This document shows positions 1 to 64,000 of a stretch of 64,000 nt of DNA, one piece after another. The notes below the pieces were generated by a model. That model was not told the origin of the DNA. It saw nothing but the letters and a program-made list of their open reading frames with translations, and searched no databases. Numbering within the stretch: the first letter of the stretch is position 1; every line of letters starts with the position of its first letter. The position numbers and the translations under genes are program-made. Source of the stretch: Candidatus Tenderia electrophaga (GTDB lineage: Bacteria > Pseudomonadota > Gammaproteobacteria > Tenderiales > Tenderiaceae); the NCBI GenBank assembly GCA_001447805.1, contig CP013099.1, positions 1,116,001 through 1,180,000 on the forward strand, written 5' to 3'.

Positions 1-1
1 G

Positions 2-1162
2 ACCGTACGCCGTCGTCTGCAGCACCGCCTGGATAAGGTCAATCGCCGTCTGCACCTGTTGGAAGGTCTGCTGGTCGCCTTCCTCAATATCGACGAGGTG
101 ATCCACATCATCCGCACCGAGGACGAGCCCAAACCGGTGTTGATGAAGCGTTTCGAGCTCTCCGAGGCGCAGACCGACTATATCCTCGACACCAAGCTGC
201 GCCAGCTGGCGCGCCTGGAGGAGATGAAGATCAGGGCCGAGCAGGAGGCGCTGGCCAAAGAGCGCGATAATCTGGAGAAGACGCTCAAATCCAAGCAGCG
301 CATGAAGACCCTGATCCGCAATGAGCTGACGGCCGACGCCGAGAAATACGGCGATGCGCGTCGCTCGCCCATCGTCGCCCGTGAGGCGGCCGAGGCCATG
401 AGCGAGACTGATCTGGCGCCCGCCGAGCCGGTCACCGTGGTGCTCTCGGAGAAGGGCTGGGTGCGTTCGGCCAAGGGCCACGACATCGATCCCATCAGTC
501 TCAACTACAAGTCCGGCGACGGTTTTCTCTCCGCGGCGCGCGGCAAGAGCAATCAGCTGGCGGTGTTCATCGATTCCACCGGCCGTTGTTATGCCCTGCC
601 AGCCCACAGCCTGCCCTCGGCGCGCGGCCAGGGCGAACCGCTCACCGGGCGCGTCAGCCCGCCGCCCGGCGCCACCTTCGTCGCCGTGATGATGGGCAAC
701 GATGATGACCGCTATCTGCTGGCCTCCGACGCCGGCTACGGCTTTGTGGCGAAACTGGGCGATCTGATTGCCAAGAACAAAAACGGCAAGGCCATCCTCA
801 ACGTACCCAAGGGTGCCAGGGTGTTGCCGCCGGTGCCGGTGAAAGAGGTTGAATCGGATGTGGTGAGCGCCATCACCACCGAAGGGCGTATGCTGGTGTT
901 TCCGCTGAGTGAGCTACCCGCGTTGAGCAAGGGCAAGGGCAACAAGATCATCAGTATCCCCTCGGCGCGCGTCGCCAACCGCGAAGAGTACGTGGTGGCC
1001 ATTAACGCCGTGCCTGAAGGTGAAAAACTGACTCTGTATTGCGGTCAGCGCCACACCTCGTTAAAGCGCGCCGATCTGGAGCACTATCACGGCGAACGCG
1101 GTCGGCGCGGCAACAAGCTGCCGCGCGGTTTCCAGAAGGTGGACCGGACCGAAGTGGCGTAG
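2..1162 (+). CDS. parC: DNA topoisomerase IV subunit A, C-terminal part
   Basis: ParC is the DNA breakage-reunion subunit of topoisomerase IV, which decatenates daughter chromosomes with ParE. The reading frame is open from base 2, so the gene starts outside the window and only the last 386 residues are seen. These begin in the coiled-coil part of the breakage domain ([20 protein letters not shown]) and carry the tail-helix segment [16 protein letters not shown], which is ParC-like rather than GyrA-like. The remainder forms the C-terminal beta-pinwheel. The GyrA-box of gyrases (QRRGGKG) is not seen, which also favours ParC. No promoter can be judged. The frame ends 67 bases before the next gene on the same strand. 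Confidence 0.95.
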
Positions 1163-1229
1163 CGGGGTTTCGCCGGCCGGACTTTCTGCTACAGTAAGCC
1201 CCCTGAACACATTGCGGACACATGCCGTC

Positions 1230-1520
1230 ATGAGAATCGCGCCAAGGGCGCCACTGGTCTATTTGCTGTTGCTGTTCAGCCTGCTGTCATTGCAGGCCGA
1301 GCAGTTGCATGCCGCCGCCCATGATGATGGCGCGGAGTGCCAGATTTGTCTCCATGCCCTCCAGGCGCAGAAGAGTCTGCATGTCGGCGCGACAGCAGTA
1401 CCGTTACCTTTGCCGCTTACCGACCAGGTAAGCGCTGCGCCAGCCCTTTCCCCTTATCGACAGCTGCCGCGTCGCTATTATCGCAGTCGTGCCCCGCCCG
1501 TTTACACCTCGTTTCTTTAG
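1230..1520 (+). CDS. Small exported Cys/His-containing protein of a metal-uptake cluster
   Basis: The product is 96 residues with a hydrophobic N-terminal segment (LVYLLLLFSLLSLQA) that reads as a signal peptide. A short Cys/His patch follows, with CQIC and several His residues around residues 25-45, and the C-terminus is Arg/Pro/Tyr-rich. I do not recognise a named family. It lies directly upstream of a beta-barrel protein and a ZnuA/ZnuB-like pair on the same strand, so a role in metal binding or delivery in the periplasm is an inference from context and from the CxxC/His residues. The ATG at 1230 is chosen because it puts the signal peptide at the N-terminus; an in-frame TTG lies at 1212. 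Confidence 0.55.
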   Translation: MRIAPRAPLVYLLLLFSLLSLQAEQLHAAAHDDGAECQICLHALQAQKSLHVGATAVPLPLPLTDQVSAAPALSPYRQLPRRYYRSRAPPVYTSFL

Positions 1521-1590
1521 CGCCAGTCAAATTTAATGATTCAACGCCGGTTGCCGTGTGTTCGGCAGCCCTTGCTATGAGGTGTAATAC

Positions 1591-2784
1591 ATGTACAAGT
1601 ATGCTTTTTCCGCGGCGCTGTGCTGCGTTTCTCTGTCAGCGGTCGCCGCTTCCAATCAATTCAATCCTGCTATCTCGCTCATCCTGGAGGGCCAATATGC
1701 GGCCTATGACCAGGATCCTGAAAACTATGAGTTGCCCGGCTTTATGCTGGGCGGCGAGTCCGAGTTGGTGCCCGAGGGCTTTGCCATGGGGCACAACGAG
1801 CTGGTGCTGGACGCCAATATCGACGATCGCTATTACGGCAAGTTCACCCTGGCCTTCGCCGAGCATGAAGGGGAGATGGTCACCGAAGTGGAAGAGGCCT
1901 ATGTCGAGACCCTGGGGTTGCCCGCCGGCCTAAGTGTACGGGCCGGGCGCTTCTATTCCGGTATCGGCTATCTCAACAGTCATCATCGTCATGCCTGGGA
2001 TTTCAGCGATGCGCCATTGGTCTATCGCGGCATGCTGGGTGGTCAGGTTATCGATGACGGGGTGCAGTTGCGCTGGCTGGCGCCGACGCCGTTGTTTCTG
2101 CAACTGGGGGTGGAAAAGACCCGTGGCGAACGTTTTCCCGCCGGCGGTGCGGCCAATGACGGCAGCGGGGCATCGGCGGCCTTCATCAAACTCGGCGGTG
2201 ATCTCGGCACCAGTCACAGCTGGCAGCTGGGCCTGTCGCGCTGGCAGGCGGAGGTGATCGATCGCGACAGCGGTGCTCATGCCCACGGCGGCGCCACTGA
2301 GGTGCCCAGCTTCAGCGGCGACAGCGATATCAGCGGCATCGACTTTGTCTGGAAATGGGCCCCCGACGGCAATCCCACGCAGCGTAATTTCAAGTTCCAG
2401 GCCGAGTACTTTGAGCGCGACGAAGACGGTACCGTGGTGCTCGAGGGCAGTGATCCTCTGGAAACCACCACCTATCAGGGCGAGCAAAGCGGTTGGTATA
2501 TGCAGGGGGTGTATCAGTTCATGCCGCGCTGGCGCGTCGGCCTGCGCCATGATCGGCTGCGGGCCGACAACCGCGGCGTCGATGCCGATGTGCTGGCCGA
2601 GGCCGGCCTGGATGATGAGAGACATACCCCGCGGCGCAGCAGCGTGATGGTGGATTATTCGCACAGCGAATACAGCCGCATCCAGCTGCAGTACAACCAG
2701 GATGATTCCTCGTCCGTCGCGGATGACCAGGTGTTTCTTTACTACGTCATGAGCCTGGGCGCCCACGGCGCCCACCGCTTCTAG
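1591..2784 (+). CDS. Predicted outer-membrane beta-barrel (porin-like) protein of the metal-uptake cluster
   Basis: The product is 397 residues with a signal peptide ending near AVAAS. A long run of alternating hydrophobic/polar strands separated by acidic and glycine-rich turns follows, and the chain ends in an aromatic residue (AHRF), as outer-membrane barrels do. There is no TonB-box or plug domain, so it looks more like a porin of the phosphate-selective/OprP-like kind than a TonB receptor. His-rich stretches (NSHHRHAWDF, SGAHAHGG) could bind metal. It sits 14 bases upstream of the ZnuA-like gene in the same direction. Passage of zinc or another divalent metal across the outer membrane is inferred from context only. 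Confidence 0.7.
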   Translation: MYKYAFSAALCCVSLSAVAASNQFNPAISLILEGQYAAYDQDPENYELPGFMLGGESELVPEGFAMGHNELVLDANIDDRYYGKFTLAFAEHEGEMVTEVEEAYVETLGLPAGLSVRAGRFYSGIGYLNSHHRHAWDFSDAPLVYRGMLGGQVIDDGVQLRWLAPTPLFLQLGVEKTRGERFPAGGAANDGSGASAAFIKLGGDLGTSHSWQLGLSRWQAEVIDRDSGAHAHGGATEVPSFSGDSDISGIDFVWKWAPDGNPTQRNFKFQAEYFERDEDGTVVLEGSDPLETTTYQGEQSGWYMQGVYQFMPRWRVGLRHDRLRADNRGVDADVLAEAGLDDERHTPRRSSVMVDYSHSEYSRIQLQYNQDDSSSVADDQVFLYYVMSLGAHGAHRF

Positions 2785-2798
2785 CCGGGGAGCATGTT

Positions 2799-3701
2799 AT
2801 GAAACGTTTGTTGAACGTGATCGTCGTTCTGGCGTCGGTCTGGGGTGTGTCCGCCCAGGCCGAGTTGCGCGCCTTTGCCTGCGAGCCGGAATGGGCGGCG
2901 CTGTTGCAGGAACTGGGGGGTAACCAGCTGGTGGTCTTTAGTGCCACCACAGCACGCCAGGATCCCCATGCGATTCAGGCGCGCCCGGCCCTGATCGCCC
3001 AGCTGCGGCGCGCCGATCTTCTGGTCTGCAGCGGCGCCGGGCTGGAAGAGGCTTGGTTGCCGGTGCTGCTGCGCCGCGCCAACAACCCCGCCGTGCAGGC
3101 GGGGCGGCCGGGGCACTTCGAGGCGGCGGCCTTTGTCGAGTTGCTGGATCAACCCGCGCGGCTCGACCGCGCCCTGGGTGATGTGCATGCGGCCGGCAAT
3201 CCCCATTTCCACACCAATCCGCACAATATCACCCAGGTGGCGCGGGCCCTGGGCAAGCGCCTGGCACAACTCGATGAGGCCAATGCGGCGGCGTACCGTC
3301 GTCGCCTGGCGGATTTCGAAGGGCGCTGGCAGGCGGCCATCGCCGACTGGGAGCGCCGCGGCGCCGCACTCAAGGGCATGAGGGTCGTCACCCAGCACAA
3401 GGGCTGGTCCGACCTGATCCAGTGGCTCGGCTTGGACGAGGCGGCGGTGCTGGAGCCCAAGCCCGGCATTCCGCCGGGGGCAGCCCATCTGGCCGCCGTG
3501 CTCAAGCAGTTGCAGGCGCAACCGGCAGCGGCGGTGATCAATGCCGCCTACCAGAGCGGCCGTTCGGCGCGCTGGTTGAGCGATAAGACGGACATGCCTG
3601 TGGTGACCCTGCCCTATACCGTCGGTGCCGATGAGCACAGCGGCGACCTGTTCGCCCTCTTTGATACGACCCTGCGGCGCCTGCTGGCGGTGGCGCCTTG
3701 A
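2799..3701 (+). CDS. ZnuA-like metal ABC transporter substrate-binding protein
   Basis: This is a periplasmic cluster A-I (ZnuA/TroA-type) solute-binding protein of 300 residues that would hand zinc or manganese to a membrane permease. A signal peptide (RLLNVIVVLASVWGVSAQA) is followed by typical motifs: DPHAIQARPALIAQL, GNPHFHTNPHNI and VVTQHKGWSDL, whose His residues are the usual metal ligands, and an acidic C-terminal region. The long His-rich loop of many ZnuA proteins is missing. It overlaps or abuts the permease gene downstream, so the two are almost certainly co-translated. No ATPase gene lies in the cluster. I leave the symbol empty because the metal cannot be read from sequence. Confidence 0.85.
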   Translation: MKRLLNVIVVLASVWGVSAQAELRAFACEPEWAALLQELGGNQLVVFSATTARQDPHAIQARPALIAQLRRADLLVCSGAGLEEAWLPVLLRRANNPAVQAGRPGHFEAAAFVELLDQPARLDRALGDVHAAGNPHFHTNPHNITQVARALGKRLAQLDEANAAAYRRRLADFEGRWQAAIADWERRGAALKGMRVVTQHKGWSDLIQWLGLDEAAVLEPKPGIPPGAAHLAAVLKQLQAQPAAAVINAAYQSGRSARWLSDKTDMPVVTLPYTVGADEHSGDLFALFDTTLRRLLAVAP

Positions 3702-3703
3702 GC

Positions 3704-4462
3704 ATGGATGCACAGATCCTCTGGCCCGCCTTGGCGGCGGGCCTGTTGGTGCTGGCCACCCATGTGCCGCTGGGACGGGAGGTGTTGGCGCGCGGCATCA
3801 TCTTTCTGGATCTGGCGGTGGCTCAGGTGGCCGGTCTGGGGCTGATCGTCGCCGCGGCGTTGGGCTTTGGCGGTGGTTCCTGGCAGCTGCAGCTCATCGC
3901 AGTGTCGGGGGCGCTGCTCGCGGCGGTGGTGCTGAACTGGAGTGAAAAACGCTGGCCCGAGGTGCAGGAGGCCTTGATCGGCACCCTGTTCGTGCTGGCG
4001 GCCAGTGCCGGCATTCTGTTGCTCAGCCACAATCCTCACGGCGCCGAGGAGATGAAAACGCTGTTGTCGGGGCAGCTGTTATGGGTCACCCCGGATCAGT
4101 TGGGGCCGACGGCCGTGCTCACGCTGGCGCTGCTGGGCGTGTGGTTCGGTCTGCGCCGACAGCTGGGGCGGATCGGGTTTTACCTCCTGTTTGCCGTCTC
4201 CATCACCGCCTCGGTGCAGCTGGTGGGGGTCTACCTGGTCTTCGCCAGTCTGATCATCCCGGCCCTGGCGGTCAGACGCCTGCAGGGCCGGCGGGCGCTG
4301 GGGATTGGCTATGGGGTGGGGGTGTGCGGCGTCGTGCTGGGTTTGATGGTTTCGCTCAAGTTCGATTTGCCGGCCGGACCTGCGGTGGTGTGGCTGTTGG
4401 CGCTGACGGCCGCCGTTGTGGCACTGCTATTGGATAGGGGCAAGAGGGTGCGCAATCCTTGA
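3704..4462 (+). CDS. ZnuB-like metal ABC transporter permease (ABC-3 family)
   Basis: This is an inner-membrane permease of 252 residues with about seven hydrophobic helices and the ABC-3 family pattern (residues near TASVQLVGVYLVFASLIIPALAV in pieces: VGVYLVF, SLIIPA). It would form the channel through which the metal bound by the preceding ZnuA-like protein enters the cytoplasm. The ATG at 3704 begins two bases after the upstream stop codon; a TTG at 3698 overlaps the stop and is an alternative. The next gene downstream is on the other strand, so the operon ends here without a ZnuC ATPase. The ATPase must be encoded elsewhere, be shared, or be absent. Confidence 0.85.
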   Translation: MDAQILWPALAAGLLVLATHVPLGREVLARGIIFLDLAVAQVAGLGLIVAAALGFGGGSWQLQLIAVSGALLAAVVLNWSEKRWPEVQEALIGTLFVLAASAGILLLSHNPHGAEEMKTLLSGQLLWVTPDQLGPTAVLTLALLGVWFGLRRQLGRIGFYLLFAVSITASVQLVGVYLVFASLIIPALAVRRLQGRRALGIGYGVGVCGVVLGLMVSLKFDLPAGPAVVWLLALTAAVVALLLDRGKRVRNP

Positions 4463-4480
4463 GCGAGCGGGGTGCATACC

Positions 4481-6241
4481 CTACTCGCGAGCTTCGATCG
4501 AGGCGCATTCGGTGAAGGTCCGAACGCTACATTGTTGGCAGCGTTCCAGGTCCAGTCGGGGAAAGATCTTTTCGATGGCCTCGCGTTTGCTGGCAAAAAT
4601 ATTGTCGCGACCGAATAGCTCGAGATACCCCCCTTTGCGCAGGATGTCGCACACCCCCGCTTTGACATCGCAGAGATAGAGATCACCCCCCAGTTGGCGC
4701 CGCCGTCTCGCCTCGCGCACCAGCAGCTCCGCGCCGGCCACATCGATAAAGTTGATACCACTGCCGATGAGCAGCACGTGTTTCTGTTCCGGATTGTCTT
4801 CATCAATATCGCGCAGCGCCCGTTCGATGAAGTTGATGGAGCCGAAGAACAGCGAGCCGTCGATACGGATGATCTTAAGTTGCGGGCATTCCTTGCCGGG
4901 CCGACTGGTGACGAAGCGGCGATGGTCACCGAGATCGTCGGGATGCAGGCTGACGATATTGGGATGGGAGATGCGGTTCAGGTGCAGCACCAGGGACAGC
5001 ATTACACCGACGTAGACGGCGAAGGTCAGCTCCACGAACAGGGTGGCGGCGAAAGTGGTGGTGAGCACCACTGCATCCACCGGACTGGCCATGAAGATGA
5101 CCTTGATCTGGTGCCATGCCACCAGGCGCATGGCAACCAGCACCAGGACTGCCGCCATGGCCGGAATGGGTAGGTAGGCGGCCAGCGGGGCGGCGAAGAG
5201 GATGACCAACAGCACTGCCAGGGCGCTGAAGACGGCAGCCAGCGGTGTTTGGGCGCCGGCGCGATGATTGACGGCGGAGCGGCTGAAAGAGCCCGAGGAG
5301 GCGAAGCTGGAGAAGAAACTGCCGGCCAGGTTGGACAGGCCCTGACCGACGAATTCACGGTTGGCGTCGTGGGGCTGATGGGTGTGGGCGGCGATACTGC
5401 GCGCGATGGCCACCGCTTCCATCAGTCCCAGTAGGGCGATGGCCAGGGCGCCCGGGGCAAGCTTGCCGAGGGTATCCAGGCTCAAGTCCGGCACCGACAG
5501 AGGCGGCAGGTGGGTGGGTAGCGTGTCAAGCAGCCGGATGCCGCTTGCCTCGCCGCCCAGCATCAAGCTAACCAGTGCGCCGACTACGATGGCGCTAAAC
5601 AGTGATGGCCAGTTGGGGCGCAGGTGCTGAATGATCAGGGCAGTGGCTATAGTGGCCAGGGCGACCCCCAGGGCATAGTAATTGGTGTGCGGTAGTTGTT
5701 CGATGACGTGTTGCCAGTTGATCCAGAAGGAGATCTGGCGCGGTAGATCCAGCGCCAATACGTTCGTTATTTGTGAGGTGATAATCAGAAGTGCCGCTCC
5801 GGCGGTAAAGCCGATGATCACCGCATGGGAGATGAAATTGACCAGCATGCCCATACGTGCCAGGCCCATCGCCAGCTGGAACAGGCCCACCAGAAAGGTG
5901 AGCGTCAGCACCAGCGAAATATAGTCAAGCGTCTCCGGCACGGCCAAGGCGCTTGCCGTAGTGAACACCACGATGGCGATCGGGGTGGTGGGACCGGAGA
6001 CCAACTGATGTGACGATCCGAACAGGGCGGCGATGATCACAGGTACAATGGCGGTGTAAAGACCGTATGCCGGCGGTAGACCGGCCAGTATGGCAAAGGC
6101 CACGCCCTGGGGCAGGACGATGACGGCCCCGGTAAGACCGGCGAGCAGGTCCCGACGCAGGTTGTGGCGGTTGACCTTGTGCCACCAGCCCCGCCGGTTG
6201 CGGGCCGACCATGTCCGGCTTGAGAAATGCTTTGAAGCCAT
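4481..6241 (-). CDS. SulP family anion transporter with STAS domain
   Basis: The product is 586 residues. It has an N-terminal SulP membrane domain of many helices, with the family stretch LPQGVAFAILAGLPPAYGLY and the GPTTPIAIVV segment. A cytoplasmic STAS domain (about residues 430-550, DGSLFFGSINFIERAL, INFIDVAG) follows. SulP proteins carry sulfate, bicarbonate or related anions. The C-terminus adds a Cys cluster (CQQCSVRTFTEC) that could bind metal or respond to redox state; this part is not needed for transport in the family. The start at 6241 gives MASKHF; a longer frame to 6319 adds a poorly conserved Arg-rich N-terminus. It is divergent from htpX, with a 202-base gap. Confidence 0.88.
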   Translation of the reverse strand: MASKHFSSRTWSARNRRGWWHKVNRHNLRRDLLAGLTGAVIVLPQGVAFAILAGLPPAYGLYTAIVPVIIAALFGSSHQLVSGPTTPIAIVVFTTASALAVPETLDYISLVLTLTFLVGLFQLAMGLARMGMLVNFISHAVIIGFTAGAALLIITSQITNVLALDLPRQISFWINWQHVIEQLPHTNYYALGVALATIATALIIQHLRPNWPSLFSAIVVGALVSLMLGGEASGIRLLDTLPTHLPPLSVPDLSLDTLGKLAPGALAIALLGLMEAVAIARSIAAHTHQPHDANREFVGQGLSNLAGSFFSSFASSGSFSRSAVNHRAGAQTPLAAVFSALAVLLVILFAAPLAAYLPIPAMAAVLVLVAMRLVAWHQIKVIFMASPVDAVVLTTTFAATLFVELTFAVYVGVMLSLVLHLNRISHPNIVSLHPDDLGDHRRFVTSRPGKECPQLKIIRIDGSLFFGSINFIERALRDIDEDNPEQKHVLLIGSGINFIDVAGAELLVREARRRRQLGGDLYLCDVKAGVCDILRKGGYLELFGRDNIFASKREAIEKIFPRLDLERCQQCSVRTFTECASIEARE

Positions 6242-6363
6242 GATGTGGGTGTTAAATCCTGTTTGTCTATGTCGCCATCGGCGCGAGCCCGGCCGGTCGA
6301 GGCCGTGGTAAGATTTCATTCTAATGAAAAAATGAATGGCTGGCCTGTTGTTACCAAGACAGG

Positions 6364-6390
6364 CTTGAACTTTGCAAATTCGCCCCTATC
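6364..6390 (+). promoter_or_regulatory. Sigma-32-like heat-shock promoter of htpX
   Basis: CTTGAA at 6364-6369, a 13-base spacer and CCCCTATC at 6383-6390 match the enterobacterial sigma-32 pattern (CTTGAA, 13-15 bases, CCCCATnT) well. It lies about 54 bases upstream of the htpX start, a heat-shock gene in E. coli. The call rests on motif match and gene identity. Confidence 0.65.
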
Positions 6391-6443
6391 TAACGAGCTG
6401 GAATCCGTCCGGCGCCCCCGCTGTCATTTCATCTGGAGGATAA

Positions 6444-7328
6444 ATGAAACGCATATTCCTGTTTTTGGCGACCAACCTGGCCATTATCGTCGTGCTGAGT
6501 ATCACCCTGCGCCTATTGGGGGTGGAACGTATACTCGATGAACAGGGCGTCGGCCTGGATATGAACGCATTGCTCATCTTCGCCGCGGTATTCGGTTTCG
6601 GCGGGGCATTTATCTCCCTGGCCATCTCCAAGTGGATGGCCAAGAAGACCACCGGCGCCAAGGTGATCGAACAGCCGTCCAATGAGACTGAGCGTTGGTT
6701 GGTGGACACGGTGCGCCGGCAGGCGCAAATGGCCGGCATCGGCATGCCCGAGGTGGCCATCTTTCCCTCCCAGGCGCCCAACGCCTTTGCGACCGGGATG
6801 AATCGCAATAAGTCTCTGGTGGCGGTGAGTAGCGGGCTGCTGCAGAACATGAATAAAGACGAAGTGGAGGCGGTGCTGGGCCATGAGGTATCCCACGTCG
6901 CCAATGGCGATATGGTGACCCTGACCCTGATCCAGGGGGTGGTCAATACCTTCGTCATCTTCCTCTCGCGGGTGATCGGCCATACCGTCGATCGGGTGGT
7001 GTTCAAAAACGAACGCGGCCACGGCCCGGCCTTCTGGATCACCGCCATCATCGCCGAGATCGTGCTCGGCATCCTGGCCTCGGCCATCGTATTGTGGTTC
7101 AGTCGCCAGCGTGAATTCCGCGCCGATTCGGGCGGCGCGCGCCTGGCTGGGCGCGAGAAGATGATCGCCGCCTTGGAACGTCTCAAGCAGGGCCAAGCCG
7201 AAGTGGAACTGCCCGACCAACTGGCCGCCTTCGGCATTAACGGCGGCGTGCGTCAGGGCATCAAAAAACTCTTCATGAGTCACCCACCGTTGGATGAACG
7301 GATTCAGGCCCTGCGCCGTACTTCTTGA
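6444..7328 (+). CDS. htpX: Protease HtpX (M48 zinc metallopeptidase)
   Basis: HtpX is an inner-membrane zinc endopeptidase that removes misfolded membrane proteins alongside FtsH. The 294-residue length and the [14 protein letters not shown] start are typical. Two N-terminal helices are followed by the catalytic HEVSH motif (about residue 145), then two further hydrophobic segments, a downstream Glu in the [14 protein letters not shown] motif that supplies the third zinc ligand, and the conserved C-terminal [13 protein letters not shown] good ribosome site (GGAGGA) precedes the ATG by 6 bases. A sigma-32-like promoter at 6364-6390 fits heat or envelope-stress control. The gene appears monocistronic, with a large inverted repeat just downstream. 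Confidence 0.97.
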
Positions 7329-7334
7329 GTAAGT

Positions 7335-7370
7335 CCTTGTCATGTCAGCACTTTTGCTGCCATGACAAGG
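7335..7370. repeat. Perfect inverted repeat downstream of htpX
   Basis: Arms CCTTGTCATG (7335-7344) and CATGACAAGG (7361-7370) are exact reverse complements and extend inward through CAGCA/TGCTG around a short T-rich loop. No T-tract follows, so it is not a classical terminator for the plus strand. It may be an attenuating or mRNA-stabilising hairpin at the htpX 3' end. Confidence 0.6.
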
Positions 7371-7543
7371 CTCCTCTCAGTGCCGGAATTGTCTCCCTCG
7401 TTCAGCAATTATTCAGCTTCACTTAGGTAATCTTGGCTTCAACCCTTGAAGGGTTTCACCTTGTCCATGGGATAAGGGAGAGGGAAACCAACGAGTGAAT
7501 CGACAATGCAGCGATTCATCATTTTTACACGAGGAGAAACACT

Positions 7544-7855
7544 ATGAAACGTATTATCGCATCAGCCGTTCTGGCTTCCGCCTTTGTTGCCGCACCCGCC
7601 ATGGCCGACCTGGATCTGGCCAAGAAGAGCGGTTGCCTGGCTTGTCACAGTGTTGACGCCAAGGTTGTCGGCCCGGCTTGGAAAGACGTTGCCGCCAAGG
7701 TCAGTGATCGTGAGCGCATCATCAATTCCATCAAGAAGGGCGGCAAGGGTAAATGGACTGAAGTGACCGGTGGCGTTCCCATGCCTCCCTACTCACCCCG
7801 TGTTTCCGATGAAAACATCGAGAAATTGGCTGACTTCATTCTCAGCCTGAAGTAA
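7544..7855 (+). CDS. Periplasmic class I cytochrome c (c551/c552 type)
   Basis: This is a 103-residue precursor. A 21-residue signal peptide (cleavage after APAMA) leaves a mature protein of about 82 residues, the usual size of c551-type cytochromes. The heme attachment motif CLACH follows SG, the segment VVGPAWKDVAAK is the conserved loop after the heme site, and MPPYSP carries the methionine that ligates iron. These cytochromes shuttle electrons in the periplasm between the bc1 complex and terminal oxidases or reductases. The ribosome site GAGGAG lies 8 bases upstream, and a strong terminator follows, so the gene is transcribed alone. Confidence 0.93.
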   Translation: MKRIIASAVLASAFVAAPAMADLDLAKKSGCLACHSVDAKVVGPAWKDVAAKVSDRERIINSIKKGGKGKWTEVTGGVPMPPYSPRVSDENIEKLADFILSLK

Positions 7856-7888
7856 TAACTACTCTAATAAACCAACGTTCTTTATAAA

Positions 7889-7934
7889 CCCCGGACGCGC
7901 CGAAATTCCCCCCTCGGCGCCCCGGGGATTTTTT
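7889..7934 (+). terminator. Rho-independent terminator of the cytochrome c gene
   Basis: A GC-rich stem (CCCCGG with GCGCCGA pairing with TCGGCGC and CCGGGG) around an AATTCCCCCC loop is followed by ATTTTTTG. It starts 33 bases after the cytochrome c stop codon. Confidence 0.9.
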
Positions 7935-8019
7935 GTTTCTGCACCACCCCTTGTGCATCCCAAAATGTTCACCGTTTCGGTTATCCTTATGTGTTCCGTT
8001 GGGTGCGGTCGGGAGAGCC

Positions 8020-8697
8020 ATGCGACTTTTGATTGTGGAAGATGAGGCGGAACTGTTGCAGCAGCTGCAGCGGCGCTTTCAGAATGAAGGCTTTGGGGTG
8101 GATACGGCCGCCGACGGCGAGGAGGGGCTGTATATCGCCCGTGAATATCCCGTCAACGTCGCCATCGTTGATATCGGCCTGCCCAAGCTGTCCGGCATAG
8201 AATTGCTGCAGCAGTTGCGTGCAGCAGGCAAGACCTTTCCCGTGCTGATTCTCACCGCCCGGGGTCGCTGGCAGGATAAGGTGGACGGCCTGGATGCCGG
8301 CGCCGATGATTATCTGGTCAAACCCTTTCACATCGAAGAGTTGGTGGCGCGCGTCAAGGCCTTGCTGCGGCGTGCCGCCGGCCTCAGCCGTCCCGAGGTG
8401 GAGTACGGGCCGATCCGCTTGAATACATCCACCCAGCAGGTGATTCTCAACAACACCGAGCTGGACCTGACCGCCTACGAATACAAGGTGCTGGAGTATC
8501 TCATGCTCAACGCCGGCAAGGTGTTGTCCAAGGCCGAACTTACCGAACACATCTACGCGCAGGATTTTGATCGTGACAGTAACGTGATCGAGGTATTCGT
8601 CGGGCGGTTGCGGCGCAAGCTCGATCCTGACAATGTGCTGCAACCCATCGAGACCCTGCGTGGCCGGGGTTATCGTTTTACCCTGGAACAGACGTGA
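8020..8697 (+). CDS. PhoP/QseB-like OmpR-family response regulator
   Basis: This is a 225-residue transcription factor. The receiver domain occupies residues 1-115 with the acidic pocket EDE near the N-terminus, the phospho-acceptor Asp in VAIVDIGLPKLSG (about residue 51) and the Lys in DYLVKPFH. The C-terminal winged-helix DNA-binding domain of the OmpR family follows (LTAYEYKVLEYLMLNAGKV, DSNVIEVFVGRLRRKL, RGRGYRF). The start at 8020 gives MRLLIVEDEAELL; upstream in-frame codons add a non-conserved tail. Its stop overlaps the GTG start of the histidine kinase, so the two are translationally coupled partners. Confidence 0.93.
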   Translation: MRLLIVEDEAELLQQLQRRFQNEGFGVDTAADGEEGLYIAREYPVNVAIVDIGLPKLSGIELLQQLRAAGKTFPVLILTARGRWQDKVDGLDAGADDYLVKPFHIEELVARVKALLRRAAGLSRPEVEYGPIRLNTSTQQVILNNTELDLTAYEYKVLEYLMLNAGKVLSKAELTEHIYAQDFDRDSNVIEVFVGRLRRKLDPDNVLQPIETLRGRGYRFTLEQT

Positions 8698-10067
8698 AGC
8701 TCTCCATCAACAGCCGCATGCTAATTGCGGCCAGTATCATCCTGTCCGGTTTTCTGGGTGTCACCGGCGTCATCCTGGAGGGTTCCTTCCGCGCCAGCAC
8801 CGAAGAGTCGTTCAAGGAACGTTTGCAAGTCCATCTGAACGCCCTGATCGCTTCGGCCGACCTGCAGGACGACGGTACCATGCGTCTGATCTACGCCCTG
8901 CCGGAGCCGCGTTTTTTTGCCGAAGGGTCGGGACTGTATGCCAAAATCCTGGGTAACGACGGCGAGATCGTCTGGTCCTCGCCCTCCATGCAGGACATGA
9001 TCATTCCCATCCGCGCGGGCTTGAAACGCGGCGAGCGGCGCTATCAATACCTTGCCACCTCGGCGGGCGAACCGGTGCTGGCCTACATGCTGGGGCTAAC
9101 CTGGGGCGAACAGGAAAACGAAAACACCAAGGAGGGCTACACCTTCGCCGTGGCCGAGAGTCTGGCGCGCTTTAATCAGCAATTACATGAGTTTCGCAAG
9201 AATCTGTGGGGGGCGCTGGGCGCCGTTACCGCATTCTTGTTGCTCATGCTCACCCTCATCCTGCGCTGGGGCCTGGCGCCGCTGCGCGAGGCGGCCGAGG
9301 ATTTGCGCGACATCGAGGCCGGTCGTCATTTACAGCTGCATGGCAGGTATCCCAAAGAGCTGCGCGGTCTGACGGATAATCTGAATGCCCTGATCAGCAC
9401 CAACCGCGAGCACGAAGCGCGTTATCAGGCCAGCCTGGGTGATCTGGCCCACAGTCTCAAGACACCGCTGGCGGTATTGCGCGGCGCGGTGGAGCTCCCC
9501 AATCAATCCGTGACGCTTTTGCGCAGCACCGTGGAAGAGCAGGTGGAGCGCATGGACCAAATCGTGCAATACCAGTTGCAGCGCGCCGCCCCTTCGGGGC
9601 GTACCGCGCTCACCGCGCCTGTGGATCTGCAGGCCATCACGCGCAAGGTCGTCAAGGCCTTGGTCAAGGTCTACGCCGATAAAGATATCGATTGCCGGGT
9701 CCATATCGACCCCGGCCTGGAGTTTCATTGTCAAGAAGGCGACATGATGGAGCTGTTGGGCAATCTGCTCGACAATGCCTTCAAGTGGGGCCGGGCGCGG
9801 GTGGCGATCAGCATTCGCCGCGCAGTTTTCGACGACGAAACCGAGGACGGCCTATTGTTGCAGATCAGCGACGACGGGCCGGGCATCGCCGATCATCATC
9901 TGGAAACGGTGCTCACCCGCGGCGGTCGCGTCGACAGCCAGACCAGCGGTCACGGCCTGGGGCTGGCCATGGTGCAGAACATCGTCGCGCTCTATCATGG
10001 CCGGCTGCAGATCGGGCGCGCCGCGCTGGGCGGTGCGCAGGTGACGGTTTGGCTGCCCTGGCACTAA
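8694..10067 (+). CDS. PhoQ-like sensor histidine kinase
   Basis: This is a 457-residue inner-membrane kinase paired with the regulator just upstream, whose stop codon overlaps its GTG start. A first transmembrane helix (residues 8-28) is followed by a periplasmic sensor of about 140 residues containing acidic stretches, a second helix near residues 170-190 and a HAMP-like linker. The phospho-acceptor box is DLAHSLKTPLAVLRG, characteristic of PhoQ. The ATP-binding domain has the N box (LLGNLLDNAFKW), DDGPGIA and GHGLGLAMV. PhoQ senses divalent cations and cationic peptides in enterobacteria; whether this one does cannot be read from the sequence. Confidence 0.92.
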   Translation: MKLSINSRMLIAASIILSGFLGVTGVILEGSFRASTEESFKERLQVHLNALIASADLQDDGTMRLIYALPEPRFFAEGSGLYAKILGNDGEIVWSSPSMQDMIIPIRAGLKRGERRYQYLATSAGEPVLAYMLGLTWGEQENENTKEGYTFAVAESLARFNQQLHEFRKNLWGALGAVTAFLLLMLTLILRWGLAPLREAAEDLRDIEAGRHLQLHGRYPKELRGLTDNLNALISTNREHEARYQASLGDLAHSLKTPLAVLRGAVELPNQSVTLLRSTVEEQVERMDQIVQYQLQRAAPSGRTALTAPVDLQAITRKVVKALVKVYADKDIDCRVHIDPGLEFHCQEGDMMELLGNLLDNAFKWGRARVAISIRRAVFDDETEDGLLLQISDDGPGIADHHLETVLTRGGRVDSQTSGHGLGLAMVQNIVALYHGRLQIGRAALGGAQVTVWLPWH

Positions 10068-10208
10068 GCCGCATGGCTCACCGGGCGGCCAACGGCTGCT
10101 AAGCAGGGCAATGAAACCATGCGCAAATTATCAACAATGTGGATCAAGCGCACAAATACATACTGATCACACCCCCCAGGCCGCCCGGCGGGAAACGCGG
10201 GCTGAGGG

Positions 10209-10236
10209 TTAAGTTGCGCCGCCTAGCGGCCGATAA
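10209..10236 (+). promoter_or_regulatory. Sigma-28 (FliA)-like promoter of the YjfB-like gene
   Basis: An exact GCCGATAA -10 box at 10229-10236 is preceded, 12 bases upstream, by TTAAGTTG (10209-10216), which matches six of eight positions of TAAAGTTT. This is the FliA promoter pattern. The downstream gene encodes a YjfB-type putative motility protein, which fits. Confidence 0.6.
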
Positions 10237-10304
10237 CTTTGATGTAAGACTGTTTTTTGTCTTGATCCCACAGCGGACGTTGGATCCAACTTAGGAGTAT
10301 GAGT

Positions 10305-10517
10305 ATGGATATCAGCGGAGTAATGACCCCCGCCGCCAGCCAGGTGGCGAAGCAGAAGGCCGGAGATCCGGTCGGTGTTGCGGTCCTCAACAAGGCGATG
10401 GACATCGAGAAAGATGCCGCTGCTGAGTTGATCAAGAGCGTGGTCAATCAAAGCCAGGAAGTCCCCACCGAAAAGCTGCCTTCGCATCTCGGGCGCAATA
10501 TCGACGTCACCGCCTAG
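10305..10517 (+). CDS. YjfB-like putative motility protein
   Basis: This is a 70-residue soluble protein whose N-terminus (MDISGVMTPAASQVAKQKAG), central VAVLNKAMDIEKDAA and following amphipathic helix match the YjfB putative motility protein family (PF14070), found in flagellated bacteria; its molecular role is not known. Start choice: AGGAG at 10293-10297 is only one base from the ATG at 10299 but 7 bases from the ATG at 10305, so translation should start at the second Met. A sigma-28-like promoter about 70 bases upstream would place the gene in the late flagellar class, although it lies more than 40 kb from the flagellar genes of this window. Confidence 0.75.
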   Translation: MDISGVMTPAASQVAKQKAGDPVGVAVLNKAMDIEKDAAAELIKSVVNQSQEVPTEKLPSHLGRNIDVTA

Positions 10518-10528
10518 CTTGCACAGCC

Positions 10529-11317
10529 TCAAAACATCAGTTCTCCACCTTCCGTCGGGTTGGTGGAGAACAGTTGTTGCGCCCATTCACTAAAATTCAT
10601 TTCAAAGCGCTTGTTCAACTCTATCGCCCGGCGCGACAGCGCCGGCGAGCTGAGTCGTGTCGGCCGTTGCCTGAAGGCGAAGACGATGATGTTGATGTGG
10701 CCAGGTACGCTCAGGCACAGGGTGTTGCAGTCAAACTGACGCCGCAGGCGCTGGAGTATGGACTTGAATGTCTCGGCGTCGTCGGTGATCAGATTTATCA
10801 CCAGCATGCCTGAGTGGTTTAGTGCGTCGTAACAGCCTTGATAAAAGCCGCTGTCGATCAAGGGCGCCGGCACGCCGCTGTCACTGTAGATGTCCACCAG
10901 CAACCAGTCGAAGCGCTCTCGCGTGGTGACGACGAAATTGGCCGCATCGTCCACATTCACCGTCAGCCGTTCCGACTGCGGCAGGGCGAACCAGTCGCGA
11001 CACACGTCGACGATCACTTCATCGAGTTCCACCACCTCAAGCCGCACCTGCGGCAGGTAATGGTGTAGATGGCGCACCAGGTCACCGCCACCCAAGCCCA
11101 GTAACAACACCTTGCTGGGGGGTGGCTGGAACAACAGTCCCGCCATCATGGCCTGCATGTAGCGCAGGGCGAGTTGTTGCGGCTGCTTTAGATTCAGCGC
11201 GCTCTGCACGGCGCGCCGATCGGTGCGCAACACTCGCACGTCCTCGTTTTGGCTGACCTCGATGGTATGCCACGGCGAATGGCGCACATGAATCAATTCA
11301 CCCTCGGGAAGATGCAT
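10529..11317 (-). CDS. Spermidine synthase-like (PABS-fold) protein
   Basis: The product is 262 residues with the Rossmann fold of spermidine synthases. LLLGLGGGDLVRHL binds the nucleoside part of the substrate, VVELDEVIVDVC carries the acidic residue of motif II, and VDIYSDSGVP stands where aminopropyltransferases have their catalytic Asp region. Many stand-alone proteins of this type are annotated as spermidine synthase without proof of the reaction, and the putrescine-binding residues cannot be verified here. The ATG at 11317 overlaps the stop codon of the upstream DUF2591-type gene (TGATG), so translation is coupled. A longer frame upstream is in conflict with that gene and is not used. 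Confidence 0.8.
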   Translation of the reverse strand: MHLPEGELIHVRHSPWHTIEVSQNEDVRVLRTDRRAVQSALNLKQPQQLALRYMQAMMAGLLFQPPPSKVLLLGLGGGDLVRHLHHYLPQVRLEVVELDEVIVDVCRDWFALPQSERLTVNVDDAANFVVTTRERFDWLLVDIYSDSGVPAPLIDSGFYQGCYDALNHSGMLVINLITDDAETFKSILQRLRRQFDCNTLCLSVPGHINIIVFAFRQRPTRLSSPALSRRAIELNKRFEMNFSEWAQQLFSTNPTEGGELMF

Positions 11318-11643
11318 CAGCCGACCTCGTCGCCCAACTGCGAAATGACATACGCGCGCATGGCCGCTTCCAGCATGGTCCCGCCCTGGGTATTGATGTC
11401 CGGGTCCATGGACGCGGACCATTGCCCTGAACTTTCCCAGTCCCAGTTCAGGTCGATATGGGCCGCCTCGATGATGGGGCCGCCCCGGGACCAGTAACGG
11501 CTCGGCGCCCAGCGCCGCGGCGCCAAGCCCGGCTGGGGCGTGTAAAGATAGCCTGCACCCTCGGCGGCCGGAGTAAGCGCGATGCACCGCGCCCGAGCCA
11601 CCCAGTAATCGAGCTGTTCATGGCTGAGTTGATTGACGTTCAT
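11317..11643 (-). CDS. DUF2591 (phage NinX-like) family protein
   Basis: This is a 108-residue protein. The pattern LDYWVARA near the start, SRYWSRGGPIIEAAHIDL in the middle and EAAMRAYVISQLGDEV at the end are those of the DUF2591 family (relatives of phage NinX). The family is common in phages and their remnants and has no established function. No other phage gene is seen nearby. Its stop overlaps the start of the spermidine-synthase-like gene by one base, so the two are expressed together. An unusual insert (YLYTPQPGLAPRRWAPS) lies before the SRYW motif. Confidence 0.75.
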   Translation of the reverse strand: MNVNQLSHEQLDYWVARARCIALTPAAEGAGYLYTPQPGLAPRRWAPSRYWSRGGPIIEAAHIDLNWDWESSGQWSASMDPDINTQGGTMLEAAMRAYVISQLGDEVG

Positions 11644-11674
11644 GACATCAGCATAAAGCGCGATGCGCTGCGTC

Positions 11675-12763
11675 TCAATCGCTGATCTGCGTTGCTGCCT
11701 GACCCAGGTCCCCGTTTCGGTCGGGGGCGGCGGTGATTACGCTGTTCAGGGGACGGCCGTCGCCACCGCCGCCGAGCAGGTAGACATGCCGCTCATGGGT
11801 GGCGACGGCATAGGCGCTGCGCGCCACAGGTAAGGGCGTGGTGAAGCGCCAGGGGCCCAAGCTGCCGCCGGCGCGGATACGCGCCACCTCGACGCTGGTC
11901 AGCCGCTCACTGCCGGTATGGCCGCCGGCGATATAGAGATAGTCGCCTAGGGTGAAGGCCTCGGCCACCAGACGCGGCGCCAGCAGGCCGTGATCCTCGA
12001 TGCGCCAGGGGGCGAGGCGCCCGCCGGCCTGGAAGCGGCTGGATTCCACGTCGCTGTAACTGGGGCTGCCCGGATTGCGCATGTGGCCGCCGAGCAGGTA
12101 TATCACTCCGCCCTTGGCCGCGGCGGAATGGATATAGCGGTCGATGATGGATTCATGCGCCTCCAGCTGCCAGCGGCTCAGCGCGCCATTATCCAAGATC
12201 TTGGCCCGCTCGGTGGACTTGAGAAAGCGGCCGTCATAGCCGCCAATGGCGTAAATCGTATCGCCATGCAGCACGGTCTTCAGGCCGCGCCGTGGTGTCG
12301 TCAGGTGATTGACGGTCTGCCAGGGCCCGAGCGAACCGTCGCTGTTGATCTGGGCGCGTTCCACCGAGGCGATGGGGTAGTTCTGCTCGCCGGGGGCGCC
12401 GCTGCCGCCGCCCAGGGCATACAGAAAACCCTTGTGGGCCACGGCGGCATTATAGAAACGTCCCTCCACCAGGGCGCTGGTCTGACGCCACTCTCCCAGG
12501 CCGCCGTCCGCCAGGATGGGCGCATATTCCACCGGCTGGACATACGCGCCGCCGGCGTCGATGCCGCCGACTACATAGAGATAGTCCCCATACGTCGTTG
12601 CGGCCGGCGCGCGGCGCGGCAACTGGAACGGGTTTAATTCGCGCCAGCCCTCCAGCCAGTCCTGGCGTTGGGCCTGATTCGACGAGCCGCTCGCCAGCCA
12701 AATAAAGCCGGCGCCGACGGCAATCACGAAAAGAAACGCGCTCAGTTGTTTGGATCGGGTCAT
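11675..12763 (-). CDS. Membrane-anchored kelch-like beta-propeller protein
   Basis: The product is 362 residues with one N-terminal hydrophobic helix (QLSAFLFVIAVGAGFIWLA) that anchors it or serves as a signal. About six kelch-type repeats follow, with recurring YGDYLYVVGGIDAGG, KGFLYALGGGSG, GDTIYAIGGYDG, GGVIYLLGGHM, GDYLYIAGGHTG and RHVYLLGGGGDG units. This predicts a periplasmic beta-propeller that binds a protein or carbohydrate. No catalytic residues of galactose oxidase are evident. The ATG at 12763 (MTRSKQ) is preferred because it puts the helix at the N-terminus. The gene stands alone, convergent with the DUF2591 pair in direction and divergent from the downstream membrane protein. 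Confidence 0.75.
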   Translation of the reverse strand: MTRSKQLSAFLFVIAVGAGFIWLASGSSNQAQRQDWLEGWRELNPFQLPRRAPAATTYGDYLYVVGGIDAGGAYVQPVEYAPILADGGLGEWRQTSALVEGRFYNAAVAHKGFLYALGGGSGAPGEQNYPIASVERAQINSDGSLGPWQTVNHLTTPRRGLKTVLHGDTIYAIGGYDGRFLKSTERAKILDNGALSRWQLEAHESIIDRYIHSAAAKGGVIYLLGGHMRNPGSPSYSDVESSRFQAGGRLAPWRIEDHGLLAPRLVAEAFTLGDYLYIAGGHTGSERLTSVEVARIRAGGSLGPWRFTTPLPVARSAYAVATHERHVYLLGGGGDGRPLNSVITAAPDRNGDLGQAATQISD

Positions 12764-12961
12764 GGATCGGTTACGGGTCGCCTGCAGGGAGCGCGGCAAA
12801 AACTGACAGGCATTGTAGCGTGAATCGTGCCGCCATGAGTGTTTGTCGGCCAAGATTTATATATCCAGGATTCACTGGCGCGTCCGACATGCTTGTTGGT
12901 ATGTTGCGTTGAAACGCATCCAAATCTCGTTAATCCTAAAATCTTAGGAGTGCAAAAACAC

Positions 12962-14074
12962 ATGTCTATGTTCAAACTTGTCGTCAAGGGGGAACTGCTG
13001 GCGGGTCGTGATGTGGAAGCGGTGAGGACGAATATTGCCGAACTGTTCCATCTGGCGCCCGAGGCCGAGCAGTTGGACAAGATCTTTTCCGGCCGCCCGA
13101 TAGTGGTGAAGAAGGGGCTGGACCAGGCTCAGGCGGAACAGTATAAGGCCATGATCCAGGCGGCCGGGTTGGGTTGCGAGGTGGTGGCCGAGCAAGCGGC
13201 GGAGATCGCCGCCGCTGCGCCTGAGGCGGAACCGGTCTCTACACCCGCCCAGCCGGCTCAGGCCGAAGCCGCCGGCGCTGCCGAATATAATCCCTACCGG
13301 CAACCCGAAGCGGATCTGGAAGTGGCGTGCGAGCCGGGTGAGTTCGCCCTGGTGGAACCGCAAAAACTCAGCGCCGGCGCGGGATGGGGCTGGTTCAAGG
13401 AAGGCTATTTCTATTTCAAACAAAGCGCCGGCCTGTGGGTGGGCGCGATTGTGGTGTTTTGGGTCATCGTCATGGTGTTGTCGCTGATTCCGCTGGTTTC
13501 TATATTGGTGAATCTGATTATGCCGGTGTTTGTCGGTGGCTTTATGCTGGCCTGTTACAAACAGTTTCAGGGTGAAGGCTTTAGTCTCGGCGATGTCTTC
13601 GCCGGCTTCAAAACCAATCTGGGCGGACTGTTGGCCGTGGGCGGTCTATATCTATTAGGCATGATCGTAGTCATTGCCGTTTTCATGGGGTTGATGTTTG
13701 CACAGGTGGGTGGTCCGGGGAATATAGCGGCCATAGCCCCGGAAAGTGGCATCCCCGTGTCCATGCCCTTACCGATGGCGCTGATCTTCTTGGTCATGCT
13801 CGCCTTAATGATTCCTCTCATGGCGGCGTATTGGTTTGCGCCCGCACTGGTGATGCTTAATGAGCTATCGGCGGTGCAGGCCATGCGCCTCAGTCTCAAA
13901 GGGTGTCTGCGCAACTGGCTGGCGTTTTTGCTCTACGGCCTGATCGGGCTTGTATTCGCCATTGTCGCCACCATTCCGCTGGCCTTGGGTTGGCTGGTGC
14001 TGGGGCCGGTGATGATGGGATCCATGTTCGCCGCCTATCGCCAGATCTATACAGATACTCAACTTGAGCCCTGA
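12962..14074 (+). CDS. BPSS1780-type membrane protein
   Basis: The product is 370 residues. Residues 1-75 form a small soluble domain (FKLVVKGELLAG, FHLAPEAEQL, AAGLGCEV) resembling a peptidyl-binding ClpS/L7-type fold seen in related membrane proteins. An Ala/Pro-rich linker follows, and then a membrane region of about six helices beginning GWGWFKEGYFYFKQSAGLWV, which matches the BPSS1780 family. No function is established for the family. A clear ribosome site (TTAGGAG) about 10 bases before the ATG at 12962 sets the start; an upstream in-frame codon gives a non-conserved tail. It precedes the RDD-SpoIIM-DUF4129-DUF4350-MoxR-DUF58 run and probably belongs to that operon. Confidence 0.8.
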   Translation: MSMFKLVVKGELLAGRDVEAVRTNIAELFHLAPEAEQLDKIFSGRPIVVKKGLDQAQAEQYKAMIQAAGLGCEVVAEQAAEIAAAAPEAEPVSTPAQPAQAEAAGAAEYNPYRQPEADLEVACEPGEFALVEPQKLSAGAGWGWFKEGYFYFKQSAGLWVGAIVVFWVIVMVLSLIPLVSILVNLIMPVFVGGFMLACYKQFQGEGFSLGDVFAGFKTNLGGLLAVGGLYLLGMIVVIAVFMGLMFAQVGGPGNIAAIAPESGIPVSMPLPMALIFLVMLALMIPLMAAYWFAPALVMLNELSAVQAMRLSLKGCLRNWLAFLLYGLIGLVFAIVATIPLALGWLVLGPVMMGSMFAAYRQIYTDTQLEP

Positions 14075-14102
14075 GCGTGACGGTAAATTAATCAAGCGTA
14101 AG

Positions 14103-14783
14103 ATGCTCGATACCGCCTGTTCAATCGAAACCCCGGAAGGGATAGATCTCGCCCTGCGTCCGGCCGGGCCGGTGCCGCGCATTCTCGCTTACGGCATCGA
14201 CCTGGTGATTCGCTGGGCGATAATGTTTGTCATCGCCATGCTGATGGGCTTCGCCGGGCAGCTGGGTATGGGGATGATGATGATCCTCTATTTTCTGCTG
14301 GAGTGGTTTTATCCGGTCTGTTTCGAACGTTTTCGCGACGGCGTGACACCCGGCAAAAAGAGTATGGATCTGCGCGTGGTCAACGACGACGGCACGCCGG
14401 TGGGATGGGACGGAGCCATTGTACGCAATCTGCTGCGCGCCGCCGACTTTCTACCCTTCTTTTACGTCGTCGGATTAGTCAGCATGGTAACCAGCCGTCA
14501 CTTCCGCCGCCTGGGTGACCTGGCCGCCGGCACCCTGGTGGTGCACAACGCCGGCATCAAACCGCCGGCCCCCGTTGATGAAACGGGAACACGTCCGGCG
14601 CCGGTGCCCTTGAGCGATGATGAACAGCGCGCACTGCTCGATTTCAGTGAATCACGCAACCGCCTCTCGCCCCAGCGCCAGGCCGAACTGGCCGATATAC
14701 TCACACCGCTGACCGGCAAGTCGGGCAAGGCGGGCGTGCTCGAAGTGATGCGCATCGCCAACGGTCTGAAAGGGCAGGCATGA
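14103..14783 (+). CDS. RDD family membrane protein
   Basis: The product is 226 residues. The RDD domain has three hydrophobic segments and the signature residues R in VPRILAYGIDLVIRW, D in the same helix, and GVTPGKKSMDLRVV, with a later RRLGDLAAGTLVV. A soluble Pro-rich tail follows (from about residue 160), ending in helices. RDD proteins are thought to take part in ion or small-molecule transport, but the substrate here is unknown. Its stop overlaps the next ATG (ATGA), showing translational coupling with the SpoIIM-like gene. The ATG at 14103 is chosen over a TTG at 14064 that lies inside the preceding gene. Confidence 0.85.
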   Translation: MLDTACSIETPEGIDLALRPAGPVPRILAYGIDLVIRWAIMFVIAMLMGFAGQLGMGMMMILYFLLEWFYPVCFERFRDGVTPGKKSMDLRVVNDDGTPVGWDGAIVRNLLRAADFLPFFYVVGLVSMVTSRHFRRLGDLAAGTLVVHNAGIKPPAPVDETGTRPAPVPLSDDEQRALLDFSESRNRLSPQRQAELADILTPLTGKSGKAGVLEVMRIANGLKGQA

Positions 14784-15751
14784 GGCAAAGCCTGTTTGAG
14801 CAGAGTCACGCCGACGAGTGGCAACGTTTCGAGACGATGCTGGCGAGTCTGGAGCGGAACAGCAAGCCGCCGGCCGGTGTGGTACTGGCCGATTTCCCCG
14901 CTGCCTATCGACGACTGTGTCACCAGCTCTCCCTGGCGCGTCAGCGCCACTACAGCACCGCGCTGACCGAGCACTTGAACCAGTTGGTGCTGCGCGGCCA
15001 TCAGCAGCTCTACCGGCGCAAGTCCAATCTCGGGTCCACCTTTATCAGTTTCATCGTGGCCGACTTTCCCGCCCTGGTGCGGCGCGAGTGGCGTGTCTGC
15101 ACCCTGGCCTCGGCATTGCTGTTCTTGCCGGCGTTGATTCTCTATGGTTTTGTATTGCTGTCCCCCGAGCTGGTCTACAGCGTCATGCCGGCGCAATTCG
15201 TGGAGCAACTGGAGAGCATGTACGACCCGGCGGCGGAACACGTAGGCAGGCCGCGCGACGCCGGCAGTGACTTCGCCATGTTCGGCCACTACATTCAGAA
15301 CAATATCGGCATCAGCTTCCGCACCTTCGCCGGCGGAATCCTGTTCGGGTTGGGCAGTATCTTTTTTCTGGTCTACAACGGCGCCCTGTTCGGAAGCATC
15401 GCCGCACATATTGACAACATCGATTATCACAGCACCTTCTTTCCCTTTGTGGTCGGTCACGGCGCCTTCGAACTCACCGCCATCGCCCTCTCCGGTGCCG
15501 CCGGTTTACGGCTTGGGTACGCGCTGATCGCGCCGGGCAGGCAGACGCGGCTACAGGCGCTGCGCGGCGCCGCGGCGGTGGCAGTGCGCATCATGTACGG
15601 CGTGATGCTGATGCTGCTCATCGCCGCGTTTGTCGAGGCCTTCTGGTCATCGGCAGTGATGAACGCCACGGTAAAATATTCTGTGGGGGCGGCGTTGTGG
15701 CTATTCGTGCTGTTTTATTTTCTGCGCACGGGGCGTGGCCATGCAGTTTGA
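14780..15751 (+). CDS. SpoIIM-like (stage II sporulation protein M) membrane protein
   Basis: The product is 323 residues. A soluble N-terminal region of about 95 residues (QSHADEWQRFETML) is followed by five to six helices of the SpoIIM family, with conserved QNNIGISFRTFAGGILFGLGS and GHGAFELTAIALSGAAGLRLG. In sporulating bacteria SpoIIM acts in septal peptidoglycan remodelling. Non-sporulating gammaproteobacteria carry it next to MoxR and DUF58 genes, where its job is not known. The ATG overlaps the RDD stop codon and the stop overlaps the DUF4129 start, so it is in the middle of a tightly coupled operon. Confidence 0.85.
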   Translation: MRQSLFEQSHADEWQRFETMLASLERNSKPPAGVVLADFPAAYRRLCHQLSLARQRHYSTALTEHLNQLVLRGHQQLYRRKSNLGSTFISFIVADFPALVRREWRVCTLASALLFLPALILYGFVLLSPELVYSVMPAQFVEQLESMYDPAAEHVGRPRDAGSDFAMFGHYIQNNIGISFRTFAGGILFGLGSIFFLVYNGALFGSIAAHIDNIDYHSTFFPFVVGHGAFELTAIALSGAAGLRLGYALIAPGRQTRLQALRGAAAVAVRIMYGVMLMLLIAAFVEAFWSSAVMNATVKYSVGAALWLFVLFYFLRTGRGHAV

Positions 15752-17213
15752 TCAAATTGCCGTCAAAGTTCGGCCGCGCAGTGCATGGGAGTCCATCGAC
15801 CTGGGCATTCTCATGGCACGTAACTGGTGGTGGCCGATGTGCCGCGCCTGGCTGGCGGTGACGTTGCCGGCCTTTATTGTTTTGCAACTGCTGCTGTACA
15901 GCTATCCGGTCATCGCCATTGTGATCTTCTGGTGGCTGAAGCCGATCTGGGAACGGCCCTTGCTGCACATCCTCAGCCGCGCCCTGTTCGGTGAAGTGCC
16001 GGAGTTGAAGCAGACGTTGTGTGCGTTTCCCGGCCTGGCGGCAAAACAGTGGTTCGCCTCGCTTACCTATCGCCGCCTGAGTCTGACCCGCTCCATGGAC
16101 CTGCCGGTGATCCAGCTGGAAAACCTCAAGGGCAAACAGCGCGCGCAACGATTGAAGGTGCTGCACGGCAATACCGGCACGGGTGCCGGCTGGCTCACCT
16201 TTATCGGCCTGCATGTGGAGATAATCCTGCCGTTGGCTTTTCTTGCCTTGGTGGCGATGATGGTGCCCGAGGCGGTGGAGGTGGATTGGCAAGCGCTTTT
16301 CTTTATGCCGGATCGGGGCGTGATGGGGGGATTCAATCTGCTTAGTTATGTGGTGATGAGTTTGGTGGCACCGTTTTATGTGGCCGCCGGATTTTCGCTC
16401 TATCTGAATCGCCGCATCCGGCTGGAGGGCTGGGACCTGGAGCTGAGCTTTCGCCGTTTGGTGCAGCGGGTCCAGACTCTAAACGGCGTGGGCAAGGTGG
16501 CGGCGCTGTTGCTGGCGGCCGTGCTCGCCTGTGGCTGGCCGCCGGATGCGGCCATGGCGCAAACGCTGGACCGCGAAACGGCCAAATCCCAGATCGAGAC
16601 CGTCATGGCCGATGAGACATTTCATAGTCTGGAAACCGTCCGCAGCCTGGATTGGGACTGGTTTTCAGACGAGCAGCAACAGGAGAACGGGTTTCCCGCC
16701 TGGTTGTTGCAGTTGATCGAATTTCTCGCCGCCAACCTGCGCTTTTTTCTATGGGTTGTGGTCATCGCGCTGGTGTTGATCTTTCTGTATAAACAGCGCG
16801 ACTGGTTATTGCAGTACGTGCGGCGTGGCAGTGAACAAATCCCCGAGGCGCCGCTCGCCGTACTATTCGGTATGGAGATGGGGCGTGAAACGCTGCCGCC
16901 GGATGTGTTGGCCGAGGTGCGCTCACTCTGGCACCGGCAACAGTTTCGCGCCGCCTATAGTTTGCTCTATCGCGCGGCGCTAAGCCGACTGATGCACGAT
17001 TACAACATCCGTTTACGCAGCGGCCATACCGAAGAGGAGTGCCGCCGCCTGGTTGTGCAACAGACCGGCCCCGAGCTGGGTGACTATTTCTCTGAACTGA
17101 CCCGTCACTGGCAGCGACTGGCCTATGCCCACCGGCCGCCCGCCAGCGACGTCATGGATGGCTTGTGTGAGCGCTGGCCGGATTTCTTCCAGGCAGGGGC
17201 GACGAATGGCTGA
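15741..17213 (+). CDS. DUF4129 domain membrane protein
   Basis: The product is 490 residues. It has several N-terminal hydrophobic helices (NWWWPMCRAWLAVTLPAFIV, then a second cluster near residues 165-230), a middle periplasmic stretch, a helix near residue 340 and a C-terminal DUF4129 domain (LWHRQQFRAAYSLLYRAAL with RSGHTEEECRRLV). DUF4129 proteins are linked to MoxR/DUF58 operons and transglutaminase-type proteins; the biochemical role is unknown. The ATG at 15741 overlaps the SpoIIM stop by 11 bases, and the stop overlaps the next gene by 8 bases. Confidence 0.82.
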   Translation: MQFDQIAVKVRPRSAWESIDLGILMARNWWWPMCRAWLAVTLPAFIVLQLLLYSYPVIAIVIFWWLKPIWERPLLHILSRALFGEVPELKQTLCAFPGLAAKQWFASLTYRRLSLTRSMDLPVIQLENLKGKQRAQRLKVLHGNTGTGAGWLTFIGLHVEIILPLAFLALVAMMVPEAVEVDWQALFFMPDRGVMGGFNLLSYVVMSLVAPFYVAAGFSLYLNRRIRLEGWDLELSFRRLVQRVQTLNGVGKVAALLLAAVLACGWPPDAAMAQTLDRETAKSQIETVMADETFHSLETVRSLDWDWFSDEQQQENGFPAWLLQLIEFLAANLRFFLWVVVIALVLIFLYKQRDWLLQYVRRGSEQIPEAPLAVLFGMEMGRETLPPDVLAEVRSLWHRQQFRAAYSLLYRAALSRLMHDYNIRLRSGHTEEECRRLVVQQTGPELGDYFSELTRHWQRLAYAHRPPASDVMDGLCERWPDFFQAGATNG

Positions 17214-18402
17214 GCGTACTCAGAAACTGGTCATCGCCCTGTTGGTCGTGGCCGCCCTGGCCGGACTCTATTGGGGCGTTCAGCAGTTGCCCTGGCGCGT
17301 GGAAGAGGTGGACAAGGGCTTTAGCGAAGCGGCGCGCCGCAATCCTTTCCTGGCGGCGCAACGGTTTCTGGAAAAAAACGATGTGCCGGTCACCCCCGCG
17401 AAGGGCGTCAGTCATCTGGATGATTTGCCCGATCCTGCCGGCGCCACGCTGATACTGTTCTCCAACGAAGGGATGTTAAGCCGCGCCCGGGTGGACGCCT
17501 TGTGGCAATGGGTGGAGGCGGGCGGCCATCTGATTCTCAATGCCAACAGTTATACGGACAAACAAAGCGGCGCCAATCGTAATCTTATCCTGCAGGATTT
17601 GGGGCTGGGGGCGTATCCCGCGGCCGATACCGGACCGGGTCACACGGCGTTTGACTCCATGGTGCACTGGTTTGGCCAGCGTCAGGCCGAGTGCTTGGAC
17701 GCAGAGCATGTGTTGTCACTGGAAACGGGTGACGGCGAAAAGCCACTGGATATCGCCCTGCGCAGCAATATGGTTTTGGTAAACCATAGCGAGCTTGAGA
17801 CCATCGCCGCCGCCAATGATGACGGTAATCAATTGCTGCGTTATTTCATCGGCGACGGTATGGTGACTGTGACCACCCGACTAAGTTTTTGGCACAACCG
17901 CTACATCGCCTGCTACGACCATGCCTATCTACTCTGGCAAATGCTGGGGCCGGGCGAGGTGCTGATCCTTTACCACGCGCAGGTGCCGTCACTGTTTACC
18001 TTGCTGTGGCGCAACGCGGCCTTCGGGGTAAGCCTGGCATTGTTGCTGTTGGCACTGTGGTTGTGGCGGCGCGGTCGTCGTTTCGGCCCGCTGCAACAAC
18101 AGGCCGAGGCACAGCGGCGTCGACTTGGCGAACATCTGTTCGCCAGCGCCATGTTCGCCTGGCGCTGGCAAAAGATTGCGCCTCAAGTACAAGGATTGCG
18201 CCGCGCCATAAAACAAATCATGGAGCGGCGCCACCCCGGCTTTCGGCGTCTGACCGGCGAACAGCAATTCGCCCTGATCGGTCGCTTGAGCGGCTGTGAT
18301 GCCGGCCGGGTGGCGTGGGCCTTTGCGCAACAAGATATTCAAAAGGCACAGCAGCTCACCGAATTGGTACAGCAACTACAACAGATAAGGAACCGACTAT
18401 GA
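17206..18402 (+). CDS. DUF4350 domain protein
   Basis: The product is 398 residues. An N-terminal helix (KLVIALLVVAALAGLYWGV) leads into a periplasmic domain of the DUF4350 family (LILFSNEGMLSRARVDALWQ, WVEAGGHLILNAN), which resembles the ThuA/GATase-like fold found in the membrane proteins of ABC gliding systems. A second helix near residue 270 precedes a cytoplasmic C-terminal helical region. The family is always found with MoxR and DUF58 genes and has no proven function. ATG at 17206 overlaps the DUF4129 stop; its own stop overlaps the MoxR start (ATGA). Confidence 0.8.
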   Translation: MAERTQKLVIALLVVAALAGLYWGVQQLPWRVEEVDKGFSEAARRNPFLAAQRFLEKNDVPVTPAKGVSHLDDLPDPAGATLILFSNEGMLSRARVDALWQWVEAGGHLILNANSYTDKQSGANRNLILQDLGLGAYPAADTGPGHTAFDSMVHWFGQRQAECLDAEHVLSLETGDGEKPLDIALRSNMVLVNHSELETIAAANDDGNQLLRYFIGDGMVTVTTRLSFWHNRYIACYDHAYLLWQMLGPGEVLILYHAQVPSLFTLLWRNAAFGVSLALLLLALWLWRRGRRFGPLQQQAEAQRRRLGEHLFASAMFAWRWQKIAPQVQGLRRAIKQIMERRHPGFRRLTGEQQFALIGRLSGCDAGRVAWAFAQQDIQKAQQLTELVQQLQQIRNRL

Positions 18403-19367
18403 CGGCAATGGATTTTCAACAGGCCCATCAAGCCATTCAGGGCTTGCGCGGCGAGATCAACAAGGTGGTGATCGGTCAGGCCGAAGTGGTGTATCATGTG
18501 CTGATTGCACTACTGGCCGGCGGCCATGTGCTGGTGGAAGGTGTGCCCGGCCTGGGTAAGACCTTGCTGGTGCGGGCGCTGGCCAAATGTTTTCACGGCC
18601 AGTTCGCGCGGGTGCAGTTCACCCCCGACTTGATGCCCAGCGACATCACCGGCCACGCCATGTACAACATGTCCAATCAGCAGTTTCAGTTGCGCCGTGG
18701 CCCTGCCTTTACCAATCTATTGCTCGCCGACGAGATTAACCGCGCTCCGGCCAAGAGCCAAGCTGCGTTGTTGGAAGTGATGCAGGAACGCCAGATCACT
18801 ATCGAGGGCAAGTCATTCGCCACCGGCGAACCCTTCATGGTGCTCGCCACACAGAATTCCATCGAACAAGAGGGCACCTACCCGTTGCCGGAAGCGGAGC
18901 TGGACCGCTTTCTGCTCAAGATCTTTATCGACTATCCGGCAGAGACGGAAGAGAAGCAGATGGTGAAGCTGGTTACCAGCGGCGAGTCGAGCGAAAGTTT
19001 TAAACTGGACGACGTGCAGCCGTTGTTGCAACCCGAACAGATCGCCCGGCTGCAACAGATGGTGGCCGACTTCACCATCGACGAACAGGTGCTCGACTAT
19101 GCCGTGCGCCTGGTGCGCGCCACGCGCGACTGGGCCGGCATCACCATGGGGGCTGGGCCGCGCGGCAGTTTGGCCTTGGTACGGTCCGGCAAGGCCCGGG
19201 CGCTGTTGCAGGGGCGTGATTTTGTTACACCCGATGACGTCAAGGCCGTGGCCAAGCCGGTGCTGCGCCATCGCTTGCTATTGTCACCCGACATGGAGAT
19301 CGAAGGTGTGACGCCGGACCGACTGCTCGACGATATCCTTGACCAGGTCGACGCGCCGCGCACATGA
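18399..19367 (+). CDS. MoxR-type AAA+ ATPase
   Basis: The product is 322 residues. It has the Walker A motif GVPGLGKT, the Walker B motif LLADEINR, sensor 1 [22 protein letters not shown] and the lid domain with GPRGSLAL, all typical of MoxR. These are chaperone-like ATPases that often work with VWA-domain proteins to mature or activate partner enzymes and complexes. The partner here is likely the DUF58 protein encoded next, whose ATG overlaps its stop. The start at 18399 gives [10 protein letters not shown] and overlaps the stop of the DUF4350 gene; the longer frame is an artefact of that gene. Confidence 0.93.
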
Positions 19368-20719
19368 AGCGTCTGTCTGTCGTTCCCGCATCGCGTTTAC
19401 TGGGGTTAGTCGCCCTGTGTGGCGTGACGGCGCTGGCGGCGCCGCTGCTACAGTTGATTGATAATGAGGCGGCATTGCGGGCGGGCGACACTGCGGGCCA
19501 TGCGGCACGACTGCTGTTTGGCGCCTTGCTGTTACTGAGCCTGTGGGACCTATGGAAACTGAAACGTATGCCAGCCGTGGAAGTAACCCGTGAAGTGGCC
19601 CACACGCTGCCGGTCAATCACTGGAGCGAGGTGACGCTGCGCTTCAGTCATTCATTCGGCCGGCCGGTTATGGTCGAGGTGTTTGACTTCGCCCCGGCCG
19701 GCGCCGGGCTCAAATTTATGCCGCGCGGGTTCACGCTGCAAGCGGGTCGAACCGGCGAGGTGAATTATCGGCTGCGCCCCGCCCAGCGCGGCCCGGCCGA
19801 TTTCGGACAGACACAAGTATTAATCCCATCGCCCTTAAAGCTATGGAGCCTCAGCCGCATGGCCGGTGCACCGACGCAGGTGCGCGTCTATCCCGACTTT
19901 GCTGCCATCAGCCATTTCAAACTGCTGGCCACCGACAATCGCACCAGTCAGCTCGGCATCAAACGTAAACAACGCCGCGGCGAAGGGCTGGAATTTCATC
20001 AACTGCGCGACTACCGTGACGGCGACAGCCTGCGCCAGATCGACTGGAAAGCCACCGTGCGGCGCCACAAACTGATCTCAAAAGAGTATCAGGACGAACG
20101 CGACCAACAACTGTTTTTCATGCTCGACTGCGGCCGCCGCATGCGCGCGCAGGACGATGACCTGTCTCACTTCGACCATTCGCTCAACGCCCTCATGCTG
20201 CTCAGCTACGTCGCCCTGCACCAAGGCGACGCCGTAGGGCTGATGAGCTTCGCCGGCGAACAGCGCTGGCTGGTGCCAATGAAAAGTAGTGCCATGGTCA
20301 ACACCATTCTCAACACCGTGTATGACCTGCAACCCACCACCCAGGCCTCCGACTACCTGGCCGCCGCCCGCACGCTGGTTACCCGGCAGCGCAAACGTGC
20401 ACTGGTGGTGATCATGACCAACCTGCGTGAAGAGGACTGCGCTGAACTCATGCCCGCCATCCGATTACTGCGGCGTCATCACCTGGTATTGGTCGCCAAT
20501 TTGCGTGAACAGATGCTGGACCATACACTGGAACGGCCGGTTACGGGATTGGAAGACGCACTAGCCTATCTCGGCACCTGCGAATATCTGCAGGAACGTA
20601 ATGAACTGCAAAGCCAACTGCGTCAGCGTGGCGTGCTGAGCATCGATACCACCCCGGTGGAACTGCCGGTGCGGGTGGTGAATGGGTATTGGGAGATCAA
20701 GCGCAGTGGGGCGCTGTAA
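19364..20719 (+). CDS. DUF58 domain protein (MoxR partner)
   Basis: The product is 451 residues. Two N-terminal helices anchor it to the membrane, a beta-rich domain follows, and the DUF58 signature GLEFHQLRDYRDGDSLRQIDWKA (in pieces GLEFHQLRDY, QIDWKA) lies near residue 210. The C-terminal half reads as a von Willebrand A-like fold with FFMLDCGRRM in the position of a degenerate metal-binding site: the DxSxS pattern is altered to DCGRR. The protein probably recruits or is remodelled by the MoxR ATPase whose stop its ATG overlaps. It is the last gene of the run. Confidence 0.9.
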   Translation: MKRLSVVPASRLLGLVALCGVTALAAPLLQLIDNEAALRAGDTAGHAARLLFGALLLLSLWDLWKLKRMPAVEVTREVAHTLPVNHWSEVTLRFSHSFGRPVMVEVFDFAPAGAGLKFMPRGFTLQAGRTGEVNYRLRPAQRGPADFGQTQVLIPSPLKLWSLSRMAGAPTQVRVYPDFAAISHFKLLATDNRTSQLGIKRKQRRGEGLEFHQLRDYRDGDSLRQIDWKATVRRHKLISKEYQDERDQQLFFMLDCGRRMRAQDDDLSHFDHSLNALMLLSYVALHQGDAVGLMSFAGEQRWLVPMKSSAMVNTILNTVYDLQPTTQASDYLAAARTLVTRQRKRALVVIMTNLREEDCAELMPAIRLLRRHHLVLVANLREQMLDHTLERPVTGLEDALAYLGTCEYLQERNELQSQLRQRGVLSIDTTPVELPVRVVNGYWEIKRSGAL

Positions 20720-21080
20720 AAGAAATGCTCTATCTTGCGGGTTGAGACATACGAAGCGGAAGATTGTTATACATGCTGACACTAATATTGAATGGCTGGT
20801 TATAAAATTAATTTGTCCCATATCTCCGTTACAGCTTGCATCCTGCATTAGTGATAAATCAATCAGTCGATTTGCTAACTGACTGATAAGCATAAGCTAA
20901 TTGGCTGGTCCTCAATTTGAGAACCCGCTTTTTGGGCGGTGTGCTAGGCGGGGAAGCTTACGGCGGCACTTTGTTTATGCTTGAATAGCACAATAGCAGC
21001 TCCACTCTGGCATGCCGATTATTGCGAAGGTTAGCCCCTCATTGAGAGGCTTTTGCTTAACGTCTCCGTGATCAAAAGCT
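20720..21080. other. Intergenic stretch with no recognised gene
   Basis: A 361-base AT-richer stretch between the DUF58 gene and an orphan membrane protein. I find no convincing reading frame, tRNA, terminator with a T-tract, or attachment site. It marks the start of a gene-poor block extending to 23.0 kb. Confidence 0.6.
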
Positions 21081-21725
21081 ATGGCGTTGAAAATCTACGA
21101 AACCACAGATGGCCGCATCGAATATCGACACGATAGCACTGCTTGGGGGCGCCTGTGGGTCGTGATCGGTTTTGTATTCTTCGGGGTTTTGGTTTACGAC
21201 TTGACCATCGGAAGCCGTGGCGATCAGCGTGCCGTAGGGCTCATCGGTGCAGCTTTTACCTGCTTTGGCATCGGGCTATTATTATTGGAACGCAGTCACC
21301 TTACAGTCAATACGTCTGCAAGACGCATTGAGTGGTTGCGACGGCATGGGTTAAGGCTCCGACAGGGACAGCTGAGCTTCGATAAGATAGGTGACGTGTA
21401 CGCGCATTCGCCGGTGGGCGACGAAGGCACACCCAGTCGCCGTGTAGTGCTCAAGCTTAAAGACGGAAAAGAACTGCCTCTGACTGCGGCCTTTCTGGTC
21501 GATCCTGACGACGCACAACTGCTGTTCGCGCAACGGCTGCGCATATTGCTTGTTAATGGGGACAAGGCGACGCAGGACGCTTCACCGGACGTCATAGATG
21601 ACAATGTGCGTGCTCTGGTTAGGGCCGGGCATGAGATAGACGCTATCCGGTTGCTACGCGAATCCCGGAAAGTGGACCTTACGACGGCCAGACAACACGT
21701 TCAGGAGATCAAGCGCGATGGTTAG
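21081..21725 (+). CDS. Orphan membrane protein with L7/L12-like C-terminal tail
   Basis: The product is 214 residues. Residues 1-35 are soluble, two hydrophobic helices follow (LWVVIGFVFFGVLVYDLTI and AVGLIGAAFTCFGIGLLLL), and then a PH-like soluble region with alternating strands. The last 45 residues (VRALVRAGHEIDAIRLLRES, TTARQHVQEIKRDG) resemble the C-terminal domain of ribosomal protein L7/L12, a small fold that recurs in membrane proteins. I do not recognise a named family for the whole protein. No operon partner: a decayed gene follows. Coding quality is good (no stop, steady codon use), so it is likely expressed. Confidence 0.6.
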   Translation: MALKIYETTDGRIEYRHDSTAWGRLWVVIGFVFFGVLVYDLTIGSRGDQRAVGLIGAAFTCFGIGLLLLERSHLTVNTSARRIEWLRRHGLRLRQGQLSFDKIGDVYAHSPVGDEGTPSRRVVLKLKDGKELPLTAAFLVDPDDAQLLFAQRLRILLVNGDKATQDASPDVIDDNVRALVRAGHEIDAIRLLRESRKVDLTTARQHVQEIKRDG

Positions 21726-21816
21726 TGAAGTGCTCGTCACGCAGGCCAACAACTCGGTCAACCGGACCGTGAACGCAGGCGTTAGCAGTGTCAGAAACCA
21801 CGAGAGCAGAAATGCC

Positions 21817-22204
21817 ATGTAACAGGAATTGAAGCTTCAGGCTCTAAAAGCCGCACTTTATGTGATTGGAGTGATTTTTTTCGTTGGTGTGCGAGCCTCT
21901 GATGAGGTGGATTTGGCCCGCCGGTTGGAACTGGACACCACCTCACTACGAATATGAATATATGATAATGGGCATATACGCTACCTTAGGCGTGTTTCTC
22001 ATATTGGCTGCCAAAGAACCGTTGGCTAACGCAAGCCGTATATGATTCACAATCTGGTCGAGTATTGTTCATGGCGGAATAATGCCGGCCCAAGCAGTCG
22101 TTGATGAAACCGACCGGGTAAATCTCTTGGGGTGATGTTCCGGCATTATTTTGGTCGCCATTGTCCTGCGGTATCTCATGCCAAAACAACCCCGGGCACA
22201 GTGA
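21817..22204 (+). pseudogene. Decayed DUF6632 family membrane protein gene
   Basis: The translation can be followed across one frameshift and three stop codons. An ATG at 21817 is followed at once by TAA, then ELKLQALKAALYVIGVIFF in the same frame. Near 21890 the frame shifts by one base to PLMRWIWPAGWNWTPPHYEY, EYMIMGIYATLGVFLILAA and NASRI, then an in-frame TGA, FTIWSSIVHGGIM, VDETDRVNLLG, another TGA, and IILVAIVLRYLMPK. The order of these segments (GWxWTPP, MxxGIYATLGVFL, WSSIVHGGIM, ANLLGD-like, YLMPK) is that of the DUF6632 family of small four-helix membrane proteins of unknown function, which I recognise from memory. No functional product can be made. Confidence 0.7.
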
Positions 22205-22499
22205 TAGCAATTGCTAGCCAGTCGCTGCAGTGGACGCGGGGATCAATAGGGTCGTTGAAATCAGGTGCTGAGCAATGACCTCCCGCCCGCCGAGTTGGCA
22301 GCGCGCGCGGTACGGATATCTGAAACTAATGCGCGCTGGTGCCCTTTGAGGCCCGGCCTGATACTATTCCCACTGTCGCTGTGTTCGCAGCTGAATATTT
22401 GTATACCATAATCGGCCTGCAACATCGCGGAAAGGGATGGATGAGCGCCTGGTATTGGCGGGTATTACAATAAACGTTAACAAAAGGCGGGTAATACAG
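22205..22499. other. Intergenic stretch after the decayed gene
   Basis: No reading frame with coding character and no RNA gene is seen here. The last 30 bases hold the ribosome site (AAAGGCGGG) of the next small gene. Confidence 0.5.
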
Positions 22500-22826
22500 A
22501 TGACTAACAAAATAGGTAAGCGGTTCATGGTTTCGGTGGTGGGCGTTGCGGCGTGCTGGTTGTTGATGTTTTCAGGCATGGTGGCAGCCCGTGGCGATGA
22601 TCCGGTCGATTTGAGCGGGGTGGCCAAGGTGGTGGAGGAGGATCTCGAGCAGAATGCCGAGGAACGTCTCATTGACATTCGCACCGGCAAAAAGAAGTAC
22701 ACCTGTAATGGATCTGGCAAGTCCTTAACAGTCAATTGTGTAGATAAGCAATTCAGTAAAAATTGCGCCACAGTGACCTATGACAGCGATGGCTATATCG
22801 ATAGCGTCGAGTTTCATGACTGTTGA
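22500..22826 (+). CDS. Small exported protein, unknown function
   Basis: The product is 108 residues. A signal peptide (FMVSVVGVAACWLLMFSGMVAA) is followed by a short acidic helix (VVEEDLEQNAEERLIDI) and a C-terminal segment with four Cys residues (TCNG, VNCVDK, KNCATV, HDC), spaced to allow two disulfide bonds in the periplasm. I recognise no family. The ATG at 22500 is chosen because it puts the signal peptide at the N-terminus and has a purine-rich site 7 bases upstream; the frame is open further upstream to 22437. It stands alone in a gene-poor block. Confidence 0.55.
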   Translation: MTNKIGKRFMVSVVGVAACWLLMFSGMVAARGDDPVDLSGVAKVVEEDLEQNAEERLIDIRTGKKKYTCNGSGKSLTVNCVDKQFSKNCATVTYDSDGYIDSVEFHDC

Positions 22827-23017
22827 GGGTTTAGGTGGGGTTGCTAGAGCTTCAGCGCTGACAGTAGCTTATTGCAGGCGGCGCACGTCTTCAAGGAAGG
22901 TCAAAAGCAACACTGCTTTATACCCTGAACACGAGTCGGGGGTCAGGCTAGCTTGACCACCGCGGCCTTGATCGCCTCCGGCGATATGCTTAAATCCATC
23001 AGAAAAAGTGGAGACAA

Positions 23018-23911
23018 ATGGTGAATTTAAGTACGGCGTTCGTGGTCTTGGCGGCGCTCTGCTGGGGGCTGTCAGGCGGAATCGGCGGGATTCTCATGGC
23101 CGACGGCTGGGACGCGTTCGTGGTGTCGTTATACCGGGGCGCGATCGGGCTGTTGTTTGTTCTCGTTTGGCTGGCGCTGCGCCCACGTGGCAGCGGATTG
23201 GCAAGTCGCCGATTATGGGGCTGGTCGGCGATTGCCGGTCTCGGCGTGGCTGGCAACTTCGCATTCTATTTCGTGAGCATCGCCGAGGGCAGCGTCGCGG
23301 TTGCGGCAACGCTGATGTACTGCGCACCGGTGTTCGTCTATCTCGTGTCCTTTGCATTCAAGCTTGAAAGCCCTACTCCGCTCAAGTGGGCCGCGATTGC
23401 CGTGGTAATGCTCGGCGTCGTGCTGCTTACACGTATTTACGACGTTGGGGCGGGCAGCGTCACGCTGGTCGGCGCCGGCGCCGGTCTGCTCTCCGGGCTG
23501 TGCTATGCGGTATTTATTTTCGGCTTCAAGTATGCGGCACCGCACGGCAGCCCGCAGGCGATTCTCGTGATAGCGTTCGCGGTACTGGTCACCGTACTCA
23601 TTTGGCCGGCGGACGCCGACCAAGCCGTGGCAGTGCTGAGCACATCGAGTTGGCCACTGTTTGTGGTGCTGGGGGTGCTTGGCGCGGGATTGTCCTTCAT
23701 TCTCTATATCGTCGGCCTAAAGCATACCGCGCCGGCCGTGGCCTCAATTCTGGCAATGGTCGAGCCGATCACGGCGTCGCTATTCGGTGTCGTGGTTTTG
23801 AATGAAAACCTGGTCGGTCTACAGATCTTCGGTATGGGACTGATTTTGGTCACAGTGACTGCGCTGAGCGTAACTTCGAGCGCTAGAAGGGCCCAACCAC
23901 TTGCCGAGTAG
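23018..23911 (+). CDS. EamA/DMT family transporter
   Basis: This is a 297-residue inner-membrane protein with ten predicted helices arranged as two EamA repeats (N-terminal ALCWGLSGGIGGILM and YFVSIAEGSVAVAATLMYCAPVFV; C-terminal LYIVGLKHTAPAVASILAMVEPITASLFGVVVLNE). The second motif is the typical substrate-path helix of the drug/metabolite transporter family. Members export or import amino acids, nucleotides or other metabolites; the substrate cannot be told. An AGAAAAAGTGGAGA purine-rich site precedes the ATG. No partner gene is adjacent. Confidence 0.88.
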   Translation: MVNLSTAFVVLAALCWGLSGGIGGILMADGWDAFVVSLYRGAIGLLFVLVWLALRPRGSGLASRRLWGWSAIAGLGVAGNFAFYFVSIAEGSVAVAATLMYCAPVFVYLVSFAFKLESPTPLKWAAIAVVMLGVVLLTRIYDVGAGSVTLVGAGAGLLSGLCYAVFIFGFKYAAPHGSPQAILVIAFAVLVTVLIWPADADQAVAVLSTSSWPLFVVLGVLGAGLSFILYIVGLKHTAPAVASILAMVEPITASLFGVVVLNENLVGLQIFGMGLILVTVTALSVTSSARRAQPLAE

Positions 23912-23986
23912 CGCACGGATTTGGTATCGACTTGGTCTATGACCGTTCCTGGCAAATTGCGGCTGCCCGCTAAGGAGGAAGATAAG

Positions 23987-24061
23987 ATGCCGAGGGTCGC
24001 AGCTGTTCCTCCGCCCCGGCCCTTTTGTGGTCTGCGAGTGCTTCCTACAGGGAAGGGATAA
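23987..24061 (+). CDS. Possible 24-residue peptide with a strong ribosome site
   Basis: A near-perfect Shine-Dalgarno stretch (AAGGAGGAAG, about 7 bases before ATG) introduces a 24-codon frame that begins MPRVAAVPP and ends LPTGKG. The frame has no homologue that I recognise. It may be a small expressed peptide or chance. It lies between the DMT transporter and the convergent lon gene. Confidence 0.2.
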   Translation: MPRVAAVPPPRPFCGLRVLPTGKG

Positions 24062-24100
24062 GCGGGTACGCTCAATCACCTCAAGCCTCCCGCCGTAAGT

Positions 24101-26527
24101 CTAATGACTGGTCACAAAGACCACCGCCTCCACGTCCTTGTAATGGCGCGCAAAGTGAATCGTCATCCCTTTACGAATATGATCCGGCAGCTCCTCAAAA
24201 TCCTTGCGGTTGGCCTCCGGCAGGATCACTTCCATGATGCGGTTGCGGCGCGCGGCGATGATCTTTTCGCGAATGCCGCCGACCGCCAGCACTTGGCCGG
24301 TGAGCGTGAGTTCGCCGGTCATGGCCAGGGGGCGGCTGACCTTGCGTTTGCGCGCCAGTGACAGCAGGGCAGTGGCCATGGTGACGCCGGCGCTGGGGCC
24401 GTCCTTGGGGGTGGCGCCTTCCGGTACGTGCAGATGGAGGAAGGCCTTGTCGAAGAATCCCGGATCGCCGTGGAATTGCTTGATGTTGGAGATGATGTAG
24501 CTATAGGCGATCTCGGCCGATTCTTTCATGACATCGCCCAGCTTGCCGGTGAGTTTGAACCCCCGGTTGTTGTGGTGCACCACCGAGGCCTCGATGGTGA
24601 GCGTGGCGCCGCCCATGGAGGTCCAGGCGAGGCCGTTGACGATGCCGACGCCACTGGGCAGTTTCTCTTTGCGGAAGAAGGGTTGGCCGAGGTAAGTCTC
24701 GACGTCCTTGATAATGATGTTTTTCTGTTTCTTGGTGCGCGGTTTGTTGACGAATTCCACCGCTGCCTTGCGCACCATGCGGCCCAGTTGTTTTTCCAGA
24801 TTGCGTACACCTGCCTCGCGGGCGTAGCCTTCGATGACATGGCGCAGGGCCGAGTCGGTGATTTTGAGTTCGCTCTTCTTCAGATTGGCCTTGCTCAGTT
24901 GCCGCGGCCACAGGTGGTGCTTGGCGATATCGACTTTTTCATCAGTGATGTAGCCGGCCAGGCGGATGATTTCCATGCGGTCCAGCAGTGGGCTGGGGAT
25001 GGTGTCCAAGGTATTGGCGGTGCAGATGAATAATACATTGGACAGATCGAAGCGCACGTCTAAATAGTGGTCGAGGAAGTCGGCGTTCTGCTCCGGGTCC
25101 AGCACCTCGAGCATGGCCGAGGCGGGGTCGCCGCGAAAGGAACTGCCCATCTTGTCGATCTCATCGAGCATGATGACCGGGTTGGCGCTGCCCACGGTCT
25201 TGAGTGCCTGCACCACCTTGCCGGGCATGGCGCCGATGTAGGTGCGGCGGTGGCCCTTGATTTCGGCCTCGTCGCGCATGCCGCCGACGGAGAAGCGATA
25301 GAACTTGCGCCCCAGGGCGCGGGCGATGGATTTGCCCACCGAGGTCTTGCCCACGCCGGGCGGGCCCACCAGCAGAATGATGGAGCCGGCGATCTCGCCC
25401 TTGAGCGAACCCACCGCGAGAAATTCGATAATGCGCTGTTTGACGTCATTGAGGCCGTCGTGGTCCTGGTCGAGGATGACGCGTGCCTGTTTGAGATTGA
25501 ATTTGTCGTCCGTATAAATGCCCCACGGTAGTAGGGTGATCCAGTCCAGATAATTACGCGTGACGGCGTATTCGGGTGAGCCGGCGTCGAGGATGCTGAG
25601 TTTTTCCATCTCTTCTTCGATGGCTTCCATGACGTCTTCGGGCACCATGAGTCTGTCCAGGCGCTGGGTAAATTTATCGACGTCAGCCTCGCGATCGTCC
25701 TTGGCGATGCCCAGTTCATGCTGGATGACCTTGAGCTGTTCGCGCAGGAAGAATTTGCGCTGGTGTTCGCTGATGCGCGTTTCCACGCCTTGGCGGATCT
25801 GGGCCTGCAGCTTGGCCACGTCCAGCTCTTTCTTGATCAGCACCAGCACCTTCTGCATGCGGCGGTGGATCTTGGTGGTCTCGAGAATATCCTGCAGCTC
25901 TTCCTTCTCGGCCGTGGTGAGGGCGGCGGCGAAGTCGGTCAGCGGCGAGGGCTCGTTGGGACCGTAGCGGTCGAGGAAATATTTCAGTTCCTCGCTGTAG
26001 AGCGGGTTTAGCGGTACCAGCTCCTTGAGGGTGTTGATGATGGCCATGGCGTAGGCCTTGGTCTGCTCGGTGTTGCGCGATTCCGACTCTTGCGGATATT
26101 CCACCTGGGCCAGATAGGGCGGCTCGTCGGACAGCCATTTGACCACGCGAAAGCGCCTGACGCCCTCGGCGATGAACTGCAGCTTGCCGTCGGAGCGAAT
26201 GGGGTGATGCAGTCGTACCACGCTGCCGGTTTGATAAAAATCATCGGGGCTGGCATCTTCTTCCTCGTCGCGTCGCACCAGCAGCACGCCGCCGAGCTGG
26301 GCCTGGGTCTGGCCGATGCGTTTGATGGTATCCAGCCACGGGTCTTCGGACATCAGGATGGGCAAGGTTTGGGCCGGAAAGAAGGGGCGCTCCGACAGCG
26401 GCAGGATGTAGAGGGTTTGCGGTAGGGCCTGATTACTGATGGCTAGGCTGGAAGAGGGGCTGTCGTCCTCGTCGCGGATGATCTCTTCCGCTTCAATCCA
26501 GTCATTTTCGTCATGGTCATCGTACAT
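24101..26527 (-). CDS. lon: Lon-type ATP-dependent protease (second-Lon, AsrA-like)
   Basis: This is an 808-residue cytoplasmic AAA+ serine protease. An unusual acidic N-terminal extension of about 35 residues (DDHDENDWIEAEEIIRDEDD) precedes the LON substrate-binding domain. The ATPase has Walker A (GPPGVGKT) and Walker B (IMLDEIDKM). The catalytic dyad is Ser712 in KDGPSAGV and Lys755 in IREKII, 43 residues apart as in E. coli Lon. The acidic N-terminus and the absence of clpX/hupB neighbours suggest the second Lon seen in pseudomonads (AsrA) rather than the housekeeping one; this subtype call is inference. It is monocistronic, divergent from nudF. Confidence 0.92.
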   Translation of the reverse strand: MYDDHDENDWIEAEEIIRDEDDSPSSSLAISNQALPQTLYILPLSERPFFPAQTLPILMSEDPWLDTIKRIGQTQAQLGGVLLVRRDEEEDASPDDFYQTGSVVRLHHPIRSDGKLQFIAEGVRRFRVVKWLSDEPPYLAQVEYPQESESRNTEQTKAYAMAIINTLKELVPLNPLYSEELKYFLDRYGPNEPSPLTDFAAALTTAEKEELQDILETTKIHRRMQKVLVLIKKELDVAKLQAQIRQGVETRISEHQRKFFLREQLKVIQHELGIAKDDREADVDKFTQRLDRLMVPEDVMEAIEEEMEKLSILDAGSPEYAVTRNYLDWITLLPWGIYTDDKFNLKQARVILDQDHDGLNDVKQRIIEFLAVGSLKGEIAGSIILLVGPPGVGKTSVGKSIARALGRKFYRFSVGGMRDEAEIKGHRRTYIGAMPGKVVQALKTVGSANPVIMLDEIDKMGSSFRGDPASAMLEVLDPEQNADFLDHYLDVRFDLSNVLFICTANTLDTIPSPLLDRMEIIRLAGYITDEKVDIAKHHLWPRQLSKANLKKSELKITDSALRHVIEGYAREAGVRNLEKQLGRMVRKAAVEFVNKPRTKKQKNIIIKDVETYLGQPFFRKEKLPSGVGIVNGLAWTSMGGATLTIEASVVHHNNRGFKLTGKLGDVMKESAEIAYSYIISNIKQFHGDPGFFDKAFLHLHVPEGATPKDGPSAGVTMATALLSLARKRKVSRPLAMTGELTLTGQVLAVGGIREKIIAARRNRIMEVILPEANRKDFEELPDHIRKGMTIHFARHYKDVEAVVFVTSH

Positions 26528-26713
26528 AGAGAAATCCTTGGCTGATTGTGCTTGTTATATGCGTTGCCCGAGCGGGCCCCAACGCTGCAAGTGATTGCCG
26601 CATGCGGTTACTATATTAGTTCACGACCGTGATTGCATTTCCTGAAATGTATTTTTGCCATGTTTGCGGTGAATATAAGAAAATGCAGTCCATGCAAGGT
26701 GGAAGGAGCCGAC

Positions 26714-27313
26714 ATGAAATATGGCGATGTTGATGTTGTAAGCAAATCGGTGCGTTTTCAAGGCTTTTTTCATATTGAAAAATACCGCCTGCGCCATGCC
26801 CTGTTTGGCGGTGGCATGAGCGCCGTGATGAGCCGGGAACTGTTCCAGCGCGGCCATGCGGTGGCGATGCTACCTTATGATCCGATACTGGACAAGGTGG
26901 TGCTGATCGAGCAGTTCCGTATCGGCGCGCTGGATGACCCCGACGGTCCCTGGCTCACCGAGATCGTCGCCGGCATGATCGATGAGGGCGAGACGGCAGA
27001 CATGGTGGCGCGGCGTGAGGCGCTGGAGGAATCCGGCTGCCAGGTCAGCGAGCTGCAGCACGTCTGCCGCTATTATCCCAGCCCCGGCGCCTGCAGCGAG
27101 ACCATCGAGTTGTTCTGCGGGCGGGTGGATGCGGCGCAGGCGGGCGGGATTCACGGCCTGGATCATGAGCACGAGGATATCCGCGTCATCAGTGTCGCTT
27201 TCGACGAGGCCATGGCTTGGATCGATTCTGGTCGACTCAACTCGGCGGCGGTGATCATGGCTATGCAGTGGCTGGCGCTCAATAAAGAGCAGGTCGTCAG
27301 GGCCTGGACTTAA
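26714..27313 (+). CDS. nudF: ADP-ribose pyrophosphatase (Nudix hydrolase)
   Basis: NudF hydrolyses ADP-ribose to AMP and ribose 5-phosphate. The 199-residue product has a complete Nudix box (AGMIDEGETADMVARREALEESG, in pieces GMIDEGE and RREALEES) near residues 95-117. The upstream VVLIEQFRIGALD and downstream YYPSPGACSETIELFCG are NudF features. The start at 26714 gives MKYGDVDV and follows a GGAAGGA site by 6 bases; the frame extends upstream without conservation. DUF1249 follows after 317 bases, the usual neighbour of nudF in gammaproteobacteria. Confidence 0.93.
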   Translation: MKYGDVDVVSKSVRFQGFFHIEKYRLRHALFGGGMSAVMSRELFQRGHAVAMLPYDPILDKVVLIEQFRIGALDDPDGPWLTEIVAGMIDEGETADMVARREALEESGCQVSELQHVCRYYPSPGACSETIELFCGRVDAAQAGGIHGLDHEHEDIRVISVAFDEAMAWIDSGRLNSAAVIMAMQWLALNKEQVVRAWT

Positions 27314-27630
27314 CTACCGCTGTGATCTGTTTTTGCCGCGTGCCGGCCGCATGGCCAGGCCCCACAGGCCGAAAAACCCGCCACTGCGCCCGAGCTGAGA
27401 AGACCAGCCCGCCGTGCCGCCATAGGCAATGGCGACGGTCCACACGGGTGGCGCCGCCCTTGTCCTGCCCGCCGCCGGCGGCGCGTGCATAATTTGTTTT
27501 GCTGAGGCGGTCGAGATTGGGCTAAGGTTATACCTCGTCAGACAGAGGCTGTCATAGGGCGTTGTTTAAACTCGCACGACTGCAGTCGATATAGATTATA
27601 AGGACGTTTGAAGTATCAGGCACAACAAGT
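27314..27630. other. Intergenic stretch between nudF and the DUF1249 gene
   Basis: A 317-base gap, long for a normally tight gene pair. A 58-codon minus-strand frame (ending at 27314) can be read but lacks a ribosome site and recognisable homology. No RNA gene is seen. Confidence 0.5.
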
Positions 27631-28029
27631 ATGAAGATTTACGAGGATAATTTCCGGCGTTTGATGACCTTGCTGCCCGAGCTGGACGGCGAGGTGCAGT
27701 GTTGTCAAGGCGCCGGCCGCCGCGACGGCCTGTCTGTGGATGTACTTGAGCGGCACAAATATACCACCGTCATCAAACTGGCCCAGCGCTTGCCGCTTTC
27801 GTTTTTGGCGGCGGCCATGCCGCGCATGATCGTGCGTATCTATCACGATGCCGGGGTCGCCGAGGTGTTGTCCTACCAGCGCCACTATCGGTTCAAACCC
27901 AAATACGATTACCCCAACCCCGAGATGTGCCAGGTGCGCGAAAAGCAGCGTGTTAATCAGTTTCTCGGGGAATGGCTGGACCATTGTCTGGCCGCCGGGG
28001 TGTCGTTGCGGGCGGTGGCGCTGGGCTGA
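27631..28029 (+). CDS. DUF1249 (YqiB-like) family protein
   Basis: This is a 132-residue soluble protein. MKIYEDNFRRLMTLLPEL, LEVxVLERHKYTT-type residues, PRMIVRIYHDAGVAEVLSYQ and YPNPEMCQVREKQRVNQFLGEWL are the family pattern of E. coli YqiB. Its function is not established, but it is conserved between nudF and cpdA in many gammaproteobacteria, suggesting a link to nucleotide or cAMP metabolism by context. Here no cpdA follows; the wsp operon begins instead. Confidence 0.88.
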   Translation: MKIYEDNFRRLMTLLPELDGEVQCCQGAGRRDGLSVDVLERHKYTTVIKLAQRLPLSFLAAAMPRMIVRIYHDAGVAEVLSYQRHYRFKPKYDYPNPEMCQVREKQRVNQFLGEWLDHCLAAGVSLRAVALG

Positions 28030-28144
28030 GCCAGAGCTGCGTCGCCGCGGCTTATCGGCGCGCTCAATTTCCCCTTATATTTCGAGGTCATGGGCCGCCG
28101 CGTCGGGTTTTCTGCCAGCGTGTTTGCCAGGCTCTGACTGCCGT

Positions 28145-28171
28145 TAAAGTTTCAACATCGAATGCCGTTGA
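28145..28171 (+). promoter_or_regulatory. Sigma-28 (FliA) promoter upstream of the wsp operon
   Basis: TAAAGTTT at 28145-28152 is an exact match to the FliA -35 box. After 11 bases, GCCGTTGA (28164-28171) matches six of eight positions of GCCGATAA. The spacing is canonical. It lies about 118 bases upstream of wspA in a 260-base gap with no other gene, on the correct strand. Confidence 0.65.
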
Positions 28172-28289
28172 AGGGGATGGAGCCCTATCCAGGCCTAGCG
28201 CGCGATTGACTGCATGATTTTGCTCATGCCGGGCTAGAGGCTTGTGACTCGAAAATAAGAGTATTACGGAAATTGACTGAAGGGACACT

Positions 28290-30296
28290 ATGAACGCCAA
28301 CATCGAAGAGACGTCCACCACGCTCAAGGGAATGTCCATTCCAACCAAAATCAACCTTGTCGTCGGGGTCATTTTTCTACTGGTCATCGTCACGGTAACG
28401 GGGTTTGTGTTTATCCAGGATCGCGCGCGCGCGCTGGAGGTGGCCAAGGAACGCACCACTGACATGACCACCCTGTATTTCGACGGCTTGAATACCATGA
28501 TGTTGACCGGCACCATGGCCAACCGAGAAATTCTACAGGGCAAGATGGCGCGGCGTCCCGGCGTGTTGGAGGCCCGTGTCATCCGCGGCGAGCCGGTGAA
28601 GCAGCAGTTCGGCCCCGGCTTTGATCATGAACAACCCGTCGACGAGTTGGATCAGCGCGCCCTGAAGGGCGAAGAGATCGTCCAGGTCGCCGAAACCAGC
28701 AACGGCCGCGTCCTGACCGTTCTGAAGCCCTTCAAGGCGACCAATAATACCCGCGGCGTTAACTGTCTGCAGTGCCATAATGTGCCCAGTGGCGCCATTA
28801 ATGGCGCCATTCGCGTGAGTTACTCCTTGGCGGAGATGGACGCCTATATCAAAAAAGAGATGGCCATCGAGGCGATTGTGAATCTCATTGCGCTCGGCAT
28901 CGGCCTCGTGTTGGTCAATTATTTTCTTCGCGGCTGGGTCAGCCGGCCGCTGTTCGGCCTGATGGATGTGGTGACGCGTCGCGCCACCGGCGATGTGGAC
29001 GCACGTGTCGAGATTTCCTCCGGTGATGAAATCGGCAAAGTGGGCAAGGCCTTCAATGATATGGCCGACAAGGTCAATTTCACTACCGAGCGGGAGCATG
29101 CCGCGGCCCAAGAGCTGCGCCACAAAGTGGACATCTTGCTGGGCGTGGTGAACAAGGCCGCCAAGGGCGATATGTCGGGCAAGGTCACCTTCGGTGGCAA
29201 GGACGCCATCGGCGAACTGGCCACCGGTTTGCAGATCATGATTAATAACATCCATAAAATGATTGAAGAAAGGCGCAAGGCAGTGGAGGATCTGAGACGC
29301 AAGGTGGATCTGATCCTCGAGACCGTCACAGCCGCCGCCAACGGCGACCTGACCGGCAAGCTCGAGGTGTACAGCGATGACGCCATCGGCCAGCTGGCCC
29401 GGGGCGTGCAATCCATGATCGACAACTTGAATGTGCTCGTGGCGCAGGTGCAGCGTTCCGGTATCCAGGTGACTTCTTCAGCCACCCAGATCGCCGCCAC
29501 CGCCAAGGAGCAGGAGGCTACCGTGGCCGAGCAGGCCGCCACCGTGAATCAGATCGTGGCCACCACCACCGAGATCTCGGCCACCGCCAAGGAGCTGGTG
29601 AGCACTATGGACGAGGTGTCGACTGTGGCCGAAGGCACGGCCAGCGCCGCCGCCAACGGCCAGGCCGGCTTGCAGAAGATGGAGTCGACTATGCACCAGG
29701 TGGTGGAGGCTTCGACCTCCATCGCCGCCAAGCTCGAGGTGCTGAACGAGAAGGCCGGCAACATCAATACCGTGGTGACCACCATCACCAAGGTAGCCGA
29801 CCAGACCAACCTATTGTCACTGAATGCCGCCATCGAAGCCGAGAAGGCCGGCGAGTACGGCCTGGGCTTTTCCGTAGTGGCCACCGAGATTCGCCGCCTG
29901 GCCGACCAGACCGCCGTGGCCACCTGGGATATCGAGCAAATGGTCAAGGAGATGCAGGCCGCTGTGACCGCCGGTGTCATGAGCGTGGAGCGCTTTTCGG
30001 AAGAGGTGCGCCGCAGTGTCGACGAGGTGAGTAATATCAGTTCCGGCCTGGCCGAGATCATCGACCAGGTGCAGGCGCTGACACCGCGCTTCGAAAGCGT
30101 GCATGAAGGGATGCAGTTCCAGTCGCAGGGTGCCGAGCAGATCAAGCAGGCGATCGAACAACTGAGCGAGTCGGCGCAGCAGACGGTGGAATCACTGAGA
30201 CAATCCCATTCGTCCATCGATCACCTGAACGAAGCGGCCCACATGTTGCAGACGGGGGTGTCAAAATTTAAGGTCTCAACGCCCGACGCAACGTAG
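28290..30296 (+). CDS. wspA: WspA-like methyl-accepting receptor with periplasmic heme c motif
   Basis: This is a 668-residue chemoreceptor heading a Wsp-type operon. One helix (residues 22-42) is followed by a periplasmic sensor to residue 193 with a c-type heme attachment motif Cys159-Leu-Gln-Cys162-His163, and a second helix (195-214). A HAMP domain follows, then two more HAMP-like units (about 280-332 and 340-390). The signalling tip (TNLLSLNAAIEAEKAGEYGL, then ATEIRRLADQTAVATWDIEQ) is the WspA signature. Known WspA proteins are about 540 residues with a ligand- or surface-contact-sensing periplasmic domain without heme, so a redox or gas input is inferred. A sigma-28 promoter match lies upstream. 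Confidence 0.92.
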   Translation: MNANIEETSTTLKGMSIPTKINLVVGVIFLLVIVTVTGFVFIQDRARALEVAKERTTDMTTLYFDGLNTMMLTGTMANREILQGKMARRPGVLEARVIRGEPVKQQFGPGFDHEQPVDELDQRALKGEEIVQVAETSNGRVLTVLKPFKATNNTRGVNCLQCHNVPSGAINGAIRVSYSLAEMDAYIKKEMAIEAIVNLIALGIGLVLVNYFLRGWVSRPLFGLMDVVTRRATGDVDARVEISSGDEIGKVGKAFNDMADKVNFTTEREHAAAQELRHKVDILLGVVNKAAKGDMSGKVTFGGKDAIGELATGLQIMINNIHKMIEERRKAVEDLRRKVDLILETVTAAANGDLTGKLEVYSDDAIGQLARGVQSMIDNLNVLVAQVQRSGIQVTSSATQIAATAKEQEATVAEQAATVNQIVATTTEISATAKELVSTMDEVSTVAEGTASAAANGQAGLQKMESTMHQVVEASTSIAAKLEVLNEKAGNINTVVTTITKVADQTNLLSLNAAIEAEKAGEYGLGFSVVATEIRRLADQTAVATWDIEQMVKEMQAAVTAGVMSVERFSEEVRRSVDEVSNISSGLAEIIDQVQALTPRFESVHEGMQFQSQGAEQIKQAIEQLSESAQQTVESLRQSHSSIDHLNEAAHMLQTGVSKFKVSTPDAT

Positions 30297-30305
30297 CCCT
30301 TTGCC

Positions 30306-30791
30306 ATGATGATGTTGCTGTTCAAGATCAACGGCGAACGCTACGGGCTGGATGTGGCGGACGTCGTTGAGCTTGTGCCCTACGTGGTGCTGCAGAGTCT
30401 GCCCAAGTCCCCTGCTTATATCGCCGGCCTGATGAACTTCAGGGGCAGAATCGTGCCGGTGGTCGATTTGTCCATTCTGCTGTGTGACAAACCGGTAAAG
30501 CACTTGATGAGCAGCCGTATCATTCTGATCCAGCCGGTCAAGTCAGAGCCCCGGCTGGTCGGCCTGTTGGCGGAAAACGTCACCGAAACCGTCAAGGTTT
30601 CGGAAGACATATTTACCGATACGGGAATACAGCCTGAGACCAGCGCCTTTGTCGACAAGGTGGTTATGCACCCGGCGGGTGTAATTCAGTTCGTCTCGCC
30701 GACCAAGTTATTGCCCAAGGAGGTGAGGGTGATGTTGCGCGGCGAAGGGCGTACCACGGTCGAAGCCGGAAACCAAAATGATGTCGTTTGA
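30306..30791 (+). CDS. wspB: WspB-like CheW coupling protein
   Basis: This is a 161-residue CheW-domain protein (LLFKINGERYGLDVADVVEL, LMNFRGRIVPVVDLSILLC). It links the WspA receptor to the WspE kinase in a signalling array. It starts 9 bases after wspA, and its stop lies inside the start of the CheR gene, so the operon is tight. It is one of two CheW proteins in the operon; in Pseudomonas both WspB and WspD are needed with different roles in array placement. Identity rests on position and domain. Confidence 0.88.
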   Translation: MMMLLFKINGERYGLDVADVVELVPYVVLQSLPKSPAYIAGLMNFRGRIVPVVDLSILLCDKPVKHLMSSRIILIQPVKSEPRLVGLLAENVTETVKVSEDIFTDTGIQPETSAFVDKVVMHPAGVIQFVSPTKLLPKEVRVMLRGEGRTTVEAGNQNDVV

Positions 30792-32034
30792 CACCATACA
30801 AAAGCTGATCAAGTCGGACATGGGGCTGGCGCCGGAGTCGGTCGGTGCGGAAACGATCAAGCGGGTAGTGACGCGGCGCATGAAGACGGTCGGCATGGAC
30901 GATGTCGCCGAGTATGTTCGGCTCATCAAAACCTCGGTCGAGGAAATGCAGCATCTTATTAATGAAGTGACGGTGCCGGAGACGTGGTTCTTCCGTGATC
31001 ATGAACCTTTCAATGTCTTGGCCGATTATGTCCGTCGCTTTAAGATCAGCGGCGGCGGCAAAAAAATCAATATACTCAGCGTGCCCTGTTCCACCGGTGA
31101 AGAACCCTACTCCATCGCCATGGTGCTGCGAGACGCCGGCTTGGGAAAAAACGGCTTCGGCATCGATGCGGTAGACATCAGTACCGTCGTGTTGGAGAAG
31201 GCGCGCAGGGGTGTCTACAGCGAGAACTCGTTTCGCGGTAAGGACGTGAGTTTCCGCGATAGGTATTTTGAAAAAGAGGGGCAAAATTACCATATCTCCG
31301 CCGAGATCAAGACGACAGTGAATTTTGCCAAGGGCAACATTGTCGCCCCCGGTTTCATGGCGGGCAAGGGACCGTACGACGTGGTGTTCTGCCGTAATTT
31401 GCTGATCTATTTCGATTACCAAACCAAATGCGATGTACTCGACACCCTGCATGGCCTTATGGCCGACAAGGGCATGCTGGTGCTGGGCCATGCCGAGACC
31501 GGTCGTATGCCGACCGGCTTGTTTGAAACCCTCAACCTGCCCGGCTCGTTCGCCTATTTGAAATCCGATGCGTCGCGCGCGCCGACCAAGCCCGTGTCCG
31601 CGGCCGCATTCAAACAGACGCCGCAGCCGCCGCGACGCATAGCGTCTAAGCCGGCCATCGCCGTCGTGAAACATGAGCCGGTGGAAGCCGCGTCCGAGCC
31701 GCTGGCGCAGATACAGGCCTGGGTCGATTCGGTGCAGCAGCTGGCCGACGAAGGGCGTCTGAAACAGGCCCTCACCGAGTGCGATAAATTGATCGCCGCG
31801 GTGCCCGATTCGGCCCAGGGCTATTATCTCAAGGGGCTTGTGTTGTTGGGTTTTGACGCGGACGAAGAGGCCATGACCGCGTTTAAGAAGGCGGTTTATC
31901 TTGATCCTAAACATTACCAATCATTGATTCATCTGTCGGTCTTGGCCGAGGAACAGGGCGAATTACGCGCTGCGGAAAATTTTCGCGCGCGCGCCGATCG
32001 TTTGCGCGACAGCGGTCAGCTGGACGCGATTTAG
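30778..32034 (+). CDS. wspC: WspC-like CheR methyltransferase with TPR tail
   Basis: The product is 418 residues. Residues 1-265 are a CheR methyltransferase: N-terminal helical domain, TWFFRDHEPFN (the typical FFR motif), the SAM-binding segment LSVPCSTGEEPYSIAMVL, and DVVFCRNLLIYFD. A linker leads to a C-terminal TPR region (about 310-415; GYYLKGLVLLGFDADEEAMTAFKKAVYLDPKHY). WspC methylates glutamates of WspA to set receptor sensitivity; WspF removes the groups. The start overlaps the wspB stop by 14 bases. Confidence 0.92.
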   Translation: MMSFDTIQKLIKSDMGLAPESVGAETIKRVVTRRMKTVGMDDVAEYVRLIKTSVEEMQHLINEVTVPETWFFRDHEPFNVLADYVRRFKISGGGKKINILSVPCSTGEEPYSIAMVLRDAGLGKNGFGIDAVDISTVVLEKARRGVYSENSFRGKDVSFRDRYFEKEGQNYHISAEIKTTVNFAKGNIVAPGFMAGKGPYDVVFCRNLLIYFDYQTKCDVLDTLHGLMADKGMLVLGHAETGRMPTGLFETLNLPGSFAYLKSDASRAPTKPVSAAAFKQTPQPPRRIASKPAIAVVKHEPVEAASEPLAQIQAWVDSVQQLADEGRLKQALTECDKLIAAVPDSAQGYYLKGLVLLGFDADEEAMTAFKKAVYLDPKHYQSLIHLSVLAEEQGELRAAENFRARADRLRDSGQLDAI

Positions 32035-32053
32035 ATGAGGCGCTGAAACGGAT

Positions 32054-32734
32054 ATGGCGGAACAGGACAAAATCATTGACGATTGCTGGAACCGCATCGG
32101 CGTCTGGTCCAAGGGCGATCACGAATGCCCCAAGCTTAAGGACGTCGGTCATTGCATCAATTGCGCAGTGTTTTCCTCCGCCGGCCGACAGTTGTTGGAG
32201 TCCGAGCCGCCGGCGGGTTATCTGGAACAGTGGACTGAGTTTTGTTCCGCCCCACAGGAAGACAAGAATACTCAGGCCGGTTCCATTATCCTGTTCCGGC
32301 TCGGTGATGAATGGCTGGGTTTGGAAACGCGCTTGCTGGATGAAGTGACCTCGATGCGCAGCGTCCACAGCGTTCCACACCGCAAAAGCAGCGTCCTGAA
32401 GGGGCTGGTGAATGTGCGCGGCGAGTTGCAGCTGTGCGTCTCCATCGGCCGCCTGTTAAACGTTACCCGAGGCGAAATGACCGGCACCAATGTGGTGAAA
32501 GGGATGTATGAGCGGATGGTAGTGGCTTCGTACAATGGTGTCAGGGTCGTGTTTCCCGTCAGCGAGGTGCGCGGGGTGTATCGTTTCGATTTCGCTGAGA
32601 TGACCGAGGCGCCGGCGACCGCGATGAATTGCTCGGTGCACTATCTCAAGGGCATGCTGATCTGGGAGAATCACCACGTCGGCGTGATTGACCAGGAATT
32701 ATTGTTCCCTGCGCTGCAGCGCGGGATTTTGTAG
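32054..32734 (+). CDS. wspD: WspD-like CheW coupling protein with Cys-rich N-terminus
   Basis: The product is 226 residues, matching the length of WspD (about 230) rather than a plain CheW. An N-terminal extension of about 75 residues holds a C-x8-C-x2-C pattern (HECPKLKDVGHCINCAVF) that is typical of WspD and could bind metal. The CheW domain follows from about residue 75 (FRLGDEWLGLETRLLDEVTS, LVNVRGELQLCVSIGRLL). It is the second coupling protein between WspA and WspE. The stop lies 15 bases before the wspE start. Confidence 0.9.
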   Translation: MAEQDKIIDDCWNRIGVWSKGDHECPKLKDVGHCINCAVFSSAGRQLLESEPPAGYLEQWTEFCSAPQEDKNTQAGSIILFRLGDEWLGLETRLLDEVTSMRSVHSVPHRKSSVLKGLVNVRGELQLCVSIGRLLNVTRGEMTGTNVVKGMYERMVVASYNGVRVVFPVSEVRGVYRFDFAEMTEAPATAMNCSVHYLKGMLIWENHHVGVIDQELLFPALQRGIL

Positions 32735-32749
32735 GTGGGAGTCGGACGC

Positions 32750-35700
32750 ATGTCGGATACCTCCATGCTGGATTTATTCAAGATGGAAGTTGAGCAACAG
32801 ACTGAATTGCTCAATGACAGCTTGCTGGCGCTCGACCAAAATCCGACCAGCGCCGAACATCTGGAGGCGGCGATGCGCGCCTCCCATTCCGTCAAAGGCG
32901 CTGCGCGCCTGTTGGGCGTGGAGTCGGTGCAAGGGCTGGCCCACATGATGGAGGACTGCTTGGTGGCGGCCCAGGAGGGGCGCCTGTTGTTGGACGGCGA
33001 TGCGGTGGATGTATTGCTCAAGGCCATGGACGCCATTCGTCAAATCGCCGCCGCTGAAGACAATCTGGATGCCTGGCTGGATGACCACCGCCAGGTGTTT
33101 GATCAGCTGGTGTCCGCACTGGAAGGGGTGGGCAGCCGGGCCGACGCCGAAGCCACGCCCCGGATTAACGTGGCGGAAGCAGTCGTGTCGGCCCCGGAGA
33201 CCCCGACGGCAACGTCTGCGGACATTCCCGAGAGGAGGCTCAACTTGACCGAGGATGCCTCCTTGCTGGAGCTGTTCCGGGTCGAATGTGAGCAGCACGG
33301 CGCGGTTATCGGTGAGGGCCTGTTGACGCTGGAACAGAATCCGACCGCGTCGGAGTGCCTGGATCAGCTAATGCGCGCCGCCCATTCCATTAAGGGTGCG
33401 GCGCGTCTGGTGGGTATCGAGCCGTTGGTGGAAATCGCCCATGCCATGGAAGACGGGTTTGTCGCGGCGCAGAACGGCGAGTTGGAATTGAGTGCCGACG
33501 ACATCGATGTGATGCTCAAAGGTTTGGATGTCATTCAGGAAATCGCCGCCTATGAGGGTGACCTGAACCAGTGGTACGGCGGCCGCAGGCAGGATATTGC
33601 GCAACTGGTGCAAGCCCTGGCGGCGATCAAGCCGGCGCCTGACGCACAGCCGGCCGCGCCCGAGCGGGCGCCCGCCCCAGCGCATGACGAAGCGGATATT
33701 TCCCTCACCATCGGCGATCCCTCCATGCTTGATCTGTTCCGGGTCGAGTGTGAGCAACACGGCGCGGTGCTGAATCAGGGCTTGTTGGCGTTGGAACAAG
33801 ATCCGACTTCGCCGGAACGCCTGGAACCGTTGATGCGCGCCGCGCATTCAATCAAGGGCGCGGCGCGCCTGGTGGGCATCGAGCCGGTAGTCAAGCTGGC
33901 CCATGCCATGGAAGATGGCTTTGTCGCGGCGCAAAACAGTGAGATTGTCCTCTCCGCCGAGCATATGGATGTCTTACTCAAGGGCGCGGACACCATTCTC
34001 GCCATCGCCATGCATGAGGGTGAACTGGCCGATTGGTACGACGCCAATAGGCAGGACTATCTGAGTCTGCTGGACGAGGTCAACGCCATACTCAAGGGCG
34101 AGTCGGGTGTCGTTACCGAAACCCGGGCCGAAGCGGTCCCCGCGGCGGCGAGCGAAGCGCGGCCCGAGCCGGGGGAGGCAGGGGACGCCGATACCGCCGC
34201 CGTCAAGCCGGCGCTGAAAAAAAATACTGCGCCGCAGAAGGATCGCGTGCTGCGCGTCAGCGCCGAGCTGGTGAACCGGCTGATGGGCTTGGCCGGAGAG
34301 TCGCTGGTGGAATCGCGCTGGCTGTATCCCTATTCCGAATCCCTGCGCCGTCTCAAGCGCCAGCAGACCGATTTGGTCTGTATGATCGATTCCCTGCGCG
34401 AGCGCATGGAGCGGCAACAGGTCAGTGATGATATGCGCGGCCTATTGCGCGATGCACAGCGCCAGGCGTCTCAATGCCGCGAGGTGATGTCCGATCGCCT
34501 TAACGAATTAGAGTCTTATGATCGACGTTTGAGTAACCTGTCTTCGCGCCTGCACCGCGAAGTGGTAGGCAGCCGCATGCGTCCCTTCATCGACGGTGTG
34601 CACGGTTTTCCGCGTATGGTGCGCGACATATCGCGCAGTTTGAAGAAAGACGTGCAACTGATTATCGAAGGCGAAACCACCATGGTGGATCGCGACATCC
34701 TGGACAAGATCGAGGCGCCGCTGAATCATATTATTCGTAACGCCATTGACCACGGCCTCGAATCGCCGGAGGAGCGCGTCGCCGCCGGAAAACCGGCCAA
34801 GGGCACGATTCGGCTGCGTGCCTATCACAACGCCGGCATGCTCTCCATCGTGGTCGGCGACGACGGCCGCGGCATCGACCTGGACAGGTTGCGTCACAAG
34901 ATCGTGGAAAAGGGGCTGATCGATGCGGCGATGGCCGAGACGCTGAGCGAGATGGAACTCACCGATTTCTTGTTCTTGCCCGGCTTTAGCACCAAAGACA
35001 AGGTCAGCGAGATCTCCGGCCGCGGTGTCGGGTTGGACGTGGTCTACGACGCCATGCAGGAAATGCGCGGCAATGTCAGGGCCACCTCGAAGCCGGGTCA
35101 GGGGACTCGCTTTCATATGCAGCTGCCCCTGACCTTGTCGGTGATCCCCGCCCTGTTGGTGGAAATCGCCGGCGAGCCTTATGCCTTTCCGCTGGCGCGC
35201 ATTGACCGAATCGCCAGCGTCAGGCAGTCCGAGGTCAGCGAAGCAGAAGGTAATCAGTTTGTGGTGTTGGACGGTAAAAACGTGGGATTGGTCAGTGCCA
35301 GCCAGATCCTCGAAAAAGAGTCCGGCATGGAGCACACAGGCCTGATGTCCGTAGTGGTGTTGAATGAACGCAACCATTACTACGGCATGGTCGTCGACAA
35401 GTTTCTCGGCGAACGGGAATTGGTGGTGCAGGTCATGCCCGAGGCCTTGGGCAAGGTGCAGGACATCAGTTCCGCCGCCTTGATGGAGGATGGTTCGCCG
35501 CTGTTGATCGTGGACGTGGACGACCTGATCCGTTCCATCGAAAAGGTGTTGAAAACGGCCCGTCTGGGCAAGGTAAGTTCGATTCTTGAAGAAGAGACCG
35601 CGCTTTGCAAGACCGTGTTGGTGGTGGATGATTCCATTACCGTGCGTGAAGTGGAACGCAAGCTGTTGGAAAGGGCCGGTTATCAGGTGGAAACAGCGGT

Positions 35701-35983
35701 GGACGGTGTAGACGGTTTAAATATGTTGCGCAGTCAGCCGTTCGACATGCTGGTGACCGATGTGGATATGCCGCGTATGAATGGTATAGATCTGGTGAAA
35801 ACCCTCAGGCAGGATGCAAGCCTGCGCTCGCTGCCGGTGCTGATGGTTTCTTATAAAGATCGGGAGGAGGATAAGTTGAGAGGATTGGAAGCCGGAGCAG
35901 ATTATTATTTGACCAAGGGCAGTTTCCACGACGAAACCTTGTTGCAGGCCGTCGTCGATCTGGTCGGTGAGGCCAAGTCGTGA
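32750..35983 (+). CDS. wspE: WspE-like hybrid CheA kinase with three Hpt domains and receiver
   Basis: This is a 1077-residue hybrid kinase. Three Hpt domains carry phospho-acceptor histidines at 46 (ASHSVKGAARLL), 212 (AAHSIKGAARLV) and 366 (AAHSIKGAARLV). The dimerization, ATP-binding (NHIIRNAIDHGLE, DDGRGIDL, GRGVGLDVVYDAM) and CheW-like domains follow, then a C-terminal receiver with Asp1004 in VTDVDMPRMNG. Pseudomonas WspE has one Hpt domain; the extra two make the protein about 300 residues longer. The ATG at 32750 has a GGTGGGAG site 8 bases upstream; a GTG at 32735 is the alternative. The receiver may be a phosphate sink or a branch point. Confidence 0.95.
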   Translation: MSDTSMLDLFKMEVEQQTELLNDSLLALDQNPTSAEHLEAAMRASHSVKGAARLLGVESVQGLAHMMEDCLVAAQEGRLLLDGDAVDVLLKAMDAIRQIAAAEDNLDAWLDDHRQVFDQLVSALEGVGSRADAEATPRINVAEAVVSAPETPTATSADIPERRLNLTEDASLLELFRVECEQHGAVIGEGLLTLEQNPTASECLDQLMRAAHSIKGAARLVGIEPLVEIAHAMEDGFVAAQNGELELSADDIDVMLKGLDVIQEIAAYEGDLNQWYGGRRQDIAQLVQALAAIKPAPDAQPAAPERAPAPAHDEADISLTIGDPSMLDLFRVECEQHGAVLNQGLLALEQDPTSPERLEPLMRAAHSIKGAARLVGIEPVVKLAHAMEDGFVAAQNSEIVLSAEHMDVLLKGADTILAIAMHEGELADWYDANRQDYLSLLDEVNAILKGESGVVTETRAEAVPAAASEARPEPGEAGDADTAAVKPALKKNTAPQKDRVLRVSAELVNRLMGLAGESLVESRWLYPYSESLRRLKRQQTDLVCMIDSLRERMERQQVSDDMRGLLRDAQRQASQCREVMSDRLNELESYDRRLSNLSSRLHREVVGSRMRPFIDGVHGFPRMVRDISRSLKKDVQLIIEGETTMVDRDILDKIEAPLNHIIRNAIDHGLESPEERVAAGKPAKGTIRLRAYHNAGMLSIVVGDDGRGIDLDRLRHKIVEKGLIDAAMAETLSEMELTDFLFLPGFSTKDKVSEISGRGVGLDVVYDAMQEMRGNVRATSKPGQGTRFHMQLPLTLSVIPALLVEIAGEPYAFPLARIDRIASVRQSEVSEAEGNQFVVLDGKNVGLVSASQILEKESGMEHTGLMSVVVLNERNHYYGMVVDKFLGERELVVQVMPEALGKVQDISSAALMEDGSPLLIVDVDDLIRSIEKVLKTARLGKVSSILEEETALCKTVLVVDDSITVREVERKLLERAGYQVETAVDGVDGLNMLRSQPFDMLVTDVDMPRMNGIDLVKTLRQDASLRSLPVLMVSYKDREEDKLRGLEAGADYYLTKGSFHDETLLQAVVDLVGEAKS
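33260..34084 (+). repeat. Tandem duplication of Hpt-coding units inside wspE
   Basis: The second (about 33260-33622) and third (about 33722-34084) Hpt units are close copies: their His codons are 462 bases apart, with GLLTLE/GLLALE, RVECEQHGAV and HSIKGAARLVGIEP shared. The first unit (about 32759-33109) is more diverged. This indicates a recent internal duplication within the gene. Confidence 0.8.
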
Positions 35984-37020
35984 GGATCGCAATCGTCAAT
36001 GATTCCATGATGGCGGTGGAGAGTCTGCGCCGTGTGATTACGTCGGTACCGGACTACGAGTTGGCTTGGATCGCCAACGATGGCGCCGAGGCGATCTGGC
36101 GCTGCGGCACCGATGTGCCCGATTTAATGCTGATGGATCTGATCATGCCGGTGATCGACGGGGTAGAGGCGACGCGCAAGATTATGGCCGAGACCCCTTG
36201 CGCCATCCTGGTGGTGACATCCACCGTCGCCGGTAATGCCTCCAAGGTGTTTCAGGCCATGGGCCATGGCGCCCTGGATGCGGTGAACACGCCAGTGCTG
36301 GGCATGACCGGCGATGCCGAAGGCAAGGACGAACTGTTGCGCAAGATCGCCACCATCGCCAAACTGATCCGTCAACGCAAGGGCGATAGCTCGGAGAATT
36401 TATTCCGCGCTGCCAAACCCAAGACGACGCCGACCCATAAGAACCTTGTGGCGATCGGTTCCTCGTCCGGCGGGCCCAAGGCGCTGGCGGTTCTATTGCA
36501 CGCCTTGCCTGCTGATTTCCCTGCGCCGATTGTGATTATCCAACATGTGGATGAAAAGTTTTCCGCTGAATTGGCGCTGTGGTTGAATCGGCAATGCGCG
36601 CTTGAGGTGCGTCTGGCGGAAAAAGGTGATAGCTTGGAGCCCGGCAGGGCGTTGATCGCCGGTAATAATAACCACCTGATAGTCAATTCAAACGGTCGGC
36701 TTGACTATACCCCTGACCCTGTCGATATGGTTTATAGGCCCTCGGTGGATGTGTTCTACGCCAGCATTGCGGAGCATTGGTCCGGGGACGTCGTGGCGGT
36801 GCTGTTGACCGGCATGGGACGCGACGGCGCACAAGGCCTGTTGACCTTGCGTAACAAAGGTGTGTTCACCGTGGCACAGGACGAGACGACCTGCGCGGTC
36901 TACGGTATGCCGAAGGCCGCGGCCCAACTCGGCGCGGCTGAAAAAATATTGCCGCTGGACGATATTGCTCCTGAGTTGAATCAATATTTCGCGGGCAAGA
37001 AAAATAGGCACGTATGCTGA
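35980..37020 (+). CDS. wspF: WspF-like CheB methylesterase
   Basis: The product is 346 residues. The receiver domain (residues 1-125) has Asp53 in LMLMDLIMPVIDG. After a linker, the methylesterase domain has the catalytic Ser in IGSSSGGPKAL, His in IIQHVDEKFS and Asp in LLTGMGRDGAQGL, so it is complete. CheB-type enzymes demethylate the receptor; loss of WspF in pseudomonads locks the pathway on and raises c-di-GMP. It starts with GTG overlapping the wspE stop (GTGA), and its stop overlaps the wspR start, so the three are co-translated. Confidence 0.94.
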   Translation: MRIAIVNDSMMAVESLRRVITSVPDYELAWIANDGAEAIWRCGTDVPDLMLMDLIMPVIDGVEATRKIMAETPCAILVVTSTVAGNASKVFQAMGHGALDAVNTPVLGMTGDAEGKDELLRKIATIAKLIRQRKGDSSENLFRAAKPKTTPTHKNLVAIGSSSGGPKALAVLLHALPADFPAPIVIIQHVDEKFSAELALWLNRQCALEVRLAEKGDSLEPGRALIAGNNNHLIVNSNGRLDYTPDPVDMVYRPSVDVFYASIAEHWSGDVVAVLLTGMGRDGAQGLLTLRNKGVFTVAQDETTCAVYGMPKAAAQLGAAEKILPLDDIAPELNQYFAGKKNRHVC

Positions 37021-38045
37021 TGGACGTAAGCAGGCAAGACGATCAAGCGACGGCGGAGGTCAACACCTGCGCGGACGCGGCGCGTATCCGGGTGATGTTG
37101 GTGGACGATCAGAATATCGTGGCCGAGGCGTTGCGCCGCATGTTGGCCGACGAGGCCGAGATTGATTATCACTATGTCAGTGATCCCGCCTCCGCCATCG
37201 ATGAAGCGACCAAGTTCAAGCCGACGGTGATCCTCCAGGATTTGGTCATGCCGGATATCGATGGTTTGATGCTGCTCAAGTTCTACCGCTCCAATCCCGA
37301 GACCAAAGTGGTGCCGGTGATTGTGCTGTCCACCAAGGAAGACCCTAAGATCAAGAGTGAGGCCTTCGCCCTCGGGGCGAGCGACTACCTGGTCAAGTTT
37401 CCGGACAAGATCGAGGTGATCGCCCGTATATTAGCCCACTCGCGCAGTTTTCTGGCGCAGCAGCAGCGCGATGAGGCCTATCAGGCCTTGGAGGTGTTGA
37501 AAAAGGAATTGGAGGAAAAGAATACCGAGTTGGAACGCTTGTCATCTCAGGACGGCCTGACCGGCATTGCCAACCGTCGTATCTTCGATGAATTCTCGGG
37601 CAAGGAGTGGGGCCGCGCCGCCCGCGATCATGCGCCGTTGTCTCTGATCTTGATCGATATCGATCATTTCAAGACCTACAACGATAACTATGGCCATCAG
37701 GGCGGCGACGACTGCTTGCGCCAGGTGGCCCAGAAGCTTGCCAGTACCGTGCGCCGTCCCAGCGATCTGGTGGCGCGTTACGGTGGCGAGGAGTTCGCCG
37801 TGGTAATGCCGGGGACGGACCTCGAGGGGGCCAAGCGTATTGCCGACGCCCTGTGTGACGGGGTAGCCTCAATGAATCTGCCGCACGCCCATTCCTCCAC
37901 TGCCGATCATGTCACCATCAGTCTCGGGGTGGCCAGCGCCATGCCGACCACGGAGGGCGGTCCGGAGCAGCTGATCGAGAAGGCCGACGAGGCCTTGTAT
38001 CAGGCCAAGAAGAGCGGCCGCAACCAGTTCCAGGTCGCCGACTAG
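37014..38045 (+). CDS. wspR: WspR-like response regulator diguanylate cyclase
   Basis: The product is 343 residues. An N-terminal receiver domain (acidic pocket VDDQ, Asp76 in VILQDLVMPDIDG) is joined by a helix (LEVLKKELEEKNTELERL), likely a coiled coil that drives dimerization, to a GGDEF domain with the active motif GGEEF at 257-261. An RxxD inhibitory site (R248 to D251) lies five residues before it, so product inhibition is expected. Phosphorylation by WspE should raise c-di-GMP synthesis. The start overlaps the wspF stop. It is the output of the operon and probably the last gene of it; a weak hairpin lies about 40 bases downstream. Confidence 0.95.
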   Translation: MLMDVSRQDDQATAEVNTCADAARIRVMLVDDQNIVAEALRRMLADEAEIDYHYVSDPASAIDEATKFKPTVILQDLVMPDIDGLMLLKFYRSNPETKVVPVIVLSTKEDPKIKSEAFALGASDYLVKFPDKIEVIARILAHSRSFLAQQQRDEAYQALEVLKKELEEKNTELERLSSQDGLTGIANRRIFDEFSGKEWGRAARDHAPLSLILIDIDHFKTYNDNYGHQGGDDCLRQVAQKLASTVRRPSDLVARYGGEEFAVVMPGTDLEGAKRIADALCDGVASMNLPHAHSSTADHVTISLGVASAMPTTEGGPEQLIEKADEALYQAKKSGRNQFQVAD

Positions 38046-38084
38046 CCCCCGGATTGCTCACCGCTCACCCCGCCGCACCCTTGA

Positions 38085-38104
38085 ACCGTTTCGCCACGAA
38101 CGGT
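38085..38104. repeat. Small inverted repeat after wspR
   Basis: Arms ACCGTTTCG and CGAACGGT around CCA form a short hairpin between wspR and the convergent CorC-type gene. There is no T-tract, so a termination role is uncertain. Confidence 0.4.
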
Positions 38105-38129
38105 GATGAGAAATCCCGGCGACCCCCAC

Positions 38130-39434
38130 TCAGTTTGTTGCGCCGCCGTTTTCCGTCGCTTCGATCGGCGACAGGCGTCGTGACTCGGGGTGTATTCTTA
38201 CCGTTTTGATGGCGTTGTTGCTGGTCTGGACGATATCGATGGGATAACCGGCGATCAGCACGCTGGTGCCGGCTTCGGGAATGGATTCCAGATACTCAGT
38301 GATCAGGCCATTGAGCGTTTTCGGCCCATCGGTGGGCAGTTCCCATTGCATGGTGCGGTTCAATTCGCGCACGTAGGCACCGCCGTCGACCAGGAAGCTG
38401 CCGTCTTCCTGCGGATGGACGAATTTGATGGCGGCGGCCATGTCGGTAGTAAATTCGCCGACGATCTCTTCCAGTATGCTCTCCAAGGTCACTAATCCTT
38501 CAATGTCGCCGTATTCGTCGACGACGAAGCCGATACGCCGTTTTTCACGCTGAAAGCTGAGCAGCTGGGTGTTGAGCGACGTCCCTTCCGGAATGAAGTA
38601 GGGCTCGCGGCAAATGGCCAGCAGCTTGTCCTTGGTGAAATCGCCTTCCGCCAGCACATGCAGGGCGTTGCGGGCATGCACGAAACCGACTACGTGTTCC
38701 ACATTATCGCGGAATACCGGCAGGCGGGTGTGCTCGGTGTGGATCAGTTGTTTGAGTATGCTCTGATCGTCTTCGTTGATGTCGATGCCGACGATCTCGT
38801 TACGCGGCACCATGACATCCTCCACGGTGACCTTTTCCAGGTCGAGAATGCTGATCAGCATCTCCTGGTGTTGGCGCGGGATCAGGGCGCCGGCCTCATT
38901 CACCACGGTGCGCAGTTCCTCGCTGCTCAATTGCTGCATGGCGTCGGTTTGCGGCGGCACACCCAGTAATCTGAGCAGGGTGTTGGCGATGATGTTCACC
39001 AGCCAGACCAGGGGATAACTGAGGGTCAACAAGGGCTTCAGCACCACGGAGGCGGGAAAGGCCACTCGCTCCGGATGCAGGGCGGCCAGTGTCTTGGGCG
39101 CCACTTCGGCGAAGATCAAAATGACGAAGGTGAGAATGCCGGTGGCAATGGCGATACCGGCCTCGCCCATCAGGCGTAGGGCGATCAAGGTGGCGATGGA
39201 CGAGGCCAGGATGTTGACGAAGTTATTGCCCAGCAGGATCAGGCCGATGAGGCGGTCGGTGCGGTCCAGCAATTGCTGGGCGCGCAGCGCGCCCGGATCG
39301 CCCGCCTGGGCCAGGTGGCGCAGCTTATAGCGATTGAGGCTCATCATGGCCGTCTCCGAGGCCGAGAAGCAGGCCGACAGGACGATCAGAAAAAACAGCG
39401 TAGTGCCTAAAAAGCTAAGCGGGATCTCTTGCAT
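38130..39434 (-). CDS. HlyC/CorC (DUF21-CBS) family transporter or cyclin M-like protein
   Basis: The product is 434 residues. A DUF21 membrane domain of four helices (SACFSASETAMMSLNRYKLRHL near the start, LILLGNNFVNILASSIATL) is followed by two CBS domains (about residues 200-330) and a C-terminal CorC_HlyC domain (AYVRELNRTMQWELP). This architecture is that of CorB/YfjD-like proteins linked to magnesium and cobalt efflux or resistance. Ion specificity is not fixed by sequence. It is convergent with wspR and next to the CcsA-like gene on the same strand, with a 170-base gap. Confidence 0.9.
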   Translation of the reverse strand: MQEIPLSFLGTTLFFLIVLSACFSASETAMMSLNRYKLRHLAQAGDPGALRAQQLLDRTDRLIGLILLGNNFVNILASSIATLIALRLMGEAGIAIATGILTFVILIFAEVAPKTLAALHPERVAFPASVVLKPLLTLSYPLVWLVNIIANTLLRLLGVPPQTDAMQQLSSEELRTVVNEAGALIPRQHQEMLISILDLEKVTVEDVMVPRNEIVGIDINEDDQSILKQLIHTEHTRLPVFRDNVEHVVGFVHARNALHVLAEGDFTKDKLLAICREPYFIPEGTSLNTQLLSFQREKRRIGFVVDEYGDIEGLVTLESILEEIVGEFTTDMAAAIKFVHPQEDGSFLVDGGAYVRELNRTMQWELPTDGPKTLNGLITEYLESIPEAGTSVLIAGYPIDIVQTSNNAIKTVRIHPESRRLSPIEATENGGATN

Positions 39435-39604
39435 GGTCGTTGATTCTATTCGGCAGGCTGGGAAGGTCTAGCCCGCATTTTCCATTGCGATAGGCCAAGG
39501 GCGTGGCAGTGTGTCATTGTCTGGTTGATCGGCATTCTCGATAATCCTTCATTAGTTTCAATCACCTGCATCAAAGTCATGGGCTGCCCGGCGAGACATG
39601 CGGG

Positions 39605-40405
39605 TTAGTTGAGTATAACTTCCAGCACCGTCTTGCTGCCGAAGTATGCTAATGCCAAAAAAACGAAGCCGCTCAAAGTCCAGCGGATGGCGGTCTTGCC
39701 GCGCCAGCCGAACTGCCAGCGTCCCCACAGCAGGGTGGCGAAGACGCCCCAGGCGACGATGGACAGCACGGTCTTATGAACCAGGTGCTGGGCGAACATA
39801 TTGTCGAGAAAAATGAACCCGGTCAGCAGCGACAGGCTTTGCAGGATGAAACCCAGGCCGATCATCTGGAACAATAGTCGCTCCATGGTCTGCAGCGGCG
39901 GCAGGGTGCGGATAAACCCCCCCGGATGCTTGTGGCGCAGATGATAATCCTGGATGGTCAGCAGCACGGCCTGGACCGCGGCGATGCTGAGCAGGCTATA
40001 GGCGGCGATGGAAATCAGGATATGGATCTCGATGTGCGAATTCAGCGGTTCAGTGATCTGTTCGGCGGAAAAGGCCAGCCCCAGAGCCACCGCCAGGGCG
40101 GTGCCGGGAAACACGATAATGCCCAAATTCTCGGTCGGGCGTTTAATCACACTCAAGAGCAGGATGGCGCTGATCACCCAGGTGACCAGCGAGACGGCGT
40201 TGAACACCCCCAGATTGAGCCCGGCAGCGGTAAACAGCTGGCCGCCGATCACCCAGCCGTGCAATAGCAGGGCGACGATGGCGGGGGTGAGGCTTTTCCA
40301 TTTGCTGGCCGGGGTGGTGAGCTGGTTGCGCAAACGGGCGCCGAGCGAGTAAGCGGCAACTAAATACAAGAAAATCGCTAAAGTGCCGATAACTATGGTG
40401 TGCAT
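39605..40405 (-). CDS. CcsA/YpjD-like cytochrome c assembly membrane protein
   Basis: The product is 266 residues with about eight hydrophobic helices. The segment LNSHIEIHILISIAAYSLLSIAAVQAVL and the following TMERLLFQMIGLGFILQSLSLLTGF belong to the CcsA/CcmC/YpjD family, with His residues placed on helices. YpjD-like proteins are usually found beside ffh, as here (ffh lies 1 kb away, divergent). A role in heme handling is inherited from the family name and is not proven for YpjD. Confidence 0.85.
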   Translation of the reverse strand: MHTIVIGTLAIFLYLVAAYSLGARLRNQLTTPASKWKSLTPAIVALLLHGWVIGGQLFTAAGLNLGVFNAVSLVTWVISAILLLSVIKRPTENLGIIVFPGTALAVALGLAFSAEQITEPLNSHIEIHILISIAAYSLLSIAAVQAVLLTIQDYHLRHKHPGGFIRTLPPLQTMERLLFQMIGLGFILQSLSLLTGFIFLDNMFAQHLVHKTVLSIVAWGVFATLLWGRWQFGWRGKTAIRWTLSGFVFLALAYFGSKTVLEVILN

Positions 40406-40540
40406 AATGGTTGTTTTGATTGATGAAATTACAATGATGGCACATCTGCGGGCCCGGTAGAAGAGGGCCTTTTTCGTGGCAGGCCGAGGTGGGTTATTTT
40501 AACCTAAAGATTTTTGCTTAAGTGCAGAAATATTAAAGAT

Positions 40541-41308
40541 ATGAAGCTAAGGATATTAGGCTGCGATGGCGGGATAGGCCGGGGGTTGAGGACGACCTCG
40601 ATGTTGGTCGACGACGACGTGCTCATCGATGCAGGGAGCGGCGTCGGTGACTTGACACTGGATGAAATGGCCAACATCCGTCACATCTTTCTGACACATT
40701 CCCATCTCGATCATGTGGCGTTCCTGCCGTTGCTGGTCGACAGCATCTTCGAGCGCATTGAGCAGCCCATCGTGATTCACGGCCTGCCCGCGACCATTCA
40801 GGCCCTGCGCGAACATGTCTTCAACTGGGCCATCTGGCCCGATTTCGCCAAATTGCCGGTGGTCAACAAGCCGGTGATGAAGTATCAGGAACATCCTGCC
40901 GGTGACATCTGCGAAGTTGGCGGCCGCAGGTTCGAATCCATCCCCATGAACCACATTGTGCCCACGGTCGGTTACCGGGTGGAATCGGCGGCGGGCATGT
41001 CATTCGCCTTTACCGGCGATACCACCACCAATGATACGTTCTGGGAGGCGGTCAACGCCTATCCCCGTCTCGACCTGCTGTTGCTGGAAGTCGCCTTCAG
41101 CAACGAGTACGAAGACCTCAGCAACAGCGCCCGGCACTACTGCTCCAAGACCGTGGCGGCCGATCTGGCCAAGCTTAAGCTGGACCCGCAAATCTACCTC
41201 ACCCACCATAAACCGGAAGAAAACAGCCGCATCCTGGAAGAACTGGAACAGCTGGTGCCCGACCGGGTCATTAAACAACTCAAGAATAATAAGTCGTTTT
41301 CGTTATAA
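40541..41308 (+). CDS. Class II 3',5'-cyclic-nucleotide phosphodiesterase (metallo-beta-lactamase fold)
   Basis: The product is 255 residues. The metal-binding motif THSHLDH (HxHxDH) near residue 58, the downstream Asp in FTGDTTTND and His residues in THHKPEE are those of class II phosphodiesterases such as CpdP, which hydrolyse cAMP. The start at 40541 (MKLRILGCDGG) is used; the frame continues upstream without a good ribosome site. It lies divergent from the CcsA-like gene and just before ffh. Substrate cannot be told from sequence alone; cAMP is the family norm. Confidence 0.82.
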   Translation: MKLRILGCDGGIGRGLRTTSMLVDDDVLIDAGSGVGDLTLDEMANIRHIFLTHSHLDHVAFLPLLVDSIFERIEQPIVIHGLPATIQALREHVFNWAIWPDFAKLPVVNKPVMKYQEHPAGDICEVGGRRFESIPMNHIVPTVGYRVESAAGMSFAFTGDTTTNDTFWEAVNAYPRLDLLLLEVAFSNEYEDLSNSARHYCSKTVAADLAKLKLDPQIYLTHHKPEENSRILEELEQLVPDRVIKQLKNNKSFSL

Positions 41309-41353
41309 TAGCCCCTTTGTGGCTATTACATTCATCATCGCTGGATCCATCCT

Positions 41354-42715
41354 ATGTTTGAAAATCTGACAGAACGCCTGGCGCGTACCATGCGCGATAT
41401 GCGCGGTCGCGGCCGTCTGACTGAAGACAACATCAAAGACGCCCTGCGCGAGGTGCGCATGGCCTTACTTGAGGCCGACGTATCCTTGCCGGTGGTGCGC
41501 GAGTTCATCGACCAGGTCAAAGAGAAGGCCGTCGGCCAGGAGGTGATGAAGAGTCTGACCCCGGGCCAGGCCTTCATCAAGGCGGTCAACGACCAGCTCA
41601 TCGAGATCATGGGCGCGGCCAATGAGGAATTGCACCTGAATACGGCGCCCCCCGCGGTCGTGATGATGGCCGGCCTGCAGGGATCCGGTAAGACCACCAC
41701 CGTGGCCAAGCTGTCGCGCTGGCTCAAGGAGCGCAAGAAGAAGTCAGTGCTGGTGGTGAGCTGCGACATCTACCGCCCCGCCGCCATCCATCAGTTGGAG
41801 ACCCTGGCCGGTGAAGTGGGCGCTGAATTTTTCCCCAGCCGTACCGACCAGGACCCGGTGGACATCGCCACCGCCGCCTTGGATCATGCCCGCAAACAAT
41901 TCATCGATGTGGTGATTGTCGACACCGCCGGCCGCCTGCATATCGATGATCAGATGATGGGCGAGATCGAGCGCCTGCACGGTGCCCTTGAGCCGGTGGA
42001 GACCCTGTTCGTGGTCGACAGTATGACCGGCCAGGACGCCGCCAACACCGCCAAGGCCTTCAACGATGCCCTGCCCCTGACCGGGGTAGTGCTCACCAAG
42101 ACCGACGGTGACGCCCGCGGCGGGGCCGCCTTGTCGATTCGCCAGATCACCGGCAAGCCGATCAAATTCCTCGGTGTGGGCGAAAAGAATGACGCCCTCG
42201 AAGCCTTCCATCCCGAGCGCGTGGCCTCGCGCATCCTGGGTATGGGCGATGTGCTGAGCCTGGTGGAGCAGGCCGAGCGCAGCATCGACCAGGAGGAAGC
42301 GGCCAAGCTGTCCAAGAAATTGCAGAAGGGTAAAGGCTTCGACCTGGAGGACTTTCGCAGTCAGCTGCAGCAGATGCAGAAGATGGGCGGTGTCGCCGCG
42401 CTGATGGACAAGCTGCCCGGCATGGGGGATCTGCCGCAGGGCGCCAAAAACCAGGTAAATGACAAGGAATTCAGGCGCATGGAGGCGATTATCAACTCCA
42501 TGACCGCGCGCGAACGGCAGCGCCCGGAAATCATCAAGGGCTCGCGCAAGCGCCGTATCGCCGCCGGCTCCGGCACCGAAGTGCAGGAGGTCAACCGGTT
42601 GCTCAAGCAGTTCACCCAGATGCAGAAAATGATGAAGAAATTCAAAAAGGGCGGCATGGCCAAGATGATGCGCACCATGAAGGGCCGCATGCCCGGCGGC
42701 ATGACCCCCTTCTAA
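41354..42715 (+). CDS. ffh: Signal recognition particle protein Ffh
   Basis: Ffh is the 54-kDa GTPase of the bacterial SRP that delivers inner-membrane proteins co-translationally with 4.5S RNA and FtsY. The 453-residue product has the N domain, the G domain with GLQGSGKTTT, DTAGR and TKTDGDARGG, and the Met-rich M domain (MQKMMKKFKKGGMAKMMRTM). Length and order are normal. A hairpin terminator lies 76 bases after the stop, before rpsP. Confidence 0.97.
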   Translation: MFENLTERLARTMRDMRGRGRLTEDNIKDALREVRMALLEADVSLPVVREFIDQVKEKAVGQEVMKSLTPGQAFIKAVNDQLIEIMGAANEELHLNTAPPAVVMMAGLQGSGKTTTVAKLSRWLKERKKKSVLVVSCDIYRPAAIHQLETLAGEVGAEFFPSRTDQDPVDIATAALDHARKQFIDVVIVDTAGRLHIDDQMMGEIERLHGALEPVETLFVVDSMTGQDAANTAKAFNDALPLTGVVLTKTDGDARGGAALSIRQITGKPIKFLGVGEKNDALEAFHPERVASRILGMGDVLSLVEQAERSIDQEEAAKLSKKLQKGKGFDLEDFRSQLQQMQKMGGVAALMDKLPGMGDLPQGAKNQVNDKEFRRMEAIINSMTARERQRPEIIKGSRKRRIAAGSGTEVQEVNRLLKQFTQMQKMMKKFKKGGMAKMMRTMKGRMPGGMTPF

Positions 42716-42790
42716 ACCCGATCGTCGCGCGCTGGCATGCTCGCCGGCGGATATTAAACGCATGGATAGCGGGGGATTTCACCTCCTGTT

Positions 42791-42815
42791 AAAGCCTTAA
42801 AAGGCTTTCTTTTTT
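42791..42815 (+). terminator. Hairpin with T-tract between ffh and rpsP
   Basis: AAAGCC (42791-42796) pairs with GGCTTT (42801 to 42808 region) around TTAAAA, followed by CTTTTTT. It is a compact rho-independent terminator for ffh, with a promoter for rpsP likely just downstream. Confidence 0.75.
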
Positions 42816-42902
42816 CCTCAATTTGCGTAAAATATGCGGATTTTTACCGGCGGTCCAATTGTGGGCAGCTGTTTCTGGAATTGCATAGAGGATTTTTGCG
42901 AG

Positions 42903-43151
42903 ATGGTAACGATTCGTTTAGCTCGTGGTGGCGCCAAGAAGCGTCCCTTTTACCACATCGTTGTGACTGATTCGCGCAATGCGCGCGACGGTCGTTACAT
43001 CGAGCGTGTCGGTTTCTTCAACCCCGTGGCCAAGGGCCAGGAAGAGCGACTGAGCATTGCTACCGACCGTATCGAGCACTGGGTCGGCCAAGGTGCCAAG
43101 ACCTCCGAGCGTGTTGCCAAGCTGATCGAGCAGAACAAAGCCGCCGCGTAA
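42903..43151 (+). CDS. rpsP: 30S ribosomal protein S16
   Basis: This is an 82-residue small-subunit protein with the S16 pattern [39 protein letters not shown]. The start at 42903 gives the standard N-terminus; the frame is open upstream to 42834. It heads the conserved rpsP-rimM-trmD-rplS operon. Confidence 0.97.
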
Positions 43152-43159
43152 AACCGGTT

Positions 43160-43663
43160 GTGCAACGCGAACACGTCATCCTGGGCAGGATTGCCGGTGT
43201 CTACGGGGTGCGCGGTTGGGTGAAGGTGTTTTCCGAGACCCAACCCAAAGAGAATATTTTTAGTTACAAGCCCTGGCAGATCCGCCTCAACGGCGCCTGG
43301 CAGCACGTCGAGGTGGTCGAGGGTAAGCCCCACGGCAAGGGCTTGGTGGCACAGCTGGCCGGCTATGACGGGCGCGAGCTGGCCCGGCAATTGGTCGGGG
43401 CGGAAATCGCCGTCGCGCGACAGCAATTGCCCGCCGCCGCCGAGGGTGAGTATTACTGGGTTGACCTGGTGGGCCTGACGGTAGTGACCCTGGCCGGCAC
43501 CGAGCTGGGCCGGGTCGATCACTTGTTTGAGACCGGCGCCAACGACGTCGTCGTGGTAAAGGGTCAACAGGAACATTTGATTCCCTTCGTCCAGGGACAA
43601 TATATCCGCGAAATCGACCTGGACGCGGGTGTGATGCGGGTCGATTGGACCCCGGAGATTTGA
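43160..43663 (+). CDS. rimM: Ribosome maturation factor RimM
   Basis: RimM assists assembly of the head of the 30S subunit, near S19. The 167-residue product has the N-terminal RimM domain (ILGRIAGVYGVRGWVKVFS) and the C-terminal PRC-barrel (EYYWVDLVGLTVVT, IPFVQGQYIREIDLDAGVM). The GTG at 43160 lies 9 bases after the rpsP stop, and the trmD start immediately follows its stop. Confidence 0.95.
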   Translation: MQREHVILGRIAGVYGVRGWVKVFSETQPKENIFSYKPWQIRLNGAWQHVEVVEGKPHGKGLVAQLAGYDGRELARQLVGAEIAVARQQLPAAAEGEYYWVDLVGLTVVTLAGTELGRVDHLFETGANDVVVVKGQQEHLIPFVQGQYIREIDLDAGVMRVDWTPEI

Positions 43664-44410
43664 GTGAGAATTGATGTTGTCACTCTGTTTCCGCAGCTGA
43701 TCGCGGATCTGGCGCGATACGGGGTCACCGGCCGGGCCCTGCAGGGCGGGGTGTTCGAGCTGGGGGTGTGGAATCCGCGCGATTACACCCAGGATCGGCA
43801 CCGCACGGTGGATGACCGGCCCTACGGCGGCGGCCCGGGCATGGTGATGATGATCGAGCCCTTGCGTCAGGCCATCCAGGCCGCGCGGCGGGCCAATCCC
43901 GCAGCCGGGGTGGTCTATCTGTCGCCCCAGGGGCGGCGTTTCGACCAGGGCCTGGCGCGTGACGTTGCCCGGCGGCCGGGCCTGATCCTGGTAGCCGGTC
44001 GCTATGAAGGCGTCGATGAGCGTGTGCTTGAATTGGACGTCGATGAGGAGTGGTCCATCGGTGACTACGTCCTCAGCGGCGGTGAGACCGCCGCCCTGGT
44101 GGTGGTCGATGCGGTGACCCGCTTGTTGCCCGGCGCGCTCGGGCACGAGGATTCGGCACAGCAGGATTCGTTCAGTGACGGCTTGCTGGATTGCCCGCAC
44201 TACACCCGCCCTGAGAATTATCAGGGCAGGCCGGTGCCGGCGGTGCTGCTCAGCGGCGACCACGGCGCCATCCGGCGCTGGCGGTTGAAGCAGTCGCTGG
44301 GGCGGACCTGGCTGCGGCGAGCGGAGCTGCTGCAGGGCCTGGAACTGGACAAAGGGCAACAAATGCTGCTGGAAGAGTTTATCCGGGAGCATGAAGAACA
44401 ACAGGATTGA
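43664..44410 (+). CDS. trmD: tRNA (guanine37-N1)-methyltransferase
   Basis: TrmD methylates G37 of tRNAs that read CNN codons, preventing frameshifts, using SAM in a deep-knot fold. The 248-residue product shows [39 protein letters not shown] and PHYTRPE, all standard. The GTG start directly follows the rimM stop codon. Length matches the family. Confidence 0.97.
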
Positions 44411-44468
44411 GCGGCGGCGACTACGCCTGATTTTTGGATTTTGAGATTGATTAGTTGAGGAAAGTGTC

Positions 44469-44813
44469 ATGAGCAATATCATCGACCAGCTGGAAGCAGA
44501 ACAAATGAACCGCGAAGTCCCTGATTTCGGCGCCGGCGATACGGTCGTCGTTCAGGTCAAGGTTAAAGAGGGTGAGCGTGAGCGTCTTCAGGCCTTTGAA
44601 GGGGTCTGTATCGCCAAGCGTAACCGCGGCCTGAATTCTTCGTTCACCGTGCGCAAGATTTCCAACGGTGAAGGGGTGGAACGCGTCTTCCAGACCTATA
44701 GCCCGGTGGTGGACTCCATTGCCGTCAAGCGCCGCGGTGATGTGCGTCGCGCCAAGCTCTACTACCTACGTGAGCGTACCGGTAAGGCGGCCCGTATCAA
44801 GGAAAAGCTGTAA
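44469..44813 (+). CDS. rplS: 50S ribosomal protein L19
   Basis: This 114-residue large-subunit protein lies at the 30S-50S interface. The pattern [34 protein letters not shown] and [19 protein letters not shown] is complete. It is the last gene of the rpsP operon; a terminator follows 38 bases on. Confidence 0.97.
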
Positions 44814-44850
44814 TCGTCTCATCCCGCTTGATGCGTGAGACGAGCAAACA

Positions 44851-44889
44851 GGGTGCGGACCGGTTGTCTGGGTTCAGCACCCTTTTTTC
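44851..44889 (+). terminator. Rho-independent terminator of the rpsP-rimM-trmD-rplS operon
   Basis: GGGTGC (44851-44856) pairs with GCACCC (44877-44882), with a 20-base loop, and is followed by TTTTTT. Its place argues against translation of the upstream in-frame start codons of the next gene. Confidence 0.7.
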
Positions 44890-44890
44890 T

Positions 44891-46657
44891 ATGCCCGTAA
44901 ATCGTATGCTGAGGCGACCGCTCAGCGCCGCACTGTTGACTTTGTGCATGCTTGCCGCCAGCGCCGTCGAGGCGGTCGAGCCCCTGTCCGAATCCCTGTT
45001 AAACGAAATCTCCGCGCTGTCCGAACAGGGCATCGACACACTGTCGCTGTTGTTGTTGGCCGAGGCTGAGCCCGATCTGGCGCAGGCGCCCGCTGCCTGG
45101 GCGGCCTGGCACCGCAAAAAGATCGAGTTGCTGCGCCAGAACGAGGCGTGGCAGGCCATCACTCGTGAATACGAACATCTGCCCGTGGCCGCGCCGCACG
45201 CGCATCGCGATTGGTTGTTTGCCGAGTTGGTCAGGACCTATCTGACCATGGGCAGTGGCGCCCAGGCGCGCGATCTGCTGTTGTCCCTGATTTGGGACAG
45301 CGAGCATGATACCGGGCAACTGGCCCAGTGGCGGCGCCTGGTGGCGCAAAGTTATCTGGTGGACGGCCGTTATGACGACGCCCGCAGCGCCCTGCTGCGC
45401 TATGAACAGGACTATCCCGAAGCCGACCGTGACCCCCAGTGGCTGGGCCTGCAGGCGCGCCTGTTGATCGCCGGGCGGCAAGCCAATGAAGCCGCCATCC
45501 TGGCGCTGGCCAGCGACGCCCCCGCCGCCCGGAGCGCCTATGTGCTGGCCCGGCTCGAGACCCCGGCACCGCCCGATGATGCGCTCATCAATGAGGCATT
45601 TGACTGGCTCGCCGAGCCCTCGCTGGACCTGGCCTTGAAACACTCTTTGTTCAGCGCCTTGTTCGAAGAGAGTCGCGAAATGCGCGATTGGCCGCGGCGC
45701 AGCGCGGTGCTGGAACGGCTGCTGGGGGTGGACCACCTGGAGGTGGCCCAGGTGACGGCGGTGGTCGATGCGCTCTGGTTCAGCCTTACCGAATACGGCC
45801 GCCAGCTGGCCAACCGAGAACAGCTGTTGGTGGGCAATTACGGTCCCTGGTTTGCGCTGGCGGCGCAGCTGAACCGGCCCGACACGCGTCAGGCTGAGGC
45901 CGTCTACGCCTGGTTGGCGATCCATGCCGAGGGCGAGGACATCAACGTCCGGGCCCATCAGCAATTGGTTCAGACCCTGGCGCACAAGGGCGAGACGGAG
46001 CTACTGCGTTCCCTCTATCTGTCCAGTTCCCAATTCACCGACGTCAGCGTGCTGCCGCTGGCCTTGATGTACCGCCTGGTGGACATGGCCCTGGCGGCGG
46101 GCGACCTGGGCCTGGCCTCCAAGTTGATGAGCGGCCTGGACGCGCCTGAAGGGGTGGACGTGGTCGAGTGGCAACTGCGTCGGGCGCGGGTGCAGATCCT
46201 GGCCGGAACGCCGCAACACGGCGCCGAGCGCTTGCGCGATATCGTTGCCGCCGACACCCTCGGCGACGGCCAGATCGGCAATCTGCTGTTGGCGCTGCAG
46301 GATCTCAATCATCAGGGCGGCCACCAAGCGGCCTATGAGATTTTGGCCGAGCTGGTGCACAAAGTGCCCGACAGTCGCCGCCAGGGCGAGTTGTATTTCT
46401 GGATGGGCGAGAGCCGGCGCGCTCAGCGGCGCTACAGCGAGGCTGCACGCCTGTATCTGCGTGCCGCGCGCACGCCGGATGAGCGCGATAGCGGCTGGCA
46501 AACCCTGGCCCAGCAGCGCGCCGCCGAGATGCTGGAACAGGCCGGTCTGGTGAGTGACGCCGTGCTGTTGTATAAACGCCTGCAGGCGCAGGCCGACCCG
46601 GCCCGGCGCGCGCTCTACCAGGACCAGATCCGGCGCCTTAGCAGTCAGAGCGATTAA
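44891..46657 (+). CDS. Exported TPR-like repeat protein, unknown function
   Basis: The product is 588 residues. A signal peptide (MLRRPLSAALLTLCMLAASAVEA) leads into a long alpha-helical region with tetratricopeptide-like repeats. These include ARDLLLSLIWDSEHDTGQLA, YDDARSALLRYEQDYPEADR, GELYFWMGESRRAQRRYSEAARLYLRAA and SDAVLLYKRLQAQADPARRALYQDQI near the C-terminus. This suggests a periplasmic scaffold. The ATG at 44891 or 44906 is likely because either puts the signal peptide at the N-terminus and both lie after the operon terminator; the frame extends to 44828. No partner gene is clear. The gene begins between the rplS terminator and the methyltransferase gene 19 bases downstream. Confidence 0.8.
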   Translation: MPVNRMLRRPLSAALLTLCMLAASAVEAVEPLSESLLNEISALSEQGIDTLSLLLLAEAEPDLAQAPAAWAAWHRKKIELLRQNEAWQAITREYEHLPVAAPHAHRDWLFAELVRTYLTMGSGAQARDLLLSLIWDSEHDTGQLAQWRRLVAQSYLVDGRYDDARSALLRYEQDYPEADRDPQWLGLQARLLIAGRQANEAAILALASDAPAARSAYVLARLETPAPPDDALINEAFDWLAEPSLDLALKHSLFSALFEESREMRDWPRRSAVLERLLGVDHLEVAQVTAVVDALWFSLTEYGRQLANREQLLVGNYGPWFALAAQLNRPDTRQAEAVYAWLAIHAEGEDINVRAHQQLVQTLAHKGETELLRSLYLSSSQFTDVSVLPLALMYRLVDMALAAGDLGLASKLMSGLDAPEGVDVVEWQLRRARVQILAGTPQHGAERLRDIVAADTLGDGQIGNLLLALQDLNHQGGHQAAYEILAELVHKVPDSRRQGELYFWMGESRRAQRRYSEAARLYLRAARTPDERDSGWQTLAQQRAAEMLEQAGLVSDAVLLYKRLQAQADPARRALYQDQIRRLSSQSD

Positions 46658-46675
46658 TCGACTAAACTCATTTTT

Positions 46676-47176
46676 ATGACGACAGCGATACCCGCCGAAA
46701 GCTACGATGCCGTGATTGCGACGCCTGTGCCGCGCGTCAAGGTGGGGCTGCGCTTTGCCGGCGAGCGCCTGGTCGGGGTCGATTTCCTGGGCGGCGAGGC
46801 CACGCCGCAGCTGCCCAAATCCAGCGCTCAGCGGTGCATGATCAAGCAACTGCAACACTATTTTGTCGACCCGGCCGCGGATCTGGATATGGCCTTGCAG
46901 ATCGAGGGCACGGCGTTTCAGCAGCGTGTCTGGAAGGCCATGCGGCAGATCCCGCCGGGCAAGACCCTGACCTACGGCGAACTTGCCCGACGCCTGGGCA
47001 GCTCGGCGCGGGCCGTCGGCAGCGCCTGCCGCACCAATCACCTGCCCCTGGTGATTCCCTGTCACCGTGTGGTGGCGAAATCCGGGCTGGGCGGTTTCAT
47101 GGGCCAGACCCGCGGCGCCGGCCTGACGCTCAAGCAGTGGCTTTTGGAGCACGAACAGCGGGTCAATGACGGCTGA
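46676..47176 (+). CDS. ogt: Methylated-DNA-[protein]-cysteine S-methyltransferase
   Basis: This suicidal enzyme removes alkyl groups from O6-alkylguanine in DNA onto its own Cys. The 166-residue product has the acceptor motif PCHRVV, preceded by TYGELARRLGSSARAVGSACRTN, the DNA-binding helix, and followed by GGFMGQ. It is Ogt-like in length and lacks the Ada DNA-binding N-terminus. It overlaps the xerD start by 11 bases. Confidence 0.93.
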   Translation: MTTAIPAESYDAVIATPVPRVKVGLRFAGERLVGVDFLGGEATPQLPKSSAQRCMIKQLQHYFVDPAADLDMALQIEGTAFQQRVWKAMRQIPPGKTLTYGELARRLGSSARAVGSACRTNHLPLVIPCHRVVAKSGLGGFMGQTRGAGLTLKQWLLEHEQRVNDG

Positions 47177-48074
47177 GCTGAGTCGCGCAGACGCGGCCCT
47201 GATCGAACTGTTTCTGGACAGCCTGTGGGTCGAGCGCGGTGCCAGTGATCATACCCTGACGGCCTATCGCAGCGACCTGCGGGCATTGGCAGCGGCCCTG
47301 GCGCGCCGGGATAAGACGCTGCGCTCCGCGGCGCGCGGCGATCTGCTCGATTACCTGGCCCTGCGTGTGCAGCAGGGGGCCAAGGCGCGCACCACGGCGC
47401 GTTTGTTGTCGAGTCAGCGGCGTTTTTATCGTTATCTGCTGCGCGAGGGGCGTATCCAGGAAGATCCCACCGCCCAAATCGACGCCCCCAAACTGGGTCG
47501 GCCCCTGCCCAAATCGCTGACCGAGGCCGACGTGGACGCCTTGCTGGCGGCGCCGTGCATCGACGCCCCCCTGGGCCTGCGCGACCGCGCCATGCTGGAA
47601 CTACTGTACGCCAGCGGCCTGCGGGTGTCGGAGCTGGTGGGGCTGAAACTGGGGGAGGTCAGCCTGGCCCAGGGCGTGGTGCGTATCTTTGGCAAGGGCG
47701 GCAAGGAACGTCTCGTGCCCATGGGCGAAGAATGCCTGGATTGGCTGCAGCGCTACCAAACCGAGGCCCGACCGGCGTTGTTGGCGGGCCGCCTGGCCGA
47801 TGCCGTATTCGTCACCCGGCGCGGCACGGCCATGACGCGCCAGGCCTTTTGGCACCTGGTCAAACGCTATGCGCGGCAGGCCGACATCCGCACCGACCTC
47901 TCGCCCCACACCCTGCGTCATGCCTTTGCCACACACTTATTGAATCATGGCGCCGATCTGAGGGTGCTGCAGATGCTGTTGGGTCACAGCGATCTTTCCA
48001 CCACCCAGATTTATACCCATGTGGCGCGCGAACGCTTGAAATCGCTCCACGCCACTCACCATCCGCGCGGATAA
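47166..48074 (+). CDS. xerD: Tyrosine recombinase XerD
   Basis: XerD, with XerC, resolves chromosome dimers at dif near the division septum, driven by FtsK. The 302-residue product has the catalytic Arg in ASGLRVSELVGL, Lys in KGGKERLVPMG, His/Arg in HTLRHAFATHLL, His in LLGHSDLSTTQIYTHV and the nucleophile Tyr in the same motif. An N-terminal SAM-like domain (FLDSLWVERGASDHTLTAYRSDLRAL) precedes it. The XerD rather than XerC identity is favoured by FLDSLWVERG and by the dsbC neighbour, a common arrangement in gammaproteobacteria. Confidence 0.94.
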   Translation: MTAELSRADAALIELFLDSLWVERGASDHTLTAYRSDLRALAAALARRDKTLRSAARGDLLDYLALRVQQGAKARTTARLLSSQRRFYRYLLREGRIQEDPTAQIDAPKLGRPLPKSLTEADVDALLAAPCIDAPLGLRDRAMLELLYASGLRVSELVGLKLGEVSLAQGVVRIFGKGGKERLVPMGEECLDWLQRYQTEARPALLAGRLADAVFVTRRGTAMTRQAFWHLVKRYARQADIRTDLSPHTLRHAFATHLLNHGADLRVLQMLLGHSDLSTTQIYTHVARERLKSLHATHHPRG

Positions 48075-48143
48075 TTTGTGTCCCAAGGGAACCCGCCGGG
48101 TATAATGGGCTCAAATCGAACGTCTGCGTATATAGGATGGAAT

Positions 48144-48869
48144 ATGATGTTGAAAGCGATTGTAGCAATATCCACGGCGCTGCTGGTCGGCCTGGGCACG
48201 GCGGCGGCGGACGAAGGCATGGACACGGTCCGCGCCGCAGTTAAGAAGATCGTCCCCAACAGCGCGCCCGACAGTATCGAGCCCAGTGAATTGCCCGGCC
48301 TGTACGAGGTCAGCTTCGGCGCCGAGGTGTTCTATGTTTCCGCAGACGGGCGCTATTTGCTCAGCGGCAGTCTGCTGGATCTAAACAGCGGCAAGAATCT
48401 GACTGAAGACAAGCGTGCTCAAGGACGTTTGAACTTGATCGATACGGTCGACGAGGCCAAGATGATTGTCTTCGCCCCCAAAGAGGTGAAACACAGCATT
48501 ACCGTCTTCACCGATATCGACTGTCCCTACTGCCGCCGCATGCACCAGGAGATGCCTGAACTCAATGCCCAGGGTATCGAGGTGCGCTATTTGTTGTTTC
48601 CCCGGGCCGGGATGCAATCCAAGTCCTATGACAAAGCGGTGGCCGTGTGGTGCGCCGAGGACCGGCAGCAGGCGCTCACCGACGCCAAGGCAGGCAAGCC
48701 GATCGATATGAAGAGCTGTGACAATCCCATCGACGCACACATGGCCCTGGTGCAGCAGCTGGGGATCAGCGGTACGCCCACCTCGGTGCTGGAAAACGGC
48801 CAGGTAATTCCGGGCTATGTGCCGGTGGCACGGTTGGAGTCAATACTGGAAAGCGAGGGCGGGATGTAG
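48144..48869 (+). CDS. dsbC: Thiol:disulfide interchange protein DsbC
   Basis: DsbC is the periplasmic disulfide isomerase. The 241-residue precursor has a signal peptide (AIVAISTALLVGLGTAAA), an N-terminal dimerization domain (YEVSFGAEVFYVSADGRYLLSG) and a thioredoxin-like domain with active-site CPYC followed by RRMH. A second Cys pair (WCAED, SCDNPID) is in its usual place, and the cis-Pro is in ISGTPTSVLENG. The ATG at 48144 (or 48147) follows an AGGATGG site; frames extend upstream into the xerD end. A strong terminator follows. Confidence 0.95.
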   Translation: MMLKAIVAISTALLVGLGTAAADEGMDTVRAAVKKIVPNSAPDSIEPSELPGLYEVSFGAEVFYVSADGRYLLSGSLLDLNSGKNLTEDKRAQGRLNLIDTVDEAKMIVFAPKEVKHSITVFTDIDCPYCRRMHQEMPELNAQGIEVRYLLFPRAGMQSKSYDKAVAVWCAEDRQQALTDAKAGKPIDMKSCDNPIDAHMALVQQLGISGTPTSVLENGQVIPGYVPVARLESILESEGGM

Positions 48870-48892
48870 CGACTGGCCGACGTGCCCTATGG

Positions 48893-48934
48893 AAAAAAGC
48901 GACCCCTGCCATCGAAGCGGGGTCGCTTTTTTTG
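48893..48934. terminator. Bidirectional rho-independent terminator between dsbC and DUF934
   Basis: A symmetric stem (AAAAAAGCGACCCC and GGGGTCGCTTTTTTT around a 10-base loop) with A-tract on one side and T-tract on the other. It can stop transcription from dsbC on the plus strand and from the cysI-DUF934 pair on the minus strand. Confidence 0.9.
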
Positions 48935-48935
48935 T

Positions 48936-49433
48936 TTATGCCGTACGCCGCTTGTAAAGCGGCAGCGGCTCGTCCGAACAGGCCTGGTATTTCACCTTGA
49001 TCTCGTCGAAGGCCTTCAGGGCTTCGTTGACAGCCTGTTTGCTGTCTACCTCGAAGCTGGTGAAACCGACCCGCTCCATGTACATCAACTGATCGCGCAA
49101 CACATTGCCGCTGGCGCGGATATCGCCTTCATAGCCGTGGTGCAGGCGTAGCATGCGGGCCTGGGAGTAGGCGCGGCCGTCACGAAAGCTGGGAAACTGC
49201 AATACCACCATGGCGAAACGCGACAGCTGCGGCGGAATCGCGTCGACGTCGTCGTCAGGCTCCAGTTTGAGCGCCAAGGGGGCTTGGTGTTGCGCCAGAC
49301 TGTCGCGGTGTTCCCGCCAGAATGCCAGAGGCACGATGAGCTTAGCGGCCGGCAGCTGTGCCGGGTCGGCGTCTTCGTCAAGGTGCTGCCAATCGTCGGC
49401 GACGATCTGACGCTGTTTAATTATTTGCTTCAT
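48936..49433 (-). CDS. DUF934 family protein, sulfite reductase partner
   Basis: The product is 165 residues. FRDGRAYSQARMLRLHHGY with EGDIRASGNVLRDQLMYMERVGFTSFEV is the DUF934 family pattern. These proteins are found next to cysI-type genes in many proteobacteria and have been proposed as a link in reductive sulfate assimilation, but their biochemical role is not settled. The start at 49433 overlaps the cysI stop by 17 bases; the longer frame is not used. The stop is just inside the strong bidirectional terminator region. Confidence 0.88.
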   Translation of the reverse strand: MKQIIKQRQIVADDWQHLDEDADPAQLPAAKLIVPLAFWREHRDSLAQHQAPLALKLEPDDDVDAIPPQLSRFAMVVLQFPSFRDGRAYSQARMLRLHHGYEGDIRASGNVLRDQLMYMERVGFTSFEVDSKQAVNEALKAFDEIKVKYQACSDEPLPLYKRRTA

Positions 49434-51135
49434 AGACGCGTCCTTTAAAGGGTTCCATGCCGATGCGATAGAAGGTGTCGACAAAGCGCTCCCCTTCAAT
49501 GCGGTTGTCGAGATAGACCCGGGCGATCTGTTCCACGGTGTCGGCGACCTTGTCCTTGGCGATGGCCTTGCCCAGGCGTTGGCCCAGCTGGGCTTCGTCC
49601 TCGGAAAAGCCGCCCAAGGTGAATTGGTACCATTCCTCGCCTTTCTTATCGACGCCGAGGATGCCGATGTGGCCGATGGAGTGGTGGCCGCAGCCGTTCA
49701 TGCAGCCGGACATCTTCAGATCGATCTCGCCCAGGTCGTAGAGGTAATCAAGCTGTTCGAAACGCTGCTGGATCTCGCCGGCGATGTCGATGGAGCTGGC
49801 ATTGGCCAGGGAGCAGAAGTCCAGCCCCGGACAGCAGATCATGTCGTTGATGGTGCCGATGGAGGGCGTGGCCAGATCAGCCTGGTCCAAGGCCTGCCAC
49901 AGGGCGAACAGATCGCCCTGTTTGACATCCGCGAGCACCAGGTTCTGGTCATAGGTGCTGCGTAGCAGGCCGAAGCTGTATTGATCGGCCAGCTCCGCAA
50001 GCGTGTCCATCTGCTCCGCGGTGATATCGCCGGGGGCGATCTTGGGTGACTTGAGCGAGACGTGCACGACCCGGTAGCCGTCCACCTTGTGCGCCGTGGT
50101 GTTGTGCTCAAGCCAGCGCGCAAAGGCCGGAGTGTCGCTTTGCCGTTGCTGATAGGCGGCGTCTTGGGCCGCGTCGGGGTCGTATTGCGGCGCGGCAAAG
50201 AAAGCTTTGATTCGGTCGATCTCGGCCTGTTCCAATACCAGCTTGTCCCTGATCTTGGCCCATTCCTGCTCCACTAGCGCGGCGAAGTTGTCGGCGCCCA
50301 TGCTGCTGACCAGGATCTTGATGCGGGCCTTGTATTTGTTGTCGCGCCGGCCCCTCAGGTTGTAGACGCGCAGAATGGCTTCCAGGTAGGACAGCAGGTG
50401 GCGCTTTTCCAGGAAGGGGCGAATGGTCTGGGCCACCATGGGAGTACGGCCCAGGCCGCCACCGACGCTGACCTTGAAGCCGATTTCGCCGGCCTCGTTC
50501 TTGACCAGGCGCAGACCGATGTCGTGCACCAGGGTGACCGCCCGGTCCTTGCTTGCGCCGGACACGGCGATCTTGAATTTGCGCGGCAGATAGGCGAATT
50601 CGGGGTGCAGGGTCGACCACTGGCGGATGATTTCGCAGTAGGGGCGCGGATCCTCCAGCTCGTCGGCGCTCACGCCGGCGAGCGGATCGGTGGTGGTGTT
50701 GCGAATACAGTTGCCGCTGGTCTGGATGGCGTGCATTTGCACCGAGGCCAGATCGGCCAATACGTCAGGGATCTGCTCCAGAGGAATCCAGTTGAACTGG
50801 ATGTTCTGACGCGTGGTGAAGTGGCCGTAATCCTTGTCGTAGGTGCGCGCGATATGGCCCAGCATGCGGACCTGGTCCGATGACAACAGGCCGTAAGGCA
50901 CGGCAATACGCAGCATGGGCGCGTGCCGTTGGATATACAGCCCGTTCATCAGGCGCAGGGCCAGGAACTCGTCGTCCGATAATTCCCCCGCCAGATAGCG
51001 GCGGGTCTGGTCGCGAAACTGGGCGACGCGCTCATCCACCAGTTGTTGGTCGTATTGGTCGTAGATGAACATGCCGGAATGCCGGGGACTGTTTGCCGGC
51101 AGGGGCGAGGCCGCAGATGACTGACTTGTACTCAT
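49417..51135 (-). CDS. cysI: Siroheme sulfite (or nitrite) reductase, CysI-like
   Basis: The product is 572 residues. Two ferredoxin-like half domains are followed by [4Fe-4S]-siroheme site motifs: CCPGLDFCSLANASS (C-x5-C) and the paired SGCMNGCGHHSIGHIGI (C-x3-C). The N-terminal half has GHFTTRQNIQFNWI and TSGNCIRN, the substrate-side Arg/Lys patch. The single-chain form with a DUF934 partner is common in pseudomonads and sulfur oxidizers. The reaction would be six-electron reduction of sulfite to sulfide (or nitrite to ammonia), with electrons from an unseen donor. It starts 129 bases from an AT-rich stretch and the tRNA-Arg. Confidence 0.92.
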   Translation of the reverse strand: MSTSQSSAASPLPANSPRHSGMFIYDQYDQQLVDERVAQFRDQTRRYLAGELSDDEFLALRLMNGLYIQRHAPMLRIAVPYGLLSSDQVRMLGHIARTYDKDYGHFTTRQNIQFNWIPLEQIPDVLADLASVQMHAIQTSGNCIRNTTTDPLAGVSADELEDPRPYCEIIRQWSTLHPEFAYLPRKFKIAVSGASKDRAVTLVHDIGLRLVKNEAGEIGFKVSVGGGLGRTPMVAQTIRPFLEKRHLLSYLEAILRVYNLRGRRDNKYKARIKILVSSMGADNFAALVEQEWAKIRDKLVLEQAEIDRIKAFFAAPQYDPDAAQDAAYQQRQSDTPAFARWLEHNTTAHKVDGYRVVHVSLKSPKIAPGDITAEQMDTLAELADQYSFGLLRSTYDQNLVLADVKQGDLFALWQALDQADLATPSIGTINDMICCPGLDFCSLANASSIDIAGEIQQRFEQLDYLYDLGEIDLKMSGCMNGCGHHSIGHIGILGVDKKGEEWYQFTLGGFSEDEAQLGQRLGKAIAKDKVADTVEQIARVYLDNRIEGERFVDTFYRIGMEPFKGRVYEANN

Positions 51136-51263
51136 AGAAAACCTTCCGTCAAACCTTTTAGGGCGGAATTGCGTGAATTTTAGAAATGGAAAGATAACGG
51201 CTTTTTTATATAAGATAAATGAATTAATTTTTATAATTTATATCATCATTTTATATAAAAGAA
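51136..51263 (-). promoter_or_regulatory. AT-rich leader upstream of cysI
   Basis: A 128-base stretch whose last 80 bases before the tRNA gene are strongly AT-rich (runs such as TTTTATATAAAA), unlike the GC-rich neighbours. It likely holds the cysI promoter and activator sites (cysB-type), and the tRNA-Arg 3' end lies at its far side. No exact site can be called. Confidence 0.4.
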
Positions 51264-51340
51264 TGGCGCCCCGAGCAGGACTCTAACCTGCGACCTATCC
51301 CTTAGGAGGGGATTGCTCTATACAACTGAGCTACCGGGGC
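51264..51340 (-). tRNA. tRNA-Arg (anticodon CCT)
   Basis: A complete cloverleaf of 77 bases. The acceptor stem GCCCCGG pairs with TCGGGGC (one G-T pair), the D-arm and the T-arm (GCAGG with CCTGC) are intact, and the anticodon loop reads CTCCTAA, giving CCT for the AGG codon. CCA is encoded. tRNA-Arg genes are common integration sites, but no integrase or direct repeat lies beside it here. Confidence 0.93.
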
Positions 51341-51399
51341 GAACAGCGCTCAGACGGAAGTATATCAATAACTTAGTGAAAGGGGCCAACAGGGCGGCG

Positions 51400-52104
51400 T
51401 CAAAAGGCCTGTTTTTGCCGCGAGGCGCGCTGCAGCGTCATGATGGCGCGCTGCAGTTTGCGTTCCAATTGTTTTTCCAAGCCCAGGAATTGGCCGCCCA
51501 AAAACGCGGGACGCTGGCCGTCCTTTTCATGTTTGACGACGCGGACGATGAAGCGGCTGTTGAGCTTTTCTTTATTGTCGGGCGGAATCAGGAAGGCACA
51601 GTTCAGCTCCATACCGGTCTCCAGGCTGTGCGGCAAGTCGTCGCCGAAGCGCGCCCGCAGACCACCGATGGAAAGGTCTTCGATGTCGCCGTCGTAGTGC
51701 GTACCGTTGTTGTCGGTAAACGTGACCGCCAGCGGATTGGCGGCGCTGACCTTGACCCGCACCGCCTGACGGCGTTGATGATACTCCGCCTGTTCAGGAA
51801 TGGGCAATTTGTAAAAACAAATACCGTCTTCCTGGCCGAATTCGCTGACCTTAGCGGCAAAACCCAGGGTGACGCCATCCACCGCCCCCTGTAGTTGGAG
51901 GCTCGGGTTTTTACTGATCAGTTCATTGCCTGCCTCAGGCTTGAGCTCATCGAGGATGATGAAATCGCCGTCGCGGTTGACTTCGATGACGGCGGACGAG
52001 AAGGGCGTGGCGTGGTTTTCCAGTTTGACGGTCAGCAGTACGCGCTGTTCCAGCAGTTTTTGCAGCAAGGCACTGATTCTGATTTTATCGTCTAGTTTTT
52101 CCAT
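51400..52104 (-). CDS. ycgR: YcgR-like flagellar brake, PilZ domain protein
   Basis: The product is 234 residues. The N-terminal YcgR domain (residues 1-110) is followed by a PilZ domain with RRQAVRV (the RxxxR loop) and DLSIGG (DxSxGG), the c-di-GMP-binding residues. When c-di-GMP is high, YcgR-type proteins contact the flagellar motor and slow it. It is on the minus strand after flgM and flgN, and probably in that operon. With WspR encoded in the same window, this is a candidate target of the Wsp signal. Confidence 0.92.
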   Translation of the reverse strand: MEKLDDKIRISALLQKLLEQRVLLTVKLENHATPFSSAVIEVNRDGDFIILDELKPEAGNELISKNPSLQLQGAVDGVTLGFAAKVSEFGQEDGICFYKLPIPEQAEYHQRRQAVRVKVSAANPLAVTFTDNNGTHYDGDIEDLSIGGLRARFGDDLPHSLETGMELNCAFLIPPDNKEKLNSRFIVRVVKHEKDGQRPAFLGGQFLGLEKQLERKLQRAIMTLQRASRQKQAF

Positions 52105-52169
52105 CGACTCTGGCTCATCCGCCGGCAGTTCGCTGCTGATTGCTTAGATTACTGACAACAGCCGCAACT

Positions 52170-52661
52170 TCAAGCCTTGCTGATCGGTGTGCTGGTTTGT
52201 TCCGAGACCGGTTTGCCGGCGGCGCCGTAGGTGAGGTTGCCGGGCGCGAACTGTCCGCGCAGGATGGCCAGCGCGGCCTCGGCCGATTGGCGGTTGACGG
52301 CGATGATCTGACCGTTGACCAGGTTTTGCCCCTGGCAGTCCTGCAGTGCGGTTTCCAGTTCTTGCCGCAGCTGATGGAGGCGGGTTGCCGTTTCTTTCGG
52401 CGCGCCGGCCTCGATCGTGTCGAGTGACTGCTGCGACAGACTGAGCCCAGCGGCGGCGAGTCGCTGGCGCAATTGCTCGCCGAGGACTTCGATGGTGCTG
52501 CTTTTCTGATCCTTAAGCTGGGTGATGTGCTGTAGCTGCTCATACTCGCGTTGGATTAGCGCCGCGTTTTCGTCGGCCAGAATCTGTTTCAGTTCATCCG
52601 CCATCTGCAGCTGTTGGTCCAGCAGTGCTTCCACGTGCTGCACAAGAGAGGTCGAAATCAT
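52170..52661 (-). CDS. flgN: Flagellar export chaperone FlgN
   Basis: This is a 163-residue helical protein with the FlgN pattern: coiled-coil N-terminus (LLDQQLQMADELKQILADEN), and LKDQKSSTIEVLGEQLRQRLAAA. FlgN is the export chaperone for the hook-associated proteins FlgK and FlgL. It follows flgM by 15 bases, making the flgMN operon, with ycgR next. Confidence 0.88.
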   Translation of the reverse strand: MISTSLVQHVEALLDQQLQMADELKQILADENAALIQREYEQLQHITQLKDQKSSTIEVLGEQLRQRLAAAGLSLSQQSLDTIEAGAPKETATRLHQLRQELETALQDCQGQNLVNGQIIAVNRQSAEAALAILRGQFAPGNLTYGAAGKPVSEQTSTPISKA

Positions 52662-52676
52662 GAATAGCGGTCCTGT

Positions 52677-53018
52677 TTAGTTCCGGCTTCTGACATTGTT
52701 CAGTGCCGACTCGAAGTTTAGCATCTTGTCTGCCACCTGGCCGGGGTCGGGTGAATAATTGCCTTTGGTGATAGCGGACTGTACTTGCTCAATCCTTTGA
52801 GTGTCAGTAACAGACGCAGACTTTATGTGATGCTCAACCTGTTGAAGTTGAGCCGCTGCTTGGGTGAAAGTCACGGTATCTGTTTGCCTTGGTTGTTGTG
52901 ATTGTTCTGTGTGCTGCTGCCCGGTCTGCGCAGAGGTGGACTGGGCTTGTTGAGAGGATTGCCCCTCTTTGGTGTTTTGAATAATGCTCGTGATTGAGCC
53001 AGAGTTGTCGACTTGCAT
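52677..53018 (-). CDS. flgM: Anti-sigma-28 factor FlgM
   Basis: This is a 113-residue anti-sigma factor. The Gln/Ser-rich, disordered N-terminal half is followed by the C-terminal sigma-binding region (VADKMLNFESALNNV), typical of FlgM. FlgM binds and holds FliA until the hook is finished and FlgM is exported. It is a little longer than the usual ~95-100 residues, the extra lying in the Gln-rich part. A sigma-28 promoter match (53054-53080) lies just upstream, giving negative feedback. Its target sigma factor is not encoded in the window. Confidence 0.9.
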   Translation of the reverse strand: MQVDNSGSITSIIQNTKEGQSSQQAQSTSAQTGQQHTEQSQQPRQTDTVTFTQAAAQLQQVEHHIKSASVTDTQRIEQVQSAITKGNYSPDPGQVADKMLNFESALNNVRSRN

Positions 53019-53053
53019 GGTGGAACTCTCCTAAGCATTAAAGCTTAAATTTT

Positions 53054-53080
53054 GTATCGGGCAAAGGGGGCGAAACTTGA
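53054..53080 (-). promoter_or_regulatory. Sigma-28 (FliA) promoter of flgMN
   Basis: On the minus strand, TCAAGTTT (53080-53073) is followed after 11 bases by CCCGATAC (53061-53054). The -35 matches TAAAGTTT at 7 of 8 bases and the -10 matches GCCGATAA at 6 of 8, with exact spacing. It lies 36 bases upstream of the flgM start. Confidence 0.75.
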
Positions 53081-53130
53081 ATGCCTGCGGCACCCGAAAA
53101 TGCGCTTTTACGTCTGTATTTTAAGTGCAT

Positions 53131-53838
53131 TTACATTGCCACCCTGACGGTGTCCGGGTCCAGTACGGTGCCGATAACCGTGCGTTTGGACGACAGATTT
53201 TCCACCTGAATCTGTTCTCCCGCGCCCGCATCCTGCAGCGCCTTGCCGGGCATGCGCACCGATATGCCGTTGCTTTCCGCGACGATGCTGATGCGCGTGC
53301 CTTTACGGATGACCTTCTGAATATCCAGATCTCGAGGCGAAACCACCGAGCCGCGCGGCAGGGAACGTTTCGGCGCCCGTCCCAACAGCCGATCGCCATG
53401 AGTGAAATAGCCGCCAGTGAGGCGGCTTATTTCACGTTGTTCGAAACTCAGATCGTCCGCCGTGACTGGAATGCCGCGCGCCAGCGGGCGCTTGGCCACC
53501 GCCACGGTGATATAGCTCTTGATTGTGACCGGCACGTAGACGGTCCACGGCTTGGCGCCCTCGCATTTGACCATGACCGTCATGTTGCTGGTGTTGTTGC
53601 GGCGACTGAGCGGCTCCGCCGCCAGCGGCTGGGCGCAACGCTTGAGGCGCAGGCGGGGGTCGAGGTGGCCGGCCTCGATGGCGCTGTCGGCACCGTTCGC
53701 CACGATCTTGTGACTGGCGAATTCGGTGGCGGCGCGGCGAATATCTGCGAGCGGATGAAAGTCCGCCGCAGCGACGGCGCCCGCTAGCAATGCGCCACAT
53801 ATGATCAGGACCGGATTTATAAATAAGTGTCTACGCAT
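53131..53838 (-). CDS. flgA: Flagellar P-ring assembly chaperone FlgA
   Basis: FlgA is the periplasmic chaperone that helps FlgI form the P ring. The 235-residue product has a signal peptide (PVLIICGALLAGAVAAA) and a C-terminal SAF/antifreeze-like domain (VAKRPLARGIPVTADDLSFEQREI, VSPRDLDIQKVIRKGTRISIV). The end (GTVLDPDTVRVAM) is normal. A sigma-54 promoter match lies just upstream, at 53874-53889. Confidence 0.93.
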   Translation of the reverse strand: MRRHLFINPVLIICGALLAGAVAAADFHPLADIRRAATEFASHKIVANGADSAIEAGHLDPRLRLKRCAQPLAAEPLSRRNNTSNMTVMVKCEGAKPWTVYVPVTIKSYITVAVAKRPLARGIPVTADDLSFEQREISRLTGGYFTHGDRLLGRAPKRSLPRGSVVSPRDLDIQKVIRKGTRISIVAESNGISVRMPGKALQDAGAGEQIQVENLSSKRTVIGTVLDPDTVRVAM

Positions 53839-53873
53839 GTCAAAATATCGATATTAAGTCGTCCGAAATATGC

Positions 53874-53890
53874 AGCAAAAATCGTGCCGT
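53874..53890 (-). promoter_or_regulatory. Sigma-54 promoter of flgA
   Basis: On the minus strand, GGCACG and TTGCT are separated by four bases (ATTT), an excellent -24/-12 match (consensus TGGCACG, four bases, TTGCW). It lies about 36 bases upstream of the flgA start and shows RpoN-dependent control. Confidence 0.75.
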
Positions 53891-53901
53891 AATAAAAGTG
53901 C

Positions 53902-53929
53902 TCAAGCTCACCATGCCCAGACCCGATAT
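53902..53929 (+). promoter_or_regulatory. Possible sigma-28 promoter of cheV
   Basis: TCAAGCTC (53902-53909) and CCCGATAT (53922-53929) with a 12-base spacer match the FliA pattern in most positions and lie about 46 bases upstream of the cheV start. The match is weaker than for flgM. Confidence 0.45.
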
Positions 53930-53974
53930 AACAAGCGATTGATTACAACTAATAAACAAGCGGCGAGTACAGCT

Positions 53975-54913
53975 ATGGCGAGTGTAATGGACTCGGTCGA
54001 CCAACGCACCCAGTTGGCAGGCCATAACCGATTGGAATTATTACTATTTAAGCTGAATGGTCGGCAGCGCTTCGGGATCAACGTATTCAAGATCCAGGAG
54101 GTCGTGCATTGCCCGCCGTTGACCCAGATCCCCCATTCCCACTCGGTGGTGCGCGGTGTTGCCACCATGCGCGGCAAAACCATTCCGGTCATCGATCTGG
54201 GCATGGCTATCGGCCGCGCCCCGGTGGAGGATTTGTCCAACTCTTTTATGATCGTGGCGGAGTATAACCGTTCCACGCAGGGCTTCCTGGTGGCGGGTGT
54301 CGAACGTATCGTCAATCTCAATTGGGGGGATATCCTGCCGCCGCCCAAGGGTTCGGGCAAGGACAGCTATCTGACCGCGGTGACGCGTTTCGAAAACGAA
54401 CTCATCGAGATCATCGACGTGGAGAAAGTGCTGGCCGAGGTCTGCAACGCGCCCACCGAGGTCTCCCAGGCGCTCACCGAAAACATCGAGGAAAAAATCC
54501 GTCAACAACATGTCTTGGTGGTGGATGATTCCAATGTCGCGCGTAATCAGGTCAAGCGTACCCTGGAGCAAATCGGTGTAGAGTGCTCTCTGGCCAATAA
54601 CGGCCGCGGCGCGCTGGCGTTGTTGCGGGAATGGGCCGACAATAACGATCCCAGGCTTGAGCACTTGGCGGTGGTGGTGTCGGATATTGAAATGCCGGAA
54701 ATGGACGGCTATACACTCACTACCGAGATTCGTAAGGACGAGCGCTTTACTCATCTCTATATCATGTTGCATACCTCGCTCAGTGGTACGTTCAACAACG
54801 CCATGGTGGTCAAAGTGGGGGCCAATAAATTTATCCCCAAGTTCAAGCCGGACGAGTTGGCGGGCGCGGTGGTGGATAGAATAAAGGCCTTTGTTGAAGA
54901 AAAAGGGTATTGA
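53975..54913 (+). CDS. cheV: Chemotaxis protein CheV
   Basis: CheV is a CheW-receiver fusion that couples receptors to CheA and can be phosphorylated. The 312-residue product has a CheW domain (residues 1-160; DQRTQLAGHNRLELLLFKL, VRGVATMRGKTIPVIDLGMA) and a receiver domain (about 180-310; VLVVDDSNVARNQVKRTL, VVVSDIEMPEMDGYTL, HTSLSGTFNN). The ATG at 53975 (MASVMDSV) is chosen; in-frame codons continue upstream to 53870 but give a non-conserved tail. It heads the cheV-cheR-flg plus-strand block. Confidence 0.92.
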   Translation: MASVMDSVDQRTQLAGHNRLELLLFKLNGRQRFGINVFKIQEVVHCPPLTQIPHSHSVVRGVATMRGKTIPVIDLGMAIGRAPVEDLSNSFMIVAEYNRSTQGFLVAGVERIVNLNWGDILPPPKGSGKDSYLTAVTRFENELIEIIDVEKVLAEVCNAPTEVSQALTENIEEKIRQQHVLVVDDSNVARNQVKRTLEQIGVECSLANNGRGALALLREWADNNDPRLEHLAVVVSDIEMPEMDGYTLTTEIRKDERFTHLYIMLHTSLSGTFNNAMVVKVGANKFIPKFKPDELAGAVVDRIKAFVEEKGY

Positions 54914-55001
54914 TGAGCCGTGATCGGTTCATGGCCGACGATTAGCGCGTACGGAGTGATACCAATCTAGTAATGTTTAGCGGGATTCAGGGAAGGATGC
55001 A

Positions 55002-55877
55002 GTGAGCCAATCAATCTCGGCGCGTGATTACGATACCTTTCGTCGCTTTCTCGAAGAGGCGTGTGGCATCGTATTGGGCGAGAACAAGCAGTATCTCGTC
55101 GCCAGTCGGCTTAACCGGCTGTTACGCGAATTGGAAATCGAATCGGTCGGTGAGTTGGTGCAAGCCCTCAACAGGCAGCCGCGCTCGGGGCTGCGCGAGC
55201 GCATTATCGATGCTATGACCACCAACGAAACCTTCTGGTTTCGCGACAATCATCCCTATGCCTTGTTGAAGGACTTGATCTTGCCCGATCTGGCCAAACA
55301 GCGGCCCGCCCAGATCCGAATTTGGTCGGCCGCCTGTTCATCCGGTCAGGAGCCGTATTCCATTAGTATGGTGGTGCAGGAATACCTGCAAAGCCGCCCC
55401 GGCAGCCTGGCGAACAATTTCCAAATCATCGGCACGGACATCTCCCCCAGCATGCTGGAATCGGCCAAGACGGGGAAATATGATGCCCTGGCCTTGTCGC
55501 GCGGCCTGTCGCCGGAGCGCAAGCAACGCTTCTTCCAGGCGCAAGGCGATCTCTGGCAGGTCAAGGACGAGATCCGCAACCGCGTGCGTTTCGCCGAACT
55601 CAATCTTATGAATAACTACGCCTCGTTGGGCAAGTTCAATATTGTATTTTGCCGCAATGTGCTGATCTATTTCTCGTCCCAGCTCAAGCGCGACATTTTG
55701 CGCCGCATCGCCCAGACCATGGTGCCCGGCGGTTATCTGTTTCTCGGTTCCACCGAGACCATCGCCAGCTACTCTGACGCCTTCGATACCGTGCGCCACG
55801 AGGGCGGCATCGTTTATCGTCTCAAGGCCAATACCGGCACGCCCAGCGTGCCGGGTTTTCCCAGCGCCACACGCTAG
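55002..55877 (+). CDS. cheR: Chemotaxis methyltransferase CheR
   Basis: This is a 291-residue SAM-dependent methyltransferase for receptor glutamates. It has the N-terminal helical domain, ETFWFRDNHPYALL, SAM-binding IWSAACSSGQEPYSISMVV and FNIVFCRNVLIYFS. There is no TPR tail, unlike the wspC product, so it serves the flagellar chemotaxis receptors. GTG at 55002 has a GGGAAGGA site about 6 bases upstream. The cheV-cheR pair ahead of flgB is standard in Pseudomonas and Vibrio. Confidence 0.93.
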   Translation: MSQSISARDYDTFRRFLEEACGIVLGENKQYLVASRLNRLLRELEIESVGELVQALNRQPRSGLRERIIDAMTTNETFWFRDNHPYALLKDLILPDLAKQRPAQIRIWSAACSSGQEPYSISMVVQEYLQSRPGSLANNFQIIGTDISPSMLESAKTGKYDALALSRGLSPERKQRFFQAQGDLWQVKDEIRNRVRFAELNLMNNYASLGKFNIVFCRNVLIYFSSQLKRDILRRIAQTMVPGGYLFLGSTETIASYSDAFDTVRHEGGIVYRLKANTGTPSVPGFPSATR

Positions 55878-55894
55878 CCCATTTTTCGCCACGG

Positions 55895-55941
55895 CACCGC
55901 CATGTGCGGTGTGGCCGTTTCTAGCTTGCCGCCCTGCGGCA
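55895..55941. repeat. Two hairpins in the cheR-flgB gap
   Basis: CACCGC/GCGGTG around CATGT (55895-55911) and TGCCGC/GCGGCA around CCT (55927-55941). No T-tract follows; they may slow read-through from cheR into the sigma-54-driven flgB operon. Confidence 0.45.
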
Positions 55942-56012
55942 GGAGCTTGCCGTTCACGCCTCTCCCTGCCGGGGGAATATATATAAACCATTGATTTAAT
56001 TTAATTAAAAAA

Positions 56013-56030
56013 CTTGGCATTGAGTTTGCA
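56013..56030 (+). promoter_or_regulatory. Sigma-54 promoter of the flgB operon
   Basis: TTGGCATTGAGTTTGCA (56014-56030) contains TGGCA and TTGC with the correct spacing between GG and GC, a near-consensus -24/-12 element. It lies 28 bases upstream of flgB and would be driven by a FlrC/FleQ-type activator not in this window. Confidence 0.75.
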
Positions 56031-56058
56031 AATTGAAGGGCAAACAGGAGTTATAGCG

Positions 56059-56463
56059 ATGCCCATGAGTTTAGATAACGTATTCGGATTACACGCAACC
56101 GCCTTGCGCCTACGGGCGCAGCGCACCGAGCTACTGGCGTCCAATCTGGCCAATGCCGACACGCCCAACTACAAGGCCAAGGATATGGATTTCCAGGCGG
56201 CCATGAAGCAGGCTGTGGCCGGGCAAAGCGCGGGCGCCCTAAAAACCACCCATGCCGGCCACATGACGGGCAGCGGCACCGGCGGCATGGAGGACTACGT
56301 CAAGTTCCGCATTCCCACCCAGCCGGCGCTCGACGGCAATACTGTCGAGACCCATGTGGAACAAGCCGCCTTCTCTCGCAATGCCATGGAATACCAGGCC
56401 ACCTTGCGTTTTCTCGAAGGCAAAAGCAAATCCATCGTCAACGCCATCAAAGGAGAGTCCTAA
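56059..56463 (+). CDS. flgB: Flagellar basal-body rod protein FlgB
   Basis: FlgB is a proximal rod subunit. The 134-residue product has the axial N-terminal motif LASNLANADTPNYKAKDMDF and a C-terminal helical region. The ATG at 56059 follows CAGGAG by 9 bases; an upstream in-frame TTG at 56014 overlaps the promoter and is not used. Its stop overlaps the flgC start by one base. Confidence 0.95.
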   Translation: MPMSLDNVFGLHATALRLRAQRTELLASNLANADTPNYKAKDMDFQAAMKQAVAGQSAGALKTTHAGHMTGSGTGGMEDYVKFRIPTQPALDGNTVETHVEQAAFSRNAMEYQATLRFLEGKSKSIVNAIKGES

Positions 56464-56873
56464 TGGGGCTGTTTAATGTATTCGATGTGTCGGGCTCGGC
56501 CATGAACGCGCAAACGGTGCGACTCAATACCATCGCCAGCAATCTCGCCAATGCCGAAAGTATCAGCGGTAATCCGGATCAGGTCTATAAGGCCAAAACG
56601 CCCATGTTTGAAACCTTGTTGCAGCAAGAGAGCAATCAGAACTCGGTGGGCGTCAAGGTGAAGGAGATTCTTGAAAGCCAGGCCGCACCGGTGATTCGCC
56701 ACGACCCGAATCACCCCCTGGCCGACGCCGAGGGCAATGTCTATCTGCCCAATATTGATACCGTCCAAGAGATGGCTAACATGATGTCGGCATCGCGTTC
56801 TTACCAGAATAATGTGGAAGTCTTTAACACTTCAAAGCAGCTGTTGATGCGCACCATCAACCTGGGCCGCTAA
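56463..56873 (+). CDS. flgC: Flagellar basal-body rod protein FlgC
   Basis: FlgC is another rod subunit of 136 residues. The axial motif TVRLNTIASNLANAESI and the C-terminal DTVQEMANMMSASRSYQNNVE are standard. It is coupled to flgB by a TAATG overlap and lies 15 bases before flgD. Confidence 0.96.
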   Translation: MGLFNVFDVSGSAMNAQTVRLNTIASNLANAESISGNPDQVYKAKTPMFETLLQQESNQNSVGVKVKEILESQAAPVIRHDPNHPLADAEGNVYLPNIDTVQEMANMMSASRSYQNNVEVFNTSKQLLMRTINLGR

Positions 56874-56888
56874 GCAGGAGACTGAACA

Positions 56889-57563
56889 ATGACCAGTGCA
56901 ATCGACACCTCTCTTCTGAGTGAACTTGGTCTGTCGCAAAAGACCAATCTGCGTCAGGCCAAGGACGATCTCGGCGAAGATGCATTTCTGAAGCTGATGA
57001 TCACACAGTTGGAAAATCAAGATCCATTGAAGCCGATGGAAAATGGCGAGTTTCTGAGTCAGCTGGCCCAATTCAAGTCTGTCACCGGCTTGGATGACTT
57101 GAAGGCCTCGGTGGAAAAGATGGCGACCTCACTGCAATCCAATCAGGCCCTGCAGGCATCATCTCTGGTGGGACGTTGGGTGGAAGTGCCGAGCAACAAG
57201 GCCCAGCTCTGGGAAGACGTGGGTATGGCGGGGTCGGTGGATGTGCCGCGCAATGCCAGTGACGTCACGGTCACTATTAAGGATTCAATGGGATTGGTGG
57301 TCGAACAGATCAATATGGGGCCGCAACAGGCCGGTACGCAGAATTTCAGTTGGGATGGCGTTGACAATAACGGCAATCGCTATCCGGCCGGAGAATACAG
57401 CGTCGGGGCCAGCGCCACTATTGGTCATCAGTCCGAGGCCATTGATACCAATGCAATTGTGCCCGTGGATAGCGTGTTCATGGGCAAGGTAGGCGAGGCG
57501 ATGACAGTCAACACCTCTCTCTTGGGGAAGGTGAAGCTGTCGGACGTCAAGCAGATTATGTAA
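56889..57563 (+). CDS. flgD: Flagellar hook cap protein FlgD
   Basis: FlgD caps the growing hook and guides FlgE assembly. The 224-residue product has the N-terminal LGEDAFLKLMITQLENQDPLKPM motif, and a C-terminal Ig-like domain with WDGVDNNGNRYPAGEYSV. Length is normal. Confidence 0.96.
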   Translation: MTSAIDTSLLSELGLSQKTNLRQAKDDLGEDAFLKLMITQLENQDPLKPMENGEFLSQLAQFKSVTGLDDLKASVEKMATSLQSNQALQASSLVGRWVEVPSNKAQLWEDVGMAGSVDVPRNASDVTVTIKDSMGLVVEQINMGPQQAGTQNFSWDGVDNNGNRYPAGEYSVGASATIGHQSEAIDTNAIVPVDSVFMGKVGEAMTVNTSLLGKVKLSDVKQIM

Positions 57564-57578
57564 TCGAGGAGAATCACC

Positions 57579-58874
57579 ATGCCATTCCGTATAGCACTCA
57601 GTGGATTGAATGCGGCATCCGCCGATTTGAAGACCACAGGTAATAACATCGCGAATGCCGGCACCACCGGCTTCAAATCGTCGCGCACCCAATTCGTTGA
57701 CGTATTTGCCGTCGGTTACGGCGGGATCTCGTCCACCGCCATCGGCGGCGGTACCCGCCTGGCGTCGGTGTCGCAGCAGTTCTCACAGGGGAACATCGAC
57801 TTTACCGACAACAATCTCGACATGGCCATTAACGGCCAGGGGTTCTTTGTGTTGGATGACAACGGCAGTCGCCTGCTGACGCGCGCAGGGGCCTTTTCCG
57901 TGGACCGCGATGGCTATGTGACCAACAGCAGCGGCCATCGCCTGCAGATCTTTGACCTGAGTCGTGATGCGACCGGCGATCCGATCGTCGGCGCCGACGG
58001 CAACCTGCGCTATGAAACAGCGCGTACCGTGGACGTGCAATTGGCCACCACCGTCGGCGCGCCCCAGGCCACCGAATCCATCAATCCCACTATCAACTTG
58101 AATTCAGCCGATACCACGATCGATCGCGGCGCCACCGCATTCAACATCAATGACGCCTCCACCTATACCAGTTCCACGTCGCTGACCGTTTACGACTCAC
58201 AGGGTCGGCCGTATCCCGCGACTCAGTACTACACGAATGTGAGTAACACAGGTGCGAACGGCGATAACACCTGGGAGACACGTCTGTATGTCGACGGCTC
58301 ACCCTTGACCTCCACGACTACCGGTGGTCCTGCCGCGACGCTGATATTCGATACCTCGGGGCAAGTCGACGCAGCCTCGACCGATGGCGGTCAGATTGTC
58401 TATGACCCCTTCGCTGTGAGCGGTGCGGCCAATATGAATATCACCCTAGACTTGAGCAACGCAACACAGTACGGCACGCCCTTCGCCGTCACCGCCATGA
58501 CTCAAGATGGTTTCTCCTCCGGCCGACTGAGCGGGATTGATGTCAATCAAGACGGTGTGATTAACGCGCGTTACACCAACGGCCAGGCCGAAGTGCTGGG
58601 CAAGGTCGCCTTGGCCAATGTCTCTAATCCGGAGAATTTGCTGCCCCAGGGTGACACGAGTTGGGCGGAGACCTTCAGCGCCGGCGACCTGCTGTTGGGC
58701 GAGGCCGGCTCATCGACCTACGGCCTGCTGCAGTCCGGTGCCCTGGAGGCGTCCAATGTGGACGTCGCGTCGCAGCTCGTCAGCCTGATCACCGCCCAGC
58801 GAAATTTCCAGGCCAACGCGCAGGTGATCAGCACCGCAGATACGGTCACCCAGACCATTATCAACATCCGTTAA
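57579..58874 (+). CDS. flgE: Flagellar hook protein FlgE
   Basis: FlgE forms the hook. The 431-residue product has the D0 N-terminus (SGLNAASADLKTTGNNIANA), the NNLDMAINGQGFFVL segment, an exposed variable domain, and the C-terminal LEASNVDVASQLVSLITAQRNFQANAQV. Length is within the family range. Confidence 0.97.
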   Translation: MPFRIALSGLNAASADLKTTGNNIANAGTTGFKSSRTQFVDVFAVGYGGISSTAIGGGTRLASVSQQFSQGNIDFTDNNLDMAINGQGFFVLDDNGSRLLTRAGAFSVDRDGYVTNSSGHRLQIFDLSRDATGDPIVGADGNLRYETARTVDVQLATTVGAPQATESINPTINLNSADTTIDRGATAFNINDASTYTSSTSLTVYDSQGRPYPATQYYTNVSNTGANGDNTWETRLYVDGSPLTSTTTGGPAATLIFDTSGQVDAASTDGGQIVYDPFAVSGAANMNITLDLSNATQYGTPFAVTAMTQDGFSSGRLSGIDVNQDGVINARYTNGQAEVLGKVALANVSNPENLLPQGDTSWAETFSAGDLLLGEAGSSTYGLLQSGALEASNVDVASQLVSLITAQRNFQANAQVISTADTVTQTIINIR

Positions 58875-58894
58875 TAACGCAGGCCAGATGACTC

Positions 58895-59638
58895 ATGGAT
58901 AAGTTTTTATACATAGCCAGCAGCGGTGCCAAGGAACTGATGTTGGCGCAAAGCATTAACGCCAACAATCTTGCCAACGCCAACACCGTCGGCTTTCGTG
59001 AGGATCAGGCCTTTTACAAGGCGTTGCAAATGTCCGGTGCCGGGCATGCCAGCCGCGCCTATGTCGACACCCAAGGACAGGGTGCCGATTTTTCTCCGGG
59101 CTCTCTCATGCCGACCGGACGCGACCTGGACGTTGCCATCCGCGGCGAGGGCTGGGTCGCTGTACAGGGAGTGGATGGAACCGAGGCCTATACGCGTGCC
59201 GGAGACTTGAAGGTCTCCGCCGCGGGCCTATTAACCACCAATACCGGCCATCCCGTTATCGGGAACAACGCCGGACCGATTACCCTGCCACCCTTTGAAA
59301 AGATCGAAATCGGCGGTGACGGCACTATTTCCGTCATTCCCAGAGGTCAGGAGGCGTCGACCCTGGCAGTGGTGGACCGCATTAAGTTGGTCAAACCGGA
59401 CAATAATCAGCTGAAAAAAGGCGTCGACGGACTGTTTCGCCATACGGATGGTATAGAGGTTGCAAGCGATGCCGAGGTACGACTGATTTCCGGCACCTTG
59501 GAGTCGAGCAACGTCAACGTGGTGGAAAGCATGGTCAAGACCATGGAGCTGGCGCGCCGCTTCGAGCTGCAAGTCAAGCTGATGGAGCAGGCCAAGACCC
59601 TCGATGAATCTTCAACCAGCATCATGAAAATGAACTAA
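58895..59638 (+). CDS. flgF: Flagellar proximal/distal rod protein FlgF
   Basis: FlgF is a rod subunit of 247 residues, with the N-terminal MLAQSINANNLANANTVGF, the RDLDVAIRGEGWVAVQ segment, and C-terminal LESSNVNVVESMVKTMELARRFELQ. Gene spacing of about 20 bases on both sides indicates co-transcription. Confidence 0.96.
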   Translation: MDKFLYIASSGAKELMLAQSINANNLANANTVGFREDQAFYKALQMSGAGHASRAYVDTQGQGADFSPGSLMPTGRDLDVAIRGEGWVAVQGVDGTEAYTRAGDLKVSAAGLLTTNTGHPVIGNNAGPITLPPFEKIEIGGDGTISVIPRGQEASTLAVVDRIKLVKPDNNQLKKGVDGLFRHTDGIEVASDAEVRLISGTLESSNVNVVESMVKTMELARRFELQVKLMEQAKTLDESSTSIMKMN

Positions 59639-59659
59639 GCAAGCGATTAGGAGCACAAC

Positions 59660-60445
59660 ATGAATTCAGCATTATGGGTCGCCAAGACCGGACTGGATGC
59701 GCAACAGACGCGCATGTCGGTCATTTCCAACAACCTGGCCAATGTGAACACCACCGGCTACAAGCAGAGCCGCGCCGCCTTTGAAGACCTGCTCTATCAA
59801 AACGTACGCCAGGCCGGCGGGCAATCGTCGCAGGACACCGTCCTGCCGTCGGGGCTGATGCTGGGTACCGGTGTACGCACCGTGGCCACGGAAAAGATCT
59901 TTACTCAGGGCAACATCGTACAGACCGACAACGCCCTGGATATGGCCATCGACGGGCAGGGCTTTTTCCAGATCCTGCGCCCTGACGGCAGCCTGGGCTA
60001 TAGCCGCGACGGTACCTTCCAGGTGGATGCCCAGGGGCAGTTGGTGACCTCCAACGGTTACACCCTGCAGCCTGCCATCACCATCCCCGAAGACGCCCAG
60101 TCCATCACCATCGGTAACGACGGCGTGGTCTCCGTGGTGCAGGCGGGCCAGACCGCGCCTACCCAGGTCGGCACCGTGCAGTTGGCCGATTTCATCAATC
60201 CCGCCGGATTGCAACCCATCGGTGAAAACCTGTTTACCGAGACCGGCGCCAGTGGTGCACCGCAAATCGGCAACCCGGGTGTGAGCGGGTTGGGCACCAT
60301 CCGTCAGGGGGCGCTCGAGACCTCGAACGTGAACGTGGTCCAGGAGATGGTCAATATGATCGAATCCCAGCGCGCCTATGAGATGAACTCAAAGGTCATC
60401 TCGTCTGTTGATCAGATGCTGCAATACGCATCCAACAATCTATAA
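59660..60445 (+). CDS. flgG: Flagellar distal rod protein FlgG
   Basis: FlgG is the main rod subunit, 261 residues. It has [20 protein letters not shown] at the N-terminus, [15 protein letters not shown], and the C-terminal [25 protein letters not shown]. Length matches the usual 260-262. Confidence 0.97.
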
Positions 60446-60460
60446 ACCCAGGAGGGCGTA

Positions 60461-61186
60461 ATGCCTAACTCTGTCCAACACCGTTTGTTCGCCATGTTGA
60501 GCCTGACGTTGCTGTCGCTGCTGGCCGCCGGGTGTTCCACTGCGCCGGCGAAACTGGCGGCGGAAGGCTTTGAAACGGTGCGCCCGCCCTATGTCAGTCC
60601 GCCGCCGCCGCAGCAGGGTGCGATCTTCCAGGCCGGTTATGGCATCTCCCTGTATGAGGACATGCGCGCCCGCCGCGTCGGCGATGTGATCACCATCGTG
60701 CTGACCGAGCGCACCAACGCCTCCAAGCAGGCCTCCACCAGCACCTCGAAGGATACCTCCATCGAAGTCGAAAACCCGACCCTGTTCGGGCGCGAGTTGC
60801 GCTTCGACCTGCCGCGGCCCTTCAACAGCAGCAAGCAGAATGCCACCTTGGCCACCAGTGTCGACAGCTCCAATGCCTTTGACGGTGAAGGTGACTCGGC
60901 CCAGAGCAACAGCCTGACCGGCAATATCACCGTGACCGTGGCCGAGGTCCTGCCCAACGGCAATCTGATCGTGCAGGGCCAGAAGCGTGTCACGATCAAT
61001 CAGGGTGACGAGGTGGTGCGCTTCTCCGGTATCGTGCGGCCGCAGGATATCAGCCCCGACAATACGGTGGTCTCCACCAAGGTCGCCAATGCGCGCATCG
61101 CCTATGTGGGCGAGGGCATGCTGGCGGATGCCAATAGTCAGGGATGGCTGGGGCGTTTCTTTAACAGCAAGTGGTGGCCGTTCTAG
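60461..61186 (+). CDS. flgH: Flagellar L-ring protein FlgH
   Basis: FlgH forms the outer-membrane L ring. The 241-residue product has a lipoprotein signal with lipobox LAAGC, then DMRARRVGDVITIVLTE and VTVAEVLPNGNLIVQGQKRV, both FlgH hallmarks. Confidence 0.96.
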   Translation: MPNSVQHRLFAMLSLTLLSLLAAGCSTAPAKLAAEGFETVRPPYVSPPPPQQGAIFQAGYGISLYEDMRARRVGDVITIVLTERTNASKQASTSTSKDTSIEVENPTLFGRELRFDLPRPFNSSKQNATLATSVDSSNAFDGEGDSAQSNSLTGNITVTVAEVLPNGNLIVQGQKRVTINQGDEVVRFSGIVRPQDISPDNTVVSTKVANARIAYVGEGMLADANSQGWLGRFFNSKWWPF

Positions 61187-61204
61187 CGCTTGGGAGTGCA
61201 AGAG

Positions 61205-62335
61205 ATGAAGGTGCTAACGAATATGAGTACACGTTTTGGCTTCGGCCTGGTATTGCTGGCGGCCTTGTGCGTCAGCCAGGCGGCGTATGCGGAACGCATT
61301 AAAGACCTGGCTCAAATCGCCGGCGTGCGCTCCAACCAACTGGTCGGCTACGGCCTGGTGGTGGGCCTGGACGGCACCGGTGACCAGACCACCCAGACCC
61401 CGTTCACCATCCAGAGCATCAAGAGTATGCTGGCCCAGTTCGGCGTCACCATACCGCCCAATGTCAATCCACAGCTGAAGAATGTGGCCGCCGTATCGCT
61501 GCACGCCGATCTGCCGCCCTTTGCCAAACCGGGCCAGAGGATCGACGTCACCGTCGCCTCCTTGGGGAATGCCAAGAGCCTGCGCGGCGGCAGCCTGTTG
61601 ATGGCGCCGCTGAAAGGCGCCGACAACCAGATCTACGCCATTGCCCAGGGTAACCTGGTGGTGGGCGGCTTCGGCGCATCCGGTAACGACGGCTCGCGCA
61701 TTACAGTCAATATTCCCAGCGCCGGCCGGATCCCCGGCGGTGCCACGGTGGAGCGCCCCGCGCCCACCTCTTTTGGTGAAGAACACAGCTTGGTGCTGAA
61801 CCTGTTCAGCCCCGACTTCACCACCGCCCACCGCCTGGCCGGCGCCATTAACGAAAAGATCGGCATGGGCACGGCGGCACCCGTCGACGGTTCGTCGATT
61901 CGCATTCAGGCACCGCGCGACGCCGGACAGCGGGTGGCCTATGTCTCCATGATCGAAAATCTGACCCTGGAACCGGGCGAGGGCTCGGCGCGCGTGGTGG
62001 TGAACTCGCGCACCGGTACGGTGGTCATCGGCCGTCACGTGCGCGTGACCTCGGCGGCGGTGACCCATGGCAGTCTCACCGTCACCATTACCGAAAAGCC
62101 CACCGTCAGTCAGCCGGCGCCGCTGTCCGCCGGCGGCAGTACCGTGGTGGTGCCGACTTCGGATGTGGAAGTTGCGGAGGAGAAGCGCAAGATGTTTCTG
62201 TTCGATCCCGGCATCTCCCTGGGCGAAATCGTGCGCGCGGTCAATAATGTAGGTGCGGCGCCCGGCGATCTGGTCGCTATCCTCGAAGCGCTTAAAGAGG
62301 CGGGCGCGTTAAGGGCCCAGCTGGTGGTGATCTAA
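61205..62335 (+). CDS. flgI: Flagellar P-ring protein FlgI
   Basis: FlgI forms the periplasmic P ring. The 376-residue precursor has a signal peptide ([15 protein letters not shown]) and the conserved [29 protein letters not shown], and C-terminal [23 protein letters not shown] lies 8 bases before the ATG at 61205; an in-frame TTG upstream is not needed. It overlaps flgJ by one base (TAATG). Confidence 0.97.
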
Positions 62336-63279
62336 TGACATCCGCCGTCAATCCCAGCGGCATTTATACCGACACCGGCGCGCTCAAGAGCTTGAAGGCT
62401 CAGGCCGGCAAGGATAGCGCGGCGGCCTTGGAACAGACCGCCGAGCAGTTCGAGTCCCTGTTTCTGCATATGATGCTCAAGTCCATGCGCAGCACCACCA
62501 TGGATGGCGGCTTTATGGATAATGAGCACAGCCGTTTTTATCAAGACATGTTCGATCAGCAGATCGCGGTGGAGCTGGCCAAGAAACGCCAGGCGGGCAT
62601 CGCGGATATGCTGGTTCAGCAGCTCGGTGGCGCGCAGACGGCGAACACGCACGACCCATCCGGCGACGCCAAACTGGATCTGGATCGGCTGCGTGTGTAC
62701 CGGCCAATCGCCTCAAGTGCTATCGAAGCCTTCGCGCCGGCACACGACACCAGTCAAGAATCTATCAAGGGTTTTGATTCGCCCGAGGATTTTGTCGAAA
62801 AGCTCTGGCCGCTGGCGCAAAAATACGCCGCCGAACTGGGGGTGGAGCCCAAGGTCCTGTTGGCGCAGGCGGCCTTGGAGACCGGCTGGGGTCAGCACAC
62901 TATCCGTTACTCCAACGATGTGCCCACTCATAACCTGTTCAACATCAAGGCCGACAGTCGCTGGGAGGGTCCGCGGGCGGTGGTGCCGACGCTGGAATAT
63001 GAGCGCGGCAACCCGGTGCGACAGTTGGCGGCGTTTCGTTCTTATCCCGATTTCGAGGCGAGTTTTAAAGACTATGTTGATTTTCTCAAATCCTCTGAGC
63101 GCTATCAGGGGGCCTTGGAAAACGCCGCCGACAGCAGCGCCTTTGTCCAGGCCCTGCATCGTGCCGGCTATGCCACTGATCCAAAATATTCGTTAAAGAT
63201 CAATAGAATAATGGATGGTGACATGTTCGATCAGGTGGCCCTGAAATTCAAGGGTTCGGCCGCCGCGCCGTTAACCTAG
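62335..63279 (+). CDS. flgJ: Peptidoglycan hydrolase FlgJ
   Basis: FlgJ is a rod-assembly protein with a muramidase domain. The 314-residue product has an N-terminal rod-binding region (FESLFLHMMLKSMRSTTMDGG, MFDQQIAVELA) and a C-terminal glucosaminidase-like domain (VLLAQAALETGWGQH, ETGWG with the catalytic Glu). A small hairpin lies after the stop. Confidence 0.96.
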   Translation: MTSAVNPSGIYTDTGALKSLKAQAGKDSAAALEQTAEQFESLFLHMMLKSMRSTTMDGGFMDNEHSRFYQDMFDQQIAVELAKKRQAGIADMLVQQLGGAQTANTHDPSGDAKLDLDRLRVYRPIASSAIEAFAPAHDTSQESIKGFDSPEDFVEKLWPLAQKYAAELGVEPKVLLAQAALETGWGQHTIRYSNDVPTHNLFNIKADSRWEGPRAVVPTLEYERGNPVRQLAAFRSYPDFEASFKDYVDFLKSSERYQGALENAADSSAFVQALHRAGYATDPKYSLKINRIMDGDMFDQVALKFKGSAAAPLT

Positions 63280-63338
63280 GTTAAGGGGAGCTGTCTTTAC
63301 GGCTCCGTGACATTGTTCGTTTTATTTGGAGTATAGAT

Positions 63339-64000
63339 ATGGCAGGCATGTTGGGAATCGGTGTAAGCGGCTTGCTGGCCTACCAGCGATCCCTGCAGAC
63401 CGTCAGTCACAATGTTGCTAACGCCAACACCGAAGGCTATACCCGTCAACGGGTCGAGCTGGGCACCAATATACCCGAATTTGCGGGAGGCGGTTATCTG
63501 GGCACGGGGGTCAGCGTCCGGAGTGTGGAGCGGGTGTATGACGACTTTCTGGTCGGCCGGGTGCAGAGCTACAGCTCCGGTACCAGTCATGCTCAGTCCT
63601 TTGCCGAGCAAGTCAGCCGCATTGACGAACTGCTGGCCGATCCCGACGTGGGGTTGTCGCCGGCGATGGAAGGCTTTTTCTCCGAGCTACAGTCGGTGGC
63701 CAATGACCCCTCTTCCATCGCCGCGCGGCAGTCCTTTATGAGTCAGGCCGAGATTCTGGTGGATCGCTATGCCTATAACAACCAGCGCCTCGAGGATCTG
63801 CGTAGTCAGAACAATAAACAGGTTCAGGCCGCCGTGACTGAGATCAACGGCTTGGCCACGTCTATCGCTGCCCTGAACCGGGATATTTCCCTGGCGCCGG
63901 GCAACAGTCCTCCCAATGATCTGTTGGACCGACGTGACGTGCTGTTGCAGCAATTGTCGGAAAAGGTCTCGATCAGCACTGTGGAACAGGAAAACGGTGC
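63339..64000 (+). CDS. flgK: Flagellar hook-associated protein 1 FlgK, N-terminal part
   Basis: FlgK is the first hook-filament junction protein. The frame is open from the ATG at 63339 to the end of the window (220 residues seen), so the gene is cut. The N-terminal MAGMLGIGVSGLLAYQRSL, TVSHNVANANTEGYTRQRV is the axial motif, and LLADPDVGLSPAMEGFFSELQ with VANDPSSIAARQSFMSQAE is FlgK-specific. The FlgN chaperone at 52.2 kb is its export partner. Confidence 0.94.
   Translation, partial: MAGMLGIGVSGLLAYQRSLQTVSHNVANANTEGYTRQRVELGTNIPEFAGGGYLGTGVSVRSVERVYDDFLVGRVQSYSSGTSHAQSFAEQVSRIDELLADPDVGLSPAMEGFFSELQSVANDPSSIAARQSFMSQAEILVDRYAYNNQRLEDLRSQNNKQVQAAVTEINGLATSIAALNRDISLAPGNSPPNDLLDRRDVLLQQLSEKVSISTVEQENG

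Follow-up and report, generated by a model that had tools for sequence, protein, structure and literature searches.

The window, that is the whole stretch of 64,000 nucleotides that was analysed, contains seven genes with short or overlapping junctions, which encode an MCP, a CheW, a CheR-TPR, a second CheW, a CheA, a CheB and a receiver-GGDEF protein and thus follow the Wsp order. They lie behind a site that resembles a sigma-28 (FliA) promoter. The window also contains flagellar genes (flgM, a CheV-like gene and flg genes), which start about 14 kb further downstream; two more sites of this kind lie there and served for comparison. The features are as follows.

28145..28152, + strand: candidate sigma-28 -35 box TAAAGTTT, exact consensus, 92% pairwise identity among wspA orthologues taken one per family or genus
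28153..28163, + strand: spacer CAACATCGAAT, 11 nt, unconserved
28164..28171, + strand: candidate sigma-28 -10 box GCCGTTGA, extended -10 GCCG kept, core TTGA degenerate
28177, + strand: predicted transcription start, about 6 nt past the -10 box, placed by analogy with E. coli aer (PMC2859248)
28290..30296, + strand: wspA, receptor with a CxxCH heme-binding motif (28764-28778), HAMP and MCP signalling domains
30306..30791, + strand: wspB, CheW
30778..32034, + strand: wspC, CheR methyltransferase with TPR
32054..32734, + strand: wspD, CheW
32735..35983, + strand: wspE, CheA-type kinase with three consecutive Hpt domains and a receiver
35980..37020, + strand: wspF, CheB methylesterase
37014..38045, + strand: wspR, receiver-GGDEF diguanylate cyclase, GGEEF present
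53054..53080, - strand: comparison site, flgM-side sigma-28 promoter TCAAGTTT-N11-CCCGATAC
53902..53929, + strand: comparison site, sigma-28-like TCAAGCTC-N12-CCCGATAT ahead of the CheV-like gene

The content and order of the wspABCDEFR genes, the CheA-type kinase and the receiver-GGDEF output are shared with the Wsp system of Pseudomonas. A probable difference lies in the receptor, as WspA carries CxxCH and a weak Tll0287-like match here. Searches of the WspA sensor domain against Pfam and known structures gave only weak matches: 8 of 21 members resembled Tll0287, with a best E of 8e-4, and a further match was to the methyl-accepting chemotaxis protein domain 3b47 (E 0.014). The CxxCH motif (WspA residues 159-163) is invariant in all aligned orthologues, in alignments of 14 as well as of 21 sequences, which makes redox sensing plausible. 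No RNA family was found in the wsp leader.

The candidate site occupies positions 28145-28171 of the forward strand as TAAAGTTT-N11-GCCGTTGA, in full TAAAGTTT CAACATCGAAT GCCGTTGA. Its geometry is as the earlier note had described it: an exact -35 box, a spacer of 11 nt, a -10 box that matches GCCGATAA in 6 of 8 bases, and a gap of 118 nt to the ATG of wspA at 28290, on the same strand as the gene. The -10 box opens with GCCG, as in sigma-28 promoters. The pattern TAAAGTTT-N11-GCCGNTNA has a single exact match in the 3.76 Mb genome, which is the wspA site; its reversed form has none.

A sigma-28 matrix was derived from 32 sites located upstream of flagellin and flgM genes of about a dozen related genomes and upstream of receptor, PAS and STAS-like genes of this genome; the wsp site of the window was left out of the training set. 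On this matrix, whose T[AC]AAG and [CT]CG columns are flattered due to the pattern by which the training sites were gathered, the window site reaches 13.0 + 6.9 = 19.9 bits, with the maximal score for its -35 box. That value falls inside the range of 14.7-23.9 bits obtained for the 32 training promoters by leave-one-out scoring and lies above the flgM promoter of the same genome (19.66 bits). A scan of both strands of 464 kb, composed of the window, flagellar-cluster neighbours and stretches chosen for pattern or receptor matches and therefore enriched for true sites, revealed 10 places with at least 19.9 bits. Of the nine other places, eight precede genes of the flagellin, receptor, PAS or STAS-like kind, and several of them belong to the training set. 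Six simulated Markov-1 scans of the same size contained no place that reaches 19.9 bits. The training set has spacers of 11 nt in 20 and of 12 nt in 12 of its 32 sites. The flagellar promoters of these genomes tolerate TCAAG, a spacer of 11 or 12 nt and A, T or C at position 5 of the -10 box, and the spacer of the window site fits that range.

The site is found upstream of wspA in all seven of the same-genus genomes compared, and its orthologues occur in about nine families. Carriers are the same-genus genomes G001-G006, G007, G009 and G010 from other genera of the family, and members of other families. The pattern TAAAG-N14/15-NCCG lies within 300 nt of the start at 35 of 47 heme-wspA loci compared to 7 of 340 upstream regions of other ORFs at the same loci (Fisher P ~1e-32), and the stricter TAAAGTT form at 25 heme-wspA loci and in none of the control regions (P 1e-26); both P values are too optimistic, as the loci share ancestry and the sites were selected by their score on the matrix. 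The stronger point is the contrast between the boxes and their flanks. Pairwise identity among twelve loci, each standing for one family or genus, amounts to 0.92 for the -35 box and 0.96 for GCCG, but only to 0.46 for the core -10, 0.29 for the spacer and 0.26 for the flanks. Conservation through general relatedness was rejected, as flanks and spacer are at background identity.

The site also stays with wspA where its surroundings change. The upstream DNA differs in several families, and in G003 the site is still associated with wspA at -389 despite the changed distance. Between G091 and G318, which belong to one genus, the spacer shifts from 11 to 12 nt while both boxes are kept, which fits a two-part recognition by a sigma factor. 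About ten heme-wspA loci have no recognisable site. Among the 26 wspA genes without the heme motif only one (L176) is preceded by such a site, TAAAGACT-N12-GCCGATAG with 20.1 bits, 221 nt before the start. Given this locus, wsp may have come under FliA control on more than one occasion. As a side observation, G003, which is the closest relative, apparently has about 245 extra bases that separate wspA from the sigma-28 site (L003:1139-1500) and seem to have been inserted.

The genome encodes FliA, FlgM, flagellins and FlhA, and a single FliA-type sigma factor lies over the curated cut-off. Among 39 heme-wspA genomes 37 have a FliA over that cut-off, in comparison to 16 of 31 members of the class without heme-wspA (Fisher P 4e-5), an association that may partly come about because both go with motility. 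Two site-bearing genomes are without FliA, namely G091 (99% complete) and G004 (83%), and FlhA and rod genes are absent from both as well. They were set aside as counter-examples: a gene that in sister genomes flanks the flagellar cluster (G091) or lies near it (G004) is also gone there, and a contig missing from the assembly is likelier, if not proven, than a loss of flagella. G043, G045, G062, G074, G087, G111, G206, G213, G294, G304, G309 and G315, most of which are heme-wspA genomes, each have a pair of FliA-type sigma factors above the curated cut-off.

The sequence of the site, its score on the matrix, its conservation and a genome equipped with FliA, FlgM and flagellar genes lead us to consider it, with a probability of roughly 0.78, a sigma-28 promoter that drives wspABCDEFR and places the operon among the late genes of the flagellar regulon. 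The FliA-type promoter that the earlier note had placed ahead of wspA is thereby borne out by the matrix check (19.9 bits) and by conservation across families. FlgM holds FliA until the hook-basal body is complete. For the wsp operon we infer use by FliA, timing through FlgM, a weak promoter strength and a physiological role as follows. Upon completion of the hook-basal body FlgM would be exported and FliA set free, and free FliA would bring RNA polymerase to the perfect -35 box and GCCG, so that the Wsp proteins would be made in cells whose flagellar export apparatus works. Flagellated cells would then carry WspA in their membrane, and WspR would produce c-di-GMP only upon stimulation of the receptor. 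FliA would in this way arm a surface or redox sensor in swimmers. In Pseudomonas the output of WspR depends on its phosphorylation by the Wsp pathway, and for that reason FliA would make the sensor ready without fixing the level of the signal. The proposal that the promoter times a rise in c-di-GMP with motility hence goes beyond the evidence. The same applies to the statement that the operon is expressed only once the flagellum is complete, since the core -10 is weak and read-through or another promoter is possible.

The core -10 is indeed poorly kept. Its position 7 is an A in 31 of 32 flagellar promoters, compared to 5 of 39 wsp sites, and the T at position 6, which is present in all 32 flagellar promoters, drifts in distant wsp relatives, for example in ACCGCCTT. 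In the window the core reads TTGA, with the T of position 6 kept and no A at position 7, where the reference is ATAA and the form in these genomes [ATC]TA. The same-genus wsp sites TAAAGGAT, TAAAGATT and TAAAGCTT score 11.3-14.5 bits, just below the range of true promoters. In comparison to flagellar promoters the -35 box of the wsp sites is better kept and the core -10 less so; across orthologues, the quality of the -35 box and that of the -10 box showed no significant compensation (Spearman rho -0.21, P 0.26). Given the poor core -10, the wsp promoter is probably weak or activator-assisted, and a low output would suit a receptor-kinase system that is needed in few copies.

A proven sigma-28 promoter of a sensor gene is known from E. 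coli aer, TAAAGATA-N11-GCCGACAT, whose core -10 departs from the consensus (ACAT) and which is nevertheless sigma-28 dependent (PMC2859248). Both boxes and their spacing are as in the wsp site. However, the aer promoter needs CRP centred at -49.5 (PMC2859248), whereas no activator was identified at the wsp site, and aer encodes an aerotaxis receptor while the target here is a c-di-GMP chemosensory operon.

The reading closest to the preferred one is that of a minor FliA promoter, according to which the bulk of the wsp transcripts starts at another promoter or stems from read-through of the upstream DUF1249 gene, and FliA provides a boost in flagellated cells. It is a milder form of the main explanation and the two overlap; we regard it as possible, at clearly less than even odds. 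The core -10 is degenerate throughout the clade, and the DUF1249 gene, which lies on the same strand as wspA, ends at 28029 with no terminator-like site found between it and the promoter. However, a sigma-70-like promoter was sought in 27900-28400 and none was found, and the site is kept in several families in spite of their different upstream DNA.

A stronger version of FliA control, in which the flagellar sigma-28 regulon of about nine gammaproteobacterial families always includes the heme-Wsp operon, whose promoter is a special sub-type (perfect -35 and GCCG with a poor core -10 that is selected and needs a partner protein), seems rather doubtful. If it were true, only cells with a finished flagellum could raise c-di-GMP via the heme-Wsp redox or surface sensor.

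It is unlikely that the site is read by a non-FliA sigma factor or by a DNA-binding regulator that shares TAAAGTTT and GCCG. Such a reader would agree with a -35 box that is kept better than at flagellar promoters and a core -10 that is not, as well as with the intact sites in the two assemblies without a FliA gene. Against it, the site has the boxes of sigma-28 in the right order and at its 11/12-nt spacing, the spacer varies by one base, only one FliA-type sigma lies over the cut-off in this genome, and both FliA-less assemblies probably miss a contig. A chance match or relic is highly improbable and was rejected on matrix score, simulations and cross-family conservation against unconserved flanks, even though with two mismatches allowed the forward counts of FliA-like sites are about the control counts in several genomes.

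FliA is already known to reach into c-di-GMP signalling. In E. coli yhjH and ycgR (PMC4183435) and in Pseudomonas putida bifA (PMC5300878) are under FliA control, and for P. aeruginosa PA4367 such control was reported without a canonical site (PMC4866697). However, yhjH and bifA code for phosphodiesterases, and the product of ycgR is a flagellar brake that responds to c-di-GMP, whereas the wsp operon makes c-di-GMP via a receptor pathway. The literature searched did not yield any report of a Wsp operon controlled by FliA, which is weak evidence as most subscription papers were outside that search. Judged by its promoter, the wsp operon would be a new, widely conserved sigma-28 regulon member of a known promoter kind. 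So far, the c-di-GMP proteins known to be under FliA control mainly degrade the signal or respond to it. If a conserved FliA promoter drives an entire operon for sensing and synthesis, the checkpoint for swimming would also install the machinery able to end it; swimmers would carry a ready-made stop sensor, and the heme type of WspA would be tied to flagellated cells. As the site is kept ahead of the same operon in many families while the surrounding DNA has changed, sensor and flagellum are probably produced together.

Further sigma-28-like sites were seen in this genome. One, TCAAGAAT-N12-GCCGATAA, lies immediately ahead of fliA (G000:C1:1235867, L121:15867) and suggests an autoregulation of fliA. 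A high-scoring site, TAAAGTCC-N11-GCCGATAA, is located at G000:C1:1673696 (L133:9696) ahead of a small gene that by eye looks like a bacterioferritin-associated ferredoxin; no link to flagella was seen for it. A third, TAAAGTATGNTATTAAATGCCCGATAA, is found upstream of a gene that by eye is pilM-like (type IV pilus) at G000:C1:3122513-3122539 (L129, - strand), and sites of the TAAAGTATGNTATTAAATGCCCGATAA type also occur at G002:C7:20238, G004:C4:18324, G005:C84:2001, G006:C58:16432 and G009:C3:106445. Unlike at the wsp site, the spacer of the pilM-side site is conserved too, which hints at another or an additional reader.
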